This document shows positions 1 through 64,000 of a stretch of 64,000 nucleotides of DNA, in pieces. The stretch spans positions 4,588,001 to 4,652,000 of the forward strand of contig NZ_PDBX01000001.1 in NCBI RefSeq assembly GCF_002564105.1, in the 5' to 3' direction. Made by a program: the position numbers and the translations under genes. This stretch comes from Collimonas sp. PA-H2 (GTDB lineage Bacteria; Pseudomonadota; Gammaproteobacteria; Burkholderiales; Burkholderiaceae_D). Below the pieces are notes generated by a model. It did not search any database. It was not told the origin of the DNA and saw only the letters and a program-made list of their open reading frames with translations. The number at the start of each line of letters is the position of its first letter. Positions within the stretch are counted from its first letter, which is position 1.

Positions 1-1
1 T

Positions 2-331
2 TGGCATATTTCCGGCAAATGCTGCTGGAGCGAATTGCCATCTGAATTTGGCGGGTGGAATTCCGTCTACATGCGATTCAGGCGTTGGAACCAGAGCGGC
101 TGCTGGCGCCAAATGCTTGAAGATCTGAGGGATGACACAGAGTTGTCTGGCGTAATCAGGCGCATTGCGGCATACGCTGACCAACAGACGCAAAGCGCAG
201 CGAGAAGAAAAACCAGGAGAGCCGAGCGCGAGATTTATCGGGCATCGGTAACGCACATTGGAAAAGAAACAGCAGCGTCTAACGATAGTGAGGCAGACAG
301 TCATTGGCTGTCGCTGGTGGATGCCGTTTGA
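2..331 (+). CDS. IS5 N-terminal-domain (DUF4096-like) protein, 5' end outside window
   Basis: The frame is open from the first bases of the window, so the gene begins upstream; a TTG at 35 is only an internal codon. The residues WHISGKCCWSELPSEFGGWN line up with the same stretch of the complete paralogue at 11466-11858 (WYLSVGCAWTDLPAKFGKWN), and both continue with an RWN.SG.WR..LEDLRDD block. This block is the helix-turn-helix-like N-terminal domain of IS5/IS427-type transposases. No DDE catalytic domain follows. The C-terminal tail (charged, ending around REIYRAS) resembles the tail of the 11466 copy and not a transposase, which suggests a domesticated gene rather than an IS fragment. Its function is unknown; DNA binding is an inference from the fold family. 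Confidence 0.7.
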   Translation, partial: WHISGKCCWSELPSEFGGWNSVYMRFRRWNQSGCWRQMLEDLRDDTELSGVIRRIAAYADQQTQSAARRKTRRAEREIYRASVTHIGKETAASNDSEADSHWLSLVDAV

Positions 332-360
332 CTAATGCCGATTTAAAATCCTGAACGAAA

Positions 361-579
361 ATGAAGAGATTTGCACATATCGTTAATGCGGAAAAATTGG
401 AAGAGAAGTTGACGGCTGATTTTCAGGGCACTCAAGCGGATGACAACGCCAGCATTCATATGCATGCAGAAAGAGAGAAATGTGAAATTGTCGCGAGAAA
501 AAAAGTCGAGGCGCGTCGAATGCTTGAAGATGCTTTGGAAGAAATCAGGCAGCGCCAGGCCGAGTGGAGCGCCAGGTAG
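361..579 (+). CDS. Small charged hypothetical protein
   Basis: A 72-residue ORF starting with ATG 29 bases after the preceding gene. It is rich in Glu, Lys, Arg and Ala, and its second half (about residues 35-70) should form one amphipathic helix or coiled coil. There is no signal peptide or membrane segment. No strong ribosome-binding site is visible. I do not recognise a family. The close spacing to the DUF4096-like gene suggests co-transcription, but it could be a chance ORF. Confidence 0.4.
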   Translation: MKRFAHIVNAEKLEEKLTADFQGTQADDNASIHMHAEREKCEIVARKKVEARRMLEDALEEIRQRQAEWSAR

Positions 580-1173
580 AAGCAGACGTGGCCGACGAGT
601 CTTGCTTAGCTTTTGCGATTGCTTATGCGATCATGACGGCAATTAAATAATGCGCTCAGATTGCTCAGATCTTGGCATTAGAAGAACCACTGGACTTCCT
701 TCTTGGCGATGCTTTCACTGGCGTGATGTGTGAGTATGTGTCGCTGCTGAACACGCTATCCATCTGGCGCCATGCGTGTCTTTTATCGGGATTGCTAACC
801 GAATCCTTACGAAATTATCGTTGATGCCGTAGGCTGATAAGAGCGTGGGAGATGATATGTGTCGAGCAGAAGGAGTAGGGCGGCAACGACCAATAATTAC
901 GTCTTCATGATGATTTTGTAAGCTAGTGTTTATTGTCGCTACAAAGGCGCAAAGTGCATATAGCATTAGCAAAGATCTCGATAGCGTTTGGGATGAAACG
1001 ATAGCTTCCCAGGTCAAATCTGTCTGAGAACAGGACTGAAGGTAAAGCGATTTTCAATATTCTTGAAAAGAATAAGTCCTATGTCGCCGACTGTGAGGTC
1101 GGGCTTGGGTTGAAAATATTGAGCAGTGAGAGATAAAAGCAATAGTTGTTTTCGAATATTACAAGAAAAGAAA
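580..1173. other. AT-rich gap without a recognisable gene
   Basis: About 590 bases between the small ORF and the regulator. Minus-strand ORFs of 100 and 63 codons here have no ribosome-binding site and no recognisable composition, so I treat them as chance. The promoter of the downstream regulator should lie in the right half. No IS ends, tRNA or clear terminator were seen. Confidence 0.5.
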
Positions 1174-2520
1174 ATGCAGCCCTGGCATCGGAACATTTCG
1201 GGCATTGCTCCCGCATCTATTGGGCTTATGGTCGATCAATATGGATTTGTGGCTTATAAAAATTCAGTACTCGATTTGCCGCCCAAGGAGAGGGGGGCAT
1301 TAAGTCTTTTGCTCCAGGCATGGCCGAAGTCGGTTTCAAAAAAAGACTTTGCCCTGCATGTATGGAATGGGCGGATGTCAAACGAAAGTCTCGCGCGTTG
1401 CATGGCGCAGCTACGGCGAGTACTCTCGCATATTGGCATGATAAAAATTGATTCATTGTACGGGCTCGGATATCGCCTGAGCATCCAGCCAGGTGATGTT
1501 GATGCATCGACTCAGTTTCCAGCCGATCGTGGCCAGCAATCCGGTACGGTCAAGGTGCACCCTTCAGTAGCGGCAGCGTGTTTCTACGCGCAGCAAGTTC
1601 TCCAAAATCATTCGCCAACGGCTTATGATAGAGCGGAATCGATCATCAACCATGTGATCTCTCAAGCCCCCGATTACATCCCGGCGCAACTGGTGCTGGC
1701 CCAATGCAAGGCTAACCGGGCGATCAGTGGAACGCCTGGCAGTCCGCAAGCGATTGACGAAGCGCTGAAAATACTGGCCTCTATTGAGCGCGCCGAGCCA
1801 GGCGCATCGGGTTTGCATTCACAAAAGGCTTATCTTCTCGATGGCAAGTGGCGGTTTAATGAAGCTCGGCTGATGCATGAGCAAGCCTTGCTTCTGGCGC
1901 CGGAAAGTCCTGCCACGCATTTCAATCATGGCTTGCATCTGCTCGCGACTGGCGCAGCTGCCGATGCCGTCACGGCGTTCCGCTCCGCCATCGAATTGAA
2001 TCCTTTCTCGCCCGAACAATCGATCATGCATGCGCGGGCCCTGGCCGCTGCCGGCGCAAGCGCCAGCGATATAGTCGGGCACGCACGCGAGGCATATCGC
2101 ATCCATCCAGACAGTCAGCAAGTCTATCTGTATTTGCTGGGCATGCTGGCGTTTGCGGATCCCCAGCCGGAACTGGCGCACGCCGCGCGGCACATAACTT
2201 TAAGCCGCTCTTCCTGGATCTACGCCGCGGGAACAATCTCATACGTGCTTGCGCAATGCGGCGACAGGGAAGGCGCATTGGAACTCATTGCTGCGCAGGC
2301 AACGGCCAGCGTCAACATTCGCGTAACGCATCTGGCGGCCTTGATTGCGCTTGACCTGGTTGACGACGCGGTGCTTCGAGTGAAAGAGGCTGCGCATGTC
2401 GGATATGGAAATTTGCCGATTTTGTTGAGCTTCGTTGAAAATGCGGCGCTTAAGCAGCGTTCGGAATACTCGGCCATTCTTGCGCACATATTTTCGAGCC
2501 AATCACCATCCAATACGTGA
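1174..2520 (+). CDS. HilA-like transcriptional regulator: winged helix plus TPR
   Basis: The protein is about 448 residues from ATG 1174; a GTG at 1126 would add 16 residues. I prefer the ATG because the purine-rich stretch just before it is a weak but usable ribosome site. Residues about 15-105 form an OmpR/PhoB-type winged helix: LPPKERGALSLLL, then a recognition-helix region around LARCMAQLRRVLSHIG and the closing wing YGLGYRLS. No receiver domain is present. From about residue 130 to the end the chain is alpha-helical with TPR-like repeats (for example PATHFNHGLHLLATGAAADA). This is the architecture of HilA/CadC-class regulators without a membrane segment. It lies on the same strand directly upstream of the giant adhesin gene and may control it; that link is inference. 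Confidence 0.8.
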   Translation: MQPWHRNISGIAPASIGLMVDQYGFVAYKNSVLDLPPKERGALSLLLQAWPKSVSKKDFALHVWNGRMSNESLARCMAQLRRVLSHIGMIKIDSLYGLGYRLSIQPGDVDASTQFPADRGQQSGTVKVHPSVAAACFYAQQVLQNHSPTAYDRAESIINHVISQAPDYIPAQLVLAQCKANRAISGTPGSPQAIDEALKILASIERAEPGASGLHSQKAYLLDGKWRFNEARLMHEQALLLAPESPATHFNHGLHLLATGAAADAVTAFRSAIELNPFSPEQSIMHARALAAAGASASDIVGHAREAYRIHPDSQQVYLYLLGMLAFADPQPELAHAARHITLSRSSWIYAAGTISYVLAQCGDREGALELIAAQATASVNIRVTHLAALIALDLVDDAVLRVKEAAHVGYGNLPILLSFVENAALKQRSEYSAILAHIFSSQSPSNT

Positions 2521-3008
2521 TCCGTGGATTACTGTGATTGTCGGGACTAGGCGAAACGTGCTACGCGCGCCCATTTTTGCCGATGAGAAGAATATTTTGC
2601 TAATGATAGTTAGGTGTTTTATAGCTTGACTCCGGCTGTCTTCTCGTATCGCTGAGTACATCCCCAATAATTCCCTTTGCGCTATGCATCTGAATTCGCT
2701 TTGACAAAAGTGCATTTGCCTTTTGCATTGCATTTTCAATGTCATGGCTTTTTCAGCAGGCCATTTTCTATTTTATCTAGTGCAAAAACAACAAATGCTT
2801 ACGCCTTCCTGATGGTTTCGTTAAGCATTGTTTTGTGAGGTCGCAACTTAGAAAAATCCACCTACATTATCAATTATTGAATGTATTGCTCGCGGATTTA
2901 GTGGTTCATGAAGCGATTATCTCGATTTCAACAAGTCAGATAGAGGAGCTTGTGTCGAGCAGATTTCATATATCTGAGTTGAATTGACGATTTTTGGGAG
3001 AGATAAAA
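2521..3008 (+). promoter_or_regulatory. Upstream region of the adhesin gene with its ribosome-binding site
   Basis: A 488-base AT-rich region. A strong ribosome-binding site GGGAGAG occupies 2996-3002, six bases before ATG 3009. This fixes the adhesin start and excludes the TTG at 2994 that overlaps the site. The length and AT content are typical of a silenced or regulated accessory promoter, but I cannot assign exact -35 and -10 boxes. No gene is visible here. Confidence 0.5.
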
Positions 3009-6000
3009 ATGAACAGAATCTATCGGATTATTTGGAGCAAAGTCACGGGTGACTATTGTGTAGTTGGTGAGTTGGCAAAGAGTAACGGTGCGGGAGCGAC
3101 TACCGTTTCTGGGTCAGAGCTTTCCAAGTTACCCAATACAGCAGAATCAGGTTTTCTTGCAAGGTCGATCGTTAGAGGAGGGGCAGCTATCTTCCTTGTG
3201 GGAGGCATGGTGAATATTGCATGGGCGGGCGCCATTGGTAACTGCCTCGGTGGAGGCGGTTCAGGCGTTCCAAATGCATATGGCACTACTGGTCAAGTAG
3301 TCACTACTTCTGGTCAATACACCGTTGGCAACGTTAATGTTCCCATTTCTATTCCTGTTACTGGCACTACAGCTGCAGGCACTGCTACAGGTACCATCAT
3401 CGGTACTAATCAGTGGACGACAAGCAGCTGGACAGGAGGCGAGGGAAATTGTGGGACATTAGCAACAAACACCGGTGTAATTCTTGCGGAAAGTCCTAAC
3501 GCTAGTGGTGGTCTGACAGGCAGTAAAGCATATTTATGGGTCGGTTCAAATGCGAACAACGGTGTCGGAGTCATAACACTTTACGGTCCATCAGGTATAA
3601 ATTTAAACGGTAATACAGTCGTAACAGGAACGCTTTCCACTAGCCTCCTTGCGACATTTGCTAGTGGAGCCAGCCTAGCGGGAAGTAAACTTACTAATGT
3701 CGCGGCAGGTGCCGCCCCGACTGACGGAGTAAATTTTAGCCAGTTAAGCTCGTTATCAACGTCGACATCGACTGGCTTGAGCACGACTAACAGCAACGTG
3801 ACTTCGCTGTCCACAGGTCTGAGTACGACTAATAGCAGCGTGTCATCGCTGTCGACTTCGACTTCGACGGGTATCAGCACGAATGCTAGCAAAATCGGCT
3901 CGCTGTCGACCGGCTTGAGCTCCACCAACAGCAACGTGTCGTCGCTGTCGACTTCGACCTCGACGGGTATCAGTACAGCGCAGAGTGGCGTGAATTCGTT
4001 GTCAACTGGCCTGAGTACAACAAATAGCAATGTGGGTTCGTTGTCGACTGGGCTGAGCTCCACCAACAGCAACGTGACCTCTCTGTCGACTGGTCTGAGC
4101 ACAACGAATAGCAATGTGGGTTCACTGTCGACGGGTTTGAGTACGACCAATAGCAATGTGACCTCGCTGTCGACCTCGACATCGACCGGTATCAGTACGG
4201 CACAAAGCGGCGTGAATTCGCTGTCCACTGGCCTCAGCACAACAAACAGCAATGTGACGTCGCTGTCGACTTCGACCTCGACGGGTATCAGCACAGCGCA
4301 GAGCGGCGTGAGTTCGCTGTCGACTGGCCTGAGTACAACGAATAGTAATGTGGGTTCGTTGTCGACCGGATTGAGCTCCACCAACAGCAACGTGACGTCG
4401 CTGTCGACTTCGACCTCGACCGGTATAAGCACAGCGCAGAGCGGCGTGAATTCGCTGTCTACTGGCCTGAGTACAACGAATAGCAATGTAGGTTCGTTGT
4501 CGACGGGCTTGAGCTCCACCAACAGCAACGTGACATCGCTGTCGACCTCGACTTCGACCGGCATCAGCACGAACGCCAGCAACATCGGTTCGCTGTCGAC
4601 TGGCTTGAGCACGACCAACAGCAACGTGACTTCGCTGTCAACTTCAACTTCGACCGGTATTAGCACCAACGCCAGCAACATCGGTTCGCTGTCGACAGGG
4701 CTGAGCACGACCAACAGCAATGTGACATCGCTGTCGACTTCGACCTCGACAGGTATAAGCACAGCGCAGAGCGGTGTGAATTCGCTTTCCACTGGTCTGA
4801 GTACAACGAATAGCAATGTAGGTTCGTTGTCGACCGGCTTGAGCTCCACCAACAGCAACGTGACGTCGCTGTCGACTTCGACCTCGACCGGTATCAGTAC
4901 GGCACAAAGTGGTGTGAACTCGCTGTCCACTGGTCTGAGTACAACGAATAGCAATGTGGGTTCGTTGTCGACTGGCTTGAGCTCGACCAACAGCAACGTG
5001 GCTTCGCTTTCGACCTCAACGTCGACTGGGATCAGTACGGCACAAAGCGGCGTGAATTCGCTGTCCACTGGCCTGAGCACAACGAATAGTAATGTGGGTT
5101 CGTTGTCGACTGGCTTGAGTTCCACCAATAGCAACGTGACGTCGCTGTCGACTTCGACTTCAACCGGAATCAGCACGAACGCCAGCAATATCGGTTCGTT
5201 GTCTACGGGGCTGAGCACAACCAACAGCAATGTGACGTCGTTGTCGACGTCGACCTCGACGGGTATCAGCACGGCACAAAGTGGTGTGAATTCGTTGTCC
5301 ACTGGTCTGAGTACAACGAATAGCAATGTGGGTTCACTGTCGACGGGTTTGAGCTCCACCAACAGCAACGTGACGTCGCTGTCGACTTCGACCTCGACCG
5401 GTATCAGCACAGCGCAAAGCGGCGTGAATTCGTTGTCCACTGGTCTGAGCACAACGAATAGCAATGTGGGTTCGTTGTCGACTGGCTTGAGTTCAACTAA
5501 CAGCAACGTGACATCACTGTCAACTTCGACTTCGACCGGCATCAGCACGAACGCCAGCAACATCGGTTCGTTGTCGACAGGGCTGAGCACGACCAACAGC
5601 AATGTGACTTCGCTGTCGACTTCGACCTCGACCGGTATCAGCACGGCACAAAGCGGTGTGAATTCGCTGTCCACTGGTCTGAGCACGACGAATAGCAATG
5701 TGGGTTCGCTGTCGACTGGTCTGAGTACAACGAATAGCAATGTGGGTTCATTGTCGACTGGCCTGAGCACGACTAACAGCAATGTGACCTCGTTGTCGAC
5801 TTCGACTTCGACGGGTATCAGCACGAACGCCAGCAACATCGGTTCGTTGTCCACGGGTCTGAGCACGACGAATAGCAATGTGACTTCGCTGTCGACTTCG
5901 ACCTCGACTGGCATCAGCACGGCGCAAAGCGGTGTGAATTCGCTGTCCACTGGTCTGAGTACAACGAATAGCAATGTGGGTTCGCTGTCGACAGGCTTGA

Positions 6001-9000
6001 GCACGACCAACAGCAACGTGACGTCGCTGTCGACCTCGACCTCGACTGGCATCAGTACGAACGCCAGCAACATCGGTTCGCTGTCGACTGGTCTGAGCAC
6101 GACCAACAGCAACGTGACGTCGCTGTCGACTTCGACCTCGACCGGTATCAGTACGGCGCAAAGCGGTGTGAATTCGCTGTCCACTGGTCTGAGTACAACG
6201 AATAGCAATGTGGGTTCGTTGTCGACTGGCTTGAGTTCAACTAACAGCAACGTGACCTCGCTGTCGACTTCGACCTCAACCGGCATTAGCACCAACGCCA
6301 GCAACATCGGCTCTTTGTCAACTGGCCTGAGCACAACTAACAGCAATGTGACTTCGTTGTCGACCTCGACTTCGACCGGCATCAGTACCGCGCAAAGTGG
6401 TGTGAACTCACTGTCCACTGGCCTGAGTACAACGAATAGCAATGTGGGTTCGTTGTCGACCGGCTTGAGCTCCACCAGCAGCAACGTGACGTCGCTGTCG
6501 ACTTCTACCTCGACTGGCATCAGTACGAACGCCAGCAACATCGGTTCGCTGTCGACAGGTCTGAGCACGACCAACAGCAATGTGACCTCGCTGTCGACTT
6601 CGACCTCGACAGGTATCAGCACAGCGCAGAGCGGTGTGAATTCGCTGTCCACTGGTCTGAGTACAACGAATAGCAATGTGGGCTCGTTGTCGACCGGCTT
6701 GAGCACAACCAACAGCAACGTGACTTCGCTGTCAACTTCAACTTCGACCGGTATTAGCACCAACGCCAGCAACATCGGTTCGCTGTCGACAGGGCTGAGC
6801 ACGACCAATAGTAATGTGACGTCGCTGTCGACGTCGACATCCACGGGTATCAGCACGGCACAAAGTGGCGTGAATTCGCTGTCGACTGGCTTGAGCACGA
6901 CCGACAGCAATGTGACGTCGTTGTCGACTTCGACCTCGACGGGTATCAGCACAGCGCAAAGCGGCGTGAATTCGCTGTCCACTGGCTTGAGTACAACGAA
7001 TAGCAATGTGGGTTCCTTGTCGACTGGCCTGAGCGCGATCAATAGCAACGTGACTTCGCTGTCGACTTCGACCTCGACAGGTATCAGCACAGCACAAAGC
7101 GGCGTGAACTCGCTGTCCACTGGCTTGAGTACAACGAATAGCAATGTGGGCTCGCTCTCGACTGGCTTAAGCACCACCAACAGCAACGTGACTTCGCTGT
7201 CAACTTCGACCTCGACCGGCATCAGCACCAACGCCAGCAACATCGGTTCGCTGTCCACTGGCCTGAGTACGACCAACAGTAACGTGACCTCGCTGTCGAC
7301 GTCTACTTCGACTGGCATTAGCACCAACGCCAGCAACATCGGTTCGCTGTCGACAGGGCTGAGCACGACGAACAGCAACGTGACATCGCTGTCGACCTCG
7401 ACTTCGACTGGTATCAGCACCAATGCAAGCAACATTGGTTCGCTGTCGACTGGCCTGAGCACGACCAACAGCAATGTGACGTCGTTGTCGACTTCGACCT
7501 CGACCGGCATCAGCACCAACGCCAGCAACATCGGTTCGCTGTCGACTGGCCTGAGCACGACCAATAGTAATGTGACGTCACTGTCGACGTCGACCTCCAC
7601 GGGTATCAGCACCAACGCCAGTAACATCGGTTCGCTGTCGACTGGCCTGAGTACGACCAACAGCAACGTGACATCGCTGTCGACGTCGACCTCGGCTGGT
7701 ATCAGCACCAACGCCAGTAACATCGGTTCGCTGTCGACTGGCCTGAGCACGACCAACAGTAACGTGACCTCGCTGTCGACGTCTACTTCGACTGGCATTA
7801 GTACCAACGCCAGCAACATCGGTTCGCTGTCGACAGGGCTGAGCACGACGAACAGCAACGTGACATCGCTGTCGACCTCGACTTCGACTGGTATCAGCAC
7901 CAATGCAAGTAACATTGGTTCGCTGTCGACAGGGTTGAGCACGACCAACAGCAATGTGACCTCGCTGTCGACTTCGACCTCGACAGGTATCAGCACAGCG
8001 CAGAGCGGTGTGAATTCGCTGTCCACTGGTCTGAGTACAACGAATAGCAATGTGGGTTCACTGTCGACGGGTTTGAGCTCCACCAACAGCAACGTGACGT
8101 CGCTGTCGACTTCGACCTCGACCGGTATCAGCACAGCGCAAAGCGGCGTGAATTCGTTGTCCACCGGTCTGAGCACAACGAATAGCAATGTGGGTTCGTT
8201 GTCGACTGGCTTGAGTTCAACTAACAGTAACGTGACTTCGCTGTCGACTTCGACTTCAACCGGCATCAGCACGAACGCCAGCAACATCGGTTCGCTGTCG
8301 ACAGGGCTGAGCACGACCAATAGTAATGTGACCTCGCTGTCGACTTCAACATCGACGGGTATCAGCACGGCACAAAGTGGTGTGAATTCGTTGTCCACTG
8401 GTCTGAGTACAACGAATAGCAATGTAGGTTCGTTGTCGACGGGCTTGAGCTCCACCAATAGCAACGTGACGTCGCTGTCGACCTCGACCTCGACGGGTAT
8501 CAGCACAAACGCCAGCAACATCGGTTCGTTGTCGACAGGGCTGAGCACAACGAATAGCAATGTGGGTTCGTTGTCGACTGGCTTGAGTTCAACTAATAGC
8601 AATGTGACGTCGCTATCGACCTCGACCTCAACCGGTATCAGCACCAACGCCAGCAACATCGGTTCGCTGTCGACCGGGCTGAGCACGACCAACAGCAACG
8701 TGACCTCGCTGTCGACCTCGACATCGACTGGCATCAGCACGAACGCCAGCAACATCGGCTCGCTGTCGACAGGGCTAAGTACCACCAATAGTAATGTGAC
8801 TTCGCTGTCGACTTCGACTTCGACCGGCATCAGCACGAACGCCAGCAACATCGGTTCGCTGTCGACTGGCCTGAGCACGACTAACAGCAATGTGACTTCG
8901 TTGTCGACCTCGACCTCGACCGGCATCAGTACCGCGCAAAGTGGTGTGAGCTCACTGTCCACTGGCCTGAGTACAACGAATAGCAATGTGGGTTCGTTGT

Positions 9001-11186
9001 CGACCGGCTTGAGCTCCACCAACAGCAACGTGACGTCGCTGTCGACTTCTACCTCGACTGGCATCAGCACGAACGCCAGCAACATCGGTTCGTTGTCGAC
9101 AGGGCTGAGCACGACCAATAGTAATGTGACCTCGCTGTCGACTTCAACATCGACGGGTATCAGCACGGCACAAAGTGGTGTGAATTCGTTGTCCACTGGT
9201 CTGAGTACAACGAATAGCAATGTAGGTTCGTTGTCGACGGGCTTGAACTCCACCAATAGCAACGTGACGTCGCTGTCGACCTCGACCTCGACGGGTATCA
9301 GCACAAACGCCAGCAACATCGGTTCGTTGTCGACTGGTCTGAGCACGACCAACAGCAATGTGACATCGCTGTCGACTTCGACCTCAACCGGCATCAGCAC
9401 CAACGCCAGCAACATCGGTTCGTTGTCGACCGGCTTGAGCACAACCAACAGCAACGTGACCTCACTGTCGACCTCGACTTCGACCGGTATCAGCACGAAC
9501 GCCAGCAATATTGGTTCGTTGTCGACTGGCTTGAGCACGACCAACAGCAACGTGACCTCGCTGTCGACCTCGACCTCGACCGGTATCAGTACGACACAAA
9601 GCGGCGTCAACTCACTGTCGACTGGCCTGAGTACAACGAATAGCAATGTGGGTTCGCTATCGACTGGCTTGAGCACGACCAACAGCAACGTGACGTCGCT
9701 GTCGACCTCGACTTCGACCGGCATCAGCACCAACACCAGCAACATCAGCTCGTTGTCAACAGGACTGAGCACGACCAACAACAATGTGTCGTCGCTGTCG
9801 ACAGGGGTTGCCAACTCGGTTCAATATGACAATCCAGGTCACACCAGCGTTACTTTGGGAGGTCTTGGCGCGACAACGCCAGTGACTTTTACCAATGTGG
9901 CTGCTGGTGTGAAGCCAACCGATGCTGTCAATTTCAGTCAGTTATCGTCTTTGTCTACTTCAACGTCGGCTGGCATCAATTCGCTGTCAACCGGCTTGAG
10001 CTCGACGAACAGCAACGTGACATCGCTGTCGACCTCAACGTCGACCGGGATCAGTACGGCGCAAAGCGGGGTAAACTCACTGTCAACGGGGTTGAGTACA
10101 ACCAACAGCAATGTGTCGGCGTTATCGACATCGACTTCGACGGGCTTGAGCACAGCCACAAGCGGCATCAATTCGCTGTCAACCGGCCTGAGCACCACGA
10201 ACAGTAGCGTATCGTCGCTGTCGACCTCAACTTCAAGCGGCTTGAGCGTGGCGACGAGCGGTATCAATTCCTTGTCAACCGGTGTTGCGTCAATATCAAC
10301 CGGGCTGGGGCAATTGACCACGCTCTCAACAAGCCTGGTCGGTGTCGGTTCATTGTCGACATCGTTGAAACCGCTGGCGGACGCGTCTACTGCCGCTGCC
10401 GCGAATGGTTCGACGATTGGCGCCACTACGATCGGCGGCGTCAACAGCGACGGCACGGTACAGACGCGTGGCACTAACGGCACGGTAATCAACAATGTGA
10501 CGCCGGCAACGTGCAGCACGGTGAAGGGTGTCGATGCGACCGGTTCCGGTTTGTGCGCGCAGGCCACCAAAGATGGCGCAACGGCATTCGGTTCCAACGC
10601 ACAGGCAACCGATGCCAATACCACTGCTGTGGGCTTCCGTGCCTTGGCTTCGCAGGCCGGATCGGTGGCGATCGGTAATAACGCCCAGGCGACTGGCGAT
10701 CCTACTGTCGCGATTGGTCAGAATTCGCTGGCCTCGGGGAATAACTCGGTCGCCACGGGTGCAGGGGCGCAAGCCACCGGGAACAATTCGGTGGCCTTGG
10801 GCGCCGGTTCGATAGCGGATCAAGCCAATACCGTATCTGTGGGATCTCCTGGCAGTGAGCGTCGTATCACCAACGTGGCGGCAGGTGTCAATCCAACCGA
10901 TGCCGTGAATGTCTCACAGTTGTCGGCTGTACAAAGCCAGGTTGGAGACGTGCAGCGCATAGCCTTTAGCGGAGTGGCGATGGCAGGGGCTCTGGCAGGT
11001 CTTCCACAGGTTGATAGCGGCAAGACGTTCGCATTAGGTGCGGGAATCGGTAGTTATGCTGGTTACACGGCACTGTCTATCGGCGCCAGCGCCCGCGTCA
11101 GTCAGAACGCCGTTATCAAATTCGGTGTTAGCACGACATCCGGTACGCGCACGTTGATCAATGCTGGAGTTGGCTTTTCCTGGTAG
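3009..11186 (+). CDS. Giant trimeric autotransporter adhesin (YadA family, type Vc)
   Basis: The protein has 2,725 residues. Residues 1-27 (MNRIYRIIWSKVTGDYCVVG and the following ELAKS) form the extended signal peptide region typical of large type V secreted proteins; a hydrophobic core follows and cleavage is expected near NIAWA at about residue 73. Residues 74-235 are a unique distal head with two cysteines. A neck motif (TNVAAGAAPTDGVNFSQL) leads into about 2,020 residues of SLST-type stalk repeats (residues about 247-2268). A second neck (NVAAGVKPTDAVNFSQL), more stalk, YadA-head left-handed-helix repeats (AVGFRALA, SVAIGNNAQA, NSVALGAGS; about residues 2515-2615), a third neck and a C-terminal beta-barrel anchor ending GVGFSW follow. 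Trimers would span the outer membrane and expose a very long fibre for adhesion to surfaces or to fungal or other hosts. The head-type repeats lie close to the anchor, not at the tip. A hairpin terminator follows. Confidence 0.95.
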   Translation: MNRIYRIIWSKVTGDYCVVGELAKSNGAGATTVSGSELSKLPNTAESGFLARSIVRGGAAIFLVGGMVNIAWAGAIGNCLGGGGSGVPNAYGTTGQVVTTSGQYTVGNVNVPISIPVTGTTAAGTATGTIIGTNQWTTSSWTGGEGNCGTLATNTGVILAESPNASGGLTGSKAYLWVGSNANNGVGVITLYGPSGINLNGNTVVTGTLSTSLLATFASGASLAGSKLTNVAAGAAPTDGVNFSQLSSLSTSTSTGLSTTNSNVTSLSTGLSTTNSSVSSLSTSTSTGISTNASKIGSLSTGLSSTNSNVSSLSTSTSTGISTAQSGVNSLSTGLSTTNSNVGSLSTGLSSTNSNVTSLSTGLSTTNSNVGSLSTGLSTTNSNVTSLSTSTSTGISTAQSGVNSLSTGLSTTNSNVTSLSTSTSTGISTAQSGVSSLSTGLSTTNSNVGSLSTGLSSTNSNVTSLSTSTSTGISTAQSGVNSLSTGLSTTNSNVGSLSTGLSSTNSNVTSLSTSTSTGISTNASNIGSLSTGLSTTNSNVTSLSTSTSTGISTNASNIGSLSTGLSTTNSNVTSLSTSTSTGISTAQSGVNSLSTGLSTTNSNVGSLSTGLSSTNSNVTSLSTSTSTGISTAQSGVNSLSTGLSTTNSNVGSLSTGLSSTNSNVASLSTSTSTGISTAQSGVNSLSTGLSTTNSNVGSLSTGLSSTNSNVTSLSTSTSTGISTNASNIGSLSTGLSTTNSNVTSLSTSTSTGISTAQSGVNSLSTGLSTTNSNVGSLSTGLSSTNSNVTSLSTSTSTGISTAQSGVNSLSTGLSTTNSNVGSLSTGLSSTNSNVTSLSTSTSTGISTNASNIGSLSTGLSTTNSNVTSLSTSTSTGISTAQSGVNSLSTGLSTTNSNVGSLSTGLSTTNSNVGSLSTGLSTTNSNVTSLSTSTSTGISTNASNIGSLSTGLSTTNSNVTSLSTSTSTGISTAQSGVNSLSTGLSTTNSNVGSLSTGLSTTNSNVTSLSTSTSTGISTNASNIGSLSTGLSTTNSNVTSLSTSTSTGISTAQSGVNSLSTGLSTTNSNVGSLSTGLSSTNSNVTSLSTSTSTGISTNASNIGSLSTGLSTTNSNVTSLSTSTSTGISTAQSGVNSLSTGLSTTNSNVGSLSTGLSSTSSNVTSLSTSTSTGISTNASNIGSLSTGLSTTNSNVTSLSTSTSTGISTAQSGVNSLSTGLSTTNSNVGSLSTGLSTTNSNVTSLSTSTSTGISTNASNIGSLSTGLSTTNSNVTSLSTSTSTGISTAQSGVNSLSTGLSTTDSNVTSLSTSTSTGISTAQSGVNSLSTGLSTTNSNVGSLSTGLSAINSNVTSLSTSTSTGISTAQSGVNSLSTGLSTTNSNVGSLSTGLSTTNSNVTSLSTSTSTGISTNASNIGSLSTGLSTTNSNVTSLSTSTSTGISTNASNIGSLSTGLSTTNSNVTSLSTSTSTGISTNASNIGSLSTGLSTTNSNVTSLSTSTSTGISTNASNIGSLSTGLSTTNSNVTSLSTSTSTGISTNASNIGSLSTGLSTTNSNVTSLSTSTSAGISTNASNIGSLSTGLSTTNSNVTSLSTSTSTGISTNASNIGSLSTGLSTTNSNVTSLSTSTSTGISTNASNIGSLSTGLSTTNSNVTSLSTSTSTGISTAQSGVNSLSTGLSTTNSNVGSLSTGLSSTNSNVTSLSTSTSTGISTAQSGVNSLSTGLSTTNSNVGSLSTGLSSTNSNVTSLSTSTSTGISTNASNIGSLSTGLSTTNSNVTSLSTSTSTGISTAQSGVNSLSTGLSTTNSNVGSLSTGLSSTNSNVTSLSTSTSTGISTNASNIGSLSTGLSTTNSNVGSLSTGLSSTNSNVTSLSTSTSTGISTNASNIGSLSTGLSTTNSNVTSLSTSTSTGISTNASNIGSLSTGLSTTNSNVTSLSTSTSTGISTNASNIGSLSTGLSTTNSNVTSLSTSTSTGISTAQSGVSSLSTGLSTTNSNVGSLSTGLSSTNSNVTSLSTSTSTGISTNASNIGSLSTGLSTTNSNVTSLSTSTSTGISTAQSGVNSLSTGLSTTNSNVGSLSTGLNSTNSNVTSLSTSTSTGISTNASNIGSLSTGLSTTNSNVTSLSTSTSTGISTNASNIGSLSTGLSTTNSNVTSLSTSTSTGISTNASNIGSLSTGLSTTNSNVTSLSTSTSTGISTTQSGVNSLSTGLSTTNSNVGSLSTGLSTTNSNVTSLSTSTSTGISTNTSNISSLSTGLSTTNNNVSSLSTGVANSVQYDNPGHTSVTLGGLGATTPVTFTNVAAGVKPTDAVNFSQLSSLSTSTSAGINSLSTGLSSTNSNVTSLSTSTSTGISTAQSGVNSLSTGLSTTNSNVSALSTSTSTGLSTATSGINSLSTGLSTTNSSVSSLSTSTSSGLSVATSGINSLSTGVASISTGLGQLTTLSTSLVGVGSLSTSLKPLADASTAAAANGSTIGATTIGGVNSDGTVQTRGTNGTVINNVTPATCSTVKGVDATGSGLCAQATKDGATAFGSNAQATDANTTAVGFRALASQAGSVAIGNNAQATGDPTVAIGQNSLASGNNSVATGAGAQATGNNSVALGAGSIADQANTVSVGSPGSERRITNVAAGVNPTDAVNVSQLSAVQSQVGDVQRIAFSGVAMAGALAGLPQVDSGKTFALGAGIGSYAGYTALSIGASARVSQNAVIKFGVSTTSGTRTLINAGVGFSW
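3748..9810 (+). repeat. Coding tandem array of 42-bp and 54-bp stalk repeats
   Basis: Well over one hundred in-frame units alternate between a 14-residue type (SLSTGLSTTNSNVT/G) and two 18-residue types (SLSTSTSTGISTAQSGVN and SLSTSTSTGISTNASNIG). Differences between units are mostly synonymous. The core GTCGAC recurs in most units. Longer blocks are also duplicated: 7261-7440 recurs almost unchanged at 7741-7920 (480 bases apart, five 96-bp composites), and about 8303-8530 recurs at about 9101-9330 (798 bases apart). This indicates repeated expansion by recombination within the array. Confidence 0.95.
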
Positions 11187-11305
11187 CCATAAGCAGGTAA
11201 ATCGCTTGACGCAAAGTTGCTTCTTTCTGGTCCCCGGAAGGAGTTGATGAAGTGATGAGCGTACTCATTCTCGAATGAGACATATATCCGTGTTTGCGTG
11301 TGGTT

Positions 11306-11337
11306 CGAATGAGCGTCCTTGGGCGCTCATTCGTTTT
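11306..11337 (+). terminator. Rho-independent terminator after the adhesin gene
   Basis: A perfect 10-bp stem (CGAATGAGCG, loop of 8, CGCTCATTCG) is followed by TTTT. A smaller hairpin with a related sequence (CTCATTC/GAATGAG) lies just upstream at 11264-11279. Confidence 0.8.
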
Positions 11338-11465
11338 AAGAAAACATGAAAATTTCTGCTCTAGTTAATAATGCCAATCAGTCTAATTAGTTTGCAGGTT
11401 ACTTACATTTTTGCTTCGTATTTGTCATTTCCTTCAATTTTTCAGGGCTTCCCGGAGATTATTTT

Positions 11466-11858
11466 ATGAGTCAATCGGATTTGAAATCAGCCTCGGCTCT
11501 TCGAGATGATCAATGGGAAAAATTGGAGCCGTTGTTGTTAAGTAAAGGGAGAGATTTTGGAAGTCCTGAGCGTAATAACCGTCTGTTTATAGATGCATTG
11601 CTTTGGTATCTTTCAGTTGGATGTGCATGGACGGATTTGCCAGCTAAATTCGGGAAATGGAATACCGTTTTTATACGCTTGAAACGCTGGAACGAAAGTG
11701 GCTATTGGCGTGAGCTGGTCGAAGATCTGCGTGATGATTGCGAGTTATGCGCGTTAGTGCAGAAAATAGAAGATCACTGCGAGCATCGAAAAGCAATGGC
11801 AAAGAGGATGGCCGACAGGAAAATGGCGAGAGAAATTTATAAGTCATCTCATATTTGA
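11466..11858 (+). CDS. IS5 N-terminal-domain (DUF4096-like) protein without DDE domain
   Basis: A complete 130-residue protein from ATG 11466; GGAG lies about nine bases upstream. Residues about 12-85 match the N-terminal domain of IS5/IS427-group transposases: DQWEKLEPLLL, NRLFIDALLWYLSVGCAWTDLP, KWNTVFIRLKRW. Residues 86-130 are a charged tail ending AREIYKSSHI that is shared with the truncated copy at the left window edge and is not transposase-like. In IS427 elements a second frame with the DDE domain follows by frameshift; none is seen downstream here and no terminal inverted repeats were found. I therefore read it as a stand-alone, probably domesticated DNA-binding protein. Its position directly after the adhesin suggests a role linked to that locus, but this is unproven. 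A degenerate orfA is the alternative. Confidence 0.75.
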   Translation: MSQSDLKSASALRDDQWEKLEPLLLSKGRDFGSPERNNRLFIDALLWYLSVGCAWTDLPAKFGKWNTVFIRLKRWNESGYWRELVEDLRDDCELCALVQKIEDHCEHRKAMAKRMADRKMAREIYKSSHI

Positions 11859-11867
11859 CACAAGAAA

Positions 11868-12290
11868 ATGTCGAGTGAATTCCATTCGGAGTCTGCCGGT
11901 CACGGCGAAGCCCGGCGACTTGGAGTCCCGTTCCTGGTGCAACGGCACACGGGAAAATCTGCCGACTTGGCCTTGCAGTTGAATCGCCGGAGGGATTTCG
12001 CTCAGCGTCGTATCTGTCGCAAATTCAATCGGCAGCCTGGCAGCGTGGAACGCTTATATAGTAAGTCCCTACCTTTTTCCGGACAGCTGTTCAATGAATT
12101 GCTTGATCCGATAAAAGGTATCTGTGGAAATAATGCCGTTCAGCTAAGGTGGTCTCGAATCTTTTCGGCTATGTCATTCCTGTTTGTGCGGGTCGTAGTG
12201 TGGGAAAAGGTGTCAACCCTACCAGTTCTAGAAAATGAAAATGCCATTCGGTCTTACACCCAGAAAGCGCTAAACAATGAAACACAATGA
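11868..12290 (+). CDS. Doubtful hypothetical ORF
   Basis: A 140-codon frame begins 10 bases after the DUF4096-like gene. The sequence is basic, has no recognisable domain, and contains an isolated hydrophobic stretch (AMSFLFVRVVVW). No ribosome-binding site is convincing, and composition differs between its halves. It may be a chance frame across decayed DNA. I list it only because the region would otherwise be empty. Confidence 0.2.
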   Translation: MSSEFHSESAGHGEARRLGVPFLVQRHTGKSADLALQLNRRRDFAQRRICRKFNRQPGSVERLYSKSLPFSGQLFNELLDPIKGICGNNAVQLRWSRIFSAMSFLFVRVVVWEKVSTLPVLENENAIRSYTQKALNNETQ

Positions 12291-12375
12291 CTGCGTTGCG
12301 GCGTTTACGCGGTAATGGCGGCTGAATCAGCTTGAGAGGGGCAATTCAGCAAGCAAAGGAACAAGGCAGGCAACT

Positions 12376-13017
12376 CTATACAAGATCCCTTGAAGTGATC
12401 ATGCGGCGGCCAGGTTCGGGGGCAATGACCGACTTTACAAGGATCTTTGCAATATTGGCGGCGGGATTGATGCGCAGCCCTCGTGGCAGCAGCGGCCGCA
12501 GGATCGTTGCCAATGCGTGCACTCCTCGTTCCGCGATCCGGAACTCATCCCGTGCGCCGCCGATCATGCCAGGACGTACGATCGTGAGGGATTTGAAGCC
12601 GATGTTTACTATGTCTCTCTCAAGTTCGCCTTTGGTGCGGCAATAGTACAAAGGTATGGAAAGCGAAGCGCCGGGAGAAGAAACCAGCGCGAAGGCCTGC
12701 GCACCTTGCTGATGGGCCAGTTTTGCGAAAGCAATCGGCAGTTCGTAGTCCACGTGACGGAAGGCCACCTTCGATCCGGCTTTTCCGATGGTAGTCCCGA
12801 TCGCACATATGACTGCATCCACAGCCCAATGTGCGGCATCCGGCAGCAGCAAGCCGAGTTCAGGCGCGACCGGGTTTACGAGTTTCACATGACGCGGGAG
12901 ATGGCGTCGTGTCGGTGCAATGACTTGCTCAATTCGACTATCTGCCAAGGCGCGCTGGAGCGCTTCTCCCCCAACGAGTCCTGTTGCGCCTAGAACCAAA
13001 ATTTTCATGGATTTCAT
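12376..13017 (-). CDS. Atypical SDR / NAD(P)-binding oxidoreductase
   Basis: The protein is 213 residues if it starts at the ATG at 13017 (MKSMKILVLG); a second ATG lies three codons later at 13008. A GAGG ribosome site precedes both. The N-terminal ILVLGATGLVGGEAL is a GxxGxxG Rossmann motif typical of atypical short-chain dehydrogenases of the HTATIP2/NAD(P)H-binding class. ICAIGTT, ALVSSPGAS and the Y...K pair in LYYCRTKGELE match the later strands and active site of that fold. The substrate is unknown; related proteins act as NADPH-binding reductases or redox sensors. It is divergent from the quinone oxidoreductase gene to the right, so the two may share a regulatory region. Confidence 0.8.
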   Translation of the reverse strand: MKSMKILVLGATGLVGGEALQRALADSRIEQVIAPTRRHLPRHVKLVNPVAPELGLLLPDAAHWAVDAVICAIGTTIGKAGSKVAFRHVDYELPIAFAKLAHQQGAQAFALVSSPGASLSIPLYYCRTKGELERDIVNIGFKSLTIVRPGMIGGARDEFRIAERGVHALATILRPLLPRGLRINPAANIAKILVKSVIAPEPGRRMITSRDLV

Positions 13018-13350
13018 TACCTCTAACGTTTTCTTGCCTGCCGGAGCACGCCGGTCGTGGCTCTGGATTCCTGCCAAGTGTCTGTCGCACTAAAAACTGG
13101 ATTGCCGCACTTGAAGACATTTTTTTTCAGTCGATGTCTGGGAAAAAATGCTCGTATCAGCACCGCACCTGCTGCGTGGATGACATTATGGCGCTTACCT
13201 AGGCGATACATTTCCTTCTGCTGGTGCGAACTGAATTTAATGGTGCTGGGTTATCAATTAAGGGGATGAAATGTAGGATTTGAATGTGACTAGGTTTTCC
13301 ATCTCTGCAGATGGGTTGCATTCAACATGACTTTAATGACTGAGAAAATT
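13018..13350. promoter_or_regulatory. Divergent intergenic region
   Basis: About 330 bases between two divergently transcribed oxidoreductase genes. It should contain both promoters. Small overlapping ORFs on both strands here look like chance. No strong palindrome was found. Confidence 0.35.
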
Positions 13351-14286
13351 ATGAAGGCTTTGCGCTTCCGCGAATATGGATCGCTTGATAATGTAAGGAT
13401 GCTGGCGTGCGAGCTCAGGCGGCCAGGACCGCATGAAGTGCGAGTGCGAATAGAGTTTGCCGGCGCAAATCCTCTCGACCTTAAGTTGCTCTCCGGCCAG
13501 ATGGCAACCATCTTTCCTTTGGATTTTGCTTATACCGTCGGGACTGACATCTCAGGAGTAGTCGAGGCAACCGGCGAGCTGGTTCAACGTTTCAAATGCG
13601 GTGACAGAGTGTTTGGCCGCCTTGATGCTCGGGTTGGCGGGGCATTCGCCGAATACGCCATCGCTCCTGAGCACGGTTTGTGCCCAATTCCGGAGGCCGT
13701 TGATTTCAAGAGTGCGGCGGCTTTGCCTACGGCGGCTGGTACGGCATGGCTGGCTTTGTTCGATATAGGATGTCTGCGCGTCAAACAAAAAATCTTGATC
13801 CATGCTGCATCTGGCGGCGTGGGTTCGTTTGCCGTACAACTGGCAAAACTGGCCGGCGCATACGTGATTGCTACTGCATCTCTGGAGAATCATGAACTGA
13901 TCAAAAATTTGGGAGCAGACGAAGTAATCGACTACAAGAAAGACGATTTTACGCAGCACGTGACAGACGTCGACCTAGTGCTGGATCCGATCGGTGGGGA
14001 AACGCAAGAACGCTCGTGGAGCGTTATCAAGCCAGATGGCGTTCTGGTTTCGCTAATCGATCGCGTGATTGGGAATCGTGGCGATATTCGTGGCAAGATT
14101 CGCGGTGCCTTTGCGCCACTTGCCAACAATTCGGCAACGTTGCATGGGATCGCTTTGCTGGTGGCAAGCGGACAGCTGAAAGTGGTCGTTGATAGAGTAT
14201 ATCGCTTTGAACAAGCTGGTAGTGCCCTTGAACATGTTGCGTCGGGACATTCTGTGGGTAAGGTGTTGGTTCATGTTGCGGGATAA
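13351..14286 (+). CDS. NADP-dependent, zinc-free quinone oxidoreductase (MDR family)
   Basis: The protein is about 311 residues from ATG 13351 (MKALRFREYG); in-frame ATGs at 13327 and 13336 would lengthen it slightly. The N-terminal GroES-like fold contains GANPLDLKLLSGQM and DFAYTVGTDISGVVEATG. The zinc-binding residues of alcohol dehydrogenases are absent, as in quinone reductases of the QOR/zeta-crystallin class. The cofactor domain has HAASGGVGSFAVQLAKLAGA, the usual AxxGGVG Rossmann turn, and VDLVLDPIGGETQ. It would reduce quinones or other enones with NADPH in the cytoplasm. It converges with a LysR gene that ends 75 bases away. Confidence 0.9.
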   Translation: MKALRFREYGSLDNVRMLACELRRPGPHEVRVRIEFAGANPLDLKLLSGQMATIFPLDFAYTVGTDISGVVEATGELVQRFKCGDRVFGRLDARVGGAFAEYAIAPEHGLCPIPEAVDFKSAAALPTAAGTAWLALFDIGCLRVKQKILIHAASGGVGSFAVQLAKLAGAYVIATASLENHELIKNLGADEVIDYKKDDFTQHVTDVDLVLDPIGGETQERSWSVIKPDGVLVSLIDRVIGNRGDIRGKIRGAFAPLANNSATLHGIALLVASGQLKVVVDRVYRFEQAGSALEHVASGHSVGKVLVHVAG

Positions 14287-14360
14287 ATGCGAAATGCTCT
14301 GGCAGATGATTGGTATCTGGTTCAGATAGGGAAGCAGGGCGCCGGACAGAGTGCGAGATA

Positions 14361-15275
14361 TCAGCTTATCTTCCAGGGAGGATTGGCGTTGAACGCCGCG
14401 AGCAGGAAGTCTGTCATGACACGGACCTTTGCCGGCGGCGCCCGGTCCGACGAGCGGACCAGATGTATGCCGCCGAGATCTGCGCTGTCGGCATCCAGTG
14501 TGACCCGCTCCAGTTCGCCGCCCCGGATAGCATTGGCGACGATGAACTCTGGTTCGTAAAGAACGCCAAGCCCGGCGACGGCGGCAGCGACCAGTGCATC
14601 GCCATTGTTGGTGCGCAAAGTTCCCTTCACAGCAACGCGCCGATCTCCAGCCTTGCCGAAATGCCACTCGTCCGGCCGCGACAGGTTTGACAGCGTGAAG
14701 CTGAGGCAGTTGTGGGCTTGCAGGTCGGACCAGAGCTTCGGGTGTCCATGCTGCGCCCAATAACCGGGAGCTGCGCAAACGATCATGGCGCTGTCGGCCA
14801 GTTTTCTGGACACCAGGCGACTGTCTTTTAACGGACCCACCCGTATCGTCAGATCCCAGCCTTCTTCGATCAGGTCGACCACGCGATCATTCAATCCGAG
14901 ATCCACGGTGACTCTTGGATGTTGTTTGTTAAAAGCTGGCAAGAGCGGCGCCACGTAACGCACGCCGAATGACAGCGGTGTATTGAGCCGTAGCAGCCCG
15001 GTAGCTTCCAGGCGCTGCGATGTAATCGCGGCTTCCACTTCTTCCAGATCAGGCAGCAATCGGTTGCAAACCTCCAGGTACTGCTGTCCCGCTTCGGTCA
15101 GCGTGAGCTTGCGGGTGCTACGGTGGAATAATCGCACGCCCAAGCGCTGCTCCAGCGCGTCCACGTGCTTGGTGGCCATCGCTGGCGACAGCATCAGCTG
15201 TCGCGCGGCGGCCGACAGGCTTCCTGCCCGGGCGGCGCGAGAAAAAACCTGCATTCCTGTTACGCGATCAAGCAT
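14361..15275 (-). CDS. LysR-family transcriptional regulator
   Basis: A 304-residue protein of the standard LysR length. Residues 1-60 form the winged helix-turn-helix: MQVFSRAARAGSLSAAARQL, LEQRLGVRLFHRSTRKLTLT. The rest is the type-2 periplasmic-binding-like effector domain (LRLNTPLSFGVRYVAPLLPAF, VDLIEEGWDLTIRVGPL), most like the CrgA/DsdC-type subgroup that often controls adjacent oxidoreductases. The gene is convergent with the quinone reductase and divergent from the ABC binding protein, with 283 bases between them. Either neighbour could be its target. Confidence 0.92.
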   Translation of the reverse strand: MLDRVTGMQVFSRAARAGSLSAAARQLMLSPAMATKHVDALEQRLGVRLFHRSTRKLTLTEAGQQYLEVCNRLLPDLEEVEAAITSQRLEATGLLRLNTPLSFGVRYVAPLLPAFNKQHPRVTVDLGLNDRVVDLIEEGWDLTIRVGPLKDSRLVSRKLADSAMIVCAAPGYWAQHGHPKLWSDLQAHNCLSFTLSNLSRPDEWHFGKAGDRRVAVKGTLRTNNGDALVAAAVAGLGVLYEPEFIVANAIRGGELERVTLDADSADLGGIHLVRSSDRAPPAKVRVMTDFLLAAFNANPPWKIS

Positions 15276-15558
15276 GGTTATTTAACACCTATGGTGTGAA
15301 CTGGAAATATTATTCAGCATATTATCAGTCGCTGAGTGGGAGCGTAACCCGGGAGCCTGCCGGTGCGCTGGCCACGGCGAAATTGTCGGCGGCACAGTCA
15401 CCGCCGGACTTGGGCGCGTAGAGCAGCTTGCCGCGAGCTTGCAAGGCTATCAGTTCTCACTGCCAGTCAATACTGAATCTTCCAATAGAGCATATTCACT
15501 GGTATCTGGGGCAAGTACAATTTTTTCGTTAAGAGAAAACTGAAACAGGGAGTTGGAA

Positions 15559-16692
15559 ATGAAATTTTTGTTGAGCTTACTGGCATCGTGCTGCGTGTTT
15601 GCGGGAGTGCCCGCGTTCGGCGCCCCTCCGGTCCGGATTGGAGTGACAACCATCCTGAGCGGGCCAAACGCTGATCGTGGACAAAGCGAACAGTATGGCG
15701 TCGAATTGGCGCTAAACGAGATTAACAAATCTGGCGGTGTGCTTGGCCGCCAGCTGGAAGCGAGCTACGCCGATAACGCTGCAGATCCAGCGACCGGAAT
15801 TGCCGCGGCGCGACGCCTTATTGAACAACAACACGTCTCGGTACTCTTGGGCGCCTTGGCAACCCCTGTCACAAAAGCAGTGATGCCGATCGCAAACGCT
15901 GCGCGTATTCCATTTGTGATCGATATCTCTGCCGGGCAGGAATTCGTTACTGCGGGGGGCATTGGTGGTTTCGAGTATGTTTTCAAGACCAATCCGTCAG
16001 AATTGGACATCGCAATGGCCACGATGCGCTGGTTGAAATCGCAGAACGTTCGCAGCGTGGCAATTGTCGCGGACGACAATGCCTTCAGTCTTGCAAGCGC
16101 GCATGCCATGGAATCGGTTGCCGCTGAATCGGGAATTGCTGCCGTCGCCACGCAAGTAATCAAGAGTGGTGCAACGGACATCGATGATGTCATCGCGAAG
16201 CTTGCGGCGCCTGCCCCGGATCGTATCCTTACAGTGCTGACCAATTCGAGCGCCGCATTTCTCCGCGCCTATGAGCAAAGCGGCGGAAAAATTCCTCTGG
16301 CAGGGCGCATTGATTTTTCAGTTGCCGCAGCGACCCTTTCTCCCAAATTCCTGGCCTCGCGTGAATTTGAGCAAGCGTCGGGAATATCCGCGTTCACGCC
16401 GTTGGTCCCGGAGGTGGCAACCTTTGCTCGCGCCTATCAAGACAAATATGGCATTGCACCAACACAACGCGCGTTCTTCGCGTACGAAGCGACAAGACTA
16501 ATCGCCGACGCCATCGGTCGTGCCGGTTCCGATGCTCCGCAGGCCATTCAGGCAGCGTTGAAGGCGAGCACAATGCCGTCTCTTTCTGGTGGAGCCTTCG
16601 CCATGGATAAAAATAATCATGCGCATACGGCGATGCAAATCGTCGGTATGCGCAACGGCAAGCTTACCGTGCTACAGAGCGTAACAAAATAG
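15559..16692 (+). CDS. ABC transporter periplasmic binding protein, branched-chain amino acid type
   Basis: A 377-residue protein. AGGGAG at 15547-15552 lies six bases before ATG 15559, so I prefer this start over the TTG at 15553. Residues 1-23 are a Sec signal peptide (MKFLLSLLASCCVFAGVPAF). The mature part starts VRIGVTTILSGPNADRGQSE and has the type-1 periplasmic-binding fold of LivJ-like proteins (Peripla_BP_6): a GVELALNEINKSGG helix, LLGALATPVTKAVMPI, and FAYEATRLIADAI near the end. It would bind an amino acid, amide or aromatic acid. No permease or ATPase genes are adjacent, so it is an orphan binding protein. Confidence 0.9.
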   Translation: MKFLLSLLASCCVFAGVPAFGAPPVRIGVTTILSGPNADRGQSEQYGVELALNEINKSGGVLGRQLEASYADNAADPATGIAAARRLIEQQHVSVLLGALATPVTKAVMPIANAARIPFVIDISAGQEFVTAGGIGGFEYVFKTNPSELDIAMATMRWLKSQNVRSVAIVADDNAFSLASAHAMESVAAESGIAAVATQVIKSGATDIDDVIAKLAAPAPDRILTVLTNSSAAFLRAYEQSGGKIPLAGRIDFSVAAATLSPKFLASREFEQASGISAFTPLVPEVATFARAYQDKYGIAPTQRAFFAYEATRLIADAIGRAGSDAPQAIQAALKASTMPSLSGGAFAMDKNNHAHTAMQIVGMRNGKLTVLQSVTK

Positions 16693-16914
16693 CACTCCAT
16701 ATTCTCGAAATCGGATGCCTGAAACATCAGCTGCTTTTCTCGCACGGGAGTTAAGGCGATTGTTGATGGTTGCTGAATTGTGAAATCAGTTTCAGGTGGT
16801 TTATCTACAATAAATCAACCGGCATGATGTACCTGCTGCGTTGCACAAAAAATTCATCGGAAGTGACGAAGCGGCTTTTCAGTAACGCTAAAAACCAGCA
16901 TCAAGGAATTTCAA

Positions 16915-17007
16915 GTGAACAACACAAGTCAACAAGCAGCGATCGTCACGGGGGCATCACGCGGCATCGCCCTGGAAGATCTGCTCAGCCCGCGGGTGAC
17001 CGCTTGA
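16915..17007 (+). pseudogene. 5' remnant of a short-chain dehydrogenase gene
   Basis: GTG 16915 is preceded by AAGGAA. It encodes VNNTSQQAAIVTGASRGIA, then the sequence departs from the SDR family and hits TGA at 17005-17007 after 30 codons. AAIVTGASRGI is the cofactor-binding TGxxxGI start of a classical SDR. The rest of the gene has been deleted and replaced by the sequence leading into the cyclic-nucleotide-binding-like gene. The ribosome site is intact, so a short peptide could still be made. Confidence 0.7.
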
Positions 17008-17099
17008 GCGCAGATCTGCAAGTCGCACAGCATTCGGTGCTGCCAATGGCAGCGGCAGCCAGTCCGAAAATCGCCGCGTTGGCATCGCAAGGAGGCAGT

Positions 17100-17516
17100 A
17101 TGAAACCATCCATCACCTATCTGCATCTGCTGGCTAAGACGCCATTCTTCACCGGACTCAACCGCAAGCAGCTGCAATGGGTCATCGACCATTCGAAGGA
17201 ATGGGAAGCCGCCAAGGGCAATCTCATTACTGGTAGCGGCAGCGACCCCGGCAGTTTCTGGGTGCTGCTGGACGGCGGCTGGCAAATCGAGACGGACGGT
17301 CGCAAGTATCCAATCGGTCACGCGGATCCGGGCAACTGGTACGGCGCTGACACAGTACACACAGCTGCCGTTGCTTCGCGCCTGGTGGCTAGCGCCGATA
17401 GTTACGTGATGGAGATCCGGCTGGAAGATTTCAACGAGATGATACGCCAGGGTTTCGATTTCGACCTGCATTTGCGGCGCGGCGTGCAATTCTATTCCGA
17501 GATTCTCAAACCTTGA
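17100..17516 (+). CDS. Cyclic nucleotide-binding-domain-like protein without DNA-binding domain
   Basis: A 138-residue protein. I choose ATG 17100 because AAGGAGG stands directly upstream; the longer upstream reading frame includes the SDR remnant in another frame and is unlikely. The sequence LLAKTPFFTGLNRKQLQWVI resembles the first helix of CRP/FNR-type cNMP domains, and FWVLLDGGWQIETDGRKYPI resembles the beta-roll. The canonical phosphate-binding cassette (GE..ALL...RAA) is not obvious: here it reads GNWYGADTVHTAAVASRLVA. It may therefore sense something else or nothing. There is no helix-turn-helix. It is followed 18 bases later by a small membrane protein, probably in one operon. Confidence 0.65.
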   Translation: MKPSITYLHLLAKTPFFTGLNRKQLQWVIDHSKEWEAAKGNLITGSGSDPGSFWVLLDGGWQIETDGRKYPIGHADPGNWYGADTVHTAAVASRLVASADSYVMEIRLEDFNEMIRQGFDFDLHLRRGVQFYSEILKP

Positions 17517-17534
17517 CCAAAAAGGAAATGTCCC

Positions 17535-17792
17535 ATGCATACCGTTAAGGTGATCGCATCCGGTCTGTTGTTGCTGGTTATCTGTCTCGGTATCGGGCGT
17601 ATGCTCGGCGGACCTGGCGCTATCGGCGCTGCGGTCGTGGTGTTCATTGTGTTGTGGCTGTTCGGAGCGGCGGCGAACCTGTGGTTCGGGGTGGCCCGGG
17701 CCGGCTATCCGGTGGCCGATGAACTACCCATTTTCCTTGTGGTATTTTTGATCCCGGTGGCGGTGGCTCTCTATATCAGGTGGAAATATTGA
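17535..17792 (+). CDS. Small inner-membrane protein
   Basis: An 85-residue protein, ATG with AAGGAA a few bases upstream. It has three hydrophobic segments: about residues 5-24 (IASGLLLLVICLGIGRML), 29-52 (IGAAVVVFIVLWLFGAAANL) and 64-81 (PIFLVVFLIPVAVALYI). It has no recognisable catalytic residues. Spacing of 18 bases to the cNMP-like gene suggests one transcript and possibly a functional pair. Function unknown. Confidence 0.7.
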   Translation: MHTVKVIASGLLLLVICLGIGRMLGGPGAIGAAVVVFIVLWLFGAAANLWFGVARAGYPVADELPIFLVVFLIPVAVALYIRWKY

Positions 17793-17929
17793 ACCAACTA
17801 GCGCCGAGATGATTTGGGTGGAAAAGTGTAAAAGCTGGGTGTCCTTACTGGTCACGGATTACACGGCTTGGCTCGTGAGATTGCGCGTCTATGGATTGCT
17901 TAAGGTGTATAGGGGAGGAATTTGCAAAG

Positions 17930-18090
17930 ATGCAAATTCAGATAAGCCGGCTCTATGACGGCAGCGCGTCAATAACGCCTGACGGTGCTTCTGGAGATGC
18001 CTGAGCGCCCGGCGATGTCCCTCAAGGAGACTTGGTCACGAAGATGCCAGCGTCGAATAATGCCACATCGATCACTCCAATCTCCCACTC
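17930..18090 (-). pseudogene. Fragment of an IS21-type istA transposase
   Basis: On the minus strand one frame reads IIRRWHLRDQVSLRDIAGRS followed by GISRSTVRRY. This is the N-terminal helix-turn-helix typical of IstA (IS21 family). A TGA follows the Y, and the same frame continues RAAVIEPAY, which again resembles the IstA sequence after this motif. So it is an in-frame nonsense mutation in an already truncated copy. No IS ends or istB were found. Confidence 0.55.
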
Positions 18091-18359
18091 ACGATATTGA
18101 GTGATCTGAAAATTCACCTTGAGAGCTGGATAGCTATCAAGGCGAACCTGGCGACATTACGAATGTAGCCGATGGTGTCGAGACAATCTCAGATGACATT
18201 TCCATATCTAAGACCACATAATGAAATCAAGAAAGTGGTATGGCACGCGCTGCCGCTGCAGTCTTTTCTCATTTCCCACTACTGTCGGAATTTTCGTGCA
18301 ATTGACGGAACAGAGTGCGTTTTTGATGGAAACGCATAGCTGAGCAACGTCGAATCACG
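18091..18359. other. Gene-free stretch upstream of the duplicated chitinase leader
   Basis: No gene is visible. One notable short motif is AAAGTGGTATGGCAC at 18232-18246. It resembles AAAGTGGTATTGCCA at 56055-56069 upstream of the third chitinase gene; see findings. Confidence 0.3.
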
Positions 18360-18766
18360 AATGAAAAATTTCTTCTATATATTGAGGTTGGTAGAAGTTT
18401 ATAGCTGAAATTTCTGATGCTTTGCAAGTGGCATGGTAAGCCCGAAAAATATTCCAAACCACTTGACGTTCAATTTCGCAGGTCGCATTCTCAGCCAGCT
18501 GCAAAAAAATATAAATGACTTTACTTGGGGAGCGTAGACGCTTGTCGGATTCTCGGGAAGTTGACAACGGTGCGGTCGGGGACAGAGGTTAGAGACGATC
18601 TGCTGCTTGCATGGCGACGGCGTACTCTATCCAAGTTACGGAAAAATGTGTTCTGGTCTTTGTGCCTTTGTGGGACGAAGTCTGATTCCCATTGCATATG
18701 TTTGTCTTCATTCTCCAATTCTGACTTGCTGCTGGCGCATCATTATTGATCGAGGAGAAGAGACGC
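18360..18766 (+). repeat. Duplicated upstream region (leader) of the first chitinase gene
   Basis: This segment is homologous, in inverted orientation, to 24348-24780 upstream of the second chitinase gene. Matching islands run along the whole length: HATCK-coding CATGCCACTTGCAAA, CAGCTGCAA, GGTGCGG, CTATCCAAGTTACGGAAAA and the final CATCATTATT plus CGAGGAGAAGAGACGCATGA. It holds the promoter and a GAGGAG ribosome site at 18752-18757, nine bases before ATG 18767. Candidate operator half-sites are CAAGTGG near 18424 and CCACTTG near 18460. Confidence 0.7.
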
Positions 18767-20458
18767 ATGAAAACAAAAGTATGCAATACCGTATTGATGG
18801 GACTGATCGGCAGCTTGCTGGCAGCTTGCGGCGACGGTGGTACGCAAGACGCCGCGAGTAGCAGCCAGAAGCAATTCGTCTCTAGCGCGAAGGCCAGCTT
18901 GCCGGCTTGCGCCGCCGTGTGGGATGCCACTATCGCCTATCAAACCGGCGCAACAGCCAGCTACAGCAGCGTGAACTACCTGGCAAACTGGTGGACGCAG
19001 GGGAATAATCCGTCTACCAGCAACGGCGTTACCGGCAGCGGACAGCCATGGACCTCGCAAGGCGCCTGCGGCGCACCAACCCCGACGCCCACTCCAACGC
19101 CCACTCCGACTCCGACTCCAACTCCAACTCCAACTCCAACTCCAACTCCAACTCCGACGCCAACTCCGACACCGACGCCTACCCCGGCACCTGGCTGTGT
19201 GATCTGGACGGACGGCGGTTCTTATACGGCCGGTGAAGTAGTCAGCTATAACGGTACAACATATACGGCATTGGTCACTCAAACCGATTATTCCGGGGCG
19301 GGCTGGAATCCGGCGGCATCGCCGACCTTATGGAAAGCAGGCGGTACCTGCAGCACACCGACGCCGACACCAACGCCGACACCGACACCAACGCCAACGC
19401 CAACGCCAACGCCAACGCCAACGCCAACGCCAACGCCAACGCCAACGCCGACACCAACGCCAACGCCAACGCCAACGCCGACACCAACGCCAACACCAAC
19501 GCCAACACCAACGCCAGCGGCATTTGTCTTCAGTCCATACAAGGACACCAGCCTGGCTTTCAATGCCACGACAAACGTGCTGACTACGAATGTCACCGGC
19601 GCCTCGCAGTCGCTGCTGACTGCGATGCCATCGAACCTCCCAGCCGTGACCTGGGCGTTCGCTACCGGCGCCTGCGGCAGTGAAATCTGGGGCACCGCCA
19701 ACAACGGCGCAACCAACATGACATCGGCCATGGTGGCGTCCAACGTGCCAGCCTGGGTCAGCGCCGGCAAAAAATACATTGTCTCGACAGGCGGCTCGGC
19801 CGGTTCCTTCACCTGCACCAGTGATGCCGCATTTGCGACCTTTATCAAGACCTTCTACTCCGCTAACATGGTGGGAGTCGATTTTGATATCGAAGCAGGT
19901 CAATCGCAGGCCGATGTCAACAATCTTGTCCAGCGCGCAGTGACTGCCCAGAAGACCTATCCGAACCTGCGCTTCAGCTTCACCGTGGCGACATTGGGAG
20001 GCAACGTTTCACCGGCGCTTGGCTATTACGGCGGAATGGTGATGAGTGCCATCAAGACCTATGGCATGACTAACTACATCATCAATCTGATGGCCATGGA
20101 TTACGGCAGCCCGGCTGGCGGCAATTGCATGACCAGCAGCAGCGGTGCTTGCGATATGGGAGCGTCAGCGGTGCAGGCGGCAATCGATCTGCACAACCAG
20201 TACAGCGTCCCGTACAGCCAGATTGAGGTAACGCCGATGATAGGCGGCAACGACTCAAGCAATGAAACCTTCTCGATCACCGACGCCGCGACCTTGGCGA
20301 GCTTCGCCAAGCAAAACGGGCTGGCCGGTGTGCATTTCTGGTCTGTCGATCGCGACACAGACTGCGCGCCGGGTTCTGCCTCGCCGACCTGCAATACCTA
20401 TGGATCGGCAGGAACGCTGGGCTTTAGCAAGGCATTCCTGAGCGATCTTGGTTTGTAG
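18767..20458 (+). CDS. GH18 chitinase lipoprotein with two CBM5/12 domains and Pro-Thr linkers
   Basis: A 563-residue protein. Residues 1-21 are a lipoprotein signal with lipobox LAAC (Cys21), so it is probably anchored to the outer membrane. Residues about 40-100 are a CBM5/12 chitin-binding domain ([13 protein letters not shown]). A (Pro-Thr)n linker of about 40 residues follows, then a second CBM5/12 (about 144-196), a second Pro-Thr linker of about 54 residues, and the GH18 TIM barrel (about 252-563). The catalytic motif is GVDFDIE with Glu376 as the acid and Asp374 beside it; the usual first Asp of DxxDxDxE is Val. It hydrolyses beta-1,4-GlcNAc links in chitin. A close paralogue lies inverted at 22749-24347. 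A terminator follows at once. Confidence 0.95.
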
Positions 20459-20479
20459 TCAGGGTCATTTCAGTGCAGG

Positions 20480-20505
20480 GCCGACTCGCAAGAGTCGGCT
20501 CTTTT
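20480..20505 (+). terminator. Terminator after the first chitinase gene
   Basis: An 8-bp stem GCCGACTC, loop GCAA, GAGTCGGC, then TCTTTT; 21 bases after the stop codon. Confidence 0.85.
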
Positions 20506-20573
20506 AGCACGCCCGTCACGGTTTGCCTGCCCGACGACGGATGTCCTTCATTATCGTGGAAAGAAGATTGCTC

Positions 20574-20792
20574 ATGACAACTGATCTGCAGCGGCCTGAC
20601 AGACTGGAGTTGATAACCCTGGCAACCGCGAAAGTCACGGGGATGAGATTTTGCGCACACCATCAGGGCGAAGTGCCGGTTCAGAATGGCGGCTTTGTAA
20701 TGCGTAACAAGTCCCGGCGCTGGATTTGCCATCGCTGCCAGGAACACGGAATTGCCCGGGTGTATCTGAGGACAAACCAGTCCGCGGCATAG
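20574..20792 (+). CDS. Small zinc-ribbon-like protein
   Basis: A 72-residue protein from ATG 20574 (MTTDLQ), preceded by GGAAAGAAG; the longer frame to 20523 lacks a site. Four potential metal ligands are spaced as two pairs: CAHHQGEV near residue 25 and CHRCQEHG near residue 53. This suggests a zinc ribbon or knuckle. The surface is basic (RNKSRRW). I do not recognise a named family. It lies alone between a terminator and the MHYT gene. Confidence 0.6.
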   Translation: MTTDLQRPDRLELITLATAKVTGMRFCAHHQGEVPVQNGGFVMRNKSRRWICHRCQEHGIARVYLRTNQSAA

Positions 20793-20880
20793 CTGACATT
20801 TTTATGCTCGCTGTTCTGTTTTTAACGCGCCCGAAAACGGGGAGGGCGCCAAAATTTCACTTAAAAAAGGAGAATGTGCG

Positions 20881-21639
20881 ATGGAATCAGCATTAGGTCA
20901 GTTATTGGTGCCGAAATATTCACTGGCCTTGGTACTTCTGTCTTATTTCACTTCATTTCTTGGCTCTCTGCTCGCCTTGCAATCCGCTAAATGGATGTTT
21001 CGTAAAAACGGCACGCTGGATCGGGAATTTGCCACTTGCGCCGCGGTGGCGCTTGGTGGCATCGGTATCTGGTCAATGCATTTCATCGGTATGCAGGCCT
21101 ATCGTCTGGCAATACCAATTACCTATGATTTGTTGTTGACTGTCATATCGCTGGTTGCGGCGATTGTGATTTCTGGGGCCTCTCTTTATCTGGCCGGGAA
21201 GGGCGGGAAATTTACAGTATCCGGTTGGCTGGCAGGTAGTTTTCTGGCGGGACTGGGCGTATGCGTGATGCACTATATGGGGATGTACGCAATGCGCTTG
21301 AGTGCATTCATGACCTTGGATCCAGTCACCGTCGGCATTTCGGTGGTCATTGCGATCATTGCAGCGGCAGCCGCGCTGTGGCTGGCGTTCAATTTGACCA
21401 AACTGTCACATCGGTTCATAGCCGCTATAGTGATGGGGCTGGCAGTATGCTGCATGCACTATATCGGCATGAGCGCCGCCAGCATGATTTGCAATGCCGA
21501 CACGCCATCACGCTTATTCCAGATCAGCGGCGAGGACCTTGGCATCTGGGTCTTTGGCGTTGCCTCGGTGGTGCTGCTATATATATTATGGGTGGTATCG
21601 GGGCGTGGCATCAATGATGCCAAGGTGTCGGTCAGTTGA
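20881..21639 (+). CDS. MHYT-domain integral membrane sensor protein
   Basis: A 252-residue protein, ATG with AAAGGAG upstream. It consists of about seven transmembrane helices and three MHYT-type motifs: MHFIGM (residue about 66), MHYMGM (about 130) and MHYIGM (about 192). Conserved His and Met residues at the outer faces of the helices are proposed in this family to bind copper and sense a diatomic gas or redox state. Unlike most family members it has no GGDEF, EAL or kinase output domain; the protein ends soon after the seventh helix. It would need a partner to signal. Confidence 0.92.
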   Translation: MESALGQLLVPKYSLALVLLSYFTSFLGSLLALQSAKWMFRKNGTLDREFATCAAVALGGIGIWSMHFIGMQAYRLAIPITYDLLLTVISLVAAIVISGASLYLAGKGGKFTVSGWLAGSFLAGLGVCVMHYMGMYAMRLSAFMTLDPVTVGISVVIAIIAAAAALWLAFNLTKLSHRFIAAIVMGLAVCCMHYIGMSAASMICNADTPSRLFQISGEDLGIWVFGVASVVLLYILWVVSGRGINDAKVSVS

Positions 21640-21774
21640 CTGAATGCGTAGGCAGGATCGAAAGCATGATTTTACGGCGCCATGGCGGCGTCGACTTTGA
21701 TGCCTCATGCTGAGATCGACAACAGCACATCGCCAACGGCGATGTGCTTATTAATTTTTTTGCTGAAAAGCGTA

Positions 21775-22620
21775 TCAATAATTGCGCGCTCGCAGCCATT
21801 TGTTGGCAATCACTTTCACACCCTCGATCACCGGACTGCCTGCATGCAAGGTTAACGTATCGGGAAGATGCTGTTTATCCGTGTTCAGGAAAAATACGGC
21901 GCCGCCCTTGTTCGGAAAGACTTCCAGTCCGATCGAGGGAAATGACGTGCCGCCGCCGCTTTCCACTCCGCTCAGATACAGAATAAAGGTTCCCAGGCGC
22001 TGCCCGCCATGATCCATGTGCTTGCGGGGACCCGGCAATGCAGGATCAAACCAGTCGAAATGCGGCTGGTATTCATTGGTGGCTTGATAATGCTGGACTT
22101 GCATGCCTTCTCCGCGCTCGACCGGCCAATGGGCAAGCGCGGCCAGGCGCGCCTCCACCCGGGCGACCAGTGGCGTTTCGCCGCGTTGTATCATCGTCCC
22201 GCGGCTGCTGCGATTCTGATGCAATTGCATGCTGCCGTCGGCGTCATTGACCACCGGGGAGCGCACCAGGCGCGGCTCGCAATAGGCAGCCATCGCGTCG
22301 CATTCCTCGTCGCTCAGCACGTTGCCCAGCAATACAATATGCGGTTGACGCAAGGTCAGCAAAACCTTTACCTCGCGATCGGCGGTACGTATGACATTTG
22401 CCGATGTATCGATATAGGGCATTTCCTTGGCAGCAGGAACGTCGGCGGTAAAGGCGCCATTGCTGGCTTCTTCGATTGCCGCGCGCGCCAGGCCGATATC
22501 GAAGCGACCGTCGCGCACCAGCAAACTGACCATGCCATCCGGTTCGCAGGAACGGGCAAGGTTTTCCGTAATCCAGCTTTGCCATTCGTTGGGAAGAGAG
22601 GAAAGTGCCGATTTTGTCAT
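21775..22620 (-). CDS. 2OG-Fe(II) dioxygenase, prolyl 4-hydroxylase type
   Basis: A 281-residue protein. The C-terminal half is a P4H catalytic domain with the metal triad His187-x-Asp189 (PHFDWF) and His259 (TLHAGSPV), and a 2-oxoglutarate-binding Lys about ten residues later (GVKVIANKW). GTFILYLSGVESGGGTSFPS is the typical double-stranded-helix core. The N-terminal half has ARSCEPDGMVSLLVRDG and a short helical region of unknown role. It would hydroxylate proline in a protein using O2 and 2-oxoglutarate. It lies directly downstream of the second chitinase on the same strand, but a terminator separates them. Both adjacent chitinases carry long Pro-rich linkers, which makes them candidate substrates; this is speculative. 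Confidence 0.9.
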   Translation of the reverse strand: MTKSALSSLPNEWQSWITENLARSCEPDGMVSLLVRDGRFDIGLARAAIEEASNGAFTADVPAAKEMPYIDTSANVIRTADREVKVLLTLRQPHIVLLGNVLSDEECDAMAAYCEPRLVRSPVVNDADGSMQLHQNRSSRGTMIQRGETPLVARVEARLAALAHWPVERGEGMQVQHYQATNEYQPHFDWFDPALPGPRKHMDHGGQRLGTFILYLSGVESGGGTSFPSIGLEVFPNKGGAVFFLNTDKQHLPDTLTLHAGSPVIEGVKVIANKWLRARNY

Positions 22621-22700
22621 GATTTCCTAGGGGCTGTTAAATTGAGTGAGCCTGGATTGGCGCAACGCCATGCTGTTTGCCTGTCGTAAGCTGAGGCGCC

Positions 22701-22728
22701 AAAAAAGCCGGCTCGCGCGAGCCGGCTC
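22701..22728 (-). terminator. Terminator after the second chitinase gene
   Basis: Read on the minus strand: AGCCGGCTCG, CGAGCCGGCT as a 10-bp stem, then TTTTTT. It ends the minus-strand chitinase transcript before the hydroxylase gene. Confidence 0.85.
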
Positions 22729-22748
22729 CGTACTAAAGCAACTTCCAA

Positions 22749-24347
22749 TCAAAGTCCGAGAGCCTTGATGAACTCGTTGGTGTATGACAAGCTTGTATCA
22801 CGGTCGAACGACCAATGGTGCAAGCCGGCGATCCCGTTCGCTTTGGCCCATGCTGACAAGGTATCTACGTCGGCGATGGTGAAAGTCTCGCCAGCAGTAT
22901 CGTTTGGTCCAATCATCGGCGTCAGTTCGATCTGGCTATATGGAATCTTATAGTAGCCATGGAAGTCCATCGCCGCCTGAATCGCCGATTGCCCCATTTG
23001 GCAAGCACCGCCGCTTACCACGCAGGTGGCCGCGCCAGTTGAGCCGTAATCCATTGTCATCAGGTTGACATAGTAGTTTTTGAGGCCGGCGGATTGAATC
23101 GCCTGCATCACCGCTATGCCCATCGAACCCAGCGGGTTAGGCGAAGCCGATCCCATGTCCACCGCTACCGACGAACCGCTCTGACTGGTTGCATTCGTCG
23201 CAATGGTGAAGCTGAAGCGCAGGTTCGGGTACTTGGCCTGGGCCGCCTGGACGCGCGCCACCAGATTGTTGATGTCGGATTGGCTTTGGCCGTCTTCGAT
23301 ATCAAAATCAATACCGATCAGATTGGCGGAGTTATACGTGCTGATGAAGGTGTCGAAGCCAGCATCAGAAGTGCAGGTGAATGCTCCTGCAGAACCTCCG
23401 GTGGAGACTATGTATTTCTTGCCGGCCGACACGAAGGACTGCACGTTGGAAGCGATCATAGCCGGCGAAATGCCACCCCAGCTCTCCGAGCCGCAGCCGG
23501 CAGTTGCAAACGCCCAGGTGAGCACGGTGTTATGCGATGGCATGGCGGTGGTGACGGGCAACGATGTGCCGGTTGCCGTACTTTGCATTGTGCCGGTATT
23601 CCAGTTTGCATCGGCCGTGACATCCTTGTATGGGCTAAACACAAAACCTGTTGGTGTTGGTGTTGGAGTCGGAGTCGGAGTCGGTGTTGGAGTTGGAGTT
23701 GGAGTTGGAGTCGGCGTTGGTGTTGGAGTAGGTGTGCCGCAAGCGCCGCCTGCTTTCCATAAGGTCGGCGATGCAGCCGGATTCCAGCCCGCGCCGGCAT
23801 AATCGGTTTGAGTGACCAATGCCGTATATGTCGAACCGTTATAGCTGACTACTTCGCCGGCCGTATAAGAACCGCCGTCAGTCCAGAGCACACAGCCAGG
23901 TGCCGGGGTAGGCGTCGGAGTTGGCGTCGGTGTAGGTGTAGGTGTAGGTGTAGGTGTAGGTGTAGGTGTAGGTGTAGGTGTAGGTGTCGGAGTCGGAGTC
24001 GGAGTCGGTGTGGGCGTTGGAGTAGGCGTCGGGGTTGGAGCGCTGCAAGCACCGTCGGATGTCCACGGTTGTCCGCTGCCGCTAACACCGTTGCTGGTGG
24101 AAGGATTATTCCCTTGCGTCCACCAGTTTGCGGTGTAGTTGACATTGCTATAACTGGCAATATTGTCTTTGTTATAGGCGGTGACAGCATCCCACGCGGC
24201 GGCGCAAACCGGCACGCTGGATTTTGCGCTGGCGACAAACTGCTTCTGGCTGGTGGCCGCAGCGTCTGACGAACCGCCGTTGCCGCAACCTGCCAGCATC
24301 CCGCTGATCAGTCCCAGCGCCAAGGTGCTGCATACTCTTGTTCTCAT
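22749..24347 (-). CDS. GH18 chitinase lipoprotein, paralogue of 18767-20458
   Basis: A 532-residue protein from ATG 24347 with GAGGAG nine bases upstream, as in its paralogue. Lipobox LAGC (Cys21); CBM5/12 (about 40-92) with [13 protein letters not shown]; Pro-Thr linker of about 44 residues; second CBM5/12 ([20 protein letters not shown]); shorter Pro-Thr linker of about 30 residues; GH18 domain with GIDFDIE (Glu351 catalytic). The order and spacing match the first chitinase, but the second linker is shorter and the barrel contains an extra loop ([20 protein letters not shown]). It degrades chitin at the cell surface. Together with the divergent paralogue it forms an inverted gene pair 2.3 kb apart. 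Confidence 0.95.
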
Positions 24348-24780
24348 GCGTCTCTTCTCCTCGATAAAATAATGATGTACGAGAAGTAAGCCAGAGCGTG
24401 AGAATGAAAACAAATATGCGGGATGAAAGTTGCGCAGCCTTTTATAAGGATATATAGGCCTGCAAGCGTTTTTCCATAACTCGGATAGATAACGTCATCG
24501 TCGTGCAGGCAGGCGATATCCCGTCTGTCACTTCTGTTCCCCGCCGCACTGTTGCCAATTTTCCGCACATCCAGCAAACATCCACGTACTCCCTGAGCTG
24601 AGTCTGTTATATGTTTATACAATTTTCAAACTTGCAGCTGGACTGAGGATGAGATCACCAAAAATGGTAGTCAAGTGGTTTAGGAAATTTACTATGACTA
24701 TCATGCCACTTGCAAAACATCTGAAATTTCAATTTCAGAAGTGTGATGAATTTGAAAAGCGAGTGGAAAATTTTTATACA
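24348..24780 (-). repeat. Duplicated upstream region (leader) of the second chitinase gene
   Basis: Inverted homologue of 18360-18766 (see there). Conserved islands include CTATCCGAGTTATGGAAAA, CAGCTGCAA, GTGCGG and, at 24673-24712, the CAAGTGG...CCACTTG pair spaced 26 bases apart. Conservation without a conserved reading frame throughout points to promoter, operators or a structured leader RNA. Confidence 0.7.
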
Positions 24781-25113
24781 AAATTAATGCCATGAGGCGA
24801 CGAGATTCAATCAAAAAATCTTCTTTTCTTGCAATGCTCGTAATAGAAATCAGCATAGGCGTTAAACGAAAAAAAGAATGTCGCATCAAGTATGTGAGAT
24901 ACCACTTTTCGCGATTTCGGCAAGTGGCCTTAGATATAAGAAAAGAATGTATGTCTGCTGTATCCTGGAGAAACCTGTCATCATCAGGAATACCAAAATG
25001 CGATAAACAGCAGTCGGCGCCGCATCCTACAGCAATAGCTTGTATTTTTACCAGTATGAAGTGTCTGTTTGACATGGTAAATTTTCCTTTTGAAAACTAT
25101 CTATGGGAAATAT
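24781..25113. other. AT-rich stretch without a supported gene
   Basis: About 330 bases. Two overlapping ORFs of about 120 codons on opposite strands lie here; neither has a ribosome-binding site or recognisable features. I see no repeats or RNA gene. Confidence 0.4.
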
Positions 25114-25314
25114 ATGCCGCAATTCGAGACGGAGCATAAAGGAAGTGCGATCAAAGTCACCAGCACGATTGCCCGAGGCGGGAAGTATTGCTGGGCCGTT
25201 TTGATAGACGGAGTATTGCAGCAAGCGCCGGAGCTTGAGCCGTCCAATACATGGCACGCCGCTCGCGATCAAGGATTGGCGTTCGCGAAACATCTGATCG
25301 ACGGCGGTAAGTGA
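25114..25314 (+). CDS. Small hypothetical protein A of a related tandem pair
   Basis: A 66-residue protein from ATG 25114 (MPQFETEHKGS), with GGGAAA upstream. The pattern is beta strands followed by an amphipathic helix: IKVTSTIARGGKYCWAVLID and then HAARDQGLAFAKHLID. The next ORF has the same pattern (Y/I strand, GG, W...I..G, A...A......ID). No family is recognised. Both are probably cytoplasmic. Confidence 0.6.
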   Translation: MPQFETEHKGSAIKVTSTIARGGKYCWAVLIDGVLQQAPELEPSNTWHAARDQGLAFAKHLIDGGK

Positions 25315-25374
25315 TTCCATGCTGTCATCACGATCTTGCAAGACTGGCTGTACAAGAACTCTCTTCCCGGCAGC

Positions 25375-25581
25375 ATGGCGAACATGACGCATCAATTTGA
25401 ATACAAAGGCCTCCATTATTCGATCGATGTTTCAGAGGTGAGAAATGGTGGATGGACCTGGTCTTATCAAATTCAGAATGGGCCGGTTTGCAAGTGCAAG
25501 GATCTGCTCCTGGACAGCGAAGAAACAGCATTTAGCGAAGCTAAGCGCAAGGTTAAATGGATGATTGACCACCGCAAATGA
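25375..25581 (+). CDS. Small hypothetical protein B of a related tandem pair
   Basis: A 68-residue protein from ATG 25375 (an ATG at 25384 is also possible). HYSIDVSEVRNGGWTWSYQI and FSEAKRKVKWMID align with the preceding ORF, which suggests an old tandem duplication. A CKCK pair is present. Function unknown. Confidence 0.6.
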   Translation: MANMTHQFEYKGLHYSIDVSEVRNGGWTWSYQIQNGPVCKCKDLLLDSEETAFSEAKRKVKWMIDHRK

Positions 25582-25706
25582 CTTGTTCCCCATGATGGAC
25601 AGCCTGTTCTGCGGACCGTATGCGGCGGCTCTTGCCGGACGGGGGGCGGGCGTTGGAGTTGCGCCCGCCGCACTATTGCGAACCTGTGTTCCCTAGCTGT
25701 CCGCCA

Positions 25707-27119
25707 TCACCGCATACTCAGGGTACCGCGCTTCCACGCCGGATCCTGCCAGCGATAAAACAAGCTCAGCGAGCGTGGATTGTCGGCTTGTTTCTCGACA
25801 TCCATGGAATCCATCCGTATCACTTCAAAGCTGCGCTTGAAACGCCCATCCACGCGCGCTTCACGCACCGCCAGCATCTTGGCGCTACCCGGCACCCAGC
25901 CGGCAAATTCCAGGTAACCGACATCGGGCGCATTGGCGGCCGGCGGCAGGATGTCGATAGTCCAGCCTTTTTCTCCCTGATGAAATACCCACAGCTCGCG
26001 CCATGAAGCTAGCGGCTGCACGGCGAGCGCCAGTGCGCTTTGCTGGGCGTTGACGCTGGCCGAGGCTTTCCAGACCAGGCCGTAGGTGCAGCGCTTGACG
26101 AGCGGATTTTTTTGATCGTGCTTGGCGTCTACCAGCGCGACGCAGGTTTCGCCGCTTTCGCCCGGCGTGGTGACGACCGCCAGGCCGTTGCCGACTGCGC
26201 TGACGGGTTCAGGTTCCGCCGCCCAACGCGAGGCGGCGACGCGTACGGCGGCGTCGGTATAAGCACCTGTGTCCGGTTCTGCGATTTCTTCCTTGTTGAC
26301 GCCGGCCAGTTCCTGCAAGGCGCGGTTGGCGACTTCCTGCGCAGGCTGATGCTGCCTGGCGCGCTCGAAGGCGATACTGGCCCAGACGCTGGCGCGGCGC
26401 AGGCGTAGGCGGTTTTTTTCGTACTCGGGCAAATCGGTCAGCTGCACACGGTCGAGGATGTCGGCGCGCCAGGCATCCAGGCTGTTGCGCTCGGTGGGCG
26501 TGATGGCAGGGTCTACGCATTCGGGGCGGGTCAGCGCCAGGGCGGCGCGGGCGCGCTGGCCGTCGTTCGATTTCATGGCCAGCACGCGGCGGAAGGCTTC
26601 GCCGTTGTAGCAAAGCTGGACGCGGCCGTCGCGCTCGAAGCCTTGCATGCCGATGCCATAGCTGGATGCCACTTCCAGGTGGGCTGACAATACAGTGTCG
26701 TCGGTTTTGCCGCGTTTGGCGGAGGCACGGCGCGCCAGGCGATCCGCCATGACGCCCAGCGCATCGAACGATTCGGGGCCGATGGCTTCGGCCGGCGCCG
26801 CTTTCAGGTAGGCCGCCGCGTAGCTGATGCCGAGCGCCTCGGCACCCGGCGTGTCGCGCAGGAAGCGCACCACTGCCAGCAAGTCGGGCGCGTCTTTCGG
26901 TTCCAGCGACTGGGTGCGTACTTGCGAGGCGCGGATATAGCCGCCGCGTTCGCGGCGGTGGTCGTAGACCTGCAGGTAATCCATCTTCTCGCCGCGCACT
27001 TCCAGGCTGTCGCCTTGCCACAGCACGGCCTGCTGCTGGGCTGATTCGCGCGGCGCGGCGCGCAGGGCGGCGCTATCTTGGGTGACGATGGCGATCAGGG
27101 CCAGGGCGGCGAGCATCAT
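25707..27119 (-). CDS. Exported SH3-like-domain protein of unknown function
   Basis: A 470-residue protein. Residues 1-20 are hydrophobic (MMLAALALIAIVTQDSAALR) and probably direct export. Residues about 20-65 look like a bacterial SH3 domain (VLWQGDSLEVRGEKMDYLQV, YIRASQVR). The middle (70-290) is helical. The last 170 residues are beta-rich and contain paired cysteines (GETCVALVD, VKRCTYGLVW). It overlaps the SPFH gene upstream by four bases, so the two are translationally coupled and probably work together at the envelope. I do not recognise a named family. Confidence 0.75.
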   Translation of the reverse strand: MMLAALALIAIVTQDSAALRAAPRESAQQQAVLWQGDSLEVRGEKMDYLQVYDHRRERGGYIRASQVRTQSLEPKDAPDLLAVVRFLRDTPGAEALGISYAAAYLKAAPAEAIGPESFDALGVMADRLARRASAKRGKTDDTVLSAHLEVASSYGIGMQGFERDGRVQLCYNGEAFRRVLAMKSNDGQRARAALALTRPECVDPAITPTERNSLDAWRADILDRVQLTDLPEYEKNRLRLRRASVWASIAFERARQHQPAQEVANRALQELAGVNKEEIAEPDTGAYTDAAVRVAASRWAAEPEPVSAVGNGLAVVTTPGESGETCVALVDAKHDQKNPLVKRCTYGLVWKASASVNAQQSALALAVQPLASWRELWVFHQGEKGWTIDILPPAANAPDVGYLEFAGWVPGSAKMLAVREARVDGRFKRSFEVIRMDSMDVEKQADNPRSLSLFYRWQDPAWKRGTLSMR

Positions 27120-28381
27120 TGTTGTGTCTCCTGAGTAGCGGCAGCGCTGGTTTGCGGGTTTTGGGAGGCAACCGCCTGCGTACTGCCGAGCAGGGCCGAG
27201 CCGATGAAGCCGCCGCTGGCTGGGGGCGCGGCGATGATCACCGAGATCTTGTCGGACAGCTTGTCGGCCATGGTTTTCTGGATCAGCAAGGGGTTCTTCG
27301 TGATCAGCGCGCCATCGCGTTCCAGCTGGGCGCTGGTGACCTTGCCGACCGTTTCCAGACGATAGGCTTCGACGTCGGCCAGTTTGCGGCGCGAATCGGC
27401 TTCGCCGGTGGCTTCGATGCGGCGCGCTTCTGCGCTGCCTTCGGCGGTCTTGATGCGCGACACCTTTTCGGCTTCGGCTTCATACTGGCGCTGCTCGATC
27501 TGTTTTTGCTTGAACGGCAGCACGTGTTTCATGGCTTCTTCCTGGGCCTTGGCGGCGATGATTTGTTCGTTGCCGGCTGCTTCGGCCGATTTTTCGCGCT
27601 TGACCTTCTCGGCTTCGGCTTCCAGCTCGGTTTGCTTGACTTGCTTGCTCTTCAGTTCCAGCGTGTATTTCATTTTTTCGGTTTCCAGCTCCTCGGCCAG
27701 CAATTTTTCCATGCCCTGGCGGTATTCCGGCGGCAGGTCGACCTGACCCATCTGCACGCCGCGCAGGATGATGCCGTCGGCCGCCAGTTTCGGTTTTAGC
27801 TCGTTTTCTATTTCTTTCTGGATCTCGCCGCGCTTGGTGGAAAAGATGTCGCGCACCGAATAACGGGTGAAGGACTTGTAGATCACGCCTTGCACCATGG
27901 GCTCGACGATTTCGCCGTTGATATCGGCAGGCAATTCCTTGGCGATGCTTGCCAGCCTGGCCGGATCGATGGCGTAGCGTATGGTCAGGTCGACGCCCAG
28001 CGACAGGCCCTCGATCGACTGGAACGGCGCTTCGCCATTGGCCTTGCTGCTGCGCACCGGGCGGTATACCTGGTCCAGCAGCGAGTAGCGCCGCAACTCA
28101 TGCAGGCCGGGGATGATCACCACCAGGCCTTCTTTTACCTCGGTAGCGGCGCCGGTAAGCTTGTTGGAGCGGATGCCGACTTCGCCGGGCTCCAGGGTTT
28201 TGAACGGCGGATGGGTGAACAGTTCGTAGCCGGCGCCGCCTATCAGCCCGATTGCCAGCAACAGTATCCAGGCGCGCCGCGCGGCACGGCCCAGGCCGGC
28301 CAGCGTGGCGCCGATTGCCGCAATGGTTGTGGTGAGCAGTGCAAGCAGACCTTGTAACAGTGATTCGAGCCGTTCAGACAT
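27116..28381 (-). CDS. SPFH/band-7 membrane protein
   Basis: A 421-residue protein; GGGGAA lies five bases before the ATG. One or two hydrophobic segments are present near the N-terminus (residues about 8-26 and 37-53). An SPFH domain follows (about 60-250; LEPGEVGIRSNKLTG, VVIIPGLHELRRY, VRDIFSTKRGEIQKEIENEL). Then comes a long Glu/Ala/Lys-rich coiled coil (about 250-370). This is the flotillin/prohibitin/HflK-type plan: an oligomeric scaffold in the inner membrane that organises other proteins. The coupled SH3-like gene downstream is its likely partner. It is divergent from a two-component system. Confidence 0.9.
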   Translation of the reverse strand: MSERLESLLQGLLALLTTTIAAIGATLAGLGRAARRAWILLLAIGLIGGAGYELFTHPPFKTLEPGEVGIRSNKLTGAATEVKEGLVVIIPGLHELRRYSLLDQVYRPVRSSKANGEAPFQSIEGLSLGVDLTIRYAIDPARLASIAKELPADINGEIVEPMVQGVIYKSFTRYSVRDIFSTKRGEIQKEIENELKPKLAADGIILRGVQMGQVDLPPEYRQGMEKLLAEELETEKMKYTLELKSKQVKQTELEAEAEKVKREKSAEAAGNEQIIAAKAQEEAMKHVLPFKQKQIEQRQYEAEAEKVSRIKTAEGSAEARRIEATGEADSRRKLADVEAYRLETVGKVTSAQLERDGALITKNPLLIQKTMADKLSDKISVIIAAPPASGGFIGSALLGSTQAVASQNPQTSAAATQETQQ

Positions 28382-28725
28382 GATATTCCCCTGGTTGATG
28401 TGGTAATTCGATGGTCGGGAGCGGCATGCAATGCTTTTCCCTGGGAAGAATCTTGCGCTCCAGGTGGCGGAAGTAACAATGGGCAGGCAGGGGCAGTCGC
28501 GTTATCCGGGGGTGGTGAATGCTCCGCAACGTCGCAGTCCGGTAAGCCGTGTGAAGAAATACTCACAGCGCGGCGCAGACTTTTCATGGGAAAGCGTGGA
28601 TACTTTCATGAATCCTCAATCCCGCACGCGGGTGTCCTCTCCTTGCAGATGCACAAGGCAAGGGTGGGCCGCCAAAGAAGTGGGAGAGGAGGGGCGTCAT
28701 TGATAGCGGAAGCAGCGGAGAAAAA
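28382..28725. promoter_or_regulatory. Divergent intergenic region between SPFH operon and two-component genes
   Basis: About 344 bases holding the promoters for both directions. ORFs here lack ribosome sites. GGAG precedes the response-regulator ATG. No clear palindrome was found. Confidence 0.4.
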
Positions 28726-29442
28726 ATGTCAAAGCAGGCACAAAAAGTAGCGGTGATCGAAGACGACATCCCGACCAGCAACCAGCTCAAAGGCTGGATC
28801 GAGGCGGCCAAGCCTGGCATCCAGGTTGACCAGTGGTACACGCGCGATGATGCCGAGGCGGCGCTGGCGCGTGAAAATTACGACCTGGTGGTGCTCGACA
28901 TCGAGCTGGGGCGCGAGCGCCATGCCGGCGTCGCCATCATCAATGCCATCAACAAGGGCCAGGCAACGCCGGTGCTGGTGGTGTCGGCCATGCCGGCCAC
29001 CATCTACCGCAGCATCATGAAGGCGCTGGACGCCTGGGATTACCTGCAAAAGGCGACCTTCGAGGAATCCGATTTCATCGATACCTTCCTGGAAATCCTG
29101 CGCGCAGCCAAGGACCGCAACGGCGCGAAGGAGAACATGCCCCCGGCCAGCAGCAATGAACTGTCGATCGACCCGCTGCGCCAGAAGACCCCGATCTGGC
29201 GCGCGCAACGCATCAACCTGCCGCTGACGGCGCAACGCTTGCTGGCGGCGCTGTACGAGCACCGCGGCCAGGTGGTGACCTATGAGCAGCTGTTCCAGGT
29301 GGTCAAGAGCGGGCGCAACCGCGACAATATCCGCAAGCACGTCAGCACCATCCGCGATGCGTTTCGCGAGGTCGATGCCGAGTTCTCCTGCATTGAAAAT
29401 ATCCCGATGCGCGGCTTTCGCTGGGTCGACCAGGAAAAGTGA
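28726..29442 (+). CDS. Response regulator with winged-helix output
   Basis: A 238-residue protein. The receiver domain (residues about 7-125) has the acidic pocket Glu12-Asp13-Asp14, phospho-acceptor Asp58 (LVVLDIEL), the Ser/Thr switch in LVVSAMP and Lys in YLQKATF. The C-terminal domain (about 155-236) is an OmpR-type winged helix in shorthand: LPLTAQRLLAALYEHRGQVV, NIRKHVSTIRDAF, GFRWVD. The linker between them is longer than in OmpR. It is followed 34 bases later by its sensor kinase. The divergent SPFH operon is a plausible target. Confidence 0.92.
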   Translation: MSKQAQKVAVIEDDIPTSNQLKGWIEAAKPGIQVDQWYTRDDAEAALARENYDLVVLDIELGRERHAGVAIINAINKGQATPVLVVSAMPATIYRSIMKALDAWDYLQKATFEESDFIDTFLEILRAAKDRNGAKENMPPASSNELSIDPLRQKTPIWRAQRINLPLTAQRLLAALYEHRGQVVTYEQLFQVVKSGRNRDNIRKHVSTIRDAFREVDAEFSCIENIPMRGFRWVDQEK

Positions 29443-29476
29443 TGCGCGGCCACTTCAACAGCGGGAATGACTGCAC

Positions 29477-31543
29477 ATGAAGATCAGTTTTCCGAATCTC
29501 GCCCAATACCGCTTGCGTATCCTGTTTCGCGGCGCCTTCCTGCTGCTGGCGGTGGCTACGGTGGCGCTGGCGCTGTACGTGCTGCAGCAGGAAAAGCAAC
29601 TGAGCTACAAGAATTACCAGACCAGCTTCAGCAAGACCAGCGACCAGATCATGGCCACCTTGCGCCATCCGGCCGGACAATTGGCGTTGTTGAATCCGCG
29701 CGCCGAAAATGGCGGCGCGGATGCGCTGCATCCGGTATTGCTGCCGTTTCCCTCGCTCGATTTCGACGACCAGAACAAGGTGCGGCAGGCCATCACCATG
29801 TCCGGCTGCCTGGTGCAGTATGGCGACGACGGCGCGCTCTGCGTGGCCGTCGGCAACAACCCTTGGGCCGGCGGCTTCATTTATGCGGCCGGCAGTTTCG
29901 TCAGTGATGAACTGGTGCCGCACCAGCGCGGCGAGCAGGATATCGGCGACGCCCATCGCCTGCGGGTGACGGTAACGCTGCGCGGGCAGACCTACCGCTG
30001 GATTGCGCCGTTTGAAAAGAACGGCGATCCGAATGCCGTGCAAACGCGTGGCGCGCATGGCCGCCTGACCGGCTTTCTCGATGACGATAGCGGTCGTGTG
30101 GGAGCGAGGCCGGTCAAGGATTTCCGCGGCTGGATCTGGCAAAGCACCTTATGCAGCAAGCCCGGGCAGGGCGCTGCCGATTGCCCGCGCAGTTCTTTTT
30201 TCTCGTTGCGCCTGCCGGTCGGCGTCTTGCAGGATGCCCTGTTCCAGGAAAAGAATCCGGTCTGGCCGCCGGCCGACCTGGACAAGATCCAGGTGCGGAT
30301 CGAAGTCTTGCCCCCGGGCGACGGCCCGCTGCTGTTCGACAGTAAAAGCGCCGGCGCAGCAAGGGCATTTTCCGTGGGCGACCTTGCCTCGCTGCTGTTG
30401 CCGGGCGAGAGCTTGCGCATCAGGAAGCGCGGCGCGGCAGACGGCGCCGACCTGGTCAGCCTGGCCGGGGCCGAAGATCATCCGGACGATAGCTCGCGCC
30501 TGCTAAGCCGCCTGGTGCGCCGCCTGCCAGTGGACGAAGTCGGGCCGCCGAACGAAAGCCGGGAATCTGTCGTGACTTCGACGGGGATCTATGATGTGAC
30601 CCTGACGGGCGACGAACGCAGCGTCAACCGCAGCCTGGGGGTGGTGGCTGCGCGGGTATCGTGGTTTGTCGGCGCCATGCTGCTGGCCTTGTTCGTCGCC
30701 TGGCTGATCATCGAGATTGGCATCATTCGCCGCATCACATTGCTGACCCGGCGCGCAGCCAAGGTGTCGAAGATCGTCAAAGGTTCAGGCGGGCTCGACC
30801 AGTTCGACCTGACCGATCTGCGCGGCGCCGACGAGCTTGGCGTGCTGGCAAGCTGCCTGCATGACCTGCTCAGGCGCGTCAAGGAAGACCTTGAGCGGGA
30901 GGAAATCCGCGCCGAGCAGGAAAAAGAAATGTGGCATGCGGTAGGCCATGAAATCATGTCGCCGCTGCAATCGCTGATGGCCCTGCACGGCGCCGCCGAA
31001 AGCCAGAGCAGCCGCTACATCAACCGCATGCAGCAGGCAGTGCGGGTGCTGTATGGCAGCGCCTCTCCCAGCGAGGCGTTCCAATCCACGGTGCTGCAGG
31101 TTACGGCCATCGACATCGGCGCTTTTCTCGGCAACGTCGCCGACAATGCGCCGCTGGTCGGTATCGCAGATGTCAGCTTCTCCGGCGGCCAGCAGGGCGT
31201 GATGGTCAGGGCGGATGACTATTCCCTGGAGGATGTGGTAACCCATGTCCTGCGCAATGCCGACCGTTGCCGCGAAGCGGGCTCCGTGATTTCCATCGAC
31301 CTGAAAACCACCGAAACCGCAGCCACCATCGCCATCCATAATTACGGGCCGAATATCGCTGATGAATTGATCGACAAGATTTTCGAATACGGCGTGTCCG
31401 ACCAGCTTGACGCCGGCGCCAACGGCAGCCGGGGGCAAGGGCTGTTTGTCGCCAAGACTTATATGGCCAAGATGGGCGGGACCATTACCGCCCAAAATGT
31501 CGCGGATGGCGTGGTGTTTTCACTGGGATTGCAACGGGTGTGA
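29477..31543 (+). CDS. Membrane sensor histidine kinase
   Basis: A 688-residue protein. Transmembrane segment 1 at about 15-36; a large periplasmic sensor region (about 37-390) with several cysteines; transmembrane segment 2 at about 395-415; a HAMP-like linker; a phospho-acceptor helix with His491 (AVGHEIMSPLQSL); and a HATPase domain with N-box VLRNADRC and G2 box SRGQGLFVAK. The G1 box reads HNYGPNI and lacks the usual Asp, a variant seen in some active kinases. The sensory domain is not one I recognise. It is encoded 34 bases after its response regulator. Confidence 0.9.
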   Translation: MKISFPNLAQYRLRILFRGAFLLLAVATVALALYVLQQEKQLSYKNYQTSFSKTSDQIMATLRHPAGQLALLNPRAENGGADALHPVLLPFPSLDFDDQNKVRQAITMSGCLVQYGDDGALCVAVGNNPWAGGFIYAAGSFVSDELVPHQRGEQDIGDAHRLRVTVTLRGQTYRWIAPFEKNGDPNAVQTRGAHGRLTGFLDDDSGRVGARPVKDFRGWIWQSTLCSKPGQGAADCPRSSFFSLRLPVGVLQDALFQEKNPVWPPADLDKIQVRIEVLPPGDGPLLFDSKSAGAARAFSVGDLASLLLPGESLRIRKRGAADGADLVSLAGAEDHPDDSSRLLSRLVRRLPVDEVGPPNESRESVVTSTGIYDVTLTGDERSVNRSLGVVAARVSWFVGAMLLALFVAWLIIEIGIIRRITLLTRRAAKVSKIVKGSGGLDQFDLTDLRGADELGVLASCLHDLLRRVKEDLEREEIRAEQEKEMWHAVGHEIMSPLQSLMALHGAAESQSSRYINRMQQAVRVLYGSASPSEAFQSTVLQVTAIDIGAFLGNVADNAPLVGIADVSFSGGQQGVMVRADDYSLEDVVTHVLRNADRCREAGSVISIDLKTTETAATIAIHNYGPNIADELIDKIFEYGVSDQLDAGANGSRGQGLFVAKTYMAKMGGTITAQNVADGVVFSLGLQRV

Positions 31544-31598
31544 TGTTTTCATTGGCATTCTGGCATGGGAGAGTTTTTCTTTTGCTACATTGGATGCG

Positions 31599-33026
31599 TC
31601 ATGCAATGCCAGATGATGTGTGCCTGTGCTGATGCGGGACGTTAAGCAAATTCGTCGGCGAGGGGAGAACCAGCATGACCCGCAAGCCAGGATGATTGTC
31701 GCTCAAGGTCAGGACACCGCCCTGTAATTTGGCAACCGCAGCCACCAGGCTCAGCCCCAGTCCGACACCCGGCGTGCCGCGGCTGGTGTCGCCGCGATAG
31801 AAGCGCTCCAGTACTTTCGCTTTCTCGGCGTCGGGGATGCCGGGGCCGTCGTCCGACACCGCGATCCGGATTGCGCCATCCGGGGCGCGCGAAGTCTCGA
31901 CGCTGATCTTGCCGTTTTCCGGTGCGTACTTCAGCGCATTGTCGACAAGATTGGCAATCGCCTGCGCCAGCAGCAGCGGATCGCCGGCCAGCACCAGCGG
32001 CTCGGACGATGTAAAAGACAGCGTGCGTCCCTGCAGCTCCGCCAGCGGTTGATAAAATTCTGCCACTTCGCTGGCTACATTGGCGACATCCACGTCGACG
32101 AAACCGGAACGGCGCGCGCCGCTATCGATTTCCGCCAGGCGCAGCAGGGCGTTGAAGATATCGATGACGCGATCGACGTCGCTGATGGCGCCGTCGATCT
32201 CGTTGAAAGTCTGCTCCGGGCCGGGCCGGGTCAGCGCCAGTTCCTCCAGGCGCGAGCGCAGTTCCGCCAGCGGCGTGCGCAAGTCATGGGCAATCGAGTT
32301 CGAGACGTTGCGGACGCCGCTGATCAATTGCTCGATCTGGTCCAGCATGCGGTTTTCCGTCTCGACCAGGGTGTTGAGTTCGTTTTCGCCGCCATAAGCC
32401 GGCAGCCGGTGCGAAAAATTTCCCTGCATGATGGCGGAGGCCGCCAGGTTGATGTCGCCGACCTTGGCCAGCAGCGTACGCCGGACCAGCATCCCGCCAA
32501 CCACGCCCAGCACCAGAATGATGCCGGTAGCGCATATCAGGCCATACAGGAAAAGATTTTCCAGGCCGCGATATTTTGCAACGTCGTTTGCGACCAGCAG
32601 GTGATAGCCGCCCGGCAGCCTGGTGTGCAGCAGTACAACCCGGGTCGGAATTCCGTTGATGTCGATCGAGGAGGCCTGCGGCCCGGGCGCATCGGCAACC
32701 AGATCGGATACTTCATGCGGCCACGCCGGCAGGTTGCCGGCCAGCCGCTTCAGCGAGGCATCGGCCAGCACGATCAGGTCTTCCGCGCCGGCTGCCTGGG
32801 TTCCGACCTGCACATTGATGGCGGCGGTCAGCGCCGCCACGCCTTGCATATTGAAGACGTTTTCCAGCCTGTGCGTATCGGCCTGCAGCAGGCGGGCCCG
32901 GTCTTCTTCCACCGTTTCGCGCCAGGCATACCAGAGCGGCGAGGCGAAGAATGCAAGAACCACCAGGCTCACCGCGACAAAGCTGAGCGCCACCGAGCGC
33001 GCGGAGAAACGCAAGGAGTCAATCAT
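31599..33026 (-). CDS. Sensor histidine kinase of the efflux-linked two-component system
   Basis: A 475-residue protein. Transmembrane segment 1 at about 10-32; a periplasmic loop (about 33-165); transmembrane segment 2 at about 168-192; HAMP (about 193-240); HisKA with His247 (SIAHDLRTPLAELRSRLEEL); HATPase with N-box ANLVDNALKYAP, G1 DDGPGIP and G2 GVGLGLSLVAAVA. This is a QseC/CusS-type classical kinase. Its start overlaps the end of the response regulator gene by eight bases. The pair stands next to a complete RND efflux operon in the same direction and may control it. Confidence 0.93.
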   Translation of the reverse strand: MIDSLRFSARSVALSFVAVSLVVLAFFASPLWYAWRETVEEDRARLLQADTHRLENVFNMQGVAALTAAINVQVGTQAAGAEDLIVLADASLKRLAGNLPAWPHEVSDLVADAPGPQASSIDINGIPTRVVLLHTRLPGGYHLLVANDVAKYRGLENLFLYGLICATGIILVLGVVGGMLVRRTLLAKVGDINLAASAIMQGNFSHRLPAYGGENELNTLVETENRMLDQIEQLISGVRNVSNSIAHDLRTPLAELRSRLEELALTRPGPEQTFNEIDGAISDVDRVIDIFNALLRLAEIDSGARRSGFVDVDVANVASEVAEFYQPLAELQGRTLSFTSSEPLVLAGDPLLLAQAIANLVDNALKYAPENGKISVETSRAPDGAIRIAVSDDGPGIPDAEKAKVLERFYRGDTSRGTPGVGLGLSLVAAVAKLQGGVLTLSDNHPGLRVMLVLPSPTNLLNVPHQHRHTSSGIA

Positions 33027-33699
33027 CGGCGGTCAGCATGTAGCCAGCGTTACGGATGGTGCGCAGCAGCTGGCATTCGATGCCGGCGTCGATCTTCTGG
33101 CGCAGCTTGCTGACGTGGACGTCGACCACATTGGTCTGCGGGTCGAAATGATAGTCCCAGATGTTTTCCAGCAGCATGGTGCGTGTCACCACCTGGTTGG
33201 CGTGGCGCATCAGGTATTCGAGCAGCTTGAATTCACGCGGCTGCAGCACAATCGCCTTGCCGCCGCGGCTTACCTTGTGCGACAGCAGGTCCATGTACAG
33301 GTCGCCCACCGTCAGCGTGGTTTCGGAGCGGGCGTCCTGCGAACGGCGCAGCAGGGCGTCGAGCCGCGCCAGCAATTCGCCAAAGGCAAACGGCTTGACC
33401 AGGTAGTCGTCGCCGCCGCTCTTGAGGCCGCGGATGCGGTCGTCGACGGCGGCAAGCGCGCTCAGGATCAGGATGGGAGTCTTGTTGCCGGTGGCGCGCA
33501 ATGCCTCGATGATGGCCAGGCCGTCGATGCCGCCTGGCAGCATGCGATCCATGATGATGGCGTCATAGGGCTCGCTGGCGGCAAGGAACATGCCGTCGCG
33601 GCCGTTGTCGGCATGGTCGGACGTGTGTCCTGATTCGCTCAGCCCCTTCTTCAGGAACAGGGCGACGCGCTCGTTGTCTTCGACGATCAGCAGCTTCAT
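33019..33699 (-). CDS. OmpR-family response regulator
   Basis: A 226-residue protein. Receiver residues Glu7-Asp8, Asp51 (AIIMDRMLPGG), Ser in ILILSAL and Lys in YLVKPFAF are all present. The C-terminal winged helix has the usual LQPREFKLLEYLMRHANQVV and VVDVHVSKLRQKID elements. It is transcribed with the overlapping kinase gene. It resembles CopR/QseB-type regulators of metal or stress-responsive efflux. Confidence 0.95.
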   Translation of the reverse strand: MKLLIVEDNERVALFLKKGLSESGHTSDHADNGRDGMFLAASEPYDAIIMDRMLPGGIDGLAIIEALRATGNKTPILILSALAAVDDRIRGLKSGGDDYLVKPFAFGELLARLDALLRRSQDARSETTLTVGDLYMDLLSHKVSRGGKAIVLQPREFKLLEYLMRHANQVVTRTMLLENIWDYHFDPQTNVVDVHVSKLRQKIDAGIECQLLRTIRNAGYMLTADD

Positions 33700-33766
33700 G
33701 GCATGTTCTCAGCTTAAATCCAACTTATTGATGCTTCCTTAAACCACCGAAAATCACCGCTAGAGC

Positions 33767-33850
33767 GGGCACTCCGTGCCCACGCGGACGTAGCGGGGCG
33801 CGAAGCCCGAAGCGCGAATGTTCGCAGCACTGCGTGGGCATGGAGTGCCC
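33767..33850. repeat. REP-like long palindrome
   Basis: The 19-base arms 33767-33785 and 33832-33850 are reverse complements with one mismatch (GGGCACTCCGTGCCCACGC), separated by 46 bases that are themselves rich in short complementary tracts. It lies in the gap between the two-component genes and the efflux operon. GGGCAC(G/T)GAGTGCCCA palindromes of this type occur as interspersed elements in related genomes; other copies would confirm it. Confidence 0.7.
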
Positions 33851-34004
33851 ACCCTGCGGCATCGATTTTCAGGATGAGGGCTTGTTCCGTTTTAGGATAT
33901 TCTCAATAAATTCGGCTTGACGGTTCCAGGTAAAAAATGTTTTTTTGCGCGGCATTCCGTGCCGCGCCTGATGGAATACTAATGCCGGAACGGTTTCAGC
34001 ACAA

Positions 34005-35504
34005 TCAGCCCGCTTTCGGTGCTTGGCTGGCGGCGCTGCGCGCTGTATCGCCGCTATGCTGGAGCCAGCCGCCGCCCAGCGCGCGATACAGGTCGACCAG
34101 GCTGGTCAGGCGGTTCAGGCGCGCCGTGATCAAGGCCTGCTGAGCAGCGTAAAGATCGGTCTGCGCGGTCAGCACATTCAGATAGCTGTCGCTGCCGTTG
34201 GTGTAGAGCATGTTGGCCAGCTCGAACCGGCGCTGCTGGGCATCGGTGTAACGCTGCTGCGCCGCCAGCTGGTCGTCGTAGGTGCCGCGCGCAGCCAGGC
34301 CGTCGGATATCTCGCGGAAAGCGGTCTGGATGGTTTTCTCGTATTGCGCGATGCCGATATCCTTCTGGATCCGCGCCACGTCCAGGTTAGCCTGGTTGGC
34401 GCTGGCGTTGAAGATCGGCAGGGTCAGCGCCGGTATGAAGGACCAGGCGGCGGAGCCGGCGGCAAACAGCCCGCCCAGGGTCGCGCTGGCGCTGCCCAGG
34501 GTGCCGGTCAACGAGATGCGCGGGAAAAACGCCGCGCGGGCGGCGCCGATGTTGGCGTTCTCCGAGCGCAGGACTGCTTCCGCCTGCAAGATATCCGGAC
34601 GCCGCTGCAACAGGTCCGACGGCAAGCCGGCGGGAATATCCGCCAGGATGGGCTGGGCGTCCAGCTTGACTGCTTGCGGCAGGTCGCGCGGTAAGGGCTG
34701 GCCGACCAGCAGCACCAAGGCGTTCTCAGCCTGTGCCCGCAAGCGCACCTGAGCCGAATAGTTGACCTGAGCCTGTTCGACCGTGGTTTGCGACAGCCGC
34801 AAATCCAGTTCTGACGCCGTGCCTGTATCGAACTGCAGTTTCACGATCTTGTATGAAGCCTGGGCAGTCTGCAGGGTGCCCTGGGTCAGCGCCAGCTGTT
34901 CGTCGTAAGCCAGGGTGGCGAGGTACTGGTCGGCGATCTGGGACACCAGCAGTATCTCAGCGGCCTGGCGTGCGTGGGCGCTGGCCAGGTATTGTTCGAG
35001 CGCCGCGTCCGACAAACTGCGCAAGCGGCCGAAGAAATCGATTTCCCATGATGCGGACAGACCTGCCGAATAGTCATGGGAGACCGTAGGATTGTGGCTG
35101 GACGCGACGCTGGCTGGCGTGCGCGAATCCGAGAGGCCCGTATTGCCGTTGACCTGCGGGAACAGCGATGCGCGCTGGATCCGATATTGGGCCTGGACTT
35201 TTTCAACGTTCAGCACGGCGACGCGCAAATCCCGGTTGTTCTGCAGCGCCAGCTCGACCAGCCGCTGCAGGCGCGGATCAGGTAGGAAATTACGCCAGCC
35301 GATATCCGCCGCCGGCAGGGTTGTGGCGCCTGGTCTGGCGACGGGATCCTGGTAGGCCTGGCCGACCGGAAAGGCGCCAGCCACCGGCAACACCGGGCGC
35401 TGGTATACCGGCTGCAGCGAGCAGCCGGCGATGAAAGTCAGCAAAACCGCGCTGACGAGATATCTCGTATGTTTCGCATGTTTCGCATGTATATATCGTG
35501 CCAT
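34005..35504 (-). CDS. RND efflux outer-membrane factor (NodT/OprM type)
   Basis: A 499-residue lipoprotein. I choose ATG 35504 because GAGGAC lies upstream and the lipobox IAGC (Cys28) then sits in a normal signal peptide. Two repeated OEP domains of the TolC fold follow: ASWEIDFFGRLRSLSDAALE and DLLQRRPDILQAEAVLRSEN are family hallmarks. It forms the trimeric channel that lets substrates leave through the outer membrane. It begins one base after the pump gene stops, so it is the last gene of the fusion protein, pump, channel operon. Confidence 0.95.
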   Translation of the reverse strand: MARYIHAKHAKHTRYLVSAVLLTFIAGCSLQPVYQRPVLPVAGAFPVGQAYQDPVARPGATTLPAADIGWRNFLPDPRLQRLVELALQNNRDLRVAVLNVEKVQAQYRIQRASLFPQVNGNTGLSDSRTPASVASSHNPTVSHDYSAGLSASWEIDFFGRLRSLSDAALEQYLASAHARQAAEILLVSQIADQYLATLAYDEQLALTQGTLQTAQASYKIVKLQFDTGTASELDLRLSQTTVEQAQVNYSAQVRLRAQAENALVLLVGQPLPRDLPQAVKLDAQPILADIPAGLPSDLLQRRPDILQAEAVLRSENANIGAARAAFFPRISLTGTLGSASATLGGLFAAGSAAWSFIPALTLPIFNASANQANLDVARIQKDIGIAQYEKTIQTAFREISDGLAARGTYDDQLAAQQRYTDAQQRRFELANMLYTNGSDSYLNVLTAQTDLYAAQQALITARLNRLTSLVDLYRALGGGWLQHSGDTARSAASQAPKAG

Positions 35505-35505
35505 T

Positions 35506-38500
35506 TTAATGTCCTCTCGCACTTGGATCGGCCGCAATCCGCGGCGACGCTGCCGGCGCCGGTGCTTTCTTTTTCTTGCCCAGCTTGTTGGCGACCACCA
35601 CGTAAAACATCGGAATCATGAAGGTGGCGACGAAGGTAGCCGCCAAGGTACCGCCGATCACGCCGGTGCCGATGGCGTTCTGGCTGGCGGAGCCGGCGCC
35701 GTTGGCCAGCGCCAGCGGCAATACGCCAAGCACGAAGGCCATGGAGGTCATGACGATCGGCCGCATCCGCATATGCGCTGCTTCGATCGCCGCCTGCAGT
35801 GCGGTGCGGCCTTCTGTCTGGAGTTCGCGGGCGAATTCGACGATCAGGATTGCGTTCTTGGCCGACAGGCCAATCGTGGTCAATAACCCGACCTGGAAAT
35901 AAACGTCATTGGACAAGCCCATGAATGAGGTCGCGCAAAGCGCACCCAGAATGCCGAGCGGCACCACCATGATCACCGAAACCGGGATCGACCAGCTTTC
36001 ATACAGGGCGGCCAGGCTGAGGAACACCACCAGGATCGACAAGCCGTACAGCAAGGGCGCCTGCGAGCTTGACTGCGCCTGCTGTTTTGAAGTGCCGGTC
36101 CACTCGTAGCCGATGCCGGCCGGCAGCTGCTTGACCAGCTTTTCCATGGCAGCCATCGCTTTCCCGGAACTCTGGCCTGGCGCCGACTGGCCCTGGATCT
36201 CCATCGCCTCGACGCCGTTATAACGCTGCAGCTGCGGCGGACCGTAGGTCCATTCCATCGTGCCGAAGGCGGAAAACGGCACCATGCTTCCGCTGCTGCT
36301 GCGCACGTAGAGCTGCTGCATGTCGTCCGGGTTCATGCGGTAAGGCGCGTCGGCTTGCACGTAGACTTTCTTGATGCGGTTGTCGGTGTCGAGGAAATTA
36401 TTGACATAGCGCGAGCCCCAGGCAATCGAGAAGGTCTGGTCGATGTCGGCGGCGCTGACGCCGAGGGCGGCGGCTTTTTCGCGATCGATATTTACCTTGA
36501 TGGTCGGATTGTCGGCTTCGCCGGTAAAGCGCACTTGCGATAGGGCCGGGTCCTGTTTCGCCAGGGACAGCAGCTGGTCGCGCGCCTTGGCCAGGGCCTC
36601 ATGGCCAAGGCCGCCGCGATCTTCCAGTTCGAAATCGAAACCGGCGGCGCTGCCCAGGCCGCGGATCGGCGGCGGACTGGAGGCGAAAATGTCGGCCTCC
36701 TTGTTCGCGGAAAAATGCTTGTCGATGCGGTCCGACAGCGCCTTGGCGGTCAGTTCGGGCTTGTTGCGCAGCGACCAGTCCTTCAAGCGGACAAACAGCT
36801 GGCCCTGATTCTGGCCGCGGCCGGCATTGTTGTTGCCGTTCACGACAAAGGTGGCGTCGACCATGGCCGCCTCGTCTTTCAGCAGGTAATCGCTGATTTC
36901 GCTGAGCACCAGGCCGGTGCGGGCCTGGGTGGCGCCCGGCGGCGTTTGCACCTGGACGAAGAGGAAGCCCTGGTCTTCATTCGGCAGGAAGGAGGCCGGC
37001 AGGCGCACGAACATCACGCCGACGATGACCAGCGCCGCCAGGTAGACCAGCAGCCAGCGGCCGGAACGGGCGGCGACGTGGCGTACGCCCTTGACATACT
37101 TGTCGCGCCCCTTGTCGAAGTTGCGGTTGAACCAGCCGAAGCCGCCTTTTTTCTCGCTATGATCCTGGCTGGGGCGCTTCAGGATGGTGGCGCACAAGGC
37201 CGGCGTGAGCGACAGCGCGACGAATACCGACAACAGCATGGAGGCGACGATGGTGAGCGAAAACTGGCGATAGATCCCGCCCACCGTGCCGCTGGAGAAC
37301 GCCACCGGCACGAACACCGCGCACAGCACCATGGCCACGCCGATCAGGGCGCTGCTGATCTGACTCATCGCCTTGCGGGTTGCTTCCAGCGGCGACAAGC
37401 CATCCTCGTGCATTACTCGCTCGACGTTTTCCACCACTACGATGGCGTCGTCCACCAGCAAGCCGATCGCCAGCACCAGGCCGAACATGGACAAGGTATT
37501 GATCGAAAAGCCCAGCGCCGACATCACGCCGAAGGTCCCCAGCAGCACCACCGGCACCGTGATCGAAGGAATCAGCGTGGCGCGCACGTTCTGCAGGAAC
37601 AGGTACATCACCAGGAACACCAGCACGATGCCTTCCAGCAGGGTTTTTACGACTTCCTCTATCGAGATCTTGACGAAGGGCGTGACGTCGTTCGGGTAGA
37701 CCACCTTCAAGCCGTGCGGGAAATACGGTTCCAGTTCCTTGATGCGGGCCTTGATGGCATCCGCCGTGACCAGCGCGTTGCCGCCCGGCGCCAACTGGAT
37801 GCCGATGCCGGAAGCCGGTTGGCCGTTGTATTGATTGTCGACGTTGAAACTCTCGGCGCCGAGGTTGATGCGGGCGACGTCGCTCAGGCGCACCTGCGAG
37901 CCGTCCGGCAGCACCTTGAGCAAGACGTCGCCGAAATCCTTGGTGGTGCGCAGCAGGGTGGATTCCGTGATGGTTGCGCTCAGCTGCTGGTTCTGCACTG
38001 CCGGCGTGCCGCCCAGCTGGCCGCCGGAGATCTGCACGTTCTGGGCTTGCAAGGCGGCGGTGACGTCAAGCGGGGTGAGCGAATAACTGTTGAGCTTGGT
38101 CGGATCCAGCCAGACCCGCATCGCATACTGGGTGCCGAACACGTTCATGTTGCCGACGCCGTTGATGCGGCTGAGCGGGTCCTGGACATTCGATACCACG
38201 TAGTTGGCGATGTCGAACTTGTTCATGCTGTTGTCGGCCGAGACAAAGCCGATCACCATCAGGAAGGCGTTGCTGGATTTGGTGACCTTGACGCCGGACT
38301 GCTGCACCTGCGCCGGCAGCAGCGGCACCGCCAGCTGCAGCTTGTTTTGCACCTGCACCTGGGCGATGTCGGGATTGGTGCCGGCGGCGAAGGTCAGGGT
38401 AGTGGTCGACTGGCCGGTGTCGTCGCTGCTGGACGCCATGTACAGCAGGTTGTCGATGCCGTTCATCTGCTGTTCGATCACCTGCACCACGGTGTTTTGC

Positions 38501-38670
38501 ACGGTGGTGGCGGAAGCGCCGGGGTAGGTGGTGCTGATCTGGACCGTAGGCGGGGCGACAGGAGGGAACTGTTCGATCGGCAGCGAGAAAATGGATATCC
38601 CTCCCGCCAGCATGATCAGGATGGAAAGCACGATCGCAAAGATCGGCCGCTCGATGAAGAATTTTGCCAT
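35506..38670 (-). CDS. RND multidrug efflux pump, HAE1 family (AcrB/MexB type)
   Basis: A 1,054-residue protein with 12 transmembrane helices and two large periplasmic loops. It starts [20 protein letters not shown], the AcrB-type N-terminus. Motif [20 protein letters not shown] holds the two proton-relay Asp residues of helix 4. [20 protein letters not shown] and the C-terminal [20 protein letters not shown] (with one shift) are typical HAE1 motifs. It uses the proton gradient to extrude amphiphilic compounds. It is the middle gene of a three-gene operon. Confidence 0.97.
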
Positions 38671-38684
38671 TGCTCGGTCTGCCT

Positions 38685-39923
38685 CTATTTAGCTGCGACG
38701 ATGGTGGGCGCAGGCATGCTGGTTTGCGCTGCGGCAGAAGCGTTGCTTGCCGCCAGTTTTCCCACTGGCAGCCCGGACTGGCCCTGCGTCTCGGACGCAC
38801 GCACCAGCATGCCGGGCTGCACTTTCTGGACGCCGCTGACGATGATCCTTTCGCCCTCGTTCAGGCCGCCGGTGACCACCCATTGGTTGTCGAAGGTGTT
38901 TTGCGTTTGGATCGTCCGTTGCGCAACCTTGTTGTCGGGGCCGACCACCAGCGCGGTCGCCTGTCCTTGCGGGTTATGGCTGACGCCCTGGATAGGTACA
39001 AGGATGGCCTTGTCGTTGACGCCTTGCTCGATGCGGGCGCGTACGAACATGCCCGGCAGCAGAACATATTTCGGATTCGGGAAAAGCGCACGCACCGTGA
39101 CTGAACCGGTGCTCGGATCGACCGTGACGCCGTTGAACTGCAGCGTGCCGGGCAAGGGATATTGGCTGCCATCCTCCAGCGTCAGCGCCACCTTGACCTG
39201 GCCGGCGCCGTTCGGGGTCAACTGGCCGCTGGCGACGTCGCGCCGCAACTGCAGGCCGGCGACGCTGGACTGGTTGAGGTCGACGTAGATCGGATCGATC
39301 TGCTGGACGGTGGTCAGCAGCGTCGCGGCGCTGCCTTGCACGTAGGCGCCCTGGGTAACTTGTGAAATGCTGCTGCGGCCGCTGATAGGCGCGACTACCC
39401 GGGTGTATCCCAGGTTGATGCTGGCGCTGGCGACCGCGGCCCTGGCGGCGGCGACGTCGGCGGCAGCCTGGCCTTGCGCGGCGACAGCGTTGTCGTAAGC
39501 CTGTTTGCTGACAGCATTGCCGCCGATGAGGATCTTGTAGCGTTCCGCCTGCGAGCTGGTCGCGGCCAGGTTCGCTTCCGCCTTTTGCTGCGTCGCCTGT
39601 GCACTGTTCAAGGCAGCCTGGTATGGGGCCGGATCGATCTGATACAGCGCCTGGTTGGCCTTGACGTCGGCGCCTTCCTGGAAGCTGCGCTTCTGCACGA
39701 TGCCGTCGACCCGGGCGCGTACCTGCGCAATCAGGTAGGCGGAGGTGCGACCAGGAAGCTCCATGGTGACCGGGACGCTGGTCCGGCGTGCCGTGACTAC
39801 ACTGACTTCCGGCGGCGCTGTCTGTACAGCCGCGGGCTTTTTGGGAGAGCATCCGGCGAGCGCCAGGATGGCCAGCGCGGCGGCCAGGCCGACTGAATAT
39901 CTATTTGTTTTAGCTGTATGCAT
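38685..39923 (-). CDS. RND efflux membrane fusion protein (AcrA/MexA type)
   Basis: A 412-residue lipoprotein with lipobox LAGC (Cys25). It has the barrel-sandwich/lipoyl and alpha-hairpin pattern: [49 protein letters not shown]. The beta-barrel with [13 protein letters not shown] follows. It bridges the pump and the outer-membrane channel in the periplasm. It is the first gene of the operon, 14 bases before the pump. The 175-base region upstream contains a weak inverted pair CCGAAAC...GTTTCGG that could be an operator. Confidence 0.95.
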
Positions 39924-40098
39924 AATTCCAGCCCCATTTGCCTTATCGAATTGCCGAAACCATTGATGCGGCGTGATTTCGCGTCAGTTTCGGTAACGCG
40001 CGCCATGCTTGAAGAAAAGTAGCCGGGGCTGGATGAAAGCGGGCAGGCTGTATTGTTGCCGCAGCGCTGCTCCGCGGTATTGCCGCGCTCAGAGCGCC

Positions 40099-40425
40099 TT
40101 AGCCGTTATATAGCGGGTTAGGCGAAACATAGACTCTGACCGGATGGTCAAGCAGGCCGGCAGGCGCGACGCGGTTCAGTTCAAACGACTTGGCCGGACC
40201 GTTGAAAGTCCAGGTGAACGTGTTGCCGCCGGCATTGAACTGGACCGCCTGGCCGCCTTGCACGTTGATGTATTTGGTGTCTGGCGTGATGGTGATGACG
40301 CGGCTGGTTGCAGTCGTGGCGGCAGCTTCGCCGAGCAGGCTGTGATTGCTTGCGGCCATGGACGATACGGCCGAGACGGACAGTGTCAAGGCAAGCAGGG
40401 TAGGAATCAGGAATCTCGAAGTCAT
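40099..40425 (-). CDS. CzcE-like small periplasmic protein
   Basis: A 108-residue protein from ATG 40425, with TGGAG upstream. Residues 1-24 are a signal peptide (FLIPTLLALTLSVSAVSSMA). The mature part ITPDTKYINVQGGQAVQFN, FTWTFNGPAKSFELNRVAP and VRVYVSPNPLYNG resembles the CzcE heavy-metal-resistance family, small dimeric periplasmic copper-binding proteins. The gene stands alone between the efflux operon and the phosphatase operon. Whether it still binds metal is unclear: few His, Cys or Met residues are present. Confidence 0.7.
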   Translation of the reverse strand: MTSRFLIPTLLALTLSVSAVSSMAASNHSLLGEAAATTATSRVITITPDTKYINVQGGQAVQFNAGGNTFTWTFNGPAKSFELNRVAPAGLLDHPVRVYVSPNPLYNG

Positions 40426-40635
40426 GATGTGCTCCAGTAAAAAAAGGAATGGTGTAGTCCGCAGTTTTGTGAAGAGCGGCAGTGACACTTTGCACGATGA
40501 CGGGTTAACCCCGGATTGGCGGTTCATTAACGATTGTTAATGTTCGAGACCTGCGGACTTGCCCGGCAAGCATGGCCGTGTCGCGCCAGGATGGGGGCAA
40601 GCCGATCCGCTGCAGGAGAGGCAGCGGCAAGTTAT

Positions 40636-41226
40636 CTAATTTTTGCTGTCAACACCTCTACGTATCTTTTCGACATCCACGGCGGCCATATATTTCGGAA
40701 TATTTTTCCAAAGCGAGTGGTATCCGTAGCCGCCCTCAGTCAGCTCTTCCAGCGCCTTTTGCTTGGTCCAGTCCTGGAATACGACGCGGTACATGGCGGT
40801 GACCAGGCCGGTCCGGTCGGCGCCGTGCCAGCAATGCAGCAAGACCGGGCCTTCCTTGGCGCCGGCGCGTATCGCGCGCAAGGCGTCGATCACATTCTTA
40901 TCGTTGATTTCCCAGGTGTTGATGCCGACATGCACGGCCTTGATGCCAGTATTTTTTAGTAAACCGTCATCCGAGTGGAATGAGCGCAGGTTGACCACTG
41001 TTCTGATGTCCAGCTGGTTGAGCGTCTTGATGTCCTGGGGCCGCAAGGCGGCGCTGCGATAGAAATTCTTGTCGACCAAATAGAGATTGGCCGAGGTGTC
41101 CACCGCCTGAGCCCATTCTGGTTTGCGGACGGCCGTTTGGCCTGTGTCTGCTTGCGCATGTGGTGCAAAGGCAAATTGGATCAGCAGGGCTGATTGGGCC
41201 AAGCGTTTCAGGAAATGAGATGTCAT
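40636..41226 (-). CDS. Exported dual-specificity/tyrosine phosphatase
   Basis: A 196-residue protein. Start ATG 41226 overlaps the stop of the GDYXXLXY gene by four bases. Residues 1-26 are a signal peptide (LAQSALLIQFAFAPHAQA). The catalytic signature HCWHGADRTG gives Cys132 and Arg138 of the HCx5R loop. NFYRSAALRPQDIKTLNQL and IRTVVNLRS match the N-terminal part of bacterial DSP/tyrosine phosphatases. It probably removes phosphate from phosphotyrosine, inositol or phospholipid head groups in the periplasm. Last gene of a four-gene operon. Confidence 0.9.
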   Translation of the reverse strand: MTSHFLKRLAQSALLIQFAFAPHAQADTGQTAVRKPEWAQAVDTSANLYLVDKNFYRSAALRPQDIKTLNQLDIRTVVNLRSFHSDDGLLKNTGIKAVHVGINTWEINDKNVIDALRAIRAGAKEGPVLLHCWHGADRTGLVTAMYRVVFQDWTKQKALEELTEGGYGYHSLWKNIPKYMAAVDVEKIRRGVDSKN

Positions 41227-41774
41227 TGTTTGCTGTTGGTAGTTGCCAGAGTTTTCTTGATGCGGTCGGGAATCGCCTGGTGCTGCTGGTCCGCCAGGCC
41301 AGCCAGCAAGGCTGTGCCATCGCTCGCCACGCGGAAGATCGCGTAGCGGGCCAGGGCGAAGCGGGCGCCTTCTCCCTCGGCGAAGAAATAACTGTTGCTC
41401 GGCAGGTGTGCGCCATTGTCTTCCCATTTCAAGCGCACCAGGGTTTCGCCGGCTTGCGGCTGTTCGCCGGCCTGGGCCATTCGCAGAAACTGCGCAACGC
41501 CGTCGACGTCGGTGCCGAGTATTACATCGAGCGCTTGACCTGGGGTCGGGGGCGCTTTTGCGACGACCAGTTCATTAGTCAGCTGTTGCGTCAGTTGATA
41601 GTCAAGCGCCATGTAATCACCCTGCATCAGTGAACGCGGATCGACCGGACGCAGTGGCAGCAATATGGCGCGGCCCTGCGCCAGGGTTTGTTCATGCCGC
41701 CAGACGATGCCGTTCAGGAACAGCAAGGTGGTCAGCGCAGCGATTATGAAAAGGGGCAGGCGCCAGCGCATCAT
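41223..41774 (-). CDS. GDYXXLXY-domain membrane-anchored protein
   Basis: A 183-residue protein. One N-terminal transmembrane helix (LPLFIIAALTTLLFLNGIV) is followed by a periplasmic domain with the family motif QGDYMALDY and VRLKWEDNG, ALARYAIFR. Proteins of this family are nearly always encoded with DUF4401 and DUF2157 proteins, as here. Their biochemical role is not known. Both ends overlap neighbouring genes by four bases. Confidence 0.9.
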   Translation of the reverse strand: MMRWRLPLFIIAALTTLLFLNGIVWRHEQTLAQGRAILLPLRPVDPRSLMQGDYMALDYQLTQQLTNELVVAKAPPTPGQALDVILGTDVDGVAQFLRMAQAGEQPQAGETLVRLKWEDNGAHLPSNSYFFAEGEGARFALARYAIFRVASDGTALLAGLADQQHQAIPDRIKKTLATTNSKQ

Positions 41775-42859
41775 GCTGCTCTCCTCGACATGAACAGCCA
41801 CACCAGCAACAGCACGATGCCGCTCGCCATCAGCAGCAGTCCCTTGTACAGCAGAGGGCAGTTCAAGTAGTAATAGAAAGCGCCGAAGCCGGCCAGTGCA
41901 GCGGCAATGCCGAGCGCTGTCAGGTAGCTGCGGCCTTCGGCCAGGCCGATCCACAGCACCAGCGCCGCTGTCGCCAGCGCTGGCGACAATACGCAGAGCG
42001 GCAACAGCACCGCCAGCGGCCAGACCCTGGCCGCCAATCCGGGGTTGCGGCGCAGCGTGATGAAGACGACCAGCAGCAACGGCAGTAGATCGAGCAGCCG
42101 GTAGGCAAGCCAGAGTCCATTTGGCGCCAGCCATTGATCTGTGTTGATTGTGACCCGGATCAAGACGTGCCAAACCGTGGTCTGCCACAGCTGTGCGCCA
42201 AGCCAGAACCACAGCAAGGCATGGCGCACCGGCTGCCAGACCGCCGGGCCGAGGCCGAACAGTTTCAGCGGATGGGCCCACAGCCACCATAGCGCCAGCG
42301 AAAATAGCAGATTGCGTAGCGGCGCCAGCTGCCAGTTCCAGGCAGCCAGCTCTTGCCTGCTTACGTCGAAGCGTCCCAGCCATGGCGTCATCCAGTACCA
42401 CAGCACCGCCAGCATGACGCCAGCCGCAATGAAACGCAGCAGGCGATGTCCGGACAGTACGAACAGGATCAGCGCCAGCACGAAGGCCGGTAGTTCCCAC
42501 GAGTCCGGCTTCAGGCCGGCGCCGACCAGCACGGCGCCGGCAATCGCTACCGGCACCGCCATCTGCGGCAGGAAAAACGATTGCCGCTTGAGCCGCATCA
42601 CGGCTGTAGCAACGGCTATCAGCAGCACGCCGCAAACGATCCAGGCGCTTTCGTTGCTGGCGATGAAGGCCGGCACTACCACTGCCGCCACCAGCAAACC
42701 GGCGGCAATCCAGGCTGCGATGGTTTGCAGGATCATGACCGACCAAGGCAGGGCATCATCGTGCTCAGGCAAGGCAGCGTCCTGGCGCAGCGCGCCGCTC
42801 TCGCGCAAGCCGGCGATCACGCTGTCCCAGCCGGCAATCTGGTCGTTTGGCTGGCTCAT
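41771..42859 (-). CDS. DUF4401 polytopic membrane protein
   Basis: A 362-residue protein starting MSQPNDQIAGWDSVI. About ten or eleven transmembrane helices follow a short cytoplasmic N-terminus. Family hallmarks include the Trp-rich LFSLALWWLWAHPLK and GLWLAYRLLDLLPLLLVV. The function of DUF4401 is unknown. Start and stop overlap the DUF2157 and GDYXXLXY genes by ATGA, which indicates a fixed stoichiometric unit. Confidence 0.9.
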   Translation of the reverse strand: MSQPNDQIAGWDSVIAGLRESGALRQDAALPEHDDALPWSVMILQTIAAWIAAGLLVAAVVVPAFIASNESAWIVCGVLLIAVATAVMRLKRQSFFLPQMAVPVAIAGAVLVGAGLKPDSWELPAFVLALILFVLSGHRLLRFIAAGVMLAVLWYWMTPWLGRFDVSRQELAAWNWQLAPLRNLLFSLALWWLWAHPLKLFGLGPAVWQPVRHALLWFWLGAQLWQTTVWHVLIRVTINTDQWLAPNGLWLAYRLLDLLPLLLVVFITLRRNPGLAARVWPLAVLLPLCVLSPALATAALVLWIGLAEGRSYLTALGIAAALAGFGAFYYYLNCPLLYKGLLLMASGIVLLLVWLFMSRRAA

Positions 42860-43875
42860 TGTGCCGCCTCCATTAGTGCAGGTTGCGGCGCGGCTTGCCA
42901 TTCCTGGTAGCGGGCGTGCAGCCACCAGCCGATGGCGCCTAGGCCGCCTATCGCCAGTATGGAAACCGGATACAGCCAGTTGTCGCCATGGGCGGAACCG
43001 ACCACCCAGGCCAGCATAGCGACCCAGACAGAAAACAAAGGCAGCGCCAGCAGCAACAAATCGCGCCGCTGTAAATAAAAATAGAGCGCTGCAGCCACGC
43101 AGGCCAACCATAAGGCCAGGATTACGGGGCTGCTGCTGGCTGCCGAGAGCCCGAAAACATGCTGATGTGCGCCAGCCAGCACCATGCTGGCCTGGATCGT
43201 CAGCAGTAGCGCCAATCCTAATCCCAGCAGGCGCGACAAGATGCGCGCGGTCCATGGCGCCGCCGCGCTTTGCAGCCTTTCGACCAGGGCCAGCGCCGCC
43301 AGCCAGAAGCCGATCAAGGGCAGGTTGGCTTCATCGAACAGGCTCCAGGCCGACAGCGCCGGACGCCACGGCGCATGCGGCAGCCACAGCTGTAGCGCCA
43401 GCGATGCAATGACGATCCACAAGCCCCACAGCGGTGCGAAATTGGCCAGCAGCGCCCATGGCAAGGCCAGCGCCGCCCACAGCGCAAACAGCTGCCAGGC
43501 ATCGGCGCCGGTCTGATAGGTTTGCCCGATCACCGCCAGCCAGATGCCGGACATGGCAGCTACGGCAAACAGCGCCCAGCGCCGGCCATCGCTGTCAGGC
43601 CGGGCCAGGAAAGCCCAGGCCAGCAGCGCCAGCCAGCCGGCTTCGGCGACGCCGACCCGCGCCAGGCGCGGCCAGGTCAGCCAATTGGAAGCGAATACCA
43701 TCACGGTGCCGGCGAGCAAGCACAGGGCACCGCTGATCAACAGCAGCAGTGCGGCAAGCCGGCGCCAGCGCTCGGCGTCAGGCGCCAGATGCAAAGCCAG
43801 CAGCGCGCGCCGATAGCCCGGCTGGTCGAGTGCTCCGCTGTCCTGCCAGTGATCAAGAATGCTGCGTGCATTCAT
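42856..43875 (-). CDS. DUF2157 polytopic membrane protein
   Basis: A 339-residue protein. The cytoplasmic N-terminal region (ILDHWQDSGALDQPGYRRAL) is typical of DUF2157 and is followed by about nine transmembrane helices. GQTYQTGADAWQLFALWAAL is a conserved motif of the family. First gene of the operon DUF2157, DUF4401, GDYXXLXY, phosphatase. Function unknown. Confidence 0.9.
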   Translation of the reverse strand: MNARSILDHWQDSGALDQPGYRRALLALHLAPDAERWRRLAALLLLISGALCLLAGTVMVFASNWLTWPRLARVGVAEAGWLALLAWAFLARPDSDGRRWALFAVAAMSGIWLAVIGQTYQTGADAWQLFALWAALALPWALLANFAPLWGLWIVIASLALQLWLPHAPWRPALSAWSLFDEANLPLIGFWLAALALVERLQSAAAPWTARILSRLLGLGLALLLTIQASMVLAGAHQHVFGLSAASSSPVILALWLACVAAALYFYLQRRDLLLLALPLFSVWVAMLAWVVGSAHGDNWLYPVSILAIGGLGAIGWWLHARYQEWQAAPQPALMEAAQ

Positions 43876-44058
43876 CGTTGGCCTCCATTTAAGGATGATT
43901 GATAGCGGGGAGGGCGCGCCATCAATTCAATGTTGTCATTTCAATATATCCATGGCAGGATACGGCAGTAATTTCTTTTTTGCAATATCCGTTCGGCCGG
44001 CCCCAGAATCACTAAGGGCTATCGAGCGGAATTTTTGCGCTTTATCGCTAGGGTTTTC

Positions 44059-44373
44059 ATGTCGACCATCATGACCATTGTTTTGGCTTGTCTCCCGCTG
44101 ATTCTGGCTGCTGCGGTTACTGTGATCAGTTGGAGTACTTTGTCGCGCCCATTTTTGTTTTTCGTTGCGGCCGTGCTGTCGCTGGGAGGGGTGCAAGCAT
44201 TGGTCGCGCCGGTTGCTTATCCTATATTGCTGTCAGCCGCTGGAAGCACGTACGAAGCAGCAGGTAACGAAGCACTGGTCCGGACAAACATTGTGGCTGC
44301 GGTTGCTCAGCTGACCTTGGGGCTGGCGTTCTTGTGGTGGCTTTATCGTGGTTTGCGCAAACAGCTTAAATGA
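44059..44373 (+). CDS. Small three-helix membrane protein
   Basis: A 104-residue protein from ATG 44059 with AGGG a few bases upstream (a TTG at 44035 is a less likely start). Hydrophobic segments at about residues 2-24, 30-60 and 80-96. It ends with a basic tail (RGLRKQLK). No family recognised. Confidence 0.65.
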   Translation: MSTIMTIVLACLPLILAAAVTVISWSTLSRPFLFFVAAVLSLGGVQALVAPVAYPILLSAAGSTYEAAGNEALVRTNIVAAVAQLTLGLAFLWWLYRGLRKQLK

Positions 44374-44515
44374 AAAAGAAGTGACCTGGAATCTGCGAAA
44401 TGAAATCTTGTGCTGGCCATCACTGGGTTTTGCAAGAAAGCAGATAGGGGACGCGACGACTAGTCGAAGTCAGCCAACACACGCACACATAATCCGCTGT
44501 CAAAACTTTATAACT

Positions 44516-45064
44516 ATGCCGACTATCCTTTCGCATGCTGCGGTGCCACTCGCCCTCGGAATTGGCTTGGGCGCGCGCATAGTTCCTCGCCGTCTGCTCA
44601 TCGCCGGCATTCTCGCATCCGTTTTACCCGACTTCGACGTGCTGGCATTCCGCTTTCACGTGCCATATGCTGATGCCTTCGGTCACCGTGGGATTAGTCA
44701 CTCTATCGTGTTTGCAATCCTGCTGGCTGCGCTGGCCGCAGTGTTTGCGGCGCGCCTGCAAGCCACGCGCCGTACGGCATTTCTGTTCGTTGCCATATGC
44801 GCCGCATCGCACGGGGTGCTGGACATGTTTACCAACGGCGGGCTTGGCGTCGCCATATTGTGGCCGTGGTCGAGCGCGCGCTTCTTTATGCCATGGCAGG
44901 TGATCGAAGTGTCGCCGCTTAGCCTCAATCGTATCCTTAGCCCGCGAGGGATAACGGTGATGATGTCTGAGCTGTCATGGGTATGGCTGCCGGCGGCGAT
45001 TGTCTGCGCCACGCTGGTTTTCTCGCGTACGCTGAGCCGGCGCTATTATTCCGGGAAAAAATGA
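44516..45064 (+). CDS. DUF457/YdjM-type membrane-bound metal-dependent hydrolase
   Basis: A 182-residue protein from ATG 44516 (MPTILSHAAVPLALGIGLG). Four or five hydrophobic segments carry conserved polar residues typical of the YdjM family: SHAAVPLA, LPDFDVLAF, FGHRGISHSIVFA and SHGVLDMFTNGG. The His and Asp residues in these motifs are the proposed metal ligands. Several family members are SOS-regulated; no LexA box was identified here. The substrate is not known. Confidence 0.85.
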   Translation: MPTILSHAAVPLALGIGLGARIVPRRLLIAGILASVLPDFDVLAFRFHVPYADAFGHRGISHSIVFAILLAALAAVFAARLQATRRTAFLFVAICAASHGVLDMFTNGGLGVAILWPWSSARFFMPWQVIEVSPLSLNRILSPRGITVMMSELSWVWLPAAIVCATLVFSRTLSRRYYSGKK

Positions 45065-45101
45065 TTTCTGCCCGGTTTGGTTCTAAGGTTGAATCCGACT
45101 T

Positions 45102-46007
45102 TTATCCCGCCGCCGCTTTCCTGAACCGTTCCACATCCCGCTGCGGCGGCATGCCGTACAGCCGCCCGTATTCGCGGCTGAACTGGGACGGGCTCTGGTA
45201 TCCCACGCGATAACCGGCGGTTCCTACATCCAGCTTCTCGACCAGCATCAAGCGCCTGGCCTCGTGCAGGCGCAGCTGCTTTTGATACTGCACCGGCGTC
45301 ATGGCGGTCACCGCCTTGAAGTGGTGGTGCAGCGACGACACGCTCATGCCTACGTGTTGCGCCAGTTCCGCCATGCGCAGTTGCTCGCCGTAGTTGGATT
45401 TGAGCCAGCTGATGGATAACGCGATCTTGTTGCCGGGGCTGTCGGCCATGGCGATCTGGATCAGTTGCGCGCCGCAGGGGCCGGTCAGCAGGTGATACAG
45501 GATTTCCTGCTCGATCAGCGGCGCCAGGGCGGGAATATCCGCCGGCCGGTCCAGCAACCGCAGCAGCCGCAGCGTCGCCTCCAGCAGGTCTGGCGATGCC
45601 GTGTTGACTGCCACGCCCAGTCTTTTGCCGGCAGCTGCGGCGGCCGCCGGGACGTCGATCCGGCTCATCAGGTCGGCCAGTTTGGCGCCGTCGATCGCCA
45701 TGCCCAGACCCAGGTGCGGCAGTTCCGGACTGGCCTCGGTGACGCGCGATACGACCGGCAGGTCGAGCGACACCAGCAGAAACTGGCCGACCCCGTAGTT
45801 GAAGGTGTCAGCGCCCAGCATGATGCTTTTGGCGCCTTGCGCCACTAAGGCGAAGCACGGCCACTGGCTGACATGAAGGGGCAGGGTGGGGGATGAGCGG
45901 CGGTTGAAGAACAGGTTGCCGATCGCGGTCGCATATTCGCTGTCAGCCGTCGCATGGCGGCCGATGATCGCGGCGATCTCCTGGAAACGTTCGGATGGCG
46001 GATTCAT
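45102..46007 (-). CDS. AraC-family transcriptional regulator
   Basis: A 301-residue protein. Residues about 20-175 form the AraC-type N-terminal cupin-like domain (PCFALVAQGAKSIMLGADTF, GQFLLVSLDLPV). The C-terminal 100 residues carry two helix-turn-helix motifs: MAELAQHVGMSVSSLHHHFK and GTAGYRVGYQSPSQFSREYG. The group usually activates an adjacent alcohol dehydrogenase or reductase gene. Here it is divergent from exactly such a gene, 192 bases away. Confidence 0.95.
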   Translation of the reverse strand: MNPPSERFQEIAAIIGRHATADSEYATAIGNLFFNRRSSPTLPLHVSQWPCFALVAQGAKSIMLGADTFNYGVGQFLLVSLDLPVVSRVTEASPELPHLGLGMAIDGAKLADLMSRIDVPAAAAAAGKRLGVAVNTASPDLLEATLRLLRLLDRPADIPALAPLIEQEILYHLLTGPCGAQLIQIAMADSPGNKIALSISWLKSNYGEQLRMAELAQHVGMSVSSLHHHFKAVTAMTPVQYQKQLRLHEARRLMLVEKLDVGTAGYRVGYQSPSQFSREYGRLYGMPPQRDVERFRKAAAG

Positions 46008-46199
46008 TAACGTGTGTCTTTCTCTTTACGGGATAGCTGCAGTGATGCTACCTGACTCTTGCGGTTGCCGCCCGCGGATGTTCATCCATTTGCAGGATCG
46101 TGCATGAGATGCACAGGATCATGATAACGATGGGCCATTCCTCTGCCGTAGGATTGAGCACATCAAGTCATCCCGCCTTGTCACCTGAGAAAGCACGCA

Positions 46200-47246
46200 A
46201 TGAATTACACCAAAGCCTACGCCGCTGCCGCCACGCGCAGCCCCTTAGCCCCGTTCACGATACAGCGGCGCCTGCCGGCGGACGACGATGTCGCCATCTC
46301 GATCAAGTACTGCGGCATCTGCCATTCGGATGTTTCCATGTCGCGCAATGCCTGGGGATTTTCGATGTTTCCCATGGTGCCTGGCCATGAGATCACGGGC
46401 ATTGTGACGGCGGTCGGCGCCAAGGTTCGGAAATTCAAGGCCGGCGACCGGGTCGGCGTCGGCTGCTTTGTCGATTCCTGCACCAGCTGCGCCACGCGCA
46501 ACGTCGAGCTGGAACATCTGATGCCCGGCCTGGTGCAGACCTACAACAGCCTGGAAGCCGACGGCAGCAGCCTGACCTACGGCGGCTACTCTGAATCCAT
46601 CGTCGTCAAGGAGGGCTATGTGTTGGCGATCCCAGACCGGCTGCCGCTGGATGCGGCAGCGCCGCTGCTGTGCGCCGGCATCACCATGTATTCGCCTTTG
46701 CGCCGCTTTGCAGCGGGCCCCGGTAAACGCGTCGCTATTGTAGGCATGGGCGGCCTCGGCCACGTCGGGGTCAAGATTGCCCATGCCATGGGCGCCCAGG
46801 TAACGGTGCTTAGCCAGTCGCTGTCGAAAGCGGATGACGCCCTGCGTTTCGGCGCCGATCACTGCTACGCGACCGGCATGGCGGATACTTTCCAGACGCT
46901 TGCAGGTAGCTTTGATCTGATCATCTGCACCGTCTCCGCCGAGCTGGACTGGAACGCCTATCTCAATCTGCTGACCATCGACGGCTCGCTGGTGATTATC
47001 GGTATTCCTGAAAAGGCCATTCCGGTCAGCGCCTTGCCGCTGGTGGTGGGCCGCCGCTCCCTCAGTGGCTCGCTCATGGGCTCGATCAAGGAAACCCAGG
47101 AAATGCTGGATTTCTGCGGCCGCCACGGCATTGTCGCTGACATCGAAACCATCCGCATCCAGGATGTCAACGATGCCTACGAGCGGCTGGAGAAAAACGA
47201 TGTGCGCTATCGCTTTGTGATCGACATCGCCTCGTTGCAAGACTGA
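46200..47246 (+). CDS. Zinc-containing NADP-dependent alcohol dehydrogenase (YahK/CAD type)
   Basis: A 348-residue protein. Catalytic zinc ligands are present: Cys41 in YCGICHSDVS, the His-Glu pair in VPGHEITG and Cys in PLLCAGIT. The nucleotide fold has VAIVGMGGLGHVGVKIAHAM. The structural-zinc loop is degenerate: the normal Cys-x2-Cys-x2-Cys-x7-Cys reads CTSCATRNVELEHLMPG, so only two of four cysteines remain. It should reduce aldehydes with NADPH. It probably shares a transcript with the small gene 13 bases downstream and is likely regulated by the divergent AraC protein. Confidence 0.93.
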   Translation: MNYTKAYAAAATRSPLAPFTIQRRLPADDDVAISIKYCGICHSDVSMSRNAWGFSMFPMVPGHEITGIVTAVGAKVRKFKAGDRVGVGCFVDSCTSCATRNVELEHLMPGLVQTYNSLEADGSSLTYGGYSESIVVKEGYVLAIPDRLPLDAAAPLLCAGITMYSPLRRFAAGPGKRVAIVGMGGLGHVGVKIAHAMGAQVTVLSQSLSKADDALRFGADHCYATGMADTFQTLAGSFDLIICTVSAELDWNAYLNLLTIDGSLVIIGIPEKAIPVSALPLVVGRRSLSGSLMGSIKETQEMLDFCGRHGIVADIETIRIQDVNDAYERLEKNDVRYRFVIDIASLQD

Positions 47247-47259
47247 CCAGGAGCATGAT

Positions 47260-47562
47260 ATGAACGAAGCAATAGAAATCACCACCTTCAAGCTGGCAGG
47301 TTATTCCTGCGCAGACTTCATCATCGCCAATGCCGGCGTCGACGCCTGGCTCAAGCGTCAGCCGGGATTCCAGTCGCGCCGCCTGGCTGAGCGGGAGGAC
47401 GGCACCATCGTTGACATGCTGATCTGGGACAGCGTCGCCCACGGTACGGATGCCATGCAGCGGTTGATGGACGAACTGGCTGATTCGCCGGTGCACGAAA
47501 TGATAGCCCAGGATACGGTGTCGTGGACCGTGGCGCCGGTGCGACACCGGATGACGCGATAG
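47260..47562 (+). CDS. ABM-like (antibiotic biosynthesis monooxygenase fold) protein
   Basis: A 100-residue protein starting 13 bases after the dehydrogenase. The sequence FIIANAGVDAWLKRQPGFQS followed by RLAEREDGTIVDMLIWDS fits the ferredoxin-like ABM/dimeric alpha-beta barrel fold. The role is unknown. Co-transcription with the alcohol dehydrogenase is likely. Confidence 0.75.
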   Translation: MNEAIEITTFKLAGYSCADFIIANAGVDAWLKRQPGFQSRRLAEREDGTIVDMLIWDSVAHGTDAMQRLMDELADSPVHEMIAQDTVSWTVAPVRHRMTR

Positions 47563-47648
47563 AAACGCTAGCTGCTTGGACCAGCCATGGCTGCCATGCT
47601 CCGTATATAAATTATTTGCACTGCTAAGTTTACTTTTTTATGTTATAA

Positions 47649-47663
47649 ACTACACTGTGTAGT
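47649..47663. promoter_or_regulatory. Candidate operator upstream of the metallo-hydrolase gene
   Basis: A palindrome ACTACAC-T-GTGTAGT lies 63 bases before ATG 47727. It overlaps the end of an AT-rich TTATAAAC stretch that could be the -10 box. Its form resembles TetR- or MarR-type operators. No such regulator gene is adjacent. Confidence 0.5.
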
Positions 47664-47726
47664 GTAACGTATTTCAGTTTTCAGCAGAAATCGTCAAATA
47701 ACCGACATCCGGACAGGACAACCAGC

Positions 47727-48761
47727 ATGGCAAGCGAAACCCTCGAGGCCTTTGATACGGCTCTCCCCATCCAATATTCAATGCGGCGCGACGGCAAGTT
47801 CAGGAATCGCCAACCTATGCACAAGAACGGCTTACGCAAGACCTTGCAGATATTGTGGCGCTTCGCTTTCGACAAGCCGGCCGGCACCGTGCCGGCGCGG
47901 CCGATCCCGGTGCAGGCGATCAGCACGGCGCAGCTGCTGGCGGCGCCGGACCGTTCGCTCTTCCGCCTCGGTCACTCAACCATGCTGCTGAAGCTGCGCG
48001 GCGCATTCTGGCTGACCGATCCTGTGTTTTCCGAGCGCGCTTCGCCGCTGCAGTGGATCGGTCCCAAGCGCTTCCACCAGCCGCCGATCGGCATCGCCGA
48101 TTTGCCGCCTATCGAGGGCGTGATCCTGTCGCATGATCATTACGATCATCTGGATCATGCCGCCATCCTGCAGCTGGCCGGCAAGGTAAAGCACTTCCTG
48201 ACGCCGCTGGGCGTGGGCGATACGTTGATCAAGTGGGGCATCCCGGCGGAGAAGGTGCAGCAGCTGGACTGGTGGCAAAGCACCCGGGTCGGCGGATTGC
48301 AGCTGGCGGCGACGCCGGCGCGCCATTTTTCCGGACGCGGCCTGAGCGACGGCAACAGTACATTGTGGGCCTCCTGGGTAATCATCGATGACGACCTGCG
48401 CCTGTTCTTCAGCGGCGACAGCGGCTATTTCGACGGCTTCCAGGAGATCGGCCGGCGCTACGGCCCGTTCGACCTGACCATGATAGAAACCGGCGCCTAC
48501 GACCATGACTGGCCGGATGTCCACATGCAGCCGGAACAGACCCTGCAAGCCCACCTGGACCTGGGCGGCAAGCATTTGCTGCCGGTGCATAATGGCACCT
48601 TCGACCTTGCCCTGCACCCGTGGCAAGACCCGTTTGAGCGCATCGTCGCGCTCGCCGCGGAGAAGGGCGTGCCGGTCAGCACGCCGCAGATGGGTGAAAT
48701 GCTGAGCGTCGCCGCGCCCCAAGTCGGGCGGCGCTGGTGGCGCGAGCAGGACGCCGGATGA
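47727..48761 (+). CDS. Metallo-beta-lactamase-fold hydrolase (NAPE-PLD/UlaG-like)
   Basis: A 344-residue protein. The metal-binding motif is SHDHYDHLDH: His136, His138, Asp140 and His141. Further ligands appear at TPARHFSG, FFSGDSGY and LLPVHNGTFDLAL. The N-terminal 100 residues include FRLGHSTMLLKLRGAFWLTD, as in NAPE-PLD-like proteins that hydrolyse phosphodiester or lactone bonds. Cytoplasmic location is likely as no signal peptide is seen. A palindromic operator candidate lies upstream. Confidence 0.92.
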   Translation: MASETLEAFDTALPIQYSMRRDGKFRNRQPMHKNGLRKTLQILWRFAFDKPAGTVPARPIPVQAISTAQLLAAPDRSLFRLGHSTMLLKLRGAFWLTDPVFSERASPLQWIGPKRFHQPPIGIADLPPIEGVILSHDHYDHLDHAAILQLAGKVKHFLTPLGVGDTLIKWGIPAEKVQQLDWWQSTRVGGLQLAATPARHFSGRGLSDGNSTLWASWVIIDDDLRLFFSGDSGYFDGFQEIGRRYGPFDLTMIETGAYDHDWPDVHMQPEQTLQAHLDLGGKHLLPVHNGTFDLALHPWQDPFERIVALAAEKGVPVSTPQMGEMLSVAAPQVGRRWWREQDAG

Positions 48762-48801
48762 TCAAGCGGACGGCTGAATTACAACTTTGCCGGGGGATGA
48801 C

Positions 48802-49062
48802 ATGGATAAAGCTATTATTTGCGAGCAGGACTACCTGCTGATCGTGGCGGAATTTGATGGTTTGTGGGGACGTAAAACTACTGCGCAGGAACAGCTCCGC
48901 ATGGACTACATGATCGGTTTGATCAACGCTTTTGACGCCGCCCGTGCCGAGTCAAAAACAAGCATGCTTAGTCAGCGTCCAGCAAGCCCAGCCGCTCATG
49001 CCAATCCGCCAATGACTCATGCGGGAATTCGGCGAACTGCTGGTCTTTGCGGCCGGCTTTGA
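48802..49062 (+). CDS. Small hypothetical protein overlapping the GFA gene
   Basis: An 86-residue ORF from ATG 48802 with GGGGGA upstream. The first 50 residues (DKAIICEQDYLLIVAEFDGL, MDYMIGLINAFDAARA) look like a real helical protein. The last 30 residues lie antisense to the 3' end of the GFA gene and have low-complexity composition. The true stop may have been lost and the frame extended. Function unknown. Confidence 0.55.
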   Translation: MDKAIICEQDYLLIVAEFDGLWGRKTTAQEQLRMDYMIGLINAFDAARAESKTSMLSQRPASPAAHANPPMTHAGIRRTAGLCGRL

Positions 49063-49462
49063 CTTCAACCCAGGGCGCTTTGTAGGCCAGCAGCAGATGG
49101 GTATGTTCGGGCGGCGTCGGTAGCGGCGTGTCGATAGCGGAGGCAAACGGATGCACCAGCTCCGGCCATTCCGGACTGAACAGCCACAAGGCGCTGCCGC
49201 AGCGCCGGCAAAAATGCCGTTGCGCGGTGCTGGTATGGACCCGGCGCTCGCCCTTGCGCTTGAGCTTGGCGTGGTAGACGCTGACGTCGTCGCCGCCGGT
49301 CACTTTCAAGGTGCTGGCGTCGCCGCCGATATTGATGGTGTAGCCGCCACCGCCCTGGGTCTTGCGGCAGATCGAGCAATAGCAGCGCTGGTAAGGGTAG
49401 GGCGTAGCGCTGTCCAGGCTGAAGCGGACGGCGCCGCAATGGCAGGATCCCTTGAGTTTCAT
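48968..49462 (-). CDS. GFA/Mss4-fold zinc protein (glutathione-dependent formaldehyde-activating family)
   Basis: A 164-residue protein from ATG 49462, with AGGAGA six bases upstream. Zinc cysteines occur in GSCHCGAVRF, YCSICRKTQGG and HFCRRCGSALW. This is the GFA family; most members have no proven formaldehyde activity. Its 3' end overlaps the previous ORF on the other strand by 95 bases. It follows the chitosanase in the same direction, separated by a strong hairpin. Confidence 0.9.
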   Translation of the reverse strand: MKLKGSCHCGAVRFSLDSATPYPYQRCYCSICRKTQGGGGYTINIGGDASTLKVTGGDDVSVYHAKLKRKGERRVHTSTAQRHFCRRCGSALWLFSPEWPELVHPFASAIDTPLPTPPEHTHLLLAYKAPWVEVKAGRKDQQFAEFPHESLADWHERLGLLDAD

Positions 49463-49524
49463 CGCTATCTCCTGATGGTGATGCTGCATCGACATCGACA
49501 TCGACTAGCCGGATCAGCGCACCG

Positions 49525-49550
49525 CGCCCGGGCCGCTCAAGGCCCGGGCG
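49525..49550 (-). terminator. Strong hairpin after the chitosanase gene
   Basis: A perfect 10-bp GC stem (CGCCCGGGCC, loop GCTCAA, GGCCCGGGCG) lies 9 bases after the chitosanase stop. No T-run follows on the minus strand, so it may stabilise the mRNA 3' end rather than terminate. Confidence 0.6.
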
Positions 49551-49559
49551 TCCCCAGGC

Positions 49560-50642
49560 TTACTTCATGGTCCAGTTAGTCACCTTGACCACATCCGCAT
49601 CGGCATTCTTGAGATCGGTTTCTCCCAGACCCAACAGGGTGCTCCATTCTTTTACCCGGTTCTTGCCGTTAGGCGGCTGGTTGTACTGATTGGTGTCGAC
49701 GATCTTGCTGCGTTGCGCGTAGAAGCTGGTCATGAAAGTTTTTTCATCGGTGCTCTTGCCCGAACGCGACAGCACGCCTTCCAGCGTGCCGGAATCTCCG
49801 CTGGCGCCCTGGTTCAGCGCCGTATCGACAAACGAGCCGATGGTCAGCGCCGAGGTGAAGCCGCGCTGGCGCGCCTGCTGCAGGCTGTACTTGATATAGA
49901 CATTGTAAAAAGTATGCCACATGGCTTCGCGCCATGCAGGGTTGTTTTGCAGCGCCTCGATCTTCTTGTAGAAATCCGTCTTGCTGTCGGTGATCTTCAA
50001 GATCGATCCTTGCATGTTGCCATGCGCGCCGGCGCGCGCCAGGCCACCTGCGATCGACGGGTTGGCGGCGCCGCTGGCGGCATCGAATTCCTTGAACAGC
50101 GCCGGACCGTCCGGACCTTCATCGTTGGGACCGCCGGTGGTGGCGCCGAAAATCCCGATGGTATAACCGCGGTCGTCATTGATGTTTTCGCAGTAGCCGT
50201 AGTATTTGGTCCAGTTGAGAGAATCCTGTTCCGGCTTGTTGATCAGCTTCATGATGTTGTCCCACTGCTCGCCGTCCAGACCGGTATTGGTTTTCAGGAA
50301 TTGCAGCGTGGCCGGAGAGAAATTTGCATCGTGGTCGTTGGCTGCCGCTTTGGCCTGCTGGCAGCTGGCGCCGCTGATCCACGGCTGTGCCGTTGCACTG
50401 GCGCCGCTGCTGCCGGCCGGATTGTTCCCCTGGGTCCAGTAGGCGGCGCTGTAGTTGACGCCGCCGTAGCTGACCTTGCTGCCGGCGCTGTACACCGCGC
50501 CGACTGTCCAGGCGGCGTCGCAGGGGGCGATCCTGGCGTCCAGCCTGGCCTGGCTGCCGGCCGCCAGGCCGTGCGCCCCGGCGTTCAGGGACAAGGCCAG
50601 CAGGCCGCAGGAAAGCAGCAGGGCTTTCGATATTTTCTTCAT
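49560..50642 (-). CDS. GH46 chitosanase with CBM5/12 domain
   Basis: A 360-residue protein from ATG 50642. Residues 1-23 are a signal peptide (SKALLLSCGLLALSLNAGA) without lipobox, so it is secreted. Residues about 36-90 are a CBM5/12 domain closely like those of the chitinases (YSAAYWTQGNNPAG). The catalytic part (about 100-360) carries the GH46 core LINKPEQDSLNWTKYYGY and ENINDDRGYTIGIFGA. Glu138 and Asp157 correspond to the acid and base of known GH46 enzymes. It cleaves chitosan, the deacetylated polymer in zygomycete and other fungal walls. It is the fourth gene in the polysaccharidase cluster. Confidence 0.93.
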   Translation of the reverse strand: MKKISKALLLSCGLLALSLNAGAHGLAAGSQARLDARIAPCDAAWTVGAVYSAGSKVSYGGVNYSAAYWTQGNNPAGSSGASATAQPWISGASCQQAKAAANDHDANFSPATLQFLKTNTGLDGEQWDNIMKLINKPEQDSLNWTKYYGYCENINDDRGYTIGIFGATTGGPNDEGPDGPALFKEFDAASGAANPSIAGGLARAGAHGNMQGSILKITDSKTDFYKKIEALQNNPAWREAMWHTFYNVYIKYSLQQARQRGFTSALTIGSFVDTALNQGASGDSGTLEGVLSRSGKSTDEKTFMTSFYAQRSKIVDTNQYNQPPNGKNRVKEWSTLLGLGETDLKNADADVVKVTNWTMK

Positions 50643-50754
50643 GGGTAAATTAGGCAAATTATTCTCCAGAATGAATGATGTCGCGGTTGATCAATTTTTT
50701 AAGCCAAACATTTGTCAACTAGAACAATCCCCGAGCAGGTAAACCTGCGCATCT

Positions 50755-53034
50755 TTATTGCGTCAGCCGGACTACGTTGGAGCCGGCGTTGGCGCTATTG
50801 CCATACTGGTTGATGACGTGCGTGATCTCGCCGACGCCGCCCAGCGAAACCGTCGTCATGTTGTGGAACATGGCGCCGTTCAAGCCGGAGGCCGGCGCTT
50901 CGATCGCGCTCGATACCTTGACGCTGCTGTTGCTGCTGAAGTAGCAGTAGATGCCCACTCCCCATGCCTGGTGGCTGGTGACCGAGTCGGCTACCTTGTA
51001 GGAGGCGTAGCCGTTCTTGCCGCTGTTCATCCAGCTGCCCTGGTCCGGTACATCGTAGGGCAGTTCGCTTTGGTAGAAATAGACGCGGCCGCCGTTGCCG
51101 TTCCAGAGCGTCTGGTATTGCTGGAAGTGCTCTACAAACAAGCCGTAGATAGTGACATTGGCGCCGTTCACGATGAGGCCGTTGGTGGCGGTGTTGCTGG
51201 TCCAGCCGACGCCGTAGGTATGGTCGGCGCGCCAGATCCAGAAATCGTCGCCGATGACGTCGCTGCTATTGATTTTCAGGCCGACCGCGGCCTTGCCCAC
51301 GGCGGCGCCGCCGATGCGGAAGAACAGGTCATGCAGGGAGGTCGGATTGGCGGCATGGCTGGTGCTGCTTGCCGTCGGCCCGACTTCCAGCAGGATAGGC
51401 GAACTGACCGGACCGGCATCGAACAGGATGCCGGCGATCTTGACGCCGTCGACGTCGGCCACCGACATGGCGGCCACGCCGTTATCGGGCAGCAGCGTTG
51501 CCAGGCCGAGGCCGAGCACCACGGTGTTGGCGCGCGTGATGCGCAGCGTATCGTTGAGATGATAGATTCCGGGCGTCAGGATCAGGTTCTTACCCTGGCT
51601 CAGGGCAGCGTTGATGCTGGCGGCGGTATCGCTGCTTTCCTTGGCGATATAGAAACCGCTGATGGAGAGCGACTGGCCGGCTGCGGCGCCGTTGGCCCAG
51701 CTGGCGCCGTGATTGTTGCTGGCAAGCGCAGGAACGAAGACGTTATAGTTGCCGCCGGCATCGATGGTGAGGAAAGGCTTCTCCCGTACCACAGGCGTGG
51801 TCGCCAGCACGGTGTCGGGCGGATTTGGCCAGACAACGCCACCGGGTGCGCCATCAACCCCGGCGAACACCATGTTCCAGTTGGCGCCGCTCCAGCTGCC
51901 GATTTGCGAATCGCGGGTGAACCATTGCTGCTGGCCGCCGGACTGGACCTGGCCGTCGACCTTGGAGTCGGCCAGGAAGCCGCCGCTGGACCAGCCGCCG
52001 TCATCCAGCGCCAGGTTGCCCTTGATATGCATGCGGCGCAACGGCGAGCCCTGCGATACCGCCCAGCGGTCCAGGCCGCCGCTCGGATTGATCGCCATGT
52101 TCTCGGCGCCGCGCCAGAAATTCTGCGTCGCATTACCGTTGTCCCAGTCGGCTTCGACGTGTACCGCGCCGGTTATGTTGACGTCGTCAGGCGAATTTCC
52201 CAGGCCCAGGACCTGGGTATAGAAACCGACATTGACGTCGACGTTATAAGCGCCGGGTTTGAACAGCAGCGCATAGCGGGCGTTGCCGAACTGATTGCTT
52301 TGCTGCTGGCTGAACACTGTGTTGAGCCGGCCCTGGATGGTGGCGGCGGACATGCCGGGATCGAAGATCAGCACATTAGGCCCGAAATCAGGCGCCGCGC
52401 CGGCGCTGCCGATGGCAAGCCAGTTGAAGTTGCCGACCGCGCCGCTGCTGCCGGCGCTATCCATGTACAGCTGGATGACGTGCTGGCCGGCCGTCAGGCT
52501 GATGCTGGAAGAGAGCGTCTGCCAGTTCTGCCAGCCCTGGGTATCCGGGATCGTCAGCTGCGAAGTCGCTGCCGCGCCGTCCACATTGACATGGAAGTTG
52601 CCGCCCTGGCCCAGGCTGGCGACCCGCACTTGCAGCGTGTAGCTGCCAGCCGCCGCGACGTTGACCGTGTAGTTGAGCCATTCGCCGGCCGTAGTCCAGC
52701 CGACGTCGTAGCCGGCGCCGCTGTCGCTGGAGGCTTCGATGCCGACACCCTCGATGCTGCGATACTGTCCGCCCTGGTTGGTGTTGGCGGCGTTGTAGTA
52801 GCCGACATTTTGTCCGCCATTATCGAAATTTTCCGCCTGAATTGTTCCTGGCAACGGCCATGGCGTGCCGCCGTAAGGAGAACCGGCAGTAGCAGCGACC
52901 GCGCTTTTCGCGCTGCCGGCGACGCTGCTTGAACTGGCGCTACCGCCGTCGCCGCAGGCGCCCAGGATGCAGGCGCTGGCAAGCGCCAGCGTGAAGTTTT
53001 TGAATAAGTATTCGAGGGCGTCAGTGTTCAACAT
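50755..53034 (-). CDS. Lipoprotein with CBM6-like domain and right-handed beta-helix
   Basis: A 759-residue protein from ATG 53034 with lipobox LGAC (Cys27). Residues about 60-190 are a CBM6/35-like carbohydrate-binding domain (GTIQAENFDNGGQNVGYYNA, TTAGEWLNYTVNVAAAGSYT). Residues about 200-759 form a pectate-lyase-like parallel beta-helix with motifs FKPGAYNVDVNVGFYTQVLG, MHIKGNLALDDGGWSSGGFL and HDLFFRIGG. Similar proteins are annotated in other bacteria only as beta-helix or adenylyl-cyclase-like. The fold is shared by GH55 and GH87 glucanases, so action on fungal alpha- or beta-glucan is possible, but I cannot assign catalytic residues. Confidence 0.75.
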   Translation of the reverse strand: MLNTDALEYLFKNFTLALASACILGACGDGGSASSSSVAGSAKSAVAATAGSPYGGTPWPLPGTIQAENFDNGGQNVGYYNAANTNQGGQYRSIEGVGIEASSDSGAGYDVGWTTAGEWLNYTVNVAAAGSYTLQVRVASLGQGGNFHVNVDGAAATSQLTIPDTQGWQNWQTLSSSISLTAGQHVIQLYMDSAGSSGAVGNFNWLAIGSAGAAPDFGPNVLIFDPGMSAATIQGRLNTVFSQQQSNQFGNARYALLFKPGAYNVDVNVGFYTQVLGLGNSPDDVNITGAVHVEADWDNGNATQNFWRGAENMAINPSGGLDRWAVSQGSPLRRMHIKGNLALDDGGWSSGGFLADSKVDGQVQSGGQQQWFTRDSQIGSWSGANWNMVFAGVDGAPGGVVWPNPPDTVLATTPVVREKPFLTIDAGGNYNVFVPALASNNHGASWANGAAAGQSLSISGFYIAKESSDTAASINAALSQGKNLILTPGIYHLNDTLRITRANTVVLGLGLATLLPDNGVAAMSVADVDGVKIAGILFDAGPVSSPILLEVGPTASSTSHAANPTSLHDLFFRIGGAAVGKAAVGLKINSSDVIGDDFWIWRADHTYGVGWTSNTATNGLIVNGANVTIYGLFVEHFQQYQTLWNGNGGRVYFYQSELPYDVPDQGSWMNSGKNGYASYKVADSVTSHQAWGVGIYCYFSSNSSVKVSSAIEAPASGLNGAMFHNMTTVSLGGVGEITHVINQYGNSANAGSNVVRLTQ

Positions 53035-53109
53035 GTTCTCCAGTCGGTTTTGTGGTGTGCGGCAAGAAGTTGCAACGCGCTGCTCCATGCGCAACTCCGG
53101 CAGCGGGCG

Positions 53110-54417
53110 TTATTTCGCGGGGCTGCCGCCATGCGTCAGGGTTTCCAGGATGACGTCGTGCAAATCGTCAGGACTGGCTGCCGGCCTGACATCGTTGACC
53201 AGGTGTTTCAATGTCTGCGGCAATGAAACGCCGAGGCGGTTGTGATAGGCGTTATAGCCCCGTTCCATGGTGCCTTTCAGTACCGGGATATAGCTGCCGT
53301 TGCACAGGCCGGGGAAGCCGGCGGGGATGGGGACGCTGTCGGTCTGCGAGGTGTTGCGCACGCCTTGCAGCATGCGTGCATGGTATTCCAGCGTCGTGGT
53401 CAGGCGCGCCTGCATCGGCGTGTACAGATCGGTGCCCTGGATATAGGCGGTCTCGGCGCCATTGAAGGTGGCCGCCATGCCGAGCTGCACATGCTGGGTG
53501 TCGCGGCAGGTCTCTTGCGATACACCGCTGGTGGCTGCGTTGAAGGCAGTTTGTCCGTTCCAGTTGCTCGGGCTGCCGCTGAATTTTACCGGCGCGCTGC
53601 CGTCTTGCGCCTGGTTGTAGAAATAAGCAGGCACCCATTTCTTCCATAAGCTGACTGCCGAGGAAAACAATGCCTTGTCTTCGGTGAATACGGCGATGCC
53701 GAGCATGCCGTCGATCATGCTCAGTTCCCAGTTGCCGTTCTTGCCGGCGCCCTGGTTGTTATTGATGTAGGGCAGGTACTGGGTCGACAGCATTTTTTGA
53801 AAGGCGGCGACGTCGGCCGGCGCCCAGTCGCTATAGGTGTAGCGGATGATTTCCGCCGCTGCCGGCCATTTTTCTGCTGTCCATGCCGACTGCAGGGGAG
53901 CGTTGGAACCGGTATGCCCGCCGCTCAGGTTGCGCGCATAGGTGTTCATGATGGCGATCGCATTCTTGGCGTAGGTGGCATTGCCAGAGATGAACCACAG
54001 CAGCGCCTGGGTATAGGCGGCAGCGGCGTCGCTGTCTTCGGTCGAACAGCCATGATCCGGCACCGAGCCGGAGCCGCATTCGATCACGTGGCTGGCGGGC
54101 GGTCCTTGCACCCGGTAGCTGAGCGATCCTTGCGTCGTGTTTTTGGCCGCGTCATAGGCCGAGGCAAAGGGCTCGGCGCCGGCATTAATCTGGTTCTTGA
54201 TGTAGTTCAGGCGCGCAAGGTCGACCAGCACGCCGGGATGCTTGAAGGCGGCCGCACTGGCTGTGCTTGCCGCTGCTGGATTCAGCTGCGTTTTTTGCGC
54301 GGCGTTGTCATCGGCGTTTGCCTGCACTGCCGCCCAGCTACCGCTGCTCAGGGCTACCGCATTGGCGAGGGAAAAGGCGGCGCTGATGGTGAGATATTTG
54401 ACGGAGGGAGTTTTCAA
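53110..54417 (-). CDS. Secreted alginate-lyase-family polysaccharide lyase
   Basis: A 435-residue protein. The only good start is TTG 54417, with TTGGA upstream; a signal peptide follows (KYLTISAAFSLANAVALSSG). The (alpha/alpha) toroid of the alginate_lyase family is recognisable: HPGVLVDLARLNYIKNQINA, GKNGNWELSMIDGMLGIAVF and QETCRDTQHVQLGMAATFNG. The conserved Asn, His, Arg and Tyr needed for beta-elimination are probably in these motifs. Members of this superfamily act on alginate or on glucuronan. The latter occurs in some fungal walls and would fit the cluster; the substrate is inference. Confidence 0.85.
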   Translation of the reverse strand: MKTPSVKYLTISAAFSLANAVALSSGSWAAVQANADDNAAQKTQLNPAAASTASAAAFKHPGVLVDLARLNYIKNQINAGAEPFASAYDAAKNTTQGSLSYRVQGPPASHVIECGSGSVPDHGCSTEDSDAAAAYTQALLWFISGNATYAKNAIAIMNTYARNLSGGHTGSNAPLQSAWTAEKWPAAAEIIRYTYSDWAPADVAAFQKMLSTQYLPYINNNQGAGKNGNWELSMIDGMLGIAVFTEDKALFSSAVSLWKKWVPAYFYNQAQDGSAPVKFSGSPSNWNGQTAFNAATSGVSQETCRDTQHVQLGMAATFNGAETAYIQGTDLYTPMQARLTTTLEYHARMLQGVRNTSQTDSVPIPAGFPGLCNGSYIPVLKGTMERGYNAYHNRLGVSLPQTLKHLVNDVRPAASPDDLHDVILETLTHGGSPAK

Positions 54418-54545
54418 GATGATTCCAATCGAAAGTGTGCTTCAGTATCAGAGAAGCGCTGCGTGCAACAGCGCGCAAACAGGGTTTGCCATTCCCGGCT
54501 TGCTGGCGGGAATGGACACGCTGGTGTTATCGATGAATGCGCTGC

Positions 54546-55811
54546 CTAGAAGCCGAGCGCGGAGAGGAATTTGTTGGTGTAGCCCAGGGTTCCTGCCTTG
54601 CCGTAGTTATTGCAGGTGTCGGAGGAGTTGTTGTCCGATGTCGCCGGAGCGCAGTCGCGGTCGCGCGCGAAAGCCCAGAAATGCACGCCGCCCAGTTTCT
54701 TCGACAAGGCATAGTTGGAGACGGTGACGGCATCGGCCAGGGTGAAGGTTTCGGCTATGCTGTCGTTGCCGCCTATCATAGGCGTGACCTCGATCTGGCT
54801 GTACGGCACTTTCCAGTGATTGTGCAAGCTTTCGGCAGCGCTGATGGTTGACTTGCCCATATCGCATTTGCCGCTGCTGTTAAGCGTGCACAGCGCGGAA
54901 TTTTCCTGTCCGGAATTGGCGAAATCCATGGTCATCAGGTTGACCGTGTAATTCTTCAGGCCGTAATTCTGGATCGCCGTCATCACCTTCACGCCCATGT
55001 CGCCCAGGCTCTGGCTTTCATTGCCGCCGTCGGTCGCCAGCGTGAAGCTGTAGCGCAGGTTGGGATAGGCCGCCTGCGCCGCAGCCACCCGCGCGACCAG
55101 GTTGTTGATGTCGCTCTGGGTCTGGGTGTTCTCGATATCGAAGTCGATACCGAGCAGGTTTGCGCTGTAGTAGGTCTTGATGAATTTGGCGAAATTGGCG
55201 TCCGAGGCGCAGGTGAAATTGGCGCCGGCGCCGCCGGTCGAGACGATGTATTTCTTGCCGGCGCTGACAAAGCTGGCCACGTTGGCCTTGGCAAACGCCG
55301 CAGCCGATACGCCATTCCAGTTTTCGCTGCCGCAGCTACCGGTGGCGAACGCCCAGGTCACCGCTGTCAGCTTGGCGGGCATGGCCTTGAGCAAGGGTTG
55401 CGAACTGCCGGTGACGGCCGTATTGAGCTGGTCACCGCTGGTGTCGCCGGAGTAAAAATAGGGGCTGTAGATCAGGCCAGTTGCAGGCGCTGGCGTCGGC
55501 GAACCGCTGCAGGTGGTCGGCTGCCAGTACCAGGTGCTGATGGTCGGATCGGTGCCGTCGCTGCCGTTGCTGCCGGCGTTAACCTCTTTGTAGAGCAAGC
55601 CGTTGGCGGGATACTGGACGATGGCGCCTATCGCGTAATTGACGCCAGCGGTCCAGCTGCTGTACTGGCAACTGGCTGTCGGCGCCACATTCTGCCCGGC
55701 TTGGGCGGTGCCTGCACTGCCGCTGGCAGAAGCCTGCAGTCCGGCGCCATGCGCCGCCAGCGCGGTGTATGAAAGACAGATTGCCAAGCCTTTTATCATG
55801 TTCAGTTTCAA
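54546..55811 (-). CDS. Secreted GH18 chitinase with CBM5/12-like domain
   Basis: A 421-residue protein. An AGGAGA site lies six bases before TTG 55811 (MKLNMIKG), so I prefer this to ATG 55799, which would have the site 19 bases away. A signal peptide (LAICLSYTALAAHG) without lipobox follows. Residues about 45-105 form a CBM5/12-like domain (CQYSSWTAGVNYAIGAIVQY), then a short SPTPAPATG linker and the GH18 barrel with GIDFDIE (catalytic Glu227). The barrel resembles those of the two chitinases at 18-24 kb, but the protein is secreted rather than lipid-anchored and lacks long Pro-Thr linkers. First gene of the cluster. Confidence 0.95.
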   Translation of the reverse strand: MKLNMIKGLAICLSYTALAAHGAGLQASASGSAGTAQAGQNVAPTASCQYSSWTAGVNYAIGAIVQYPANGLLYKEVNAGSNGSDGTDPTISTWYWQPTTCSGSPTPAPATGLIYSPYFYSGDTSGDQLNTAVTGSSQPLLKAMPAKLTAVTWAFATGSCGSENWNGVSAAAFAKANVASFVSAGKKYIVSTGGAGANFTCASDANFAKFIKTYYSANLLGIDFDIENTQTQSDINNLVARVAAAQAAYPNLRYSFTLATDGGNESQSLGDMGVKVMTAIQNYGLKNYTVNLMTMDFANSGQENSALCTLNSSGKCDMGKSTISAAESLHNHWKVPYSQIEVTPMIGGNDSIAETFTLADAVTVSNYALSKKLGGVHFWAFARDRDCAPATSDNNSSDTCNNYGKAGTLGYTNKFLSALGF

Positions 55812-56479
55812 TTTCTTCTCCTGGGTAGAGTGGGGCGGCTGGTGTAGCTCTGCCAGCGGCCGCGGTGTGAAATCGTGATCGAAAACTGCAGCGAACAATC
55901 GTGGGGAAGCGGAATGTTCGCTGAGTGTTCGATTAATGCCTGGATGCCGGTTGTCACTGATCGCAGCGCTTGCTTGCAAGGCTGAGAAATTTCCATGTGG
56001 AAACGTCTTGTTGATGGACTTTAGGGATCCGAAAAGTGGTTGTCAACCTGTATTAAAGTGGTATTGCCATATAGAAATATCACTTCTGTTACAGTTTTTC
56101 AAATGAGCTCATAAACCGTTGTTTGCATTAGTTTTTATTCAAGTTGTAGGATCTGTTGTTTTTGCAGGTGGACTTGTCGCTATTTTTTTGAAATGAAGGA
56201 GGAGTGGCGAAATACATGAGCTTTCCTAAACAGAACGACCTTGTGGTCTCAAAAAATACGTAAGAGTGCGAAATATTAATTGTTTTTTTTATTAGTGATC
56301 GCATGACATGCGCGCTGCTTTTGGCTGGTGATGGCTGCTGCGGACCGGCGAGGAAATGGATTTGTTTTGCACCGGGTGAAATTTTGGAGAGGGAGTTTAC
56401 GTACGGAAAATGCATCACTTTTTCTCGGCATACAAATGTTCCTTCGAGCGTAGTTCTCTATATAACGCCAGTGTCGATG
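55812..56479. other. AT-rich region upstream of the third chitinase cluster
   Basis: About 670 bases. The chitinase promoter should lie in the left half. GAAATTTCT...TTGCAAG on the minus strand (about 55974-55994) matches an element in the leaders of the other two chitinases. The rest is AT-rich without a supported gene until the RHS remnant. Confidence 0.45.
56032..56069 (-). promoter_or_regulatory. Candidate operator region upstream of the chitinase cluster
   Basis: Two half-sites, read on the plus strand: AAAAGTGGTTGTC at 56032-56044 and AAAGTGGTATTGCCA at 56055-56069. ACCACTT half-sites also occur in both duplicated chitinase leaders. They resemble GntR-family (NagR/DasR-type) GlcNAc-responsive sites. 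No regulator gene of that kind is in the window. Confidence 0.4.
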
Positions 56480-57248
56480 ATCGGCCTCTACCTACACCCA
56501 CAACGGTATCGATCAGAGGGGGCAGAAGCAAGGACCGACCAGCATCATCGCCACCGGCACCAACACCAACACCTATGTGTATGACGAACAGGGGCATTTG
56601 ATTGGTGAGTACGACGCTAATCAGCAAGCCATTGAAGAGACGGTATATCTGGAAGGTTTGCCGGTAGCTGTATTAAAACAAACGGCCACGGGTGCAGGAG
56701 CAAGCCAAGCCACCGTGACCAACGTTTATTACGTCTATGCAGACCACATCAACACGTCGCGGGTGATCACACAGACGGCAGGCAACCAGATGGTATGGCG
56801 CTGGGATAATACAGATCCATTTGGACTTCAACCACAGGATGAGAACCCGAGCAGCCTGGGAGCCTTCACGTGCAACCAGCGTTTCCCGGGGCAGCTGTGT
56901 GACAAAGAGACCAACAATTTCTACAATATCAATCGGGACTATGATCCGCAGCAGGGACGATAACTGCAAAGTGATCCAATGGGATTGTTGGCAGGATTGA
57001 ATACGTATTCTTATGTTGGGGGAAATCCAGTAAGTTATAGCGATCTTTCAGGGCTAATCTGCAGATTTATTTATGGTTCTCCACTAGATTTACAATGGCA
57101 AACTGAAGAGTCACAAGAGCTCCGCAGTGGGTACGGAGTGGGAGCAAGAAAAGTCAAAATTAGCCTTGGCACTAATACCCTGCATATTCCAATCAATTTG
57201 AGCACTGAGTCCAGCACCGAAATCAGTCAGTCCATTGCTTCTGATTAG
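56480..57248 (+). pseudogene. Decayed RHS-repeat protein C-terminus
   Basis: One frame runs ASTYTHNGIDQRGQKQGP, then TYVYDEQGHLIGEYDANQQ, YYVYADHINTSRVITQ and YDPQQGR, the canonical YD-repeat and RHS core. At 56961-56963 the codon that should encode Tyr (as in YDPQTGRYLQSDP) is TAA. The same frame then continues [20 protein letters not shown] and [11 protein letters not shown], followed by about 60 variable residues and a stop at 57248. The gene is truncated at the 5' end (TGA just upstream) and carries a nonsense mutation, so it is inactive. The variable tail would have been the toxin or effector domain. Confidence 0.9.
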
Positions 57249-57424
57249 TGGTTTTGGGATTTTTTGTTGCCCAAACACTTAATTATTCTTTAATTTTCTC
57301 GGTTTACGAGCATTGCAGCCGCGATAGCGGAATCTCAATTAATAGATTCGCGCTAGGGTATCCCAGGTTCGGCAGAGCAAAGCCCGTTGAGTTCGGGCCT
57401 TGACGTGAAAGCAGGGAACCGATT

Positions 57425-58231
57425 TCAGGCAAGTCCAAATGTTTTCCTCAGGCTTGCATCGACGGGGCCAGCAGGCATGAAACGGCGCAGTTTGCTCAGA
57501 AGAGAGGCCTGGCCTTTGGGGGTACGCCGCATTTTCCATGCACCCAAAGCGGCATCGATAATCGTGGTTGCGACACCATCGGGTTCCGGTGCGGCTTTAA
57601 CATTTTTTTCAATTGCGCGGAACACGCCGTCGCGCTCATCGTCATAGGCCGGGATTTTGGACGCCGCCTGGGGCGCGTTGATATCCAGACTGGTCTTGGT
57701 GTAGGAAGGCGCAACAAGCACCACGCGGACTCCGAACTTGCGCACCTCATGATCCAAAGTCTCGGACATCCCCTCAACGGCATGCTTGGATGCTGAATAG
57801 AGCCCCATGTATGGAGCCGGAAGGAAGCCCAGCACTGAGCTGATGTTGACGATTCTTCCCGAACGCTGCGCGCGCATGTGCGGCAGTACCGCTTGTGTTG
57901 TGCGCAAGATGCCAAAAACGTTGGTATCGAACAGCGACTGAGCCTCGGCAATCGACGTTTCTTCCGTCGAGCCGTGCAGGGTCACGCCTGCACTATTGAC
58001 AAGTACATCGATGCGCCCGGCCTGAGCGATGATGGTCTGGATTCCACGCTGAACTGAAGCGTCGTCGCGGACATCCATCTCGACCAGCACAACACCAGAT
58101 ATTGACTGTGTTTTTGTAGCATTGCGTACGGTGCCGAATACTCGACAACCACGCTTGGCAAATTTCACCGCGGCGGCACGCCCGATGCCTGATGACACAC
58201 CGGTAATAACGACGACTTTAGAATTCGACAT
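57425..58231 (-). CDS. Short-chain dehydrogenase/reductase (classical SDR)
   Basis: A 268-residue protein from ATG 58231, with AAGGAAC five bases upstream. It has the cofactor motif [20 protein letters not shown], the NSAG motif (VLVNSAGVT), the catalytic Ser in [10 protein letters not shown] and the YxxxK pair in [13 protein letters not shown]-terminal region of about 60 residues reaches [15 protein letters not shown], as in SDRs linked to efflux operons in other proteobacteria. It starts 41 bases after the RND pump gene and is probably the last gene of that operon. The substrate is unknown. Confidence 0.92.
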
Positions 58232-58272
58232 GACAGTTCCTTTGGTATGGGTGAATTGGGATGAGCGGCAGA

Positions 58273-61200
58273 TCAATTTTGCGATGGGGCTGGCCTGATC
58301 TTGAACCAGATGGAATACATCGCCGGCAAGAACACGAGGGTCAGGATCGTCCCTGCAAATGTGCCGCCGATCAGTGTGTAAGCGAGCGTGCCCCAGAACA
58401 CCGAATGGGTAAGCGGGATGAAGGCCAGGATCGCCGCCAATGCGGTCAAGACCACCGGTCGAGAGCGCTGCACGGTTGCCTCGACAACCGCGTGGAATGG
58501 GCTCAATCCCGCCTGTTCGTTGTGGCGGATTTGCCCGATCAGAATCAGTGTGTTGCGCATCAGGATACCCGACAGCGCAATCAGGCCGACCAGCGCATTG
58601 ATGCCAAATGGCTGCTGGAACAGAATCAACGTTGGCACCACACCGATCAGCCCAAGCGGGCTGGTCAGGAAGACCATGACCATCGCGGAGATCGAGCGCA
58701 CCTGAAAAATGATCATGAGCAGGGTTATCGCCAGCATGATTGGAAAGAGAGGCAACATTGCTTTTGTCGCTTTGCCCGATTCTTCGATGGACCCTGCCTC
58801 CTCGATGCGGTATCCGTCAGGCAGTTTGTCCATGATGGGCTGGAGCTGCTGGGTGATGGCTGCCGACACGTCCGGCGGCTGTAAGCCATCGGCGATGTCG
58901 CCCCGGACGGTGATCGTCGGCATCCGGTCGCGACGGCGCATGATTGGTTCTTCCATGCGCACGTCGACCTTACCCACCTGCGACAGGGGGATACGTTGCC
59001 CATTGGCGCCAGCCAGCGTGAAGTCCGCGATCTTGGCCGGGTCGAGCCGGCTGTCGCCAGCCGAACGGGCCGTGACTTGCACCGTGCGAATGTCTTCACG
59101 GACGGCGGTGACAGGCACACCGCTTAGCAAGAATTGCAGTTGCTGCGCCACGGCGCTGGAGGTCAGCCCGACGGCCTGCAATCGGTCTTGCTGCAAGGTG
59201 AAGTGCAGCATAGGCGTGCGCGTGCCCCAGTCGGTGTTGACCGTACGCATCATCGGACTGGCATCCATGACCCGCTGCACTTCAGTCGCGATACTGCGTA
59301 GCTTGTCCTGGTCCGGTCCTGTGACCCGGTAGGCGACCGGGAACGGCGAATAGGGACCAAACACCAGTTGGGTGACGCGCACGCGCGCCTCAGAAGCGAG
59401 GCCGTCGGCGATTGCCTTGCGTAACCGGTTTTTCAATACCTCGCGCTCATCCTGGTTGTCTGTGCGGATCACGATCTTGGCAAACGACGGATCAGGCAAT
59501 TCTGGTCCCATTGCCAGGTAGAAGCGTGGCGCGCCTTGACCAACATAGGCCGTGACGATCTTCGCTTCCGGCTGTTTAGCCAACCATGCTTCCACCTTCT
59601 CTGTGGCGGCGCTGGTCTGGCCGATCGAAGTGCCATAGGGCATCTGCACCTCGACCAGCACTTCGGGGCGGTCGGAGATCGGGAAGAATTGCTTCTTGAC
59701 CACCGCCATTCCGAGCACGGCTACAACAAAAAGACCCACTACAGTACCGGCGACCAGCCACTTGCGTGCGATAACGCGCTCCAACACTTGGCGGAAGCGG
59801 TTATAGCGTGGTGTATCGTAGAGTGCGTCGTGGCCGCCTTCGACTTTTTTGAGATCGGGTAGCAGCTTGACACCAAGGTAAGGTGTAAATACCACGGCGA
59901 CCACCCAAGACGCGATCAGTGCGATGCCGACAATCCAGAACATATTGCTGGTGTATTCACCGGCGGTGGAGCGGGCGAAGCCATTGGGCATGAAGCCGAC
60001 GGCCGTCACCAGCGTGCCCGAGAGCATTGGCGCGGCAGTGTGGCTCCACGCATAGGCAGACGCGGCAATACGGTCGTAGCCTTCCTCCATCTTTACCACC
60101 ATCATTTCGATGGCGATGATGGCGTCGTCCACAAGCAGGCCCAGGCCCAGGATCAGCGAGCCCAGCGTGATGCGGTCGAAGTTCTTTCCGGTCGCGGCCA
60201 TCACGATGAAGACTGCCGCCAGCGTCAGCGGCACAGCCGCAGCAACGACGATACCCACACGCCAACCCATACTCACGAAACACACCAGCATGACCACCAG
60301 CAGCGCGACAAAGAACTTGACCATGAACTCATCGACCGCCGAGCTGATATTGACGGCTTGGTCTGTGACCTTGGTCAGGCCCATACCCTGCGGCATATCG
60401 GCGTTGATCGCACCAACCTCCTTATCCAGCGCCTTGCCCAGATCGAGCCCGTTCCAACCGTCGCGCATGACGATGCCGAGCAGCAGCGCGGGTTCGCCGC
60501 CGTTGCGGATCATGAAAGTCGCCGGATCCTCATAGCCACGCTTGATCGTGGCGATGTCCGACAGTTTCAATGTGCGACCTTGCGCCACGACCGGCGTATC
60601 GCGGATCTTTTGTAATTGATCGAAAGCGCCGTCCAGGCGAATAAACACCTGCGGTCCCTTGGTTTCCACGGAGCCAGCCGGCGTTAGCACGTTCTGATTA
60701 TTGAGTGCGGCGAATACTTCCTGTGGGCTGACGCCCAACGTTGCCAGTCGCTCATGCGAAAACTCGACATAAATGCGCTCAGGCTGCTCGCCAACGATGT
60801 TGACCTTCTTTACACCGGGCACGTGCAGCAGGCGCTGGCGCAACGTCTCCGCATCGCGTACAAGCAGGCGCTGTGGTTCGCCCTTGGCCTTGAGTGCGAA
60901 TAGGGCAAAGGTGACGTCCGCGTATTCGTCGTTGACCATCGGTCCGATCACGCCAGGCGGAAGGTTGTTTACCTCATCGCTGACTTTCTTTCGGGCTTGG
61001 TAAAACTCTCCCTGGACCTCCGAAGGTGGCGTACTGTCGAGCAAGGTCAAGGTGGTGAAGGCTAAACCAGGTCTTGTGTAGGTCTCGGTACGTTCATACC
61101 AGCGCAGCTCCTGCATGCGCTTTTCGATTTTCTCGGCGACCTGGTCCTGCATTTCCTGTGCGGTGGCGCCTGGCCAGGCAGTAACGATGGTCATCACTTT

Positions 61201-61341
61201 GACCGTGAACGCGGGGTCTTCCGCCCGGCCAAGTTTGAAGAAGGAGATGAACCCGGCCAGCGAGATCAGGCAGATCAGAAACAGGGTGACGGAGCGCTCG
61301 CGCACGGCGAGCGCCGACAGGTTGAAGCGACCTTCGCTCAT
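58273..61341 (-). CDS. RND efflux pump permease
   Basis: A 1,022-residue RND transporter. The N-terminus [20 protein letters not shown] differs from AcrB and fits the broad HAE-type subgroup with TriC/VexK-like members. The relay motif is [40 protein letters not shown] and [20 protein letters not shown] are typical. Twelve transmembrane helices and two large periplasmic loops are present. It follows the fusion-protein gene with a four-base ATGA overlap. Substrates are unknown. Confidence 0.95.
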
Positions 61342-62447
61342 GGCCGCACTCCCACGGTTGCGGCGGCGGCCTGGTCAGCCACCCGGACCTGCTCGCCTTC
61401 GTGCAGCAGGTGAGTGCCGAGTGCGACTATCCGGTCACCTGGCTTGAGTTGGCCTGCAATGCGCGCACCGTCGTCGTCCAGTCGCTGGACCGTGACCGCC
61501 CGCCAGGAAACCTTTGCTGGCTTGCCTTCGATGACCCAGACTCCCGCCCCCTTGCCCGCGTCGAACAGCGAGCCAATCGGTACCCACAAGCCGCCTTGCT
61601 CAGCGGGATGTGCGTCCGGGATCTGAACGGTGACTGTTGTACCTAATGGGGCGCTGGACATCTCCCCGTCCAGCACATACCGCGCCTCGAAGGTGCGGGT
61701 TAGTCGGTCTGCGGCATCCGAGAGCTGCCTGAGTTTGGTTGGAACGGTAACGCCCTCTTTGCCAAAGAGCGTGGCTTGGCCGACTGAACCGATGGCAGGG
61801 CGCAAGGTTTCCGGCAATTGGATGATGGCCTCGCGGTGTCCAGCATGGGCCACACGCACCACGACTTGGCCCGCGTTGACGACTTGGCCGGGTTCGACTA
61901 GCGTTTCCATGATGATGCCATCGGAATCTGCCACCAGCTCCGTGTATCGGCTCGCGTTGCGAGCAACTTCGGCTTGGGCTTCGGTTGCATTGAGCTGGGC
62001 TTTGGCAGTATCTGCCGCAGCCTTGACTTGGTCGTAGGCTGAAGCCGATATCGCGCCGGTTCCGCGCAGGTCGCGGTAGCGGGCTTCATCGTCCGCCGTT
62101 TGCTGGGCCCGTGCCCGGGCTGCGGCGACCGCTTCCTGCTGAGCATGCGCGGCAAGCTTCAGATCGACAGGGTCGATGCGCATGAGCGGTTGCCCACGCT
62201 TAACGGTTTGCCCCGCGTCCACAAGTCGCTCCAACACCTTGCCAGAGACCCGGAAACCAAGATCGCTTTGTACCCGAGCAGCTACGGTTCCGGTGAATGT
62301 ACGTGATGCAGCGACTGCCCCCTGAATCGTAGCCGCACGTACTAACGGCGCTTCGGTACGTGGATCGGCTTGCGGTTTTTCGCCACAAGCGACCAGCGCA
62401 AACGGCAATATAGATATGGCAGCAGAGAAAACGAGGCGGCGGAGCAT
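61338..62447 (-). CDS. RND efflux membrane fusion lipoprotein
   Basis: A 369-residue protein with lipobox LVAC (Cys21). It has the lipoyl/barrel-sandwich elements VQSDLGFRVSGKVLERLVDA and SDGIIMETLVEPGQVVNAGQ, with an alanine-rich alpha-hairpin between. It links the pump to an outer-membrane factor, probably the divergent gene at 63249. A TetR-type operator candidate lies just upstream. Confidence 0.93.
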   Translation of the reverse strand: MLRRLVFSAAISILPFALVACGEKPQADPRTEAPLVRAATIQGAVAASRTFTGTVAARVQSDLGFRVSGKVLERLVDAGQTVKRGQPLMRIDPVDLKLAAHAQQEAVAAARARAQQTADDEARYRDLRGTGAISASAYDQVKAAADTAKAQLNATEAQAEVARNASRYTELVADSDGIIMETLVEPGQVVNAGQVVVRVAHAGHREAIIQLPETLRPAIGSVGQATLFGKEGVTVPTKLRQLSDAADRLTRTFEARYVLDGEMSSAPLGTTVTVQIPDAHPAEQGGLWVPIGSLFDAGKGAGVWVIEGKPAKVSWRAVTVQRLDDDGARIAGQLKPGDRIVALGTHLLHEGEQVRVADQAAAATVGVRP

Positions 62448-62491
62448 AGAAATCCCATAAAGAGCTAAACAGGATTTCTATTTTGAGACTA

Positions 62492-62515
62492 GTGACCAAT
62501 TAAGTCAATGGTCAC
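62492..62515. promoter_or_regulatory. Candidate TetR operator upstream of the efflux operon
   Basis: GTGACCA and TGGTCAC form a 7-bp inverted repeat with a 10-base spacer, 45 bases before the fusion-protein ATG. The half-site AGTGAC is shared with the palindrome at 63187-63212, which supports a common regulator. Confidence 0.6.
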
Positions 62516-62530
62516 ATCAATATTCAGCAC

Positions 62531-63148
62531 TTATGGCGATAAGCTACGCAACACCAGATTAGATAGTTGCGCCGGCGCATCATCCGCAGAATCGAAGCTT
62601 TGCTGCAAAAGCAGCGGATTGAGATAGGGTCGAATGACCAAGTAAATCGCCGTCGCCGTCTCATCGAGCGGCGTCTTGCGCTCAAACTCCTCTGTCTCGC
62701 GTCCCTGACGCAGGATGTCCTGCAGCATTGCCTTGATGCGCTCCTCAAAGGCGCGTACTGCCTCCCAATGTTCCGTGGCAGCTGAGGCTGCAATGTCATA
62801 GAGCTTGCGATCTTCAAAAAACAGGCGAAGGCATGACTCGACGCCTGTTTTGAACATGCGCCGTAGTTTCTCTGGCGGACGGTCGACTCCGTCAACGGCT
62901 GCTCTGACATCCGTTTCGATCTCGTGCAGGCAATTTGCGCAAATCAGTTCGCCAATGGCCTGCTTGGACTCAAAGAACTTGTAAATATAGGCTTTAGAAA
63001 AGCCAATAGCCTTGGCAAGATCAGAGACGGTGGTCTTTTCGTAGCCGTACAGGCGGAAGTGCTCGGTAGCCGCGACAACGATTTGATCTCGCACCTCGTG
63101 ATCGACTGGGCCTCGGGCTGAGCCCGGAGAAGTGGTTGTTTTGCTCAT
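62531..63148 (-). CDS. TetR-family transcriptional regulator of the RND efflux operon
   Basis: A 205-residue protein from ATG 63148. Residues about 15-65 are the TetR helix-turn-helix: VVAATEHFRLYGYEKTTVSD, LAKAIGFSKAYIYKFFESKQ. The C-terminal ligand domain has CANCLHEIETDV and is typical in length. It lies between the efflux operon (same strand) and the divergent outer-membrane factor. Palindromes with the same AGTGAC half-site flank it, so it probably represses both sides and itself. Confidence 0.93.
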   Translation of the reverse strand: MSKTTTSPGSARGPVDHEVRDQIVVAATEHFRLYGYEKTTVSDLAKAIGFSKAYIYKFFESKQAIGELICANCLHEIETDVRAAVDGVDRPPEKLRRMFKTGVESCLRLFFEDRKLYDIAASAATEHWEAVRAFEERIKAMLQDILRQGRETEEFERKTPLDETATAIYLVIRPYLNPLLLQQSFDSADDAPAQLSNLVLRSLSP

Positions 63149-63186
63149 ATTAGACAGCTTACCTCTTCTACTCGATTTGCACAACG

Positions 63187-63212
63187 AGTGACTATTTCAT
63201 GATATAGTCACT
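63187..63212. promoter_or_regulatory. Candidate TetR operator between regulator and outer-membrane factor
   Basis: A perfect 9-bp inverted repeat AGTGACTAT...ATAGTCACT with an 8-base spacer, between the divergent ATGs 63148 and 63249. It is the best operator candidate in the window. Confidence 0.75.
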
Positions 63213-63248
63213 TCATGATTTTTCCCTTTCACGTCGCGGAAGATACCC

Positions 63249-64000
63249 ATGTTACTTAAACGCACTCTCTTCATGTTAGTCGTCGCCAGTCTTTCAGCGG
63301 GTTGCGCTGTCGGGCCAGATTACATTCGGCCCGACACGCCCATGCCAGATCGCTACCTAGGTCAAACGGCAGTTGAGCAACGACATGCCAAAGCCACTGC
63401 CGATTTCACTGTGTGGTGGGGAAGCTTTGGCGATCCACAATTGACCCACTTCGTAACGCTTGCGCTGGAGCAGAATTTGGATCTTGCGCAAGCATCCGCT
63501 CGCGTCGCTCAGGCGCGCGCAGGACTCGGAGCCGCGAATGCCGCGCTGCTGCCTTCCGGCAACATCAATGCCCAGGGGGCACGAGCCTACCAGTCGGTTG
63601 AAACGCCATTAGGGCAAGTCTTGAATTCAAGACCCAATTTCGATCGTTACGGCAACGCCTATGAGGCCAACCTCGGCGCAAGCTGGGAGCTGGACGTATT
63701 CGGTGGCGTGCGTCGCGGACGGGAGGCAGCACTGGCCGAGTATCAGGCTTCGGAGGCTGGCGCGGCGGCGACACGATTGGCGGTGGCGGCGCAGACCGCT
63801 GACATCTACATCAGTATACGTGGACTGCAAACTCGCCTTGACGTTGCCCGCAGGCAGGTACAGACGCAAAAGGAACTACTTTCAACCATCAATCTGCTTT
63901 ATGGCAAGGGATTGGCAGCCGAACTTCAAGTGCGGCAGGTCGAGGGTGCGCTCGCCCAGGTGCGGGCATCGGTACCGGTCCTCGAAACAGGGCTGGATAC
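63249..64000 (+). CDS. RND outer-membrane factor (NodT family), 3' end outside window
   Basis: The reading frame is open from ATG 63249 to the window end (at least 250 residues). Lipobox SAGC (Cys19) follows a signal peptide (RTLFMLVVASL). VGPDYIRPDTPMP, TVWWGSFGDPQL, LDLAQASARVAQARAGLGAA and ASWELDVFGGVRRGREAALA are hallmarks of NodT-type TolC-like channels. It completes the tripartite pump encoded on the opposite strand and is probably controlled by the TetR protein through the palindrome in the shared intergenic region. Confidence 0.93.
   Translation, partial: MLLKRTLFMLVVASLSAGCAVGPDYIRPDTPMPDRYLGQTAVEQRHAKATADFTVWWGSFGDPQLTHFVTLALEQNLDLAQASARVAQARAGLGAANAALLPSGNINAQGARAYQSVETPLGQVLNSRPNFDRYGNAYEANLGASWELDVFGGVRRGREAALAEYQASEAGAAATRLAVAAQTADIYISIRGLQTRLDVARRQVQTQKELLSTINLLYGKGLAAELQVRQVEGALAQVRASVPVLETGLD

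Follow-up and report, generated by a model that had tools for sequence, protein, structure and literature searches.

A 2,014-residue array of 14- and 18-residue SLST units, probably a stuttered coiled-coil stalk, in a predicted trimeric autotransporter adhesin of Collimonas sp. PA-H2

The window analysed here is a stretch of 64,000 nucleotides from Collimonas sp. PA-H2, whose genome comprises 5.95 Mb in two contigs. On its plus strand, on which all features described below lie, is a coding sequence (3009..11186) for a protein of 2,725 aa. It starts with an ATG at 3009, with GGGAGAG upstream at 2996-3002; a TTG at 2994 is the less probable alternative start. The protein opens with an extended signal peptide region (ESPR, residues 1-38, 3009..3122; Pfam PF13018, E 3.6e-12, above cut-off), and the signal region runs on to about residue 73, as judged by eye rather than with a signal predictor. 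It closes with a YadA-like membrane anchor (residues 2666-2725, 11004..11183), which covers all 60 positions of PF03895 (E 7.5e-17, above cut-off) and matches PDB entry 2lme (E 0.0038). Judged by its sequence, the product is a trimeric autotransporter adhesin (TAA, type Vc). An N-terminal head (residues 73-226, 3225..3686) has relatives in two Collimonas humicola loci, L034 (52% against residues 1-257) and L031 (46% against residues 1-243). A protein database search with residues 40-262, in which 7,988 candidates were scored, gave no match at E 0.001, and an AlphaFold2 model of this head, built on a 3-row alignment, reached a pLDDT of 33.7. The head is followed by a first neck, KLTNVAAGAAPTDGVNFSQL (residues 227-246, 3687..3746), which sets the coiled-coil register according to Table 2 of PMC4786415, and then by the main stalk array. 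Beyond the array lie a DALL-like insert (SVQYDN..SVTLGG) and a second neck, FTNVAAGVKPTDAVNFSQL (together residues 2262-2313, 9792..9947); by eye, the insert resembles DALL1 of SadA as given in the same table. Then follows a further, short SLST stalk (residues 2314-2447, 9948..10349), which contains one off-lattice spacing of 27 residues close to its end. Next come a YadA-like beta-roll head (residues ~2511-2616, 10539..10856), in which a loosened beta-roll motif occurs at residues 2552, 2566, 2580 and 2594, and a membrane-proximal neck (residues 2618-2638, 10860..10922). This head and neck region matches PDB sequences including 7o23, 2yo0, 3s6l and 1p9h. Other profile matches were discarded. 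Over the whole protein, Pfam ANG-1 scores 84.4 bits against a cut-off of 28.5 and NCBIfam Cbp1_fam_LP 131.7 against 90, but no single stretch passes; we took both as effects of composition and repetition rather than homology, and explained sub-threshold matches to ClfA, SMC and the like in the same way.

The main stalk array (residues 248-2261, 3750..9791) consists of 129 SLST units in unbroken series, of which 77 have 14 residues and 52 have 18. A preliminary description of this DNA had placed a stalk of about 2,000 residues, made of such units, at 3748-9810; the array was indeed found there, with a length of 2,014 residues, and its ends are corrected to the span given above. Serine and threonine (S 643, T 472) make up 55% of the array, followed by N 231, L 207, G 203, V 101, I 80, A 52 and Q 23, with K and D occurring once each. 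The nearly charge-free Ser/Thr/Asn surface that had been proposed is supported by this composition, only 2 of the 2,014 residues being charged. Core positions were assigned at 2/6/9/13 of the 14-mer and 2/6/10/13/17 of the 18-mer. The array columns are mostly near-invariant, and the proposed core of the 14-mer is found in nearly every copy (L 77/77, L 77/77, T 76/77 and V 77/77). That of the 18-mer was right for L2 (52/52), T6 (52/52) and I10 (51/52) but not for A13, since position 13 is Ala in only 22 of the 52 copies, Asn in 28 and Thr in 2; position 17 is shared between Ile (28) and Val (24). The 14-mer varies mainly at positions 8 and 14, the 18-mer at 13, 14 and 16-18. The pattern [ILV]STN[TA]S[NS][IV], which takes in the core Asn, fits 27 places, and these Asn layers may resemble the anion-binding Asn layers of TAA stalks.

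The order of the units is patterned. After 25 of the 26 18-mers of the NASNIG type comes just one 14-mer, ending in T, which makes a word of 32 residues; after 15 of the 20 of the AQSGVN type come two 14-mers, the first ending in G and the second in T, which makes a word of 46 residues. These two words take in most units of the array. They succeed one another in irregular order, so that the regular rhythm of 14- and 18-residue units suggested earlier does not describe the array. Two 18-mers are never adjacent in it, an absence obtained in 0 of 20,000 shuffles; as a structural law, this rule is contradicted by the long runs of 18-mers in sister stalks.

The 18-mer can be read as SLST, then STST, then the remainder of the 14-mer, and in related stalks an 11-mer can likewise be read as SLST, STST and the remainder of a 7-mer (both aligned by eye). 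Counting units from the window, the sister TAAs and the fetched loci, with database proteins excluded, we found the insert (positions 5-8) to be mostly S-[TA]-S-T, at 91% or more per position in 263 11-mers and 1,012 18-mers; positions 1-4 are fixed by definition, SLST being the search pattern. Position 5 is Gly in 40 of 42 7-mers and in 627 of 631 14-mers, and the last-but-one position is hydrophobic in 95-99% of units across all four lengths. Stutters are described as being accommodated by periods of 7+4 = 11/3 or 7+7+4 = 18/5 (PMC4786415). Since a four-residue insertion is a stutter, the hendecad plus heptad read in the 18-mer by the preliminary description is equivalent to an 18/5 stutter, and this reading, together with that of the 14-mer as two heptads, is supported by the sequence.

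In a continuous coiled coil, SLST-to-SLST distances are expected to be sums of 7 and 11. We therefore scored spacings of up to 24 residues, in proteins with at least four SLST, as on the lattice when they equalled 7, 11, 14, 18, 21 or 22. The loci and database proteins had been found by their similarity to the 14- and 18-mers, so the test is not blind, and many of the database proteins are near-copies of each other. In the window 134 of 134 spacings are on the lattice; the spacings of 52, 32 and 27 residues were left out; the first of these contains the insert and neck and, like that of 27, is counted as off-lattice. The corresponding figures are 369/383 for eight sister proteins of the same genome, 1388/1410 for 25 Collimonas and Glaciimonas reading frames and 63/63 for three other loci, one protein being present in two overlapping loci (L041 and L045) and two L042 frames sharing long identical stretches. 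In the 147 database proteins the share drops to 966 of 1403. When distinct units are counted once, 630 of 746 are. The 7- and 11-mers were absent from the window's query units. Off-lattice database proteins most often use a spacing of 15 residues (141 cases), but also 19, 23 and others; Pandoraea and Snodgrassella are frequent names among them, and 15 residues is a known right-handed coiled-coil period. By the same count, the main array contains no 15-residue spacing.

All 388 Leu, Ile and Val residues of the array fall on the assigned core and none on its 1,446 outer positions, a split that is partly built in because the assignment follows the hydrophobic residues. The outer positions are 96% Ser, Thr, Asn or Gly (1,391/1,446), residues that form helices poorly and would disfavour an isolated helix, which speaks against the coiled coil. 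Scoring of periodicity along the chain, proposed earlier as a check, gave its strongest peak at 3.546 residues with a power of 44; the next peak of the hydrophobic spectrum, at 2.0, has a power of 8. Random placement of the hydrophobic residues reached the helical-band moment in 41 of 20,000 draws for the 32-residue word and in 1 of 20,000 for the 46-residue word. Single units give weak evidence, as 28 of 364 placements in the 14-mer and 108 of 816 in the 18-mer reach their helical-band moment. The necks are a more independent check of register than the core assignment. In the solved TAA necks listed in Table 2 of PMC4786415, the Leu of the xQL motif occupies position a. Among 41 necks having SLST within 25 residues, 38 read QLxSLST (counted by hand), which puts the SLST Leu at d, as needed if the neck Leu is at a; in the remaining three it comes 11 residues later, still on the lattice. 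The necks of these sequences thus agree with a heptad and hendecad periodicity running in continuous register from neck to stalk.

Structure prediction and sequence comparison were then set beside this periodicity. An AlphaFold2 monomer model of the neck and first stalk units, based on a shallow and repetitive 25-row alignment, reached a pLDDT of 43.9 and contained a 5-residue neck helix but no stalk helix, and so lends a helical stalk no support. Because low-confidence models give meaningless matches, this model was kept out of fold searches. The first 404 residues of the array weakly matched 11 PDB sequences at E <=10, the best being reovirus sigma-1 (E 3.5e-5), along with phage DNA stabilization and tail needle proteins (0.0046-0.006). 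Sigma-1 and the tail needles are trimeric coiled coils; GldL and one fusion protein, also matched, we do not count as such. In Pfam the same residues hit 12 families at E <=1, each of them short of its cut-off. In controls whose columns were permuted within units, with composition and repetition kept, one control searched against the PDB matched two sequences of other kinds, and four controls searched against Pfam matched 0, 3, 0 and 1 families; one of them also hit families with helical names (MscS_porin, E 0.0014, and COG6_N). The structure searches made here returned no solved structure of an SLST stalk.

At the DNA level the array is far more diverse than its peptide. The 32 copies of SLSTGLSTTNSNVT are encoded by 31 distinct DNA sequences, and pairwise dS is about 1.15 among 14-mers and 0.72 among 18-mers. 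The longest exact DNA repeat measures 153 bases. No two words are identical, and neighbouring words are scarcely more alike in DNA (0.86) than those 30 or more words apart (0.84), on which ground local growth of the array was rejected. Among named relatives the closest copies belong to Collimonas and Glaciimonas, both of which we assign to the Oxalobacteraceae. In C. humicola L031 the gene lies downstream of the same regulator gene as the window's TAA, the regulator being 85% identical. The longest lattice run there has 84 units, against 129 in the window, 40 in the paralogue L022 and 140 in L032; draft genomes may collapse repeats, which weakens such comparisons and may understate the lengths. 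SLST arrays occur in 9 of the 11 YadA-anchor genes of the genome, those of L023 and L026 being short; they are absent from L025, checked over its full frame of 732 residues, and from L029. A 78-residue stalk query matched 13 of 294 genomes of the family at 1e-10, namely 12 of the 15 listed genomes of the same genus, its own included, and one of another genus.

The supercoil that such units would form was computed from a straight helix of 3.63 residues per turn (PMC4786415). The 14-mer would turn by +3.68 degrees per residue, left-handed, with a pitch of about 147 A; the 18-mer (18/5 = 3.60) by +0.83 degrees per residue, with a pitch of 653 A. The pitch would be 260 A for the 32-residue word and 210 A for the 46-residue word, and the whole array, if fully helical, would make some 13 left-handed turns over about 294-302 nm. 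As both units come out left-handed, the rope would be left-handed and underwound. Of 240 sequences, the 48 with at least 20 lattice spacings were compared, 20 of these being database proteins. Their unit means range from 3.50 to 3.62 residues per turn; in this genome they run from 3.547 (window) to 3.592, and in Collimonas loci up to 3.617. The preliminary description had left- and right-handed segments of the fibre take turns with every 14/18 step. In its favour, an 18-mer divides into 11+7, and an isolated hendecad (11/3 = 3.67, just above 3.63) is slightly right-handed, at -0.99 degrees per residue. Such a hendecad would, however, contribute about 11 degrees of right-handed turn per unit against 26 left-handed degrees from its heptad, the complete 18-mer stays left-handed and is merely relaxed, and stutters can delocalise to 18/5 (PMC4786415). 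Switching of handedness is not supported by these values, and we consider it very unlikely.

Other readings dispense with the coiled coil altogether. The array could be a beta structure, whether a left-handed parallel beta-roll with a repeat of 14 residues, the fold of YadA-type heads, or a beta fibre of some other kind. The beta-roll heads of TAAs also use repeats of about 14 residues, the Ser/Thr-rich array is not helix-prone, its AlphaFold2 model lacks a stalk helix, and the second-strongest hydrophobic period is the 2.0 mentioned above (power 8). The head of BpaC, for example, is made of beta-roll repeats (PMC9543794). A loosened form of the beta-roll motif S-[LVI]-[AT]-[IL]-G (PMC7688925), [ST][LVI][AT][ILT]G, nevertheless occurs nowhere in the array, as compared with four occurrences in the C-terminal head and one in the insert. 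Relatives combine 14-residue units with units of 7, 11 and 18 residues, which a 14-residue beta coil could not accommodate, and the period of 3.546 (power 44) dominates. A beta fold is therefore unlikely. It is likewise improbable that the array forms a Ser/Thr tether, mostly disordered and perhaps glycosylated, that keeps the hydrophobic positions of an ancestral coiled coil, a reading that draws on the 55% of Ser and Thr, poor helix formers, on the low pLDDT and on the O-glycosylation suggested for the repeats of BCAM2418 (PMC7142374). Core positions are near-invariant over 129 units, the main array contains zero off-lattice units, and dN/dS is 0.045 among 14-mers and 0.217 among 18-mers, at dS of about 1.1 and 0.7. 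These low ratios suggest that selection acts on the peptide, subject to the proviso that gene conversion violates the assumptions of the method; together with the near-invariant core and clean lattice they are hard to account for unless a structural constraint exists, although gene conversion could inflate conservation. There is, finally, next to no chance that the real gene is the open minus-strand frame of 2,077 aa at 3581-9814, or that the repeats hold tRNA genes, as two ARAGORN tRNA-Ser calls would have it. Random synonymous recoding with the codon usage of 11 other ORFs of the window left a mean of 2.7 antisense stops, with 5% of 300 recodings fully open; with the array's own usage the mean was 1.7 and 17% of 300 were open. 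It is the plus frame that carries the signal, necks and anchor, and both the antisense frame and the tRNA calls were set aside as products of the repeats.

Our preferred reading is that the array is the stalk of a TAA, probably a continuous three-stranded parallel coiled coil with recurrent stutters. The earlier statement that no such stalk had been described went too far, since SLST repeats are published for BoaA and BoaB (PMC2955633) and for BCAM2418 of Burkholderia cenocepacia (PMC7142374). In the available part of PMC2955633, BoaA and BoaB have a YadA anchor, AIG beta-roll heads and, in the passenger, serine-rich repeats starting with SLST; the window protein likewise has a YadA anchor, a beta-roll head and such repeats in its passenger, 129 of them. 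BoaA and BoaB differ, as far as their description goes, in their length of 1,535-1,766 aa and in having 'several' SLST repeats, for which that part of the source states neither unit lengths nor a coiled-coil register. No Boa, B. mallei or B. pseudomallei names occur among the hits listed, many of which are unnamed. BCAM2418 could also be compared by description only: its repeats 'vary in size' and bear the SLST signature, and the available part of PMC7142374 gives no unit lengths or lattice. P0053, a TAA of Burkholderia cepacia, has tandem 14-residue units of the GLSTGLSSTNSTVA type as in the window, and B. paludis locus L051 has SLST units of 18, 11, 14 and 7 residues, in a short array in each case. 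YadA-type stalks contain a strongly right-handed segment with a 15/4 period, and the TAA stalk of Alvarez 2010 reportedly passes from a right- to a left-handed supercoil; it mixes periodicities as the window stalk does, but the latter lacks the 15-residue spacing. Coiled coils with stutters have an 18/5 period (PMC4786415) and share with the array a four-residue insertion that gives a hendecad or an 18/5 stretch. Whereas the TAA NadA3 is described with two undecads (PMC6191539), one tetrapeptide insert recurs 52 times in the window array. The limited literature searched contained no 14/18 (7/11) reading and no stutter at every second or third unit. The window stalk is thus an unusually long addition to a stalk type noted in Burkholderia, and its structural reading may be new.

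In the stuttered coiled coil that we propose, three chains would pair into one parallel alpha-helical rope, about 300 nm long if fully helical, with core layers of Leu, Ile or Val mixed with Thr, Ala or Asn and a neutral exterior of Ser, Thr, Asn and Gly. The base unit would be two heptads (14 residues). Placing STST after SLST would convert it into the 18-residue unit, a stutter that would relieve the left-handed supercoil, leaving the rope underwound at a mean of 3.546 residues per turn while keeping the core in register. We further suggest, tentatively, that each SLST unit may independently carry or lack a second heptad and carry or lack STST. This two-choice code would yield the lengths 7, 11, 14 and 18; the mix might tune the supercoil towards straight with core and neck register kept, and length and twist might evolve by cassette shuffling. 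A TAA stalk read as such a code was not found in the literature searched.

By its architecture, the stalk would act in adhesion as a neutral spacer holding the N-terminal head some 300 nm away from the cell, a distance similar to the length of about 260 nm given for the fibres of AtaA (PMC13082670). TAA stalks can reach great lengths, and sequences seldom reveal how such surface fibres cope with supercoil strain across hundreds of nanometres. Collimonas is a genus of soil bacteria, and fungal or mineral surfaces are our guesses for the targets of the head. A single recurrent tetrapeptide stutter, together with orthologues and paralogues of differing stutter density, makes a direct test possible, and the question that it opens is whether stutter density sets the pitch and stiffness of the fibre. 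For SLST repeats, reported elsewhere only as varying in number or size as far as the available parts of those sources go, the array would offer a simple reading rule.

The genome that carries the window was found to hold 11 genes for YadA-anchor proteins, the longest open frame among them being 4,012 aa. Arrays of SLST units, the stalk repeats that begin with SLST, are present in nine of these 11 genes, and three of the array-bearing genes (2451, 2418 and 4012 aa) form a tandem group near 1.435-1.463 Mb of contig C1. Another locus of this contig, L022, at about 200.9-206.0 kb, is a paralogue of the window adhesin. The 3' 1,552 bases of the adhesin, gene end included (9651-11202), are 97.1% identical to this paralogue, whereas the heads of the two proteins differ. 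This suggests that the anchor end was recently converted or duplicated and that heads were swapped.

Directly upstream of the adhesin gene lies a regulator with a winged-helix (Trans_reg_C) domain and a TPR-like region (1126-2520), whose counterpart, 85% identical, also adjoins the C. humicola relative; control of the adhesin by this regulator is possible. Two neighbouring frames (11466-12290) follow directly downstream. The first (11466-11858) matches the IS4/5-type transposase family PF13340 and the second had no match in Pfam; the pair is probably a transposase in pieces.

A minus-strand open frame of 2,077 aa (3581-9814) runs antisense to the array, and its openness is about that expected from the plus-strand protein with random synonymous codons. 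Two minus-strand tRNA-Ser calls (7207-7303 and 7687-7783) were taken as false solely because they fall within the array.

SLST units of 11 residues make up 96 of the 201 lattice units (7/11-based spacings) in the Glaciimonas soli stalk (L046) and 21 of 34 in that of a Caulobacteraceae MAG (L053). A variant of the 18-residue unit, with the motif [ILV]STNTS[NS][IV], occurs in the sister stalks L024 (12 cases) and L054 (17 cases), and presumably resembles the Asn core-layer motif of TAA stalks. SLST units of 14 and 18 residues were also detected in two unnamed database proteins, P0023 and P0072, which are without a YadA anchor domain and look like phage fibre proteins. Charged residues occur in both. 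The presence of this stalk type in the two proteins may reflect either convergence or exchange.
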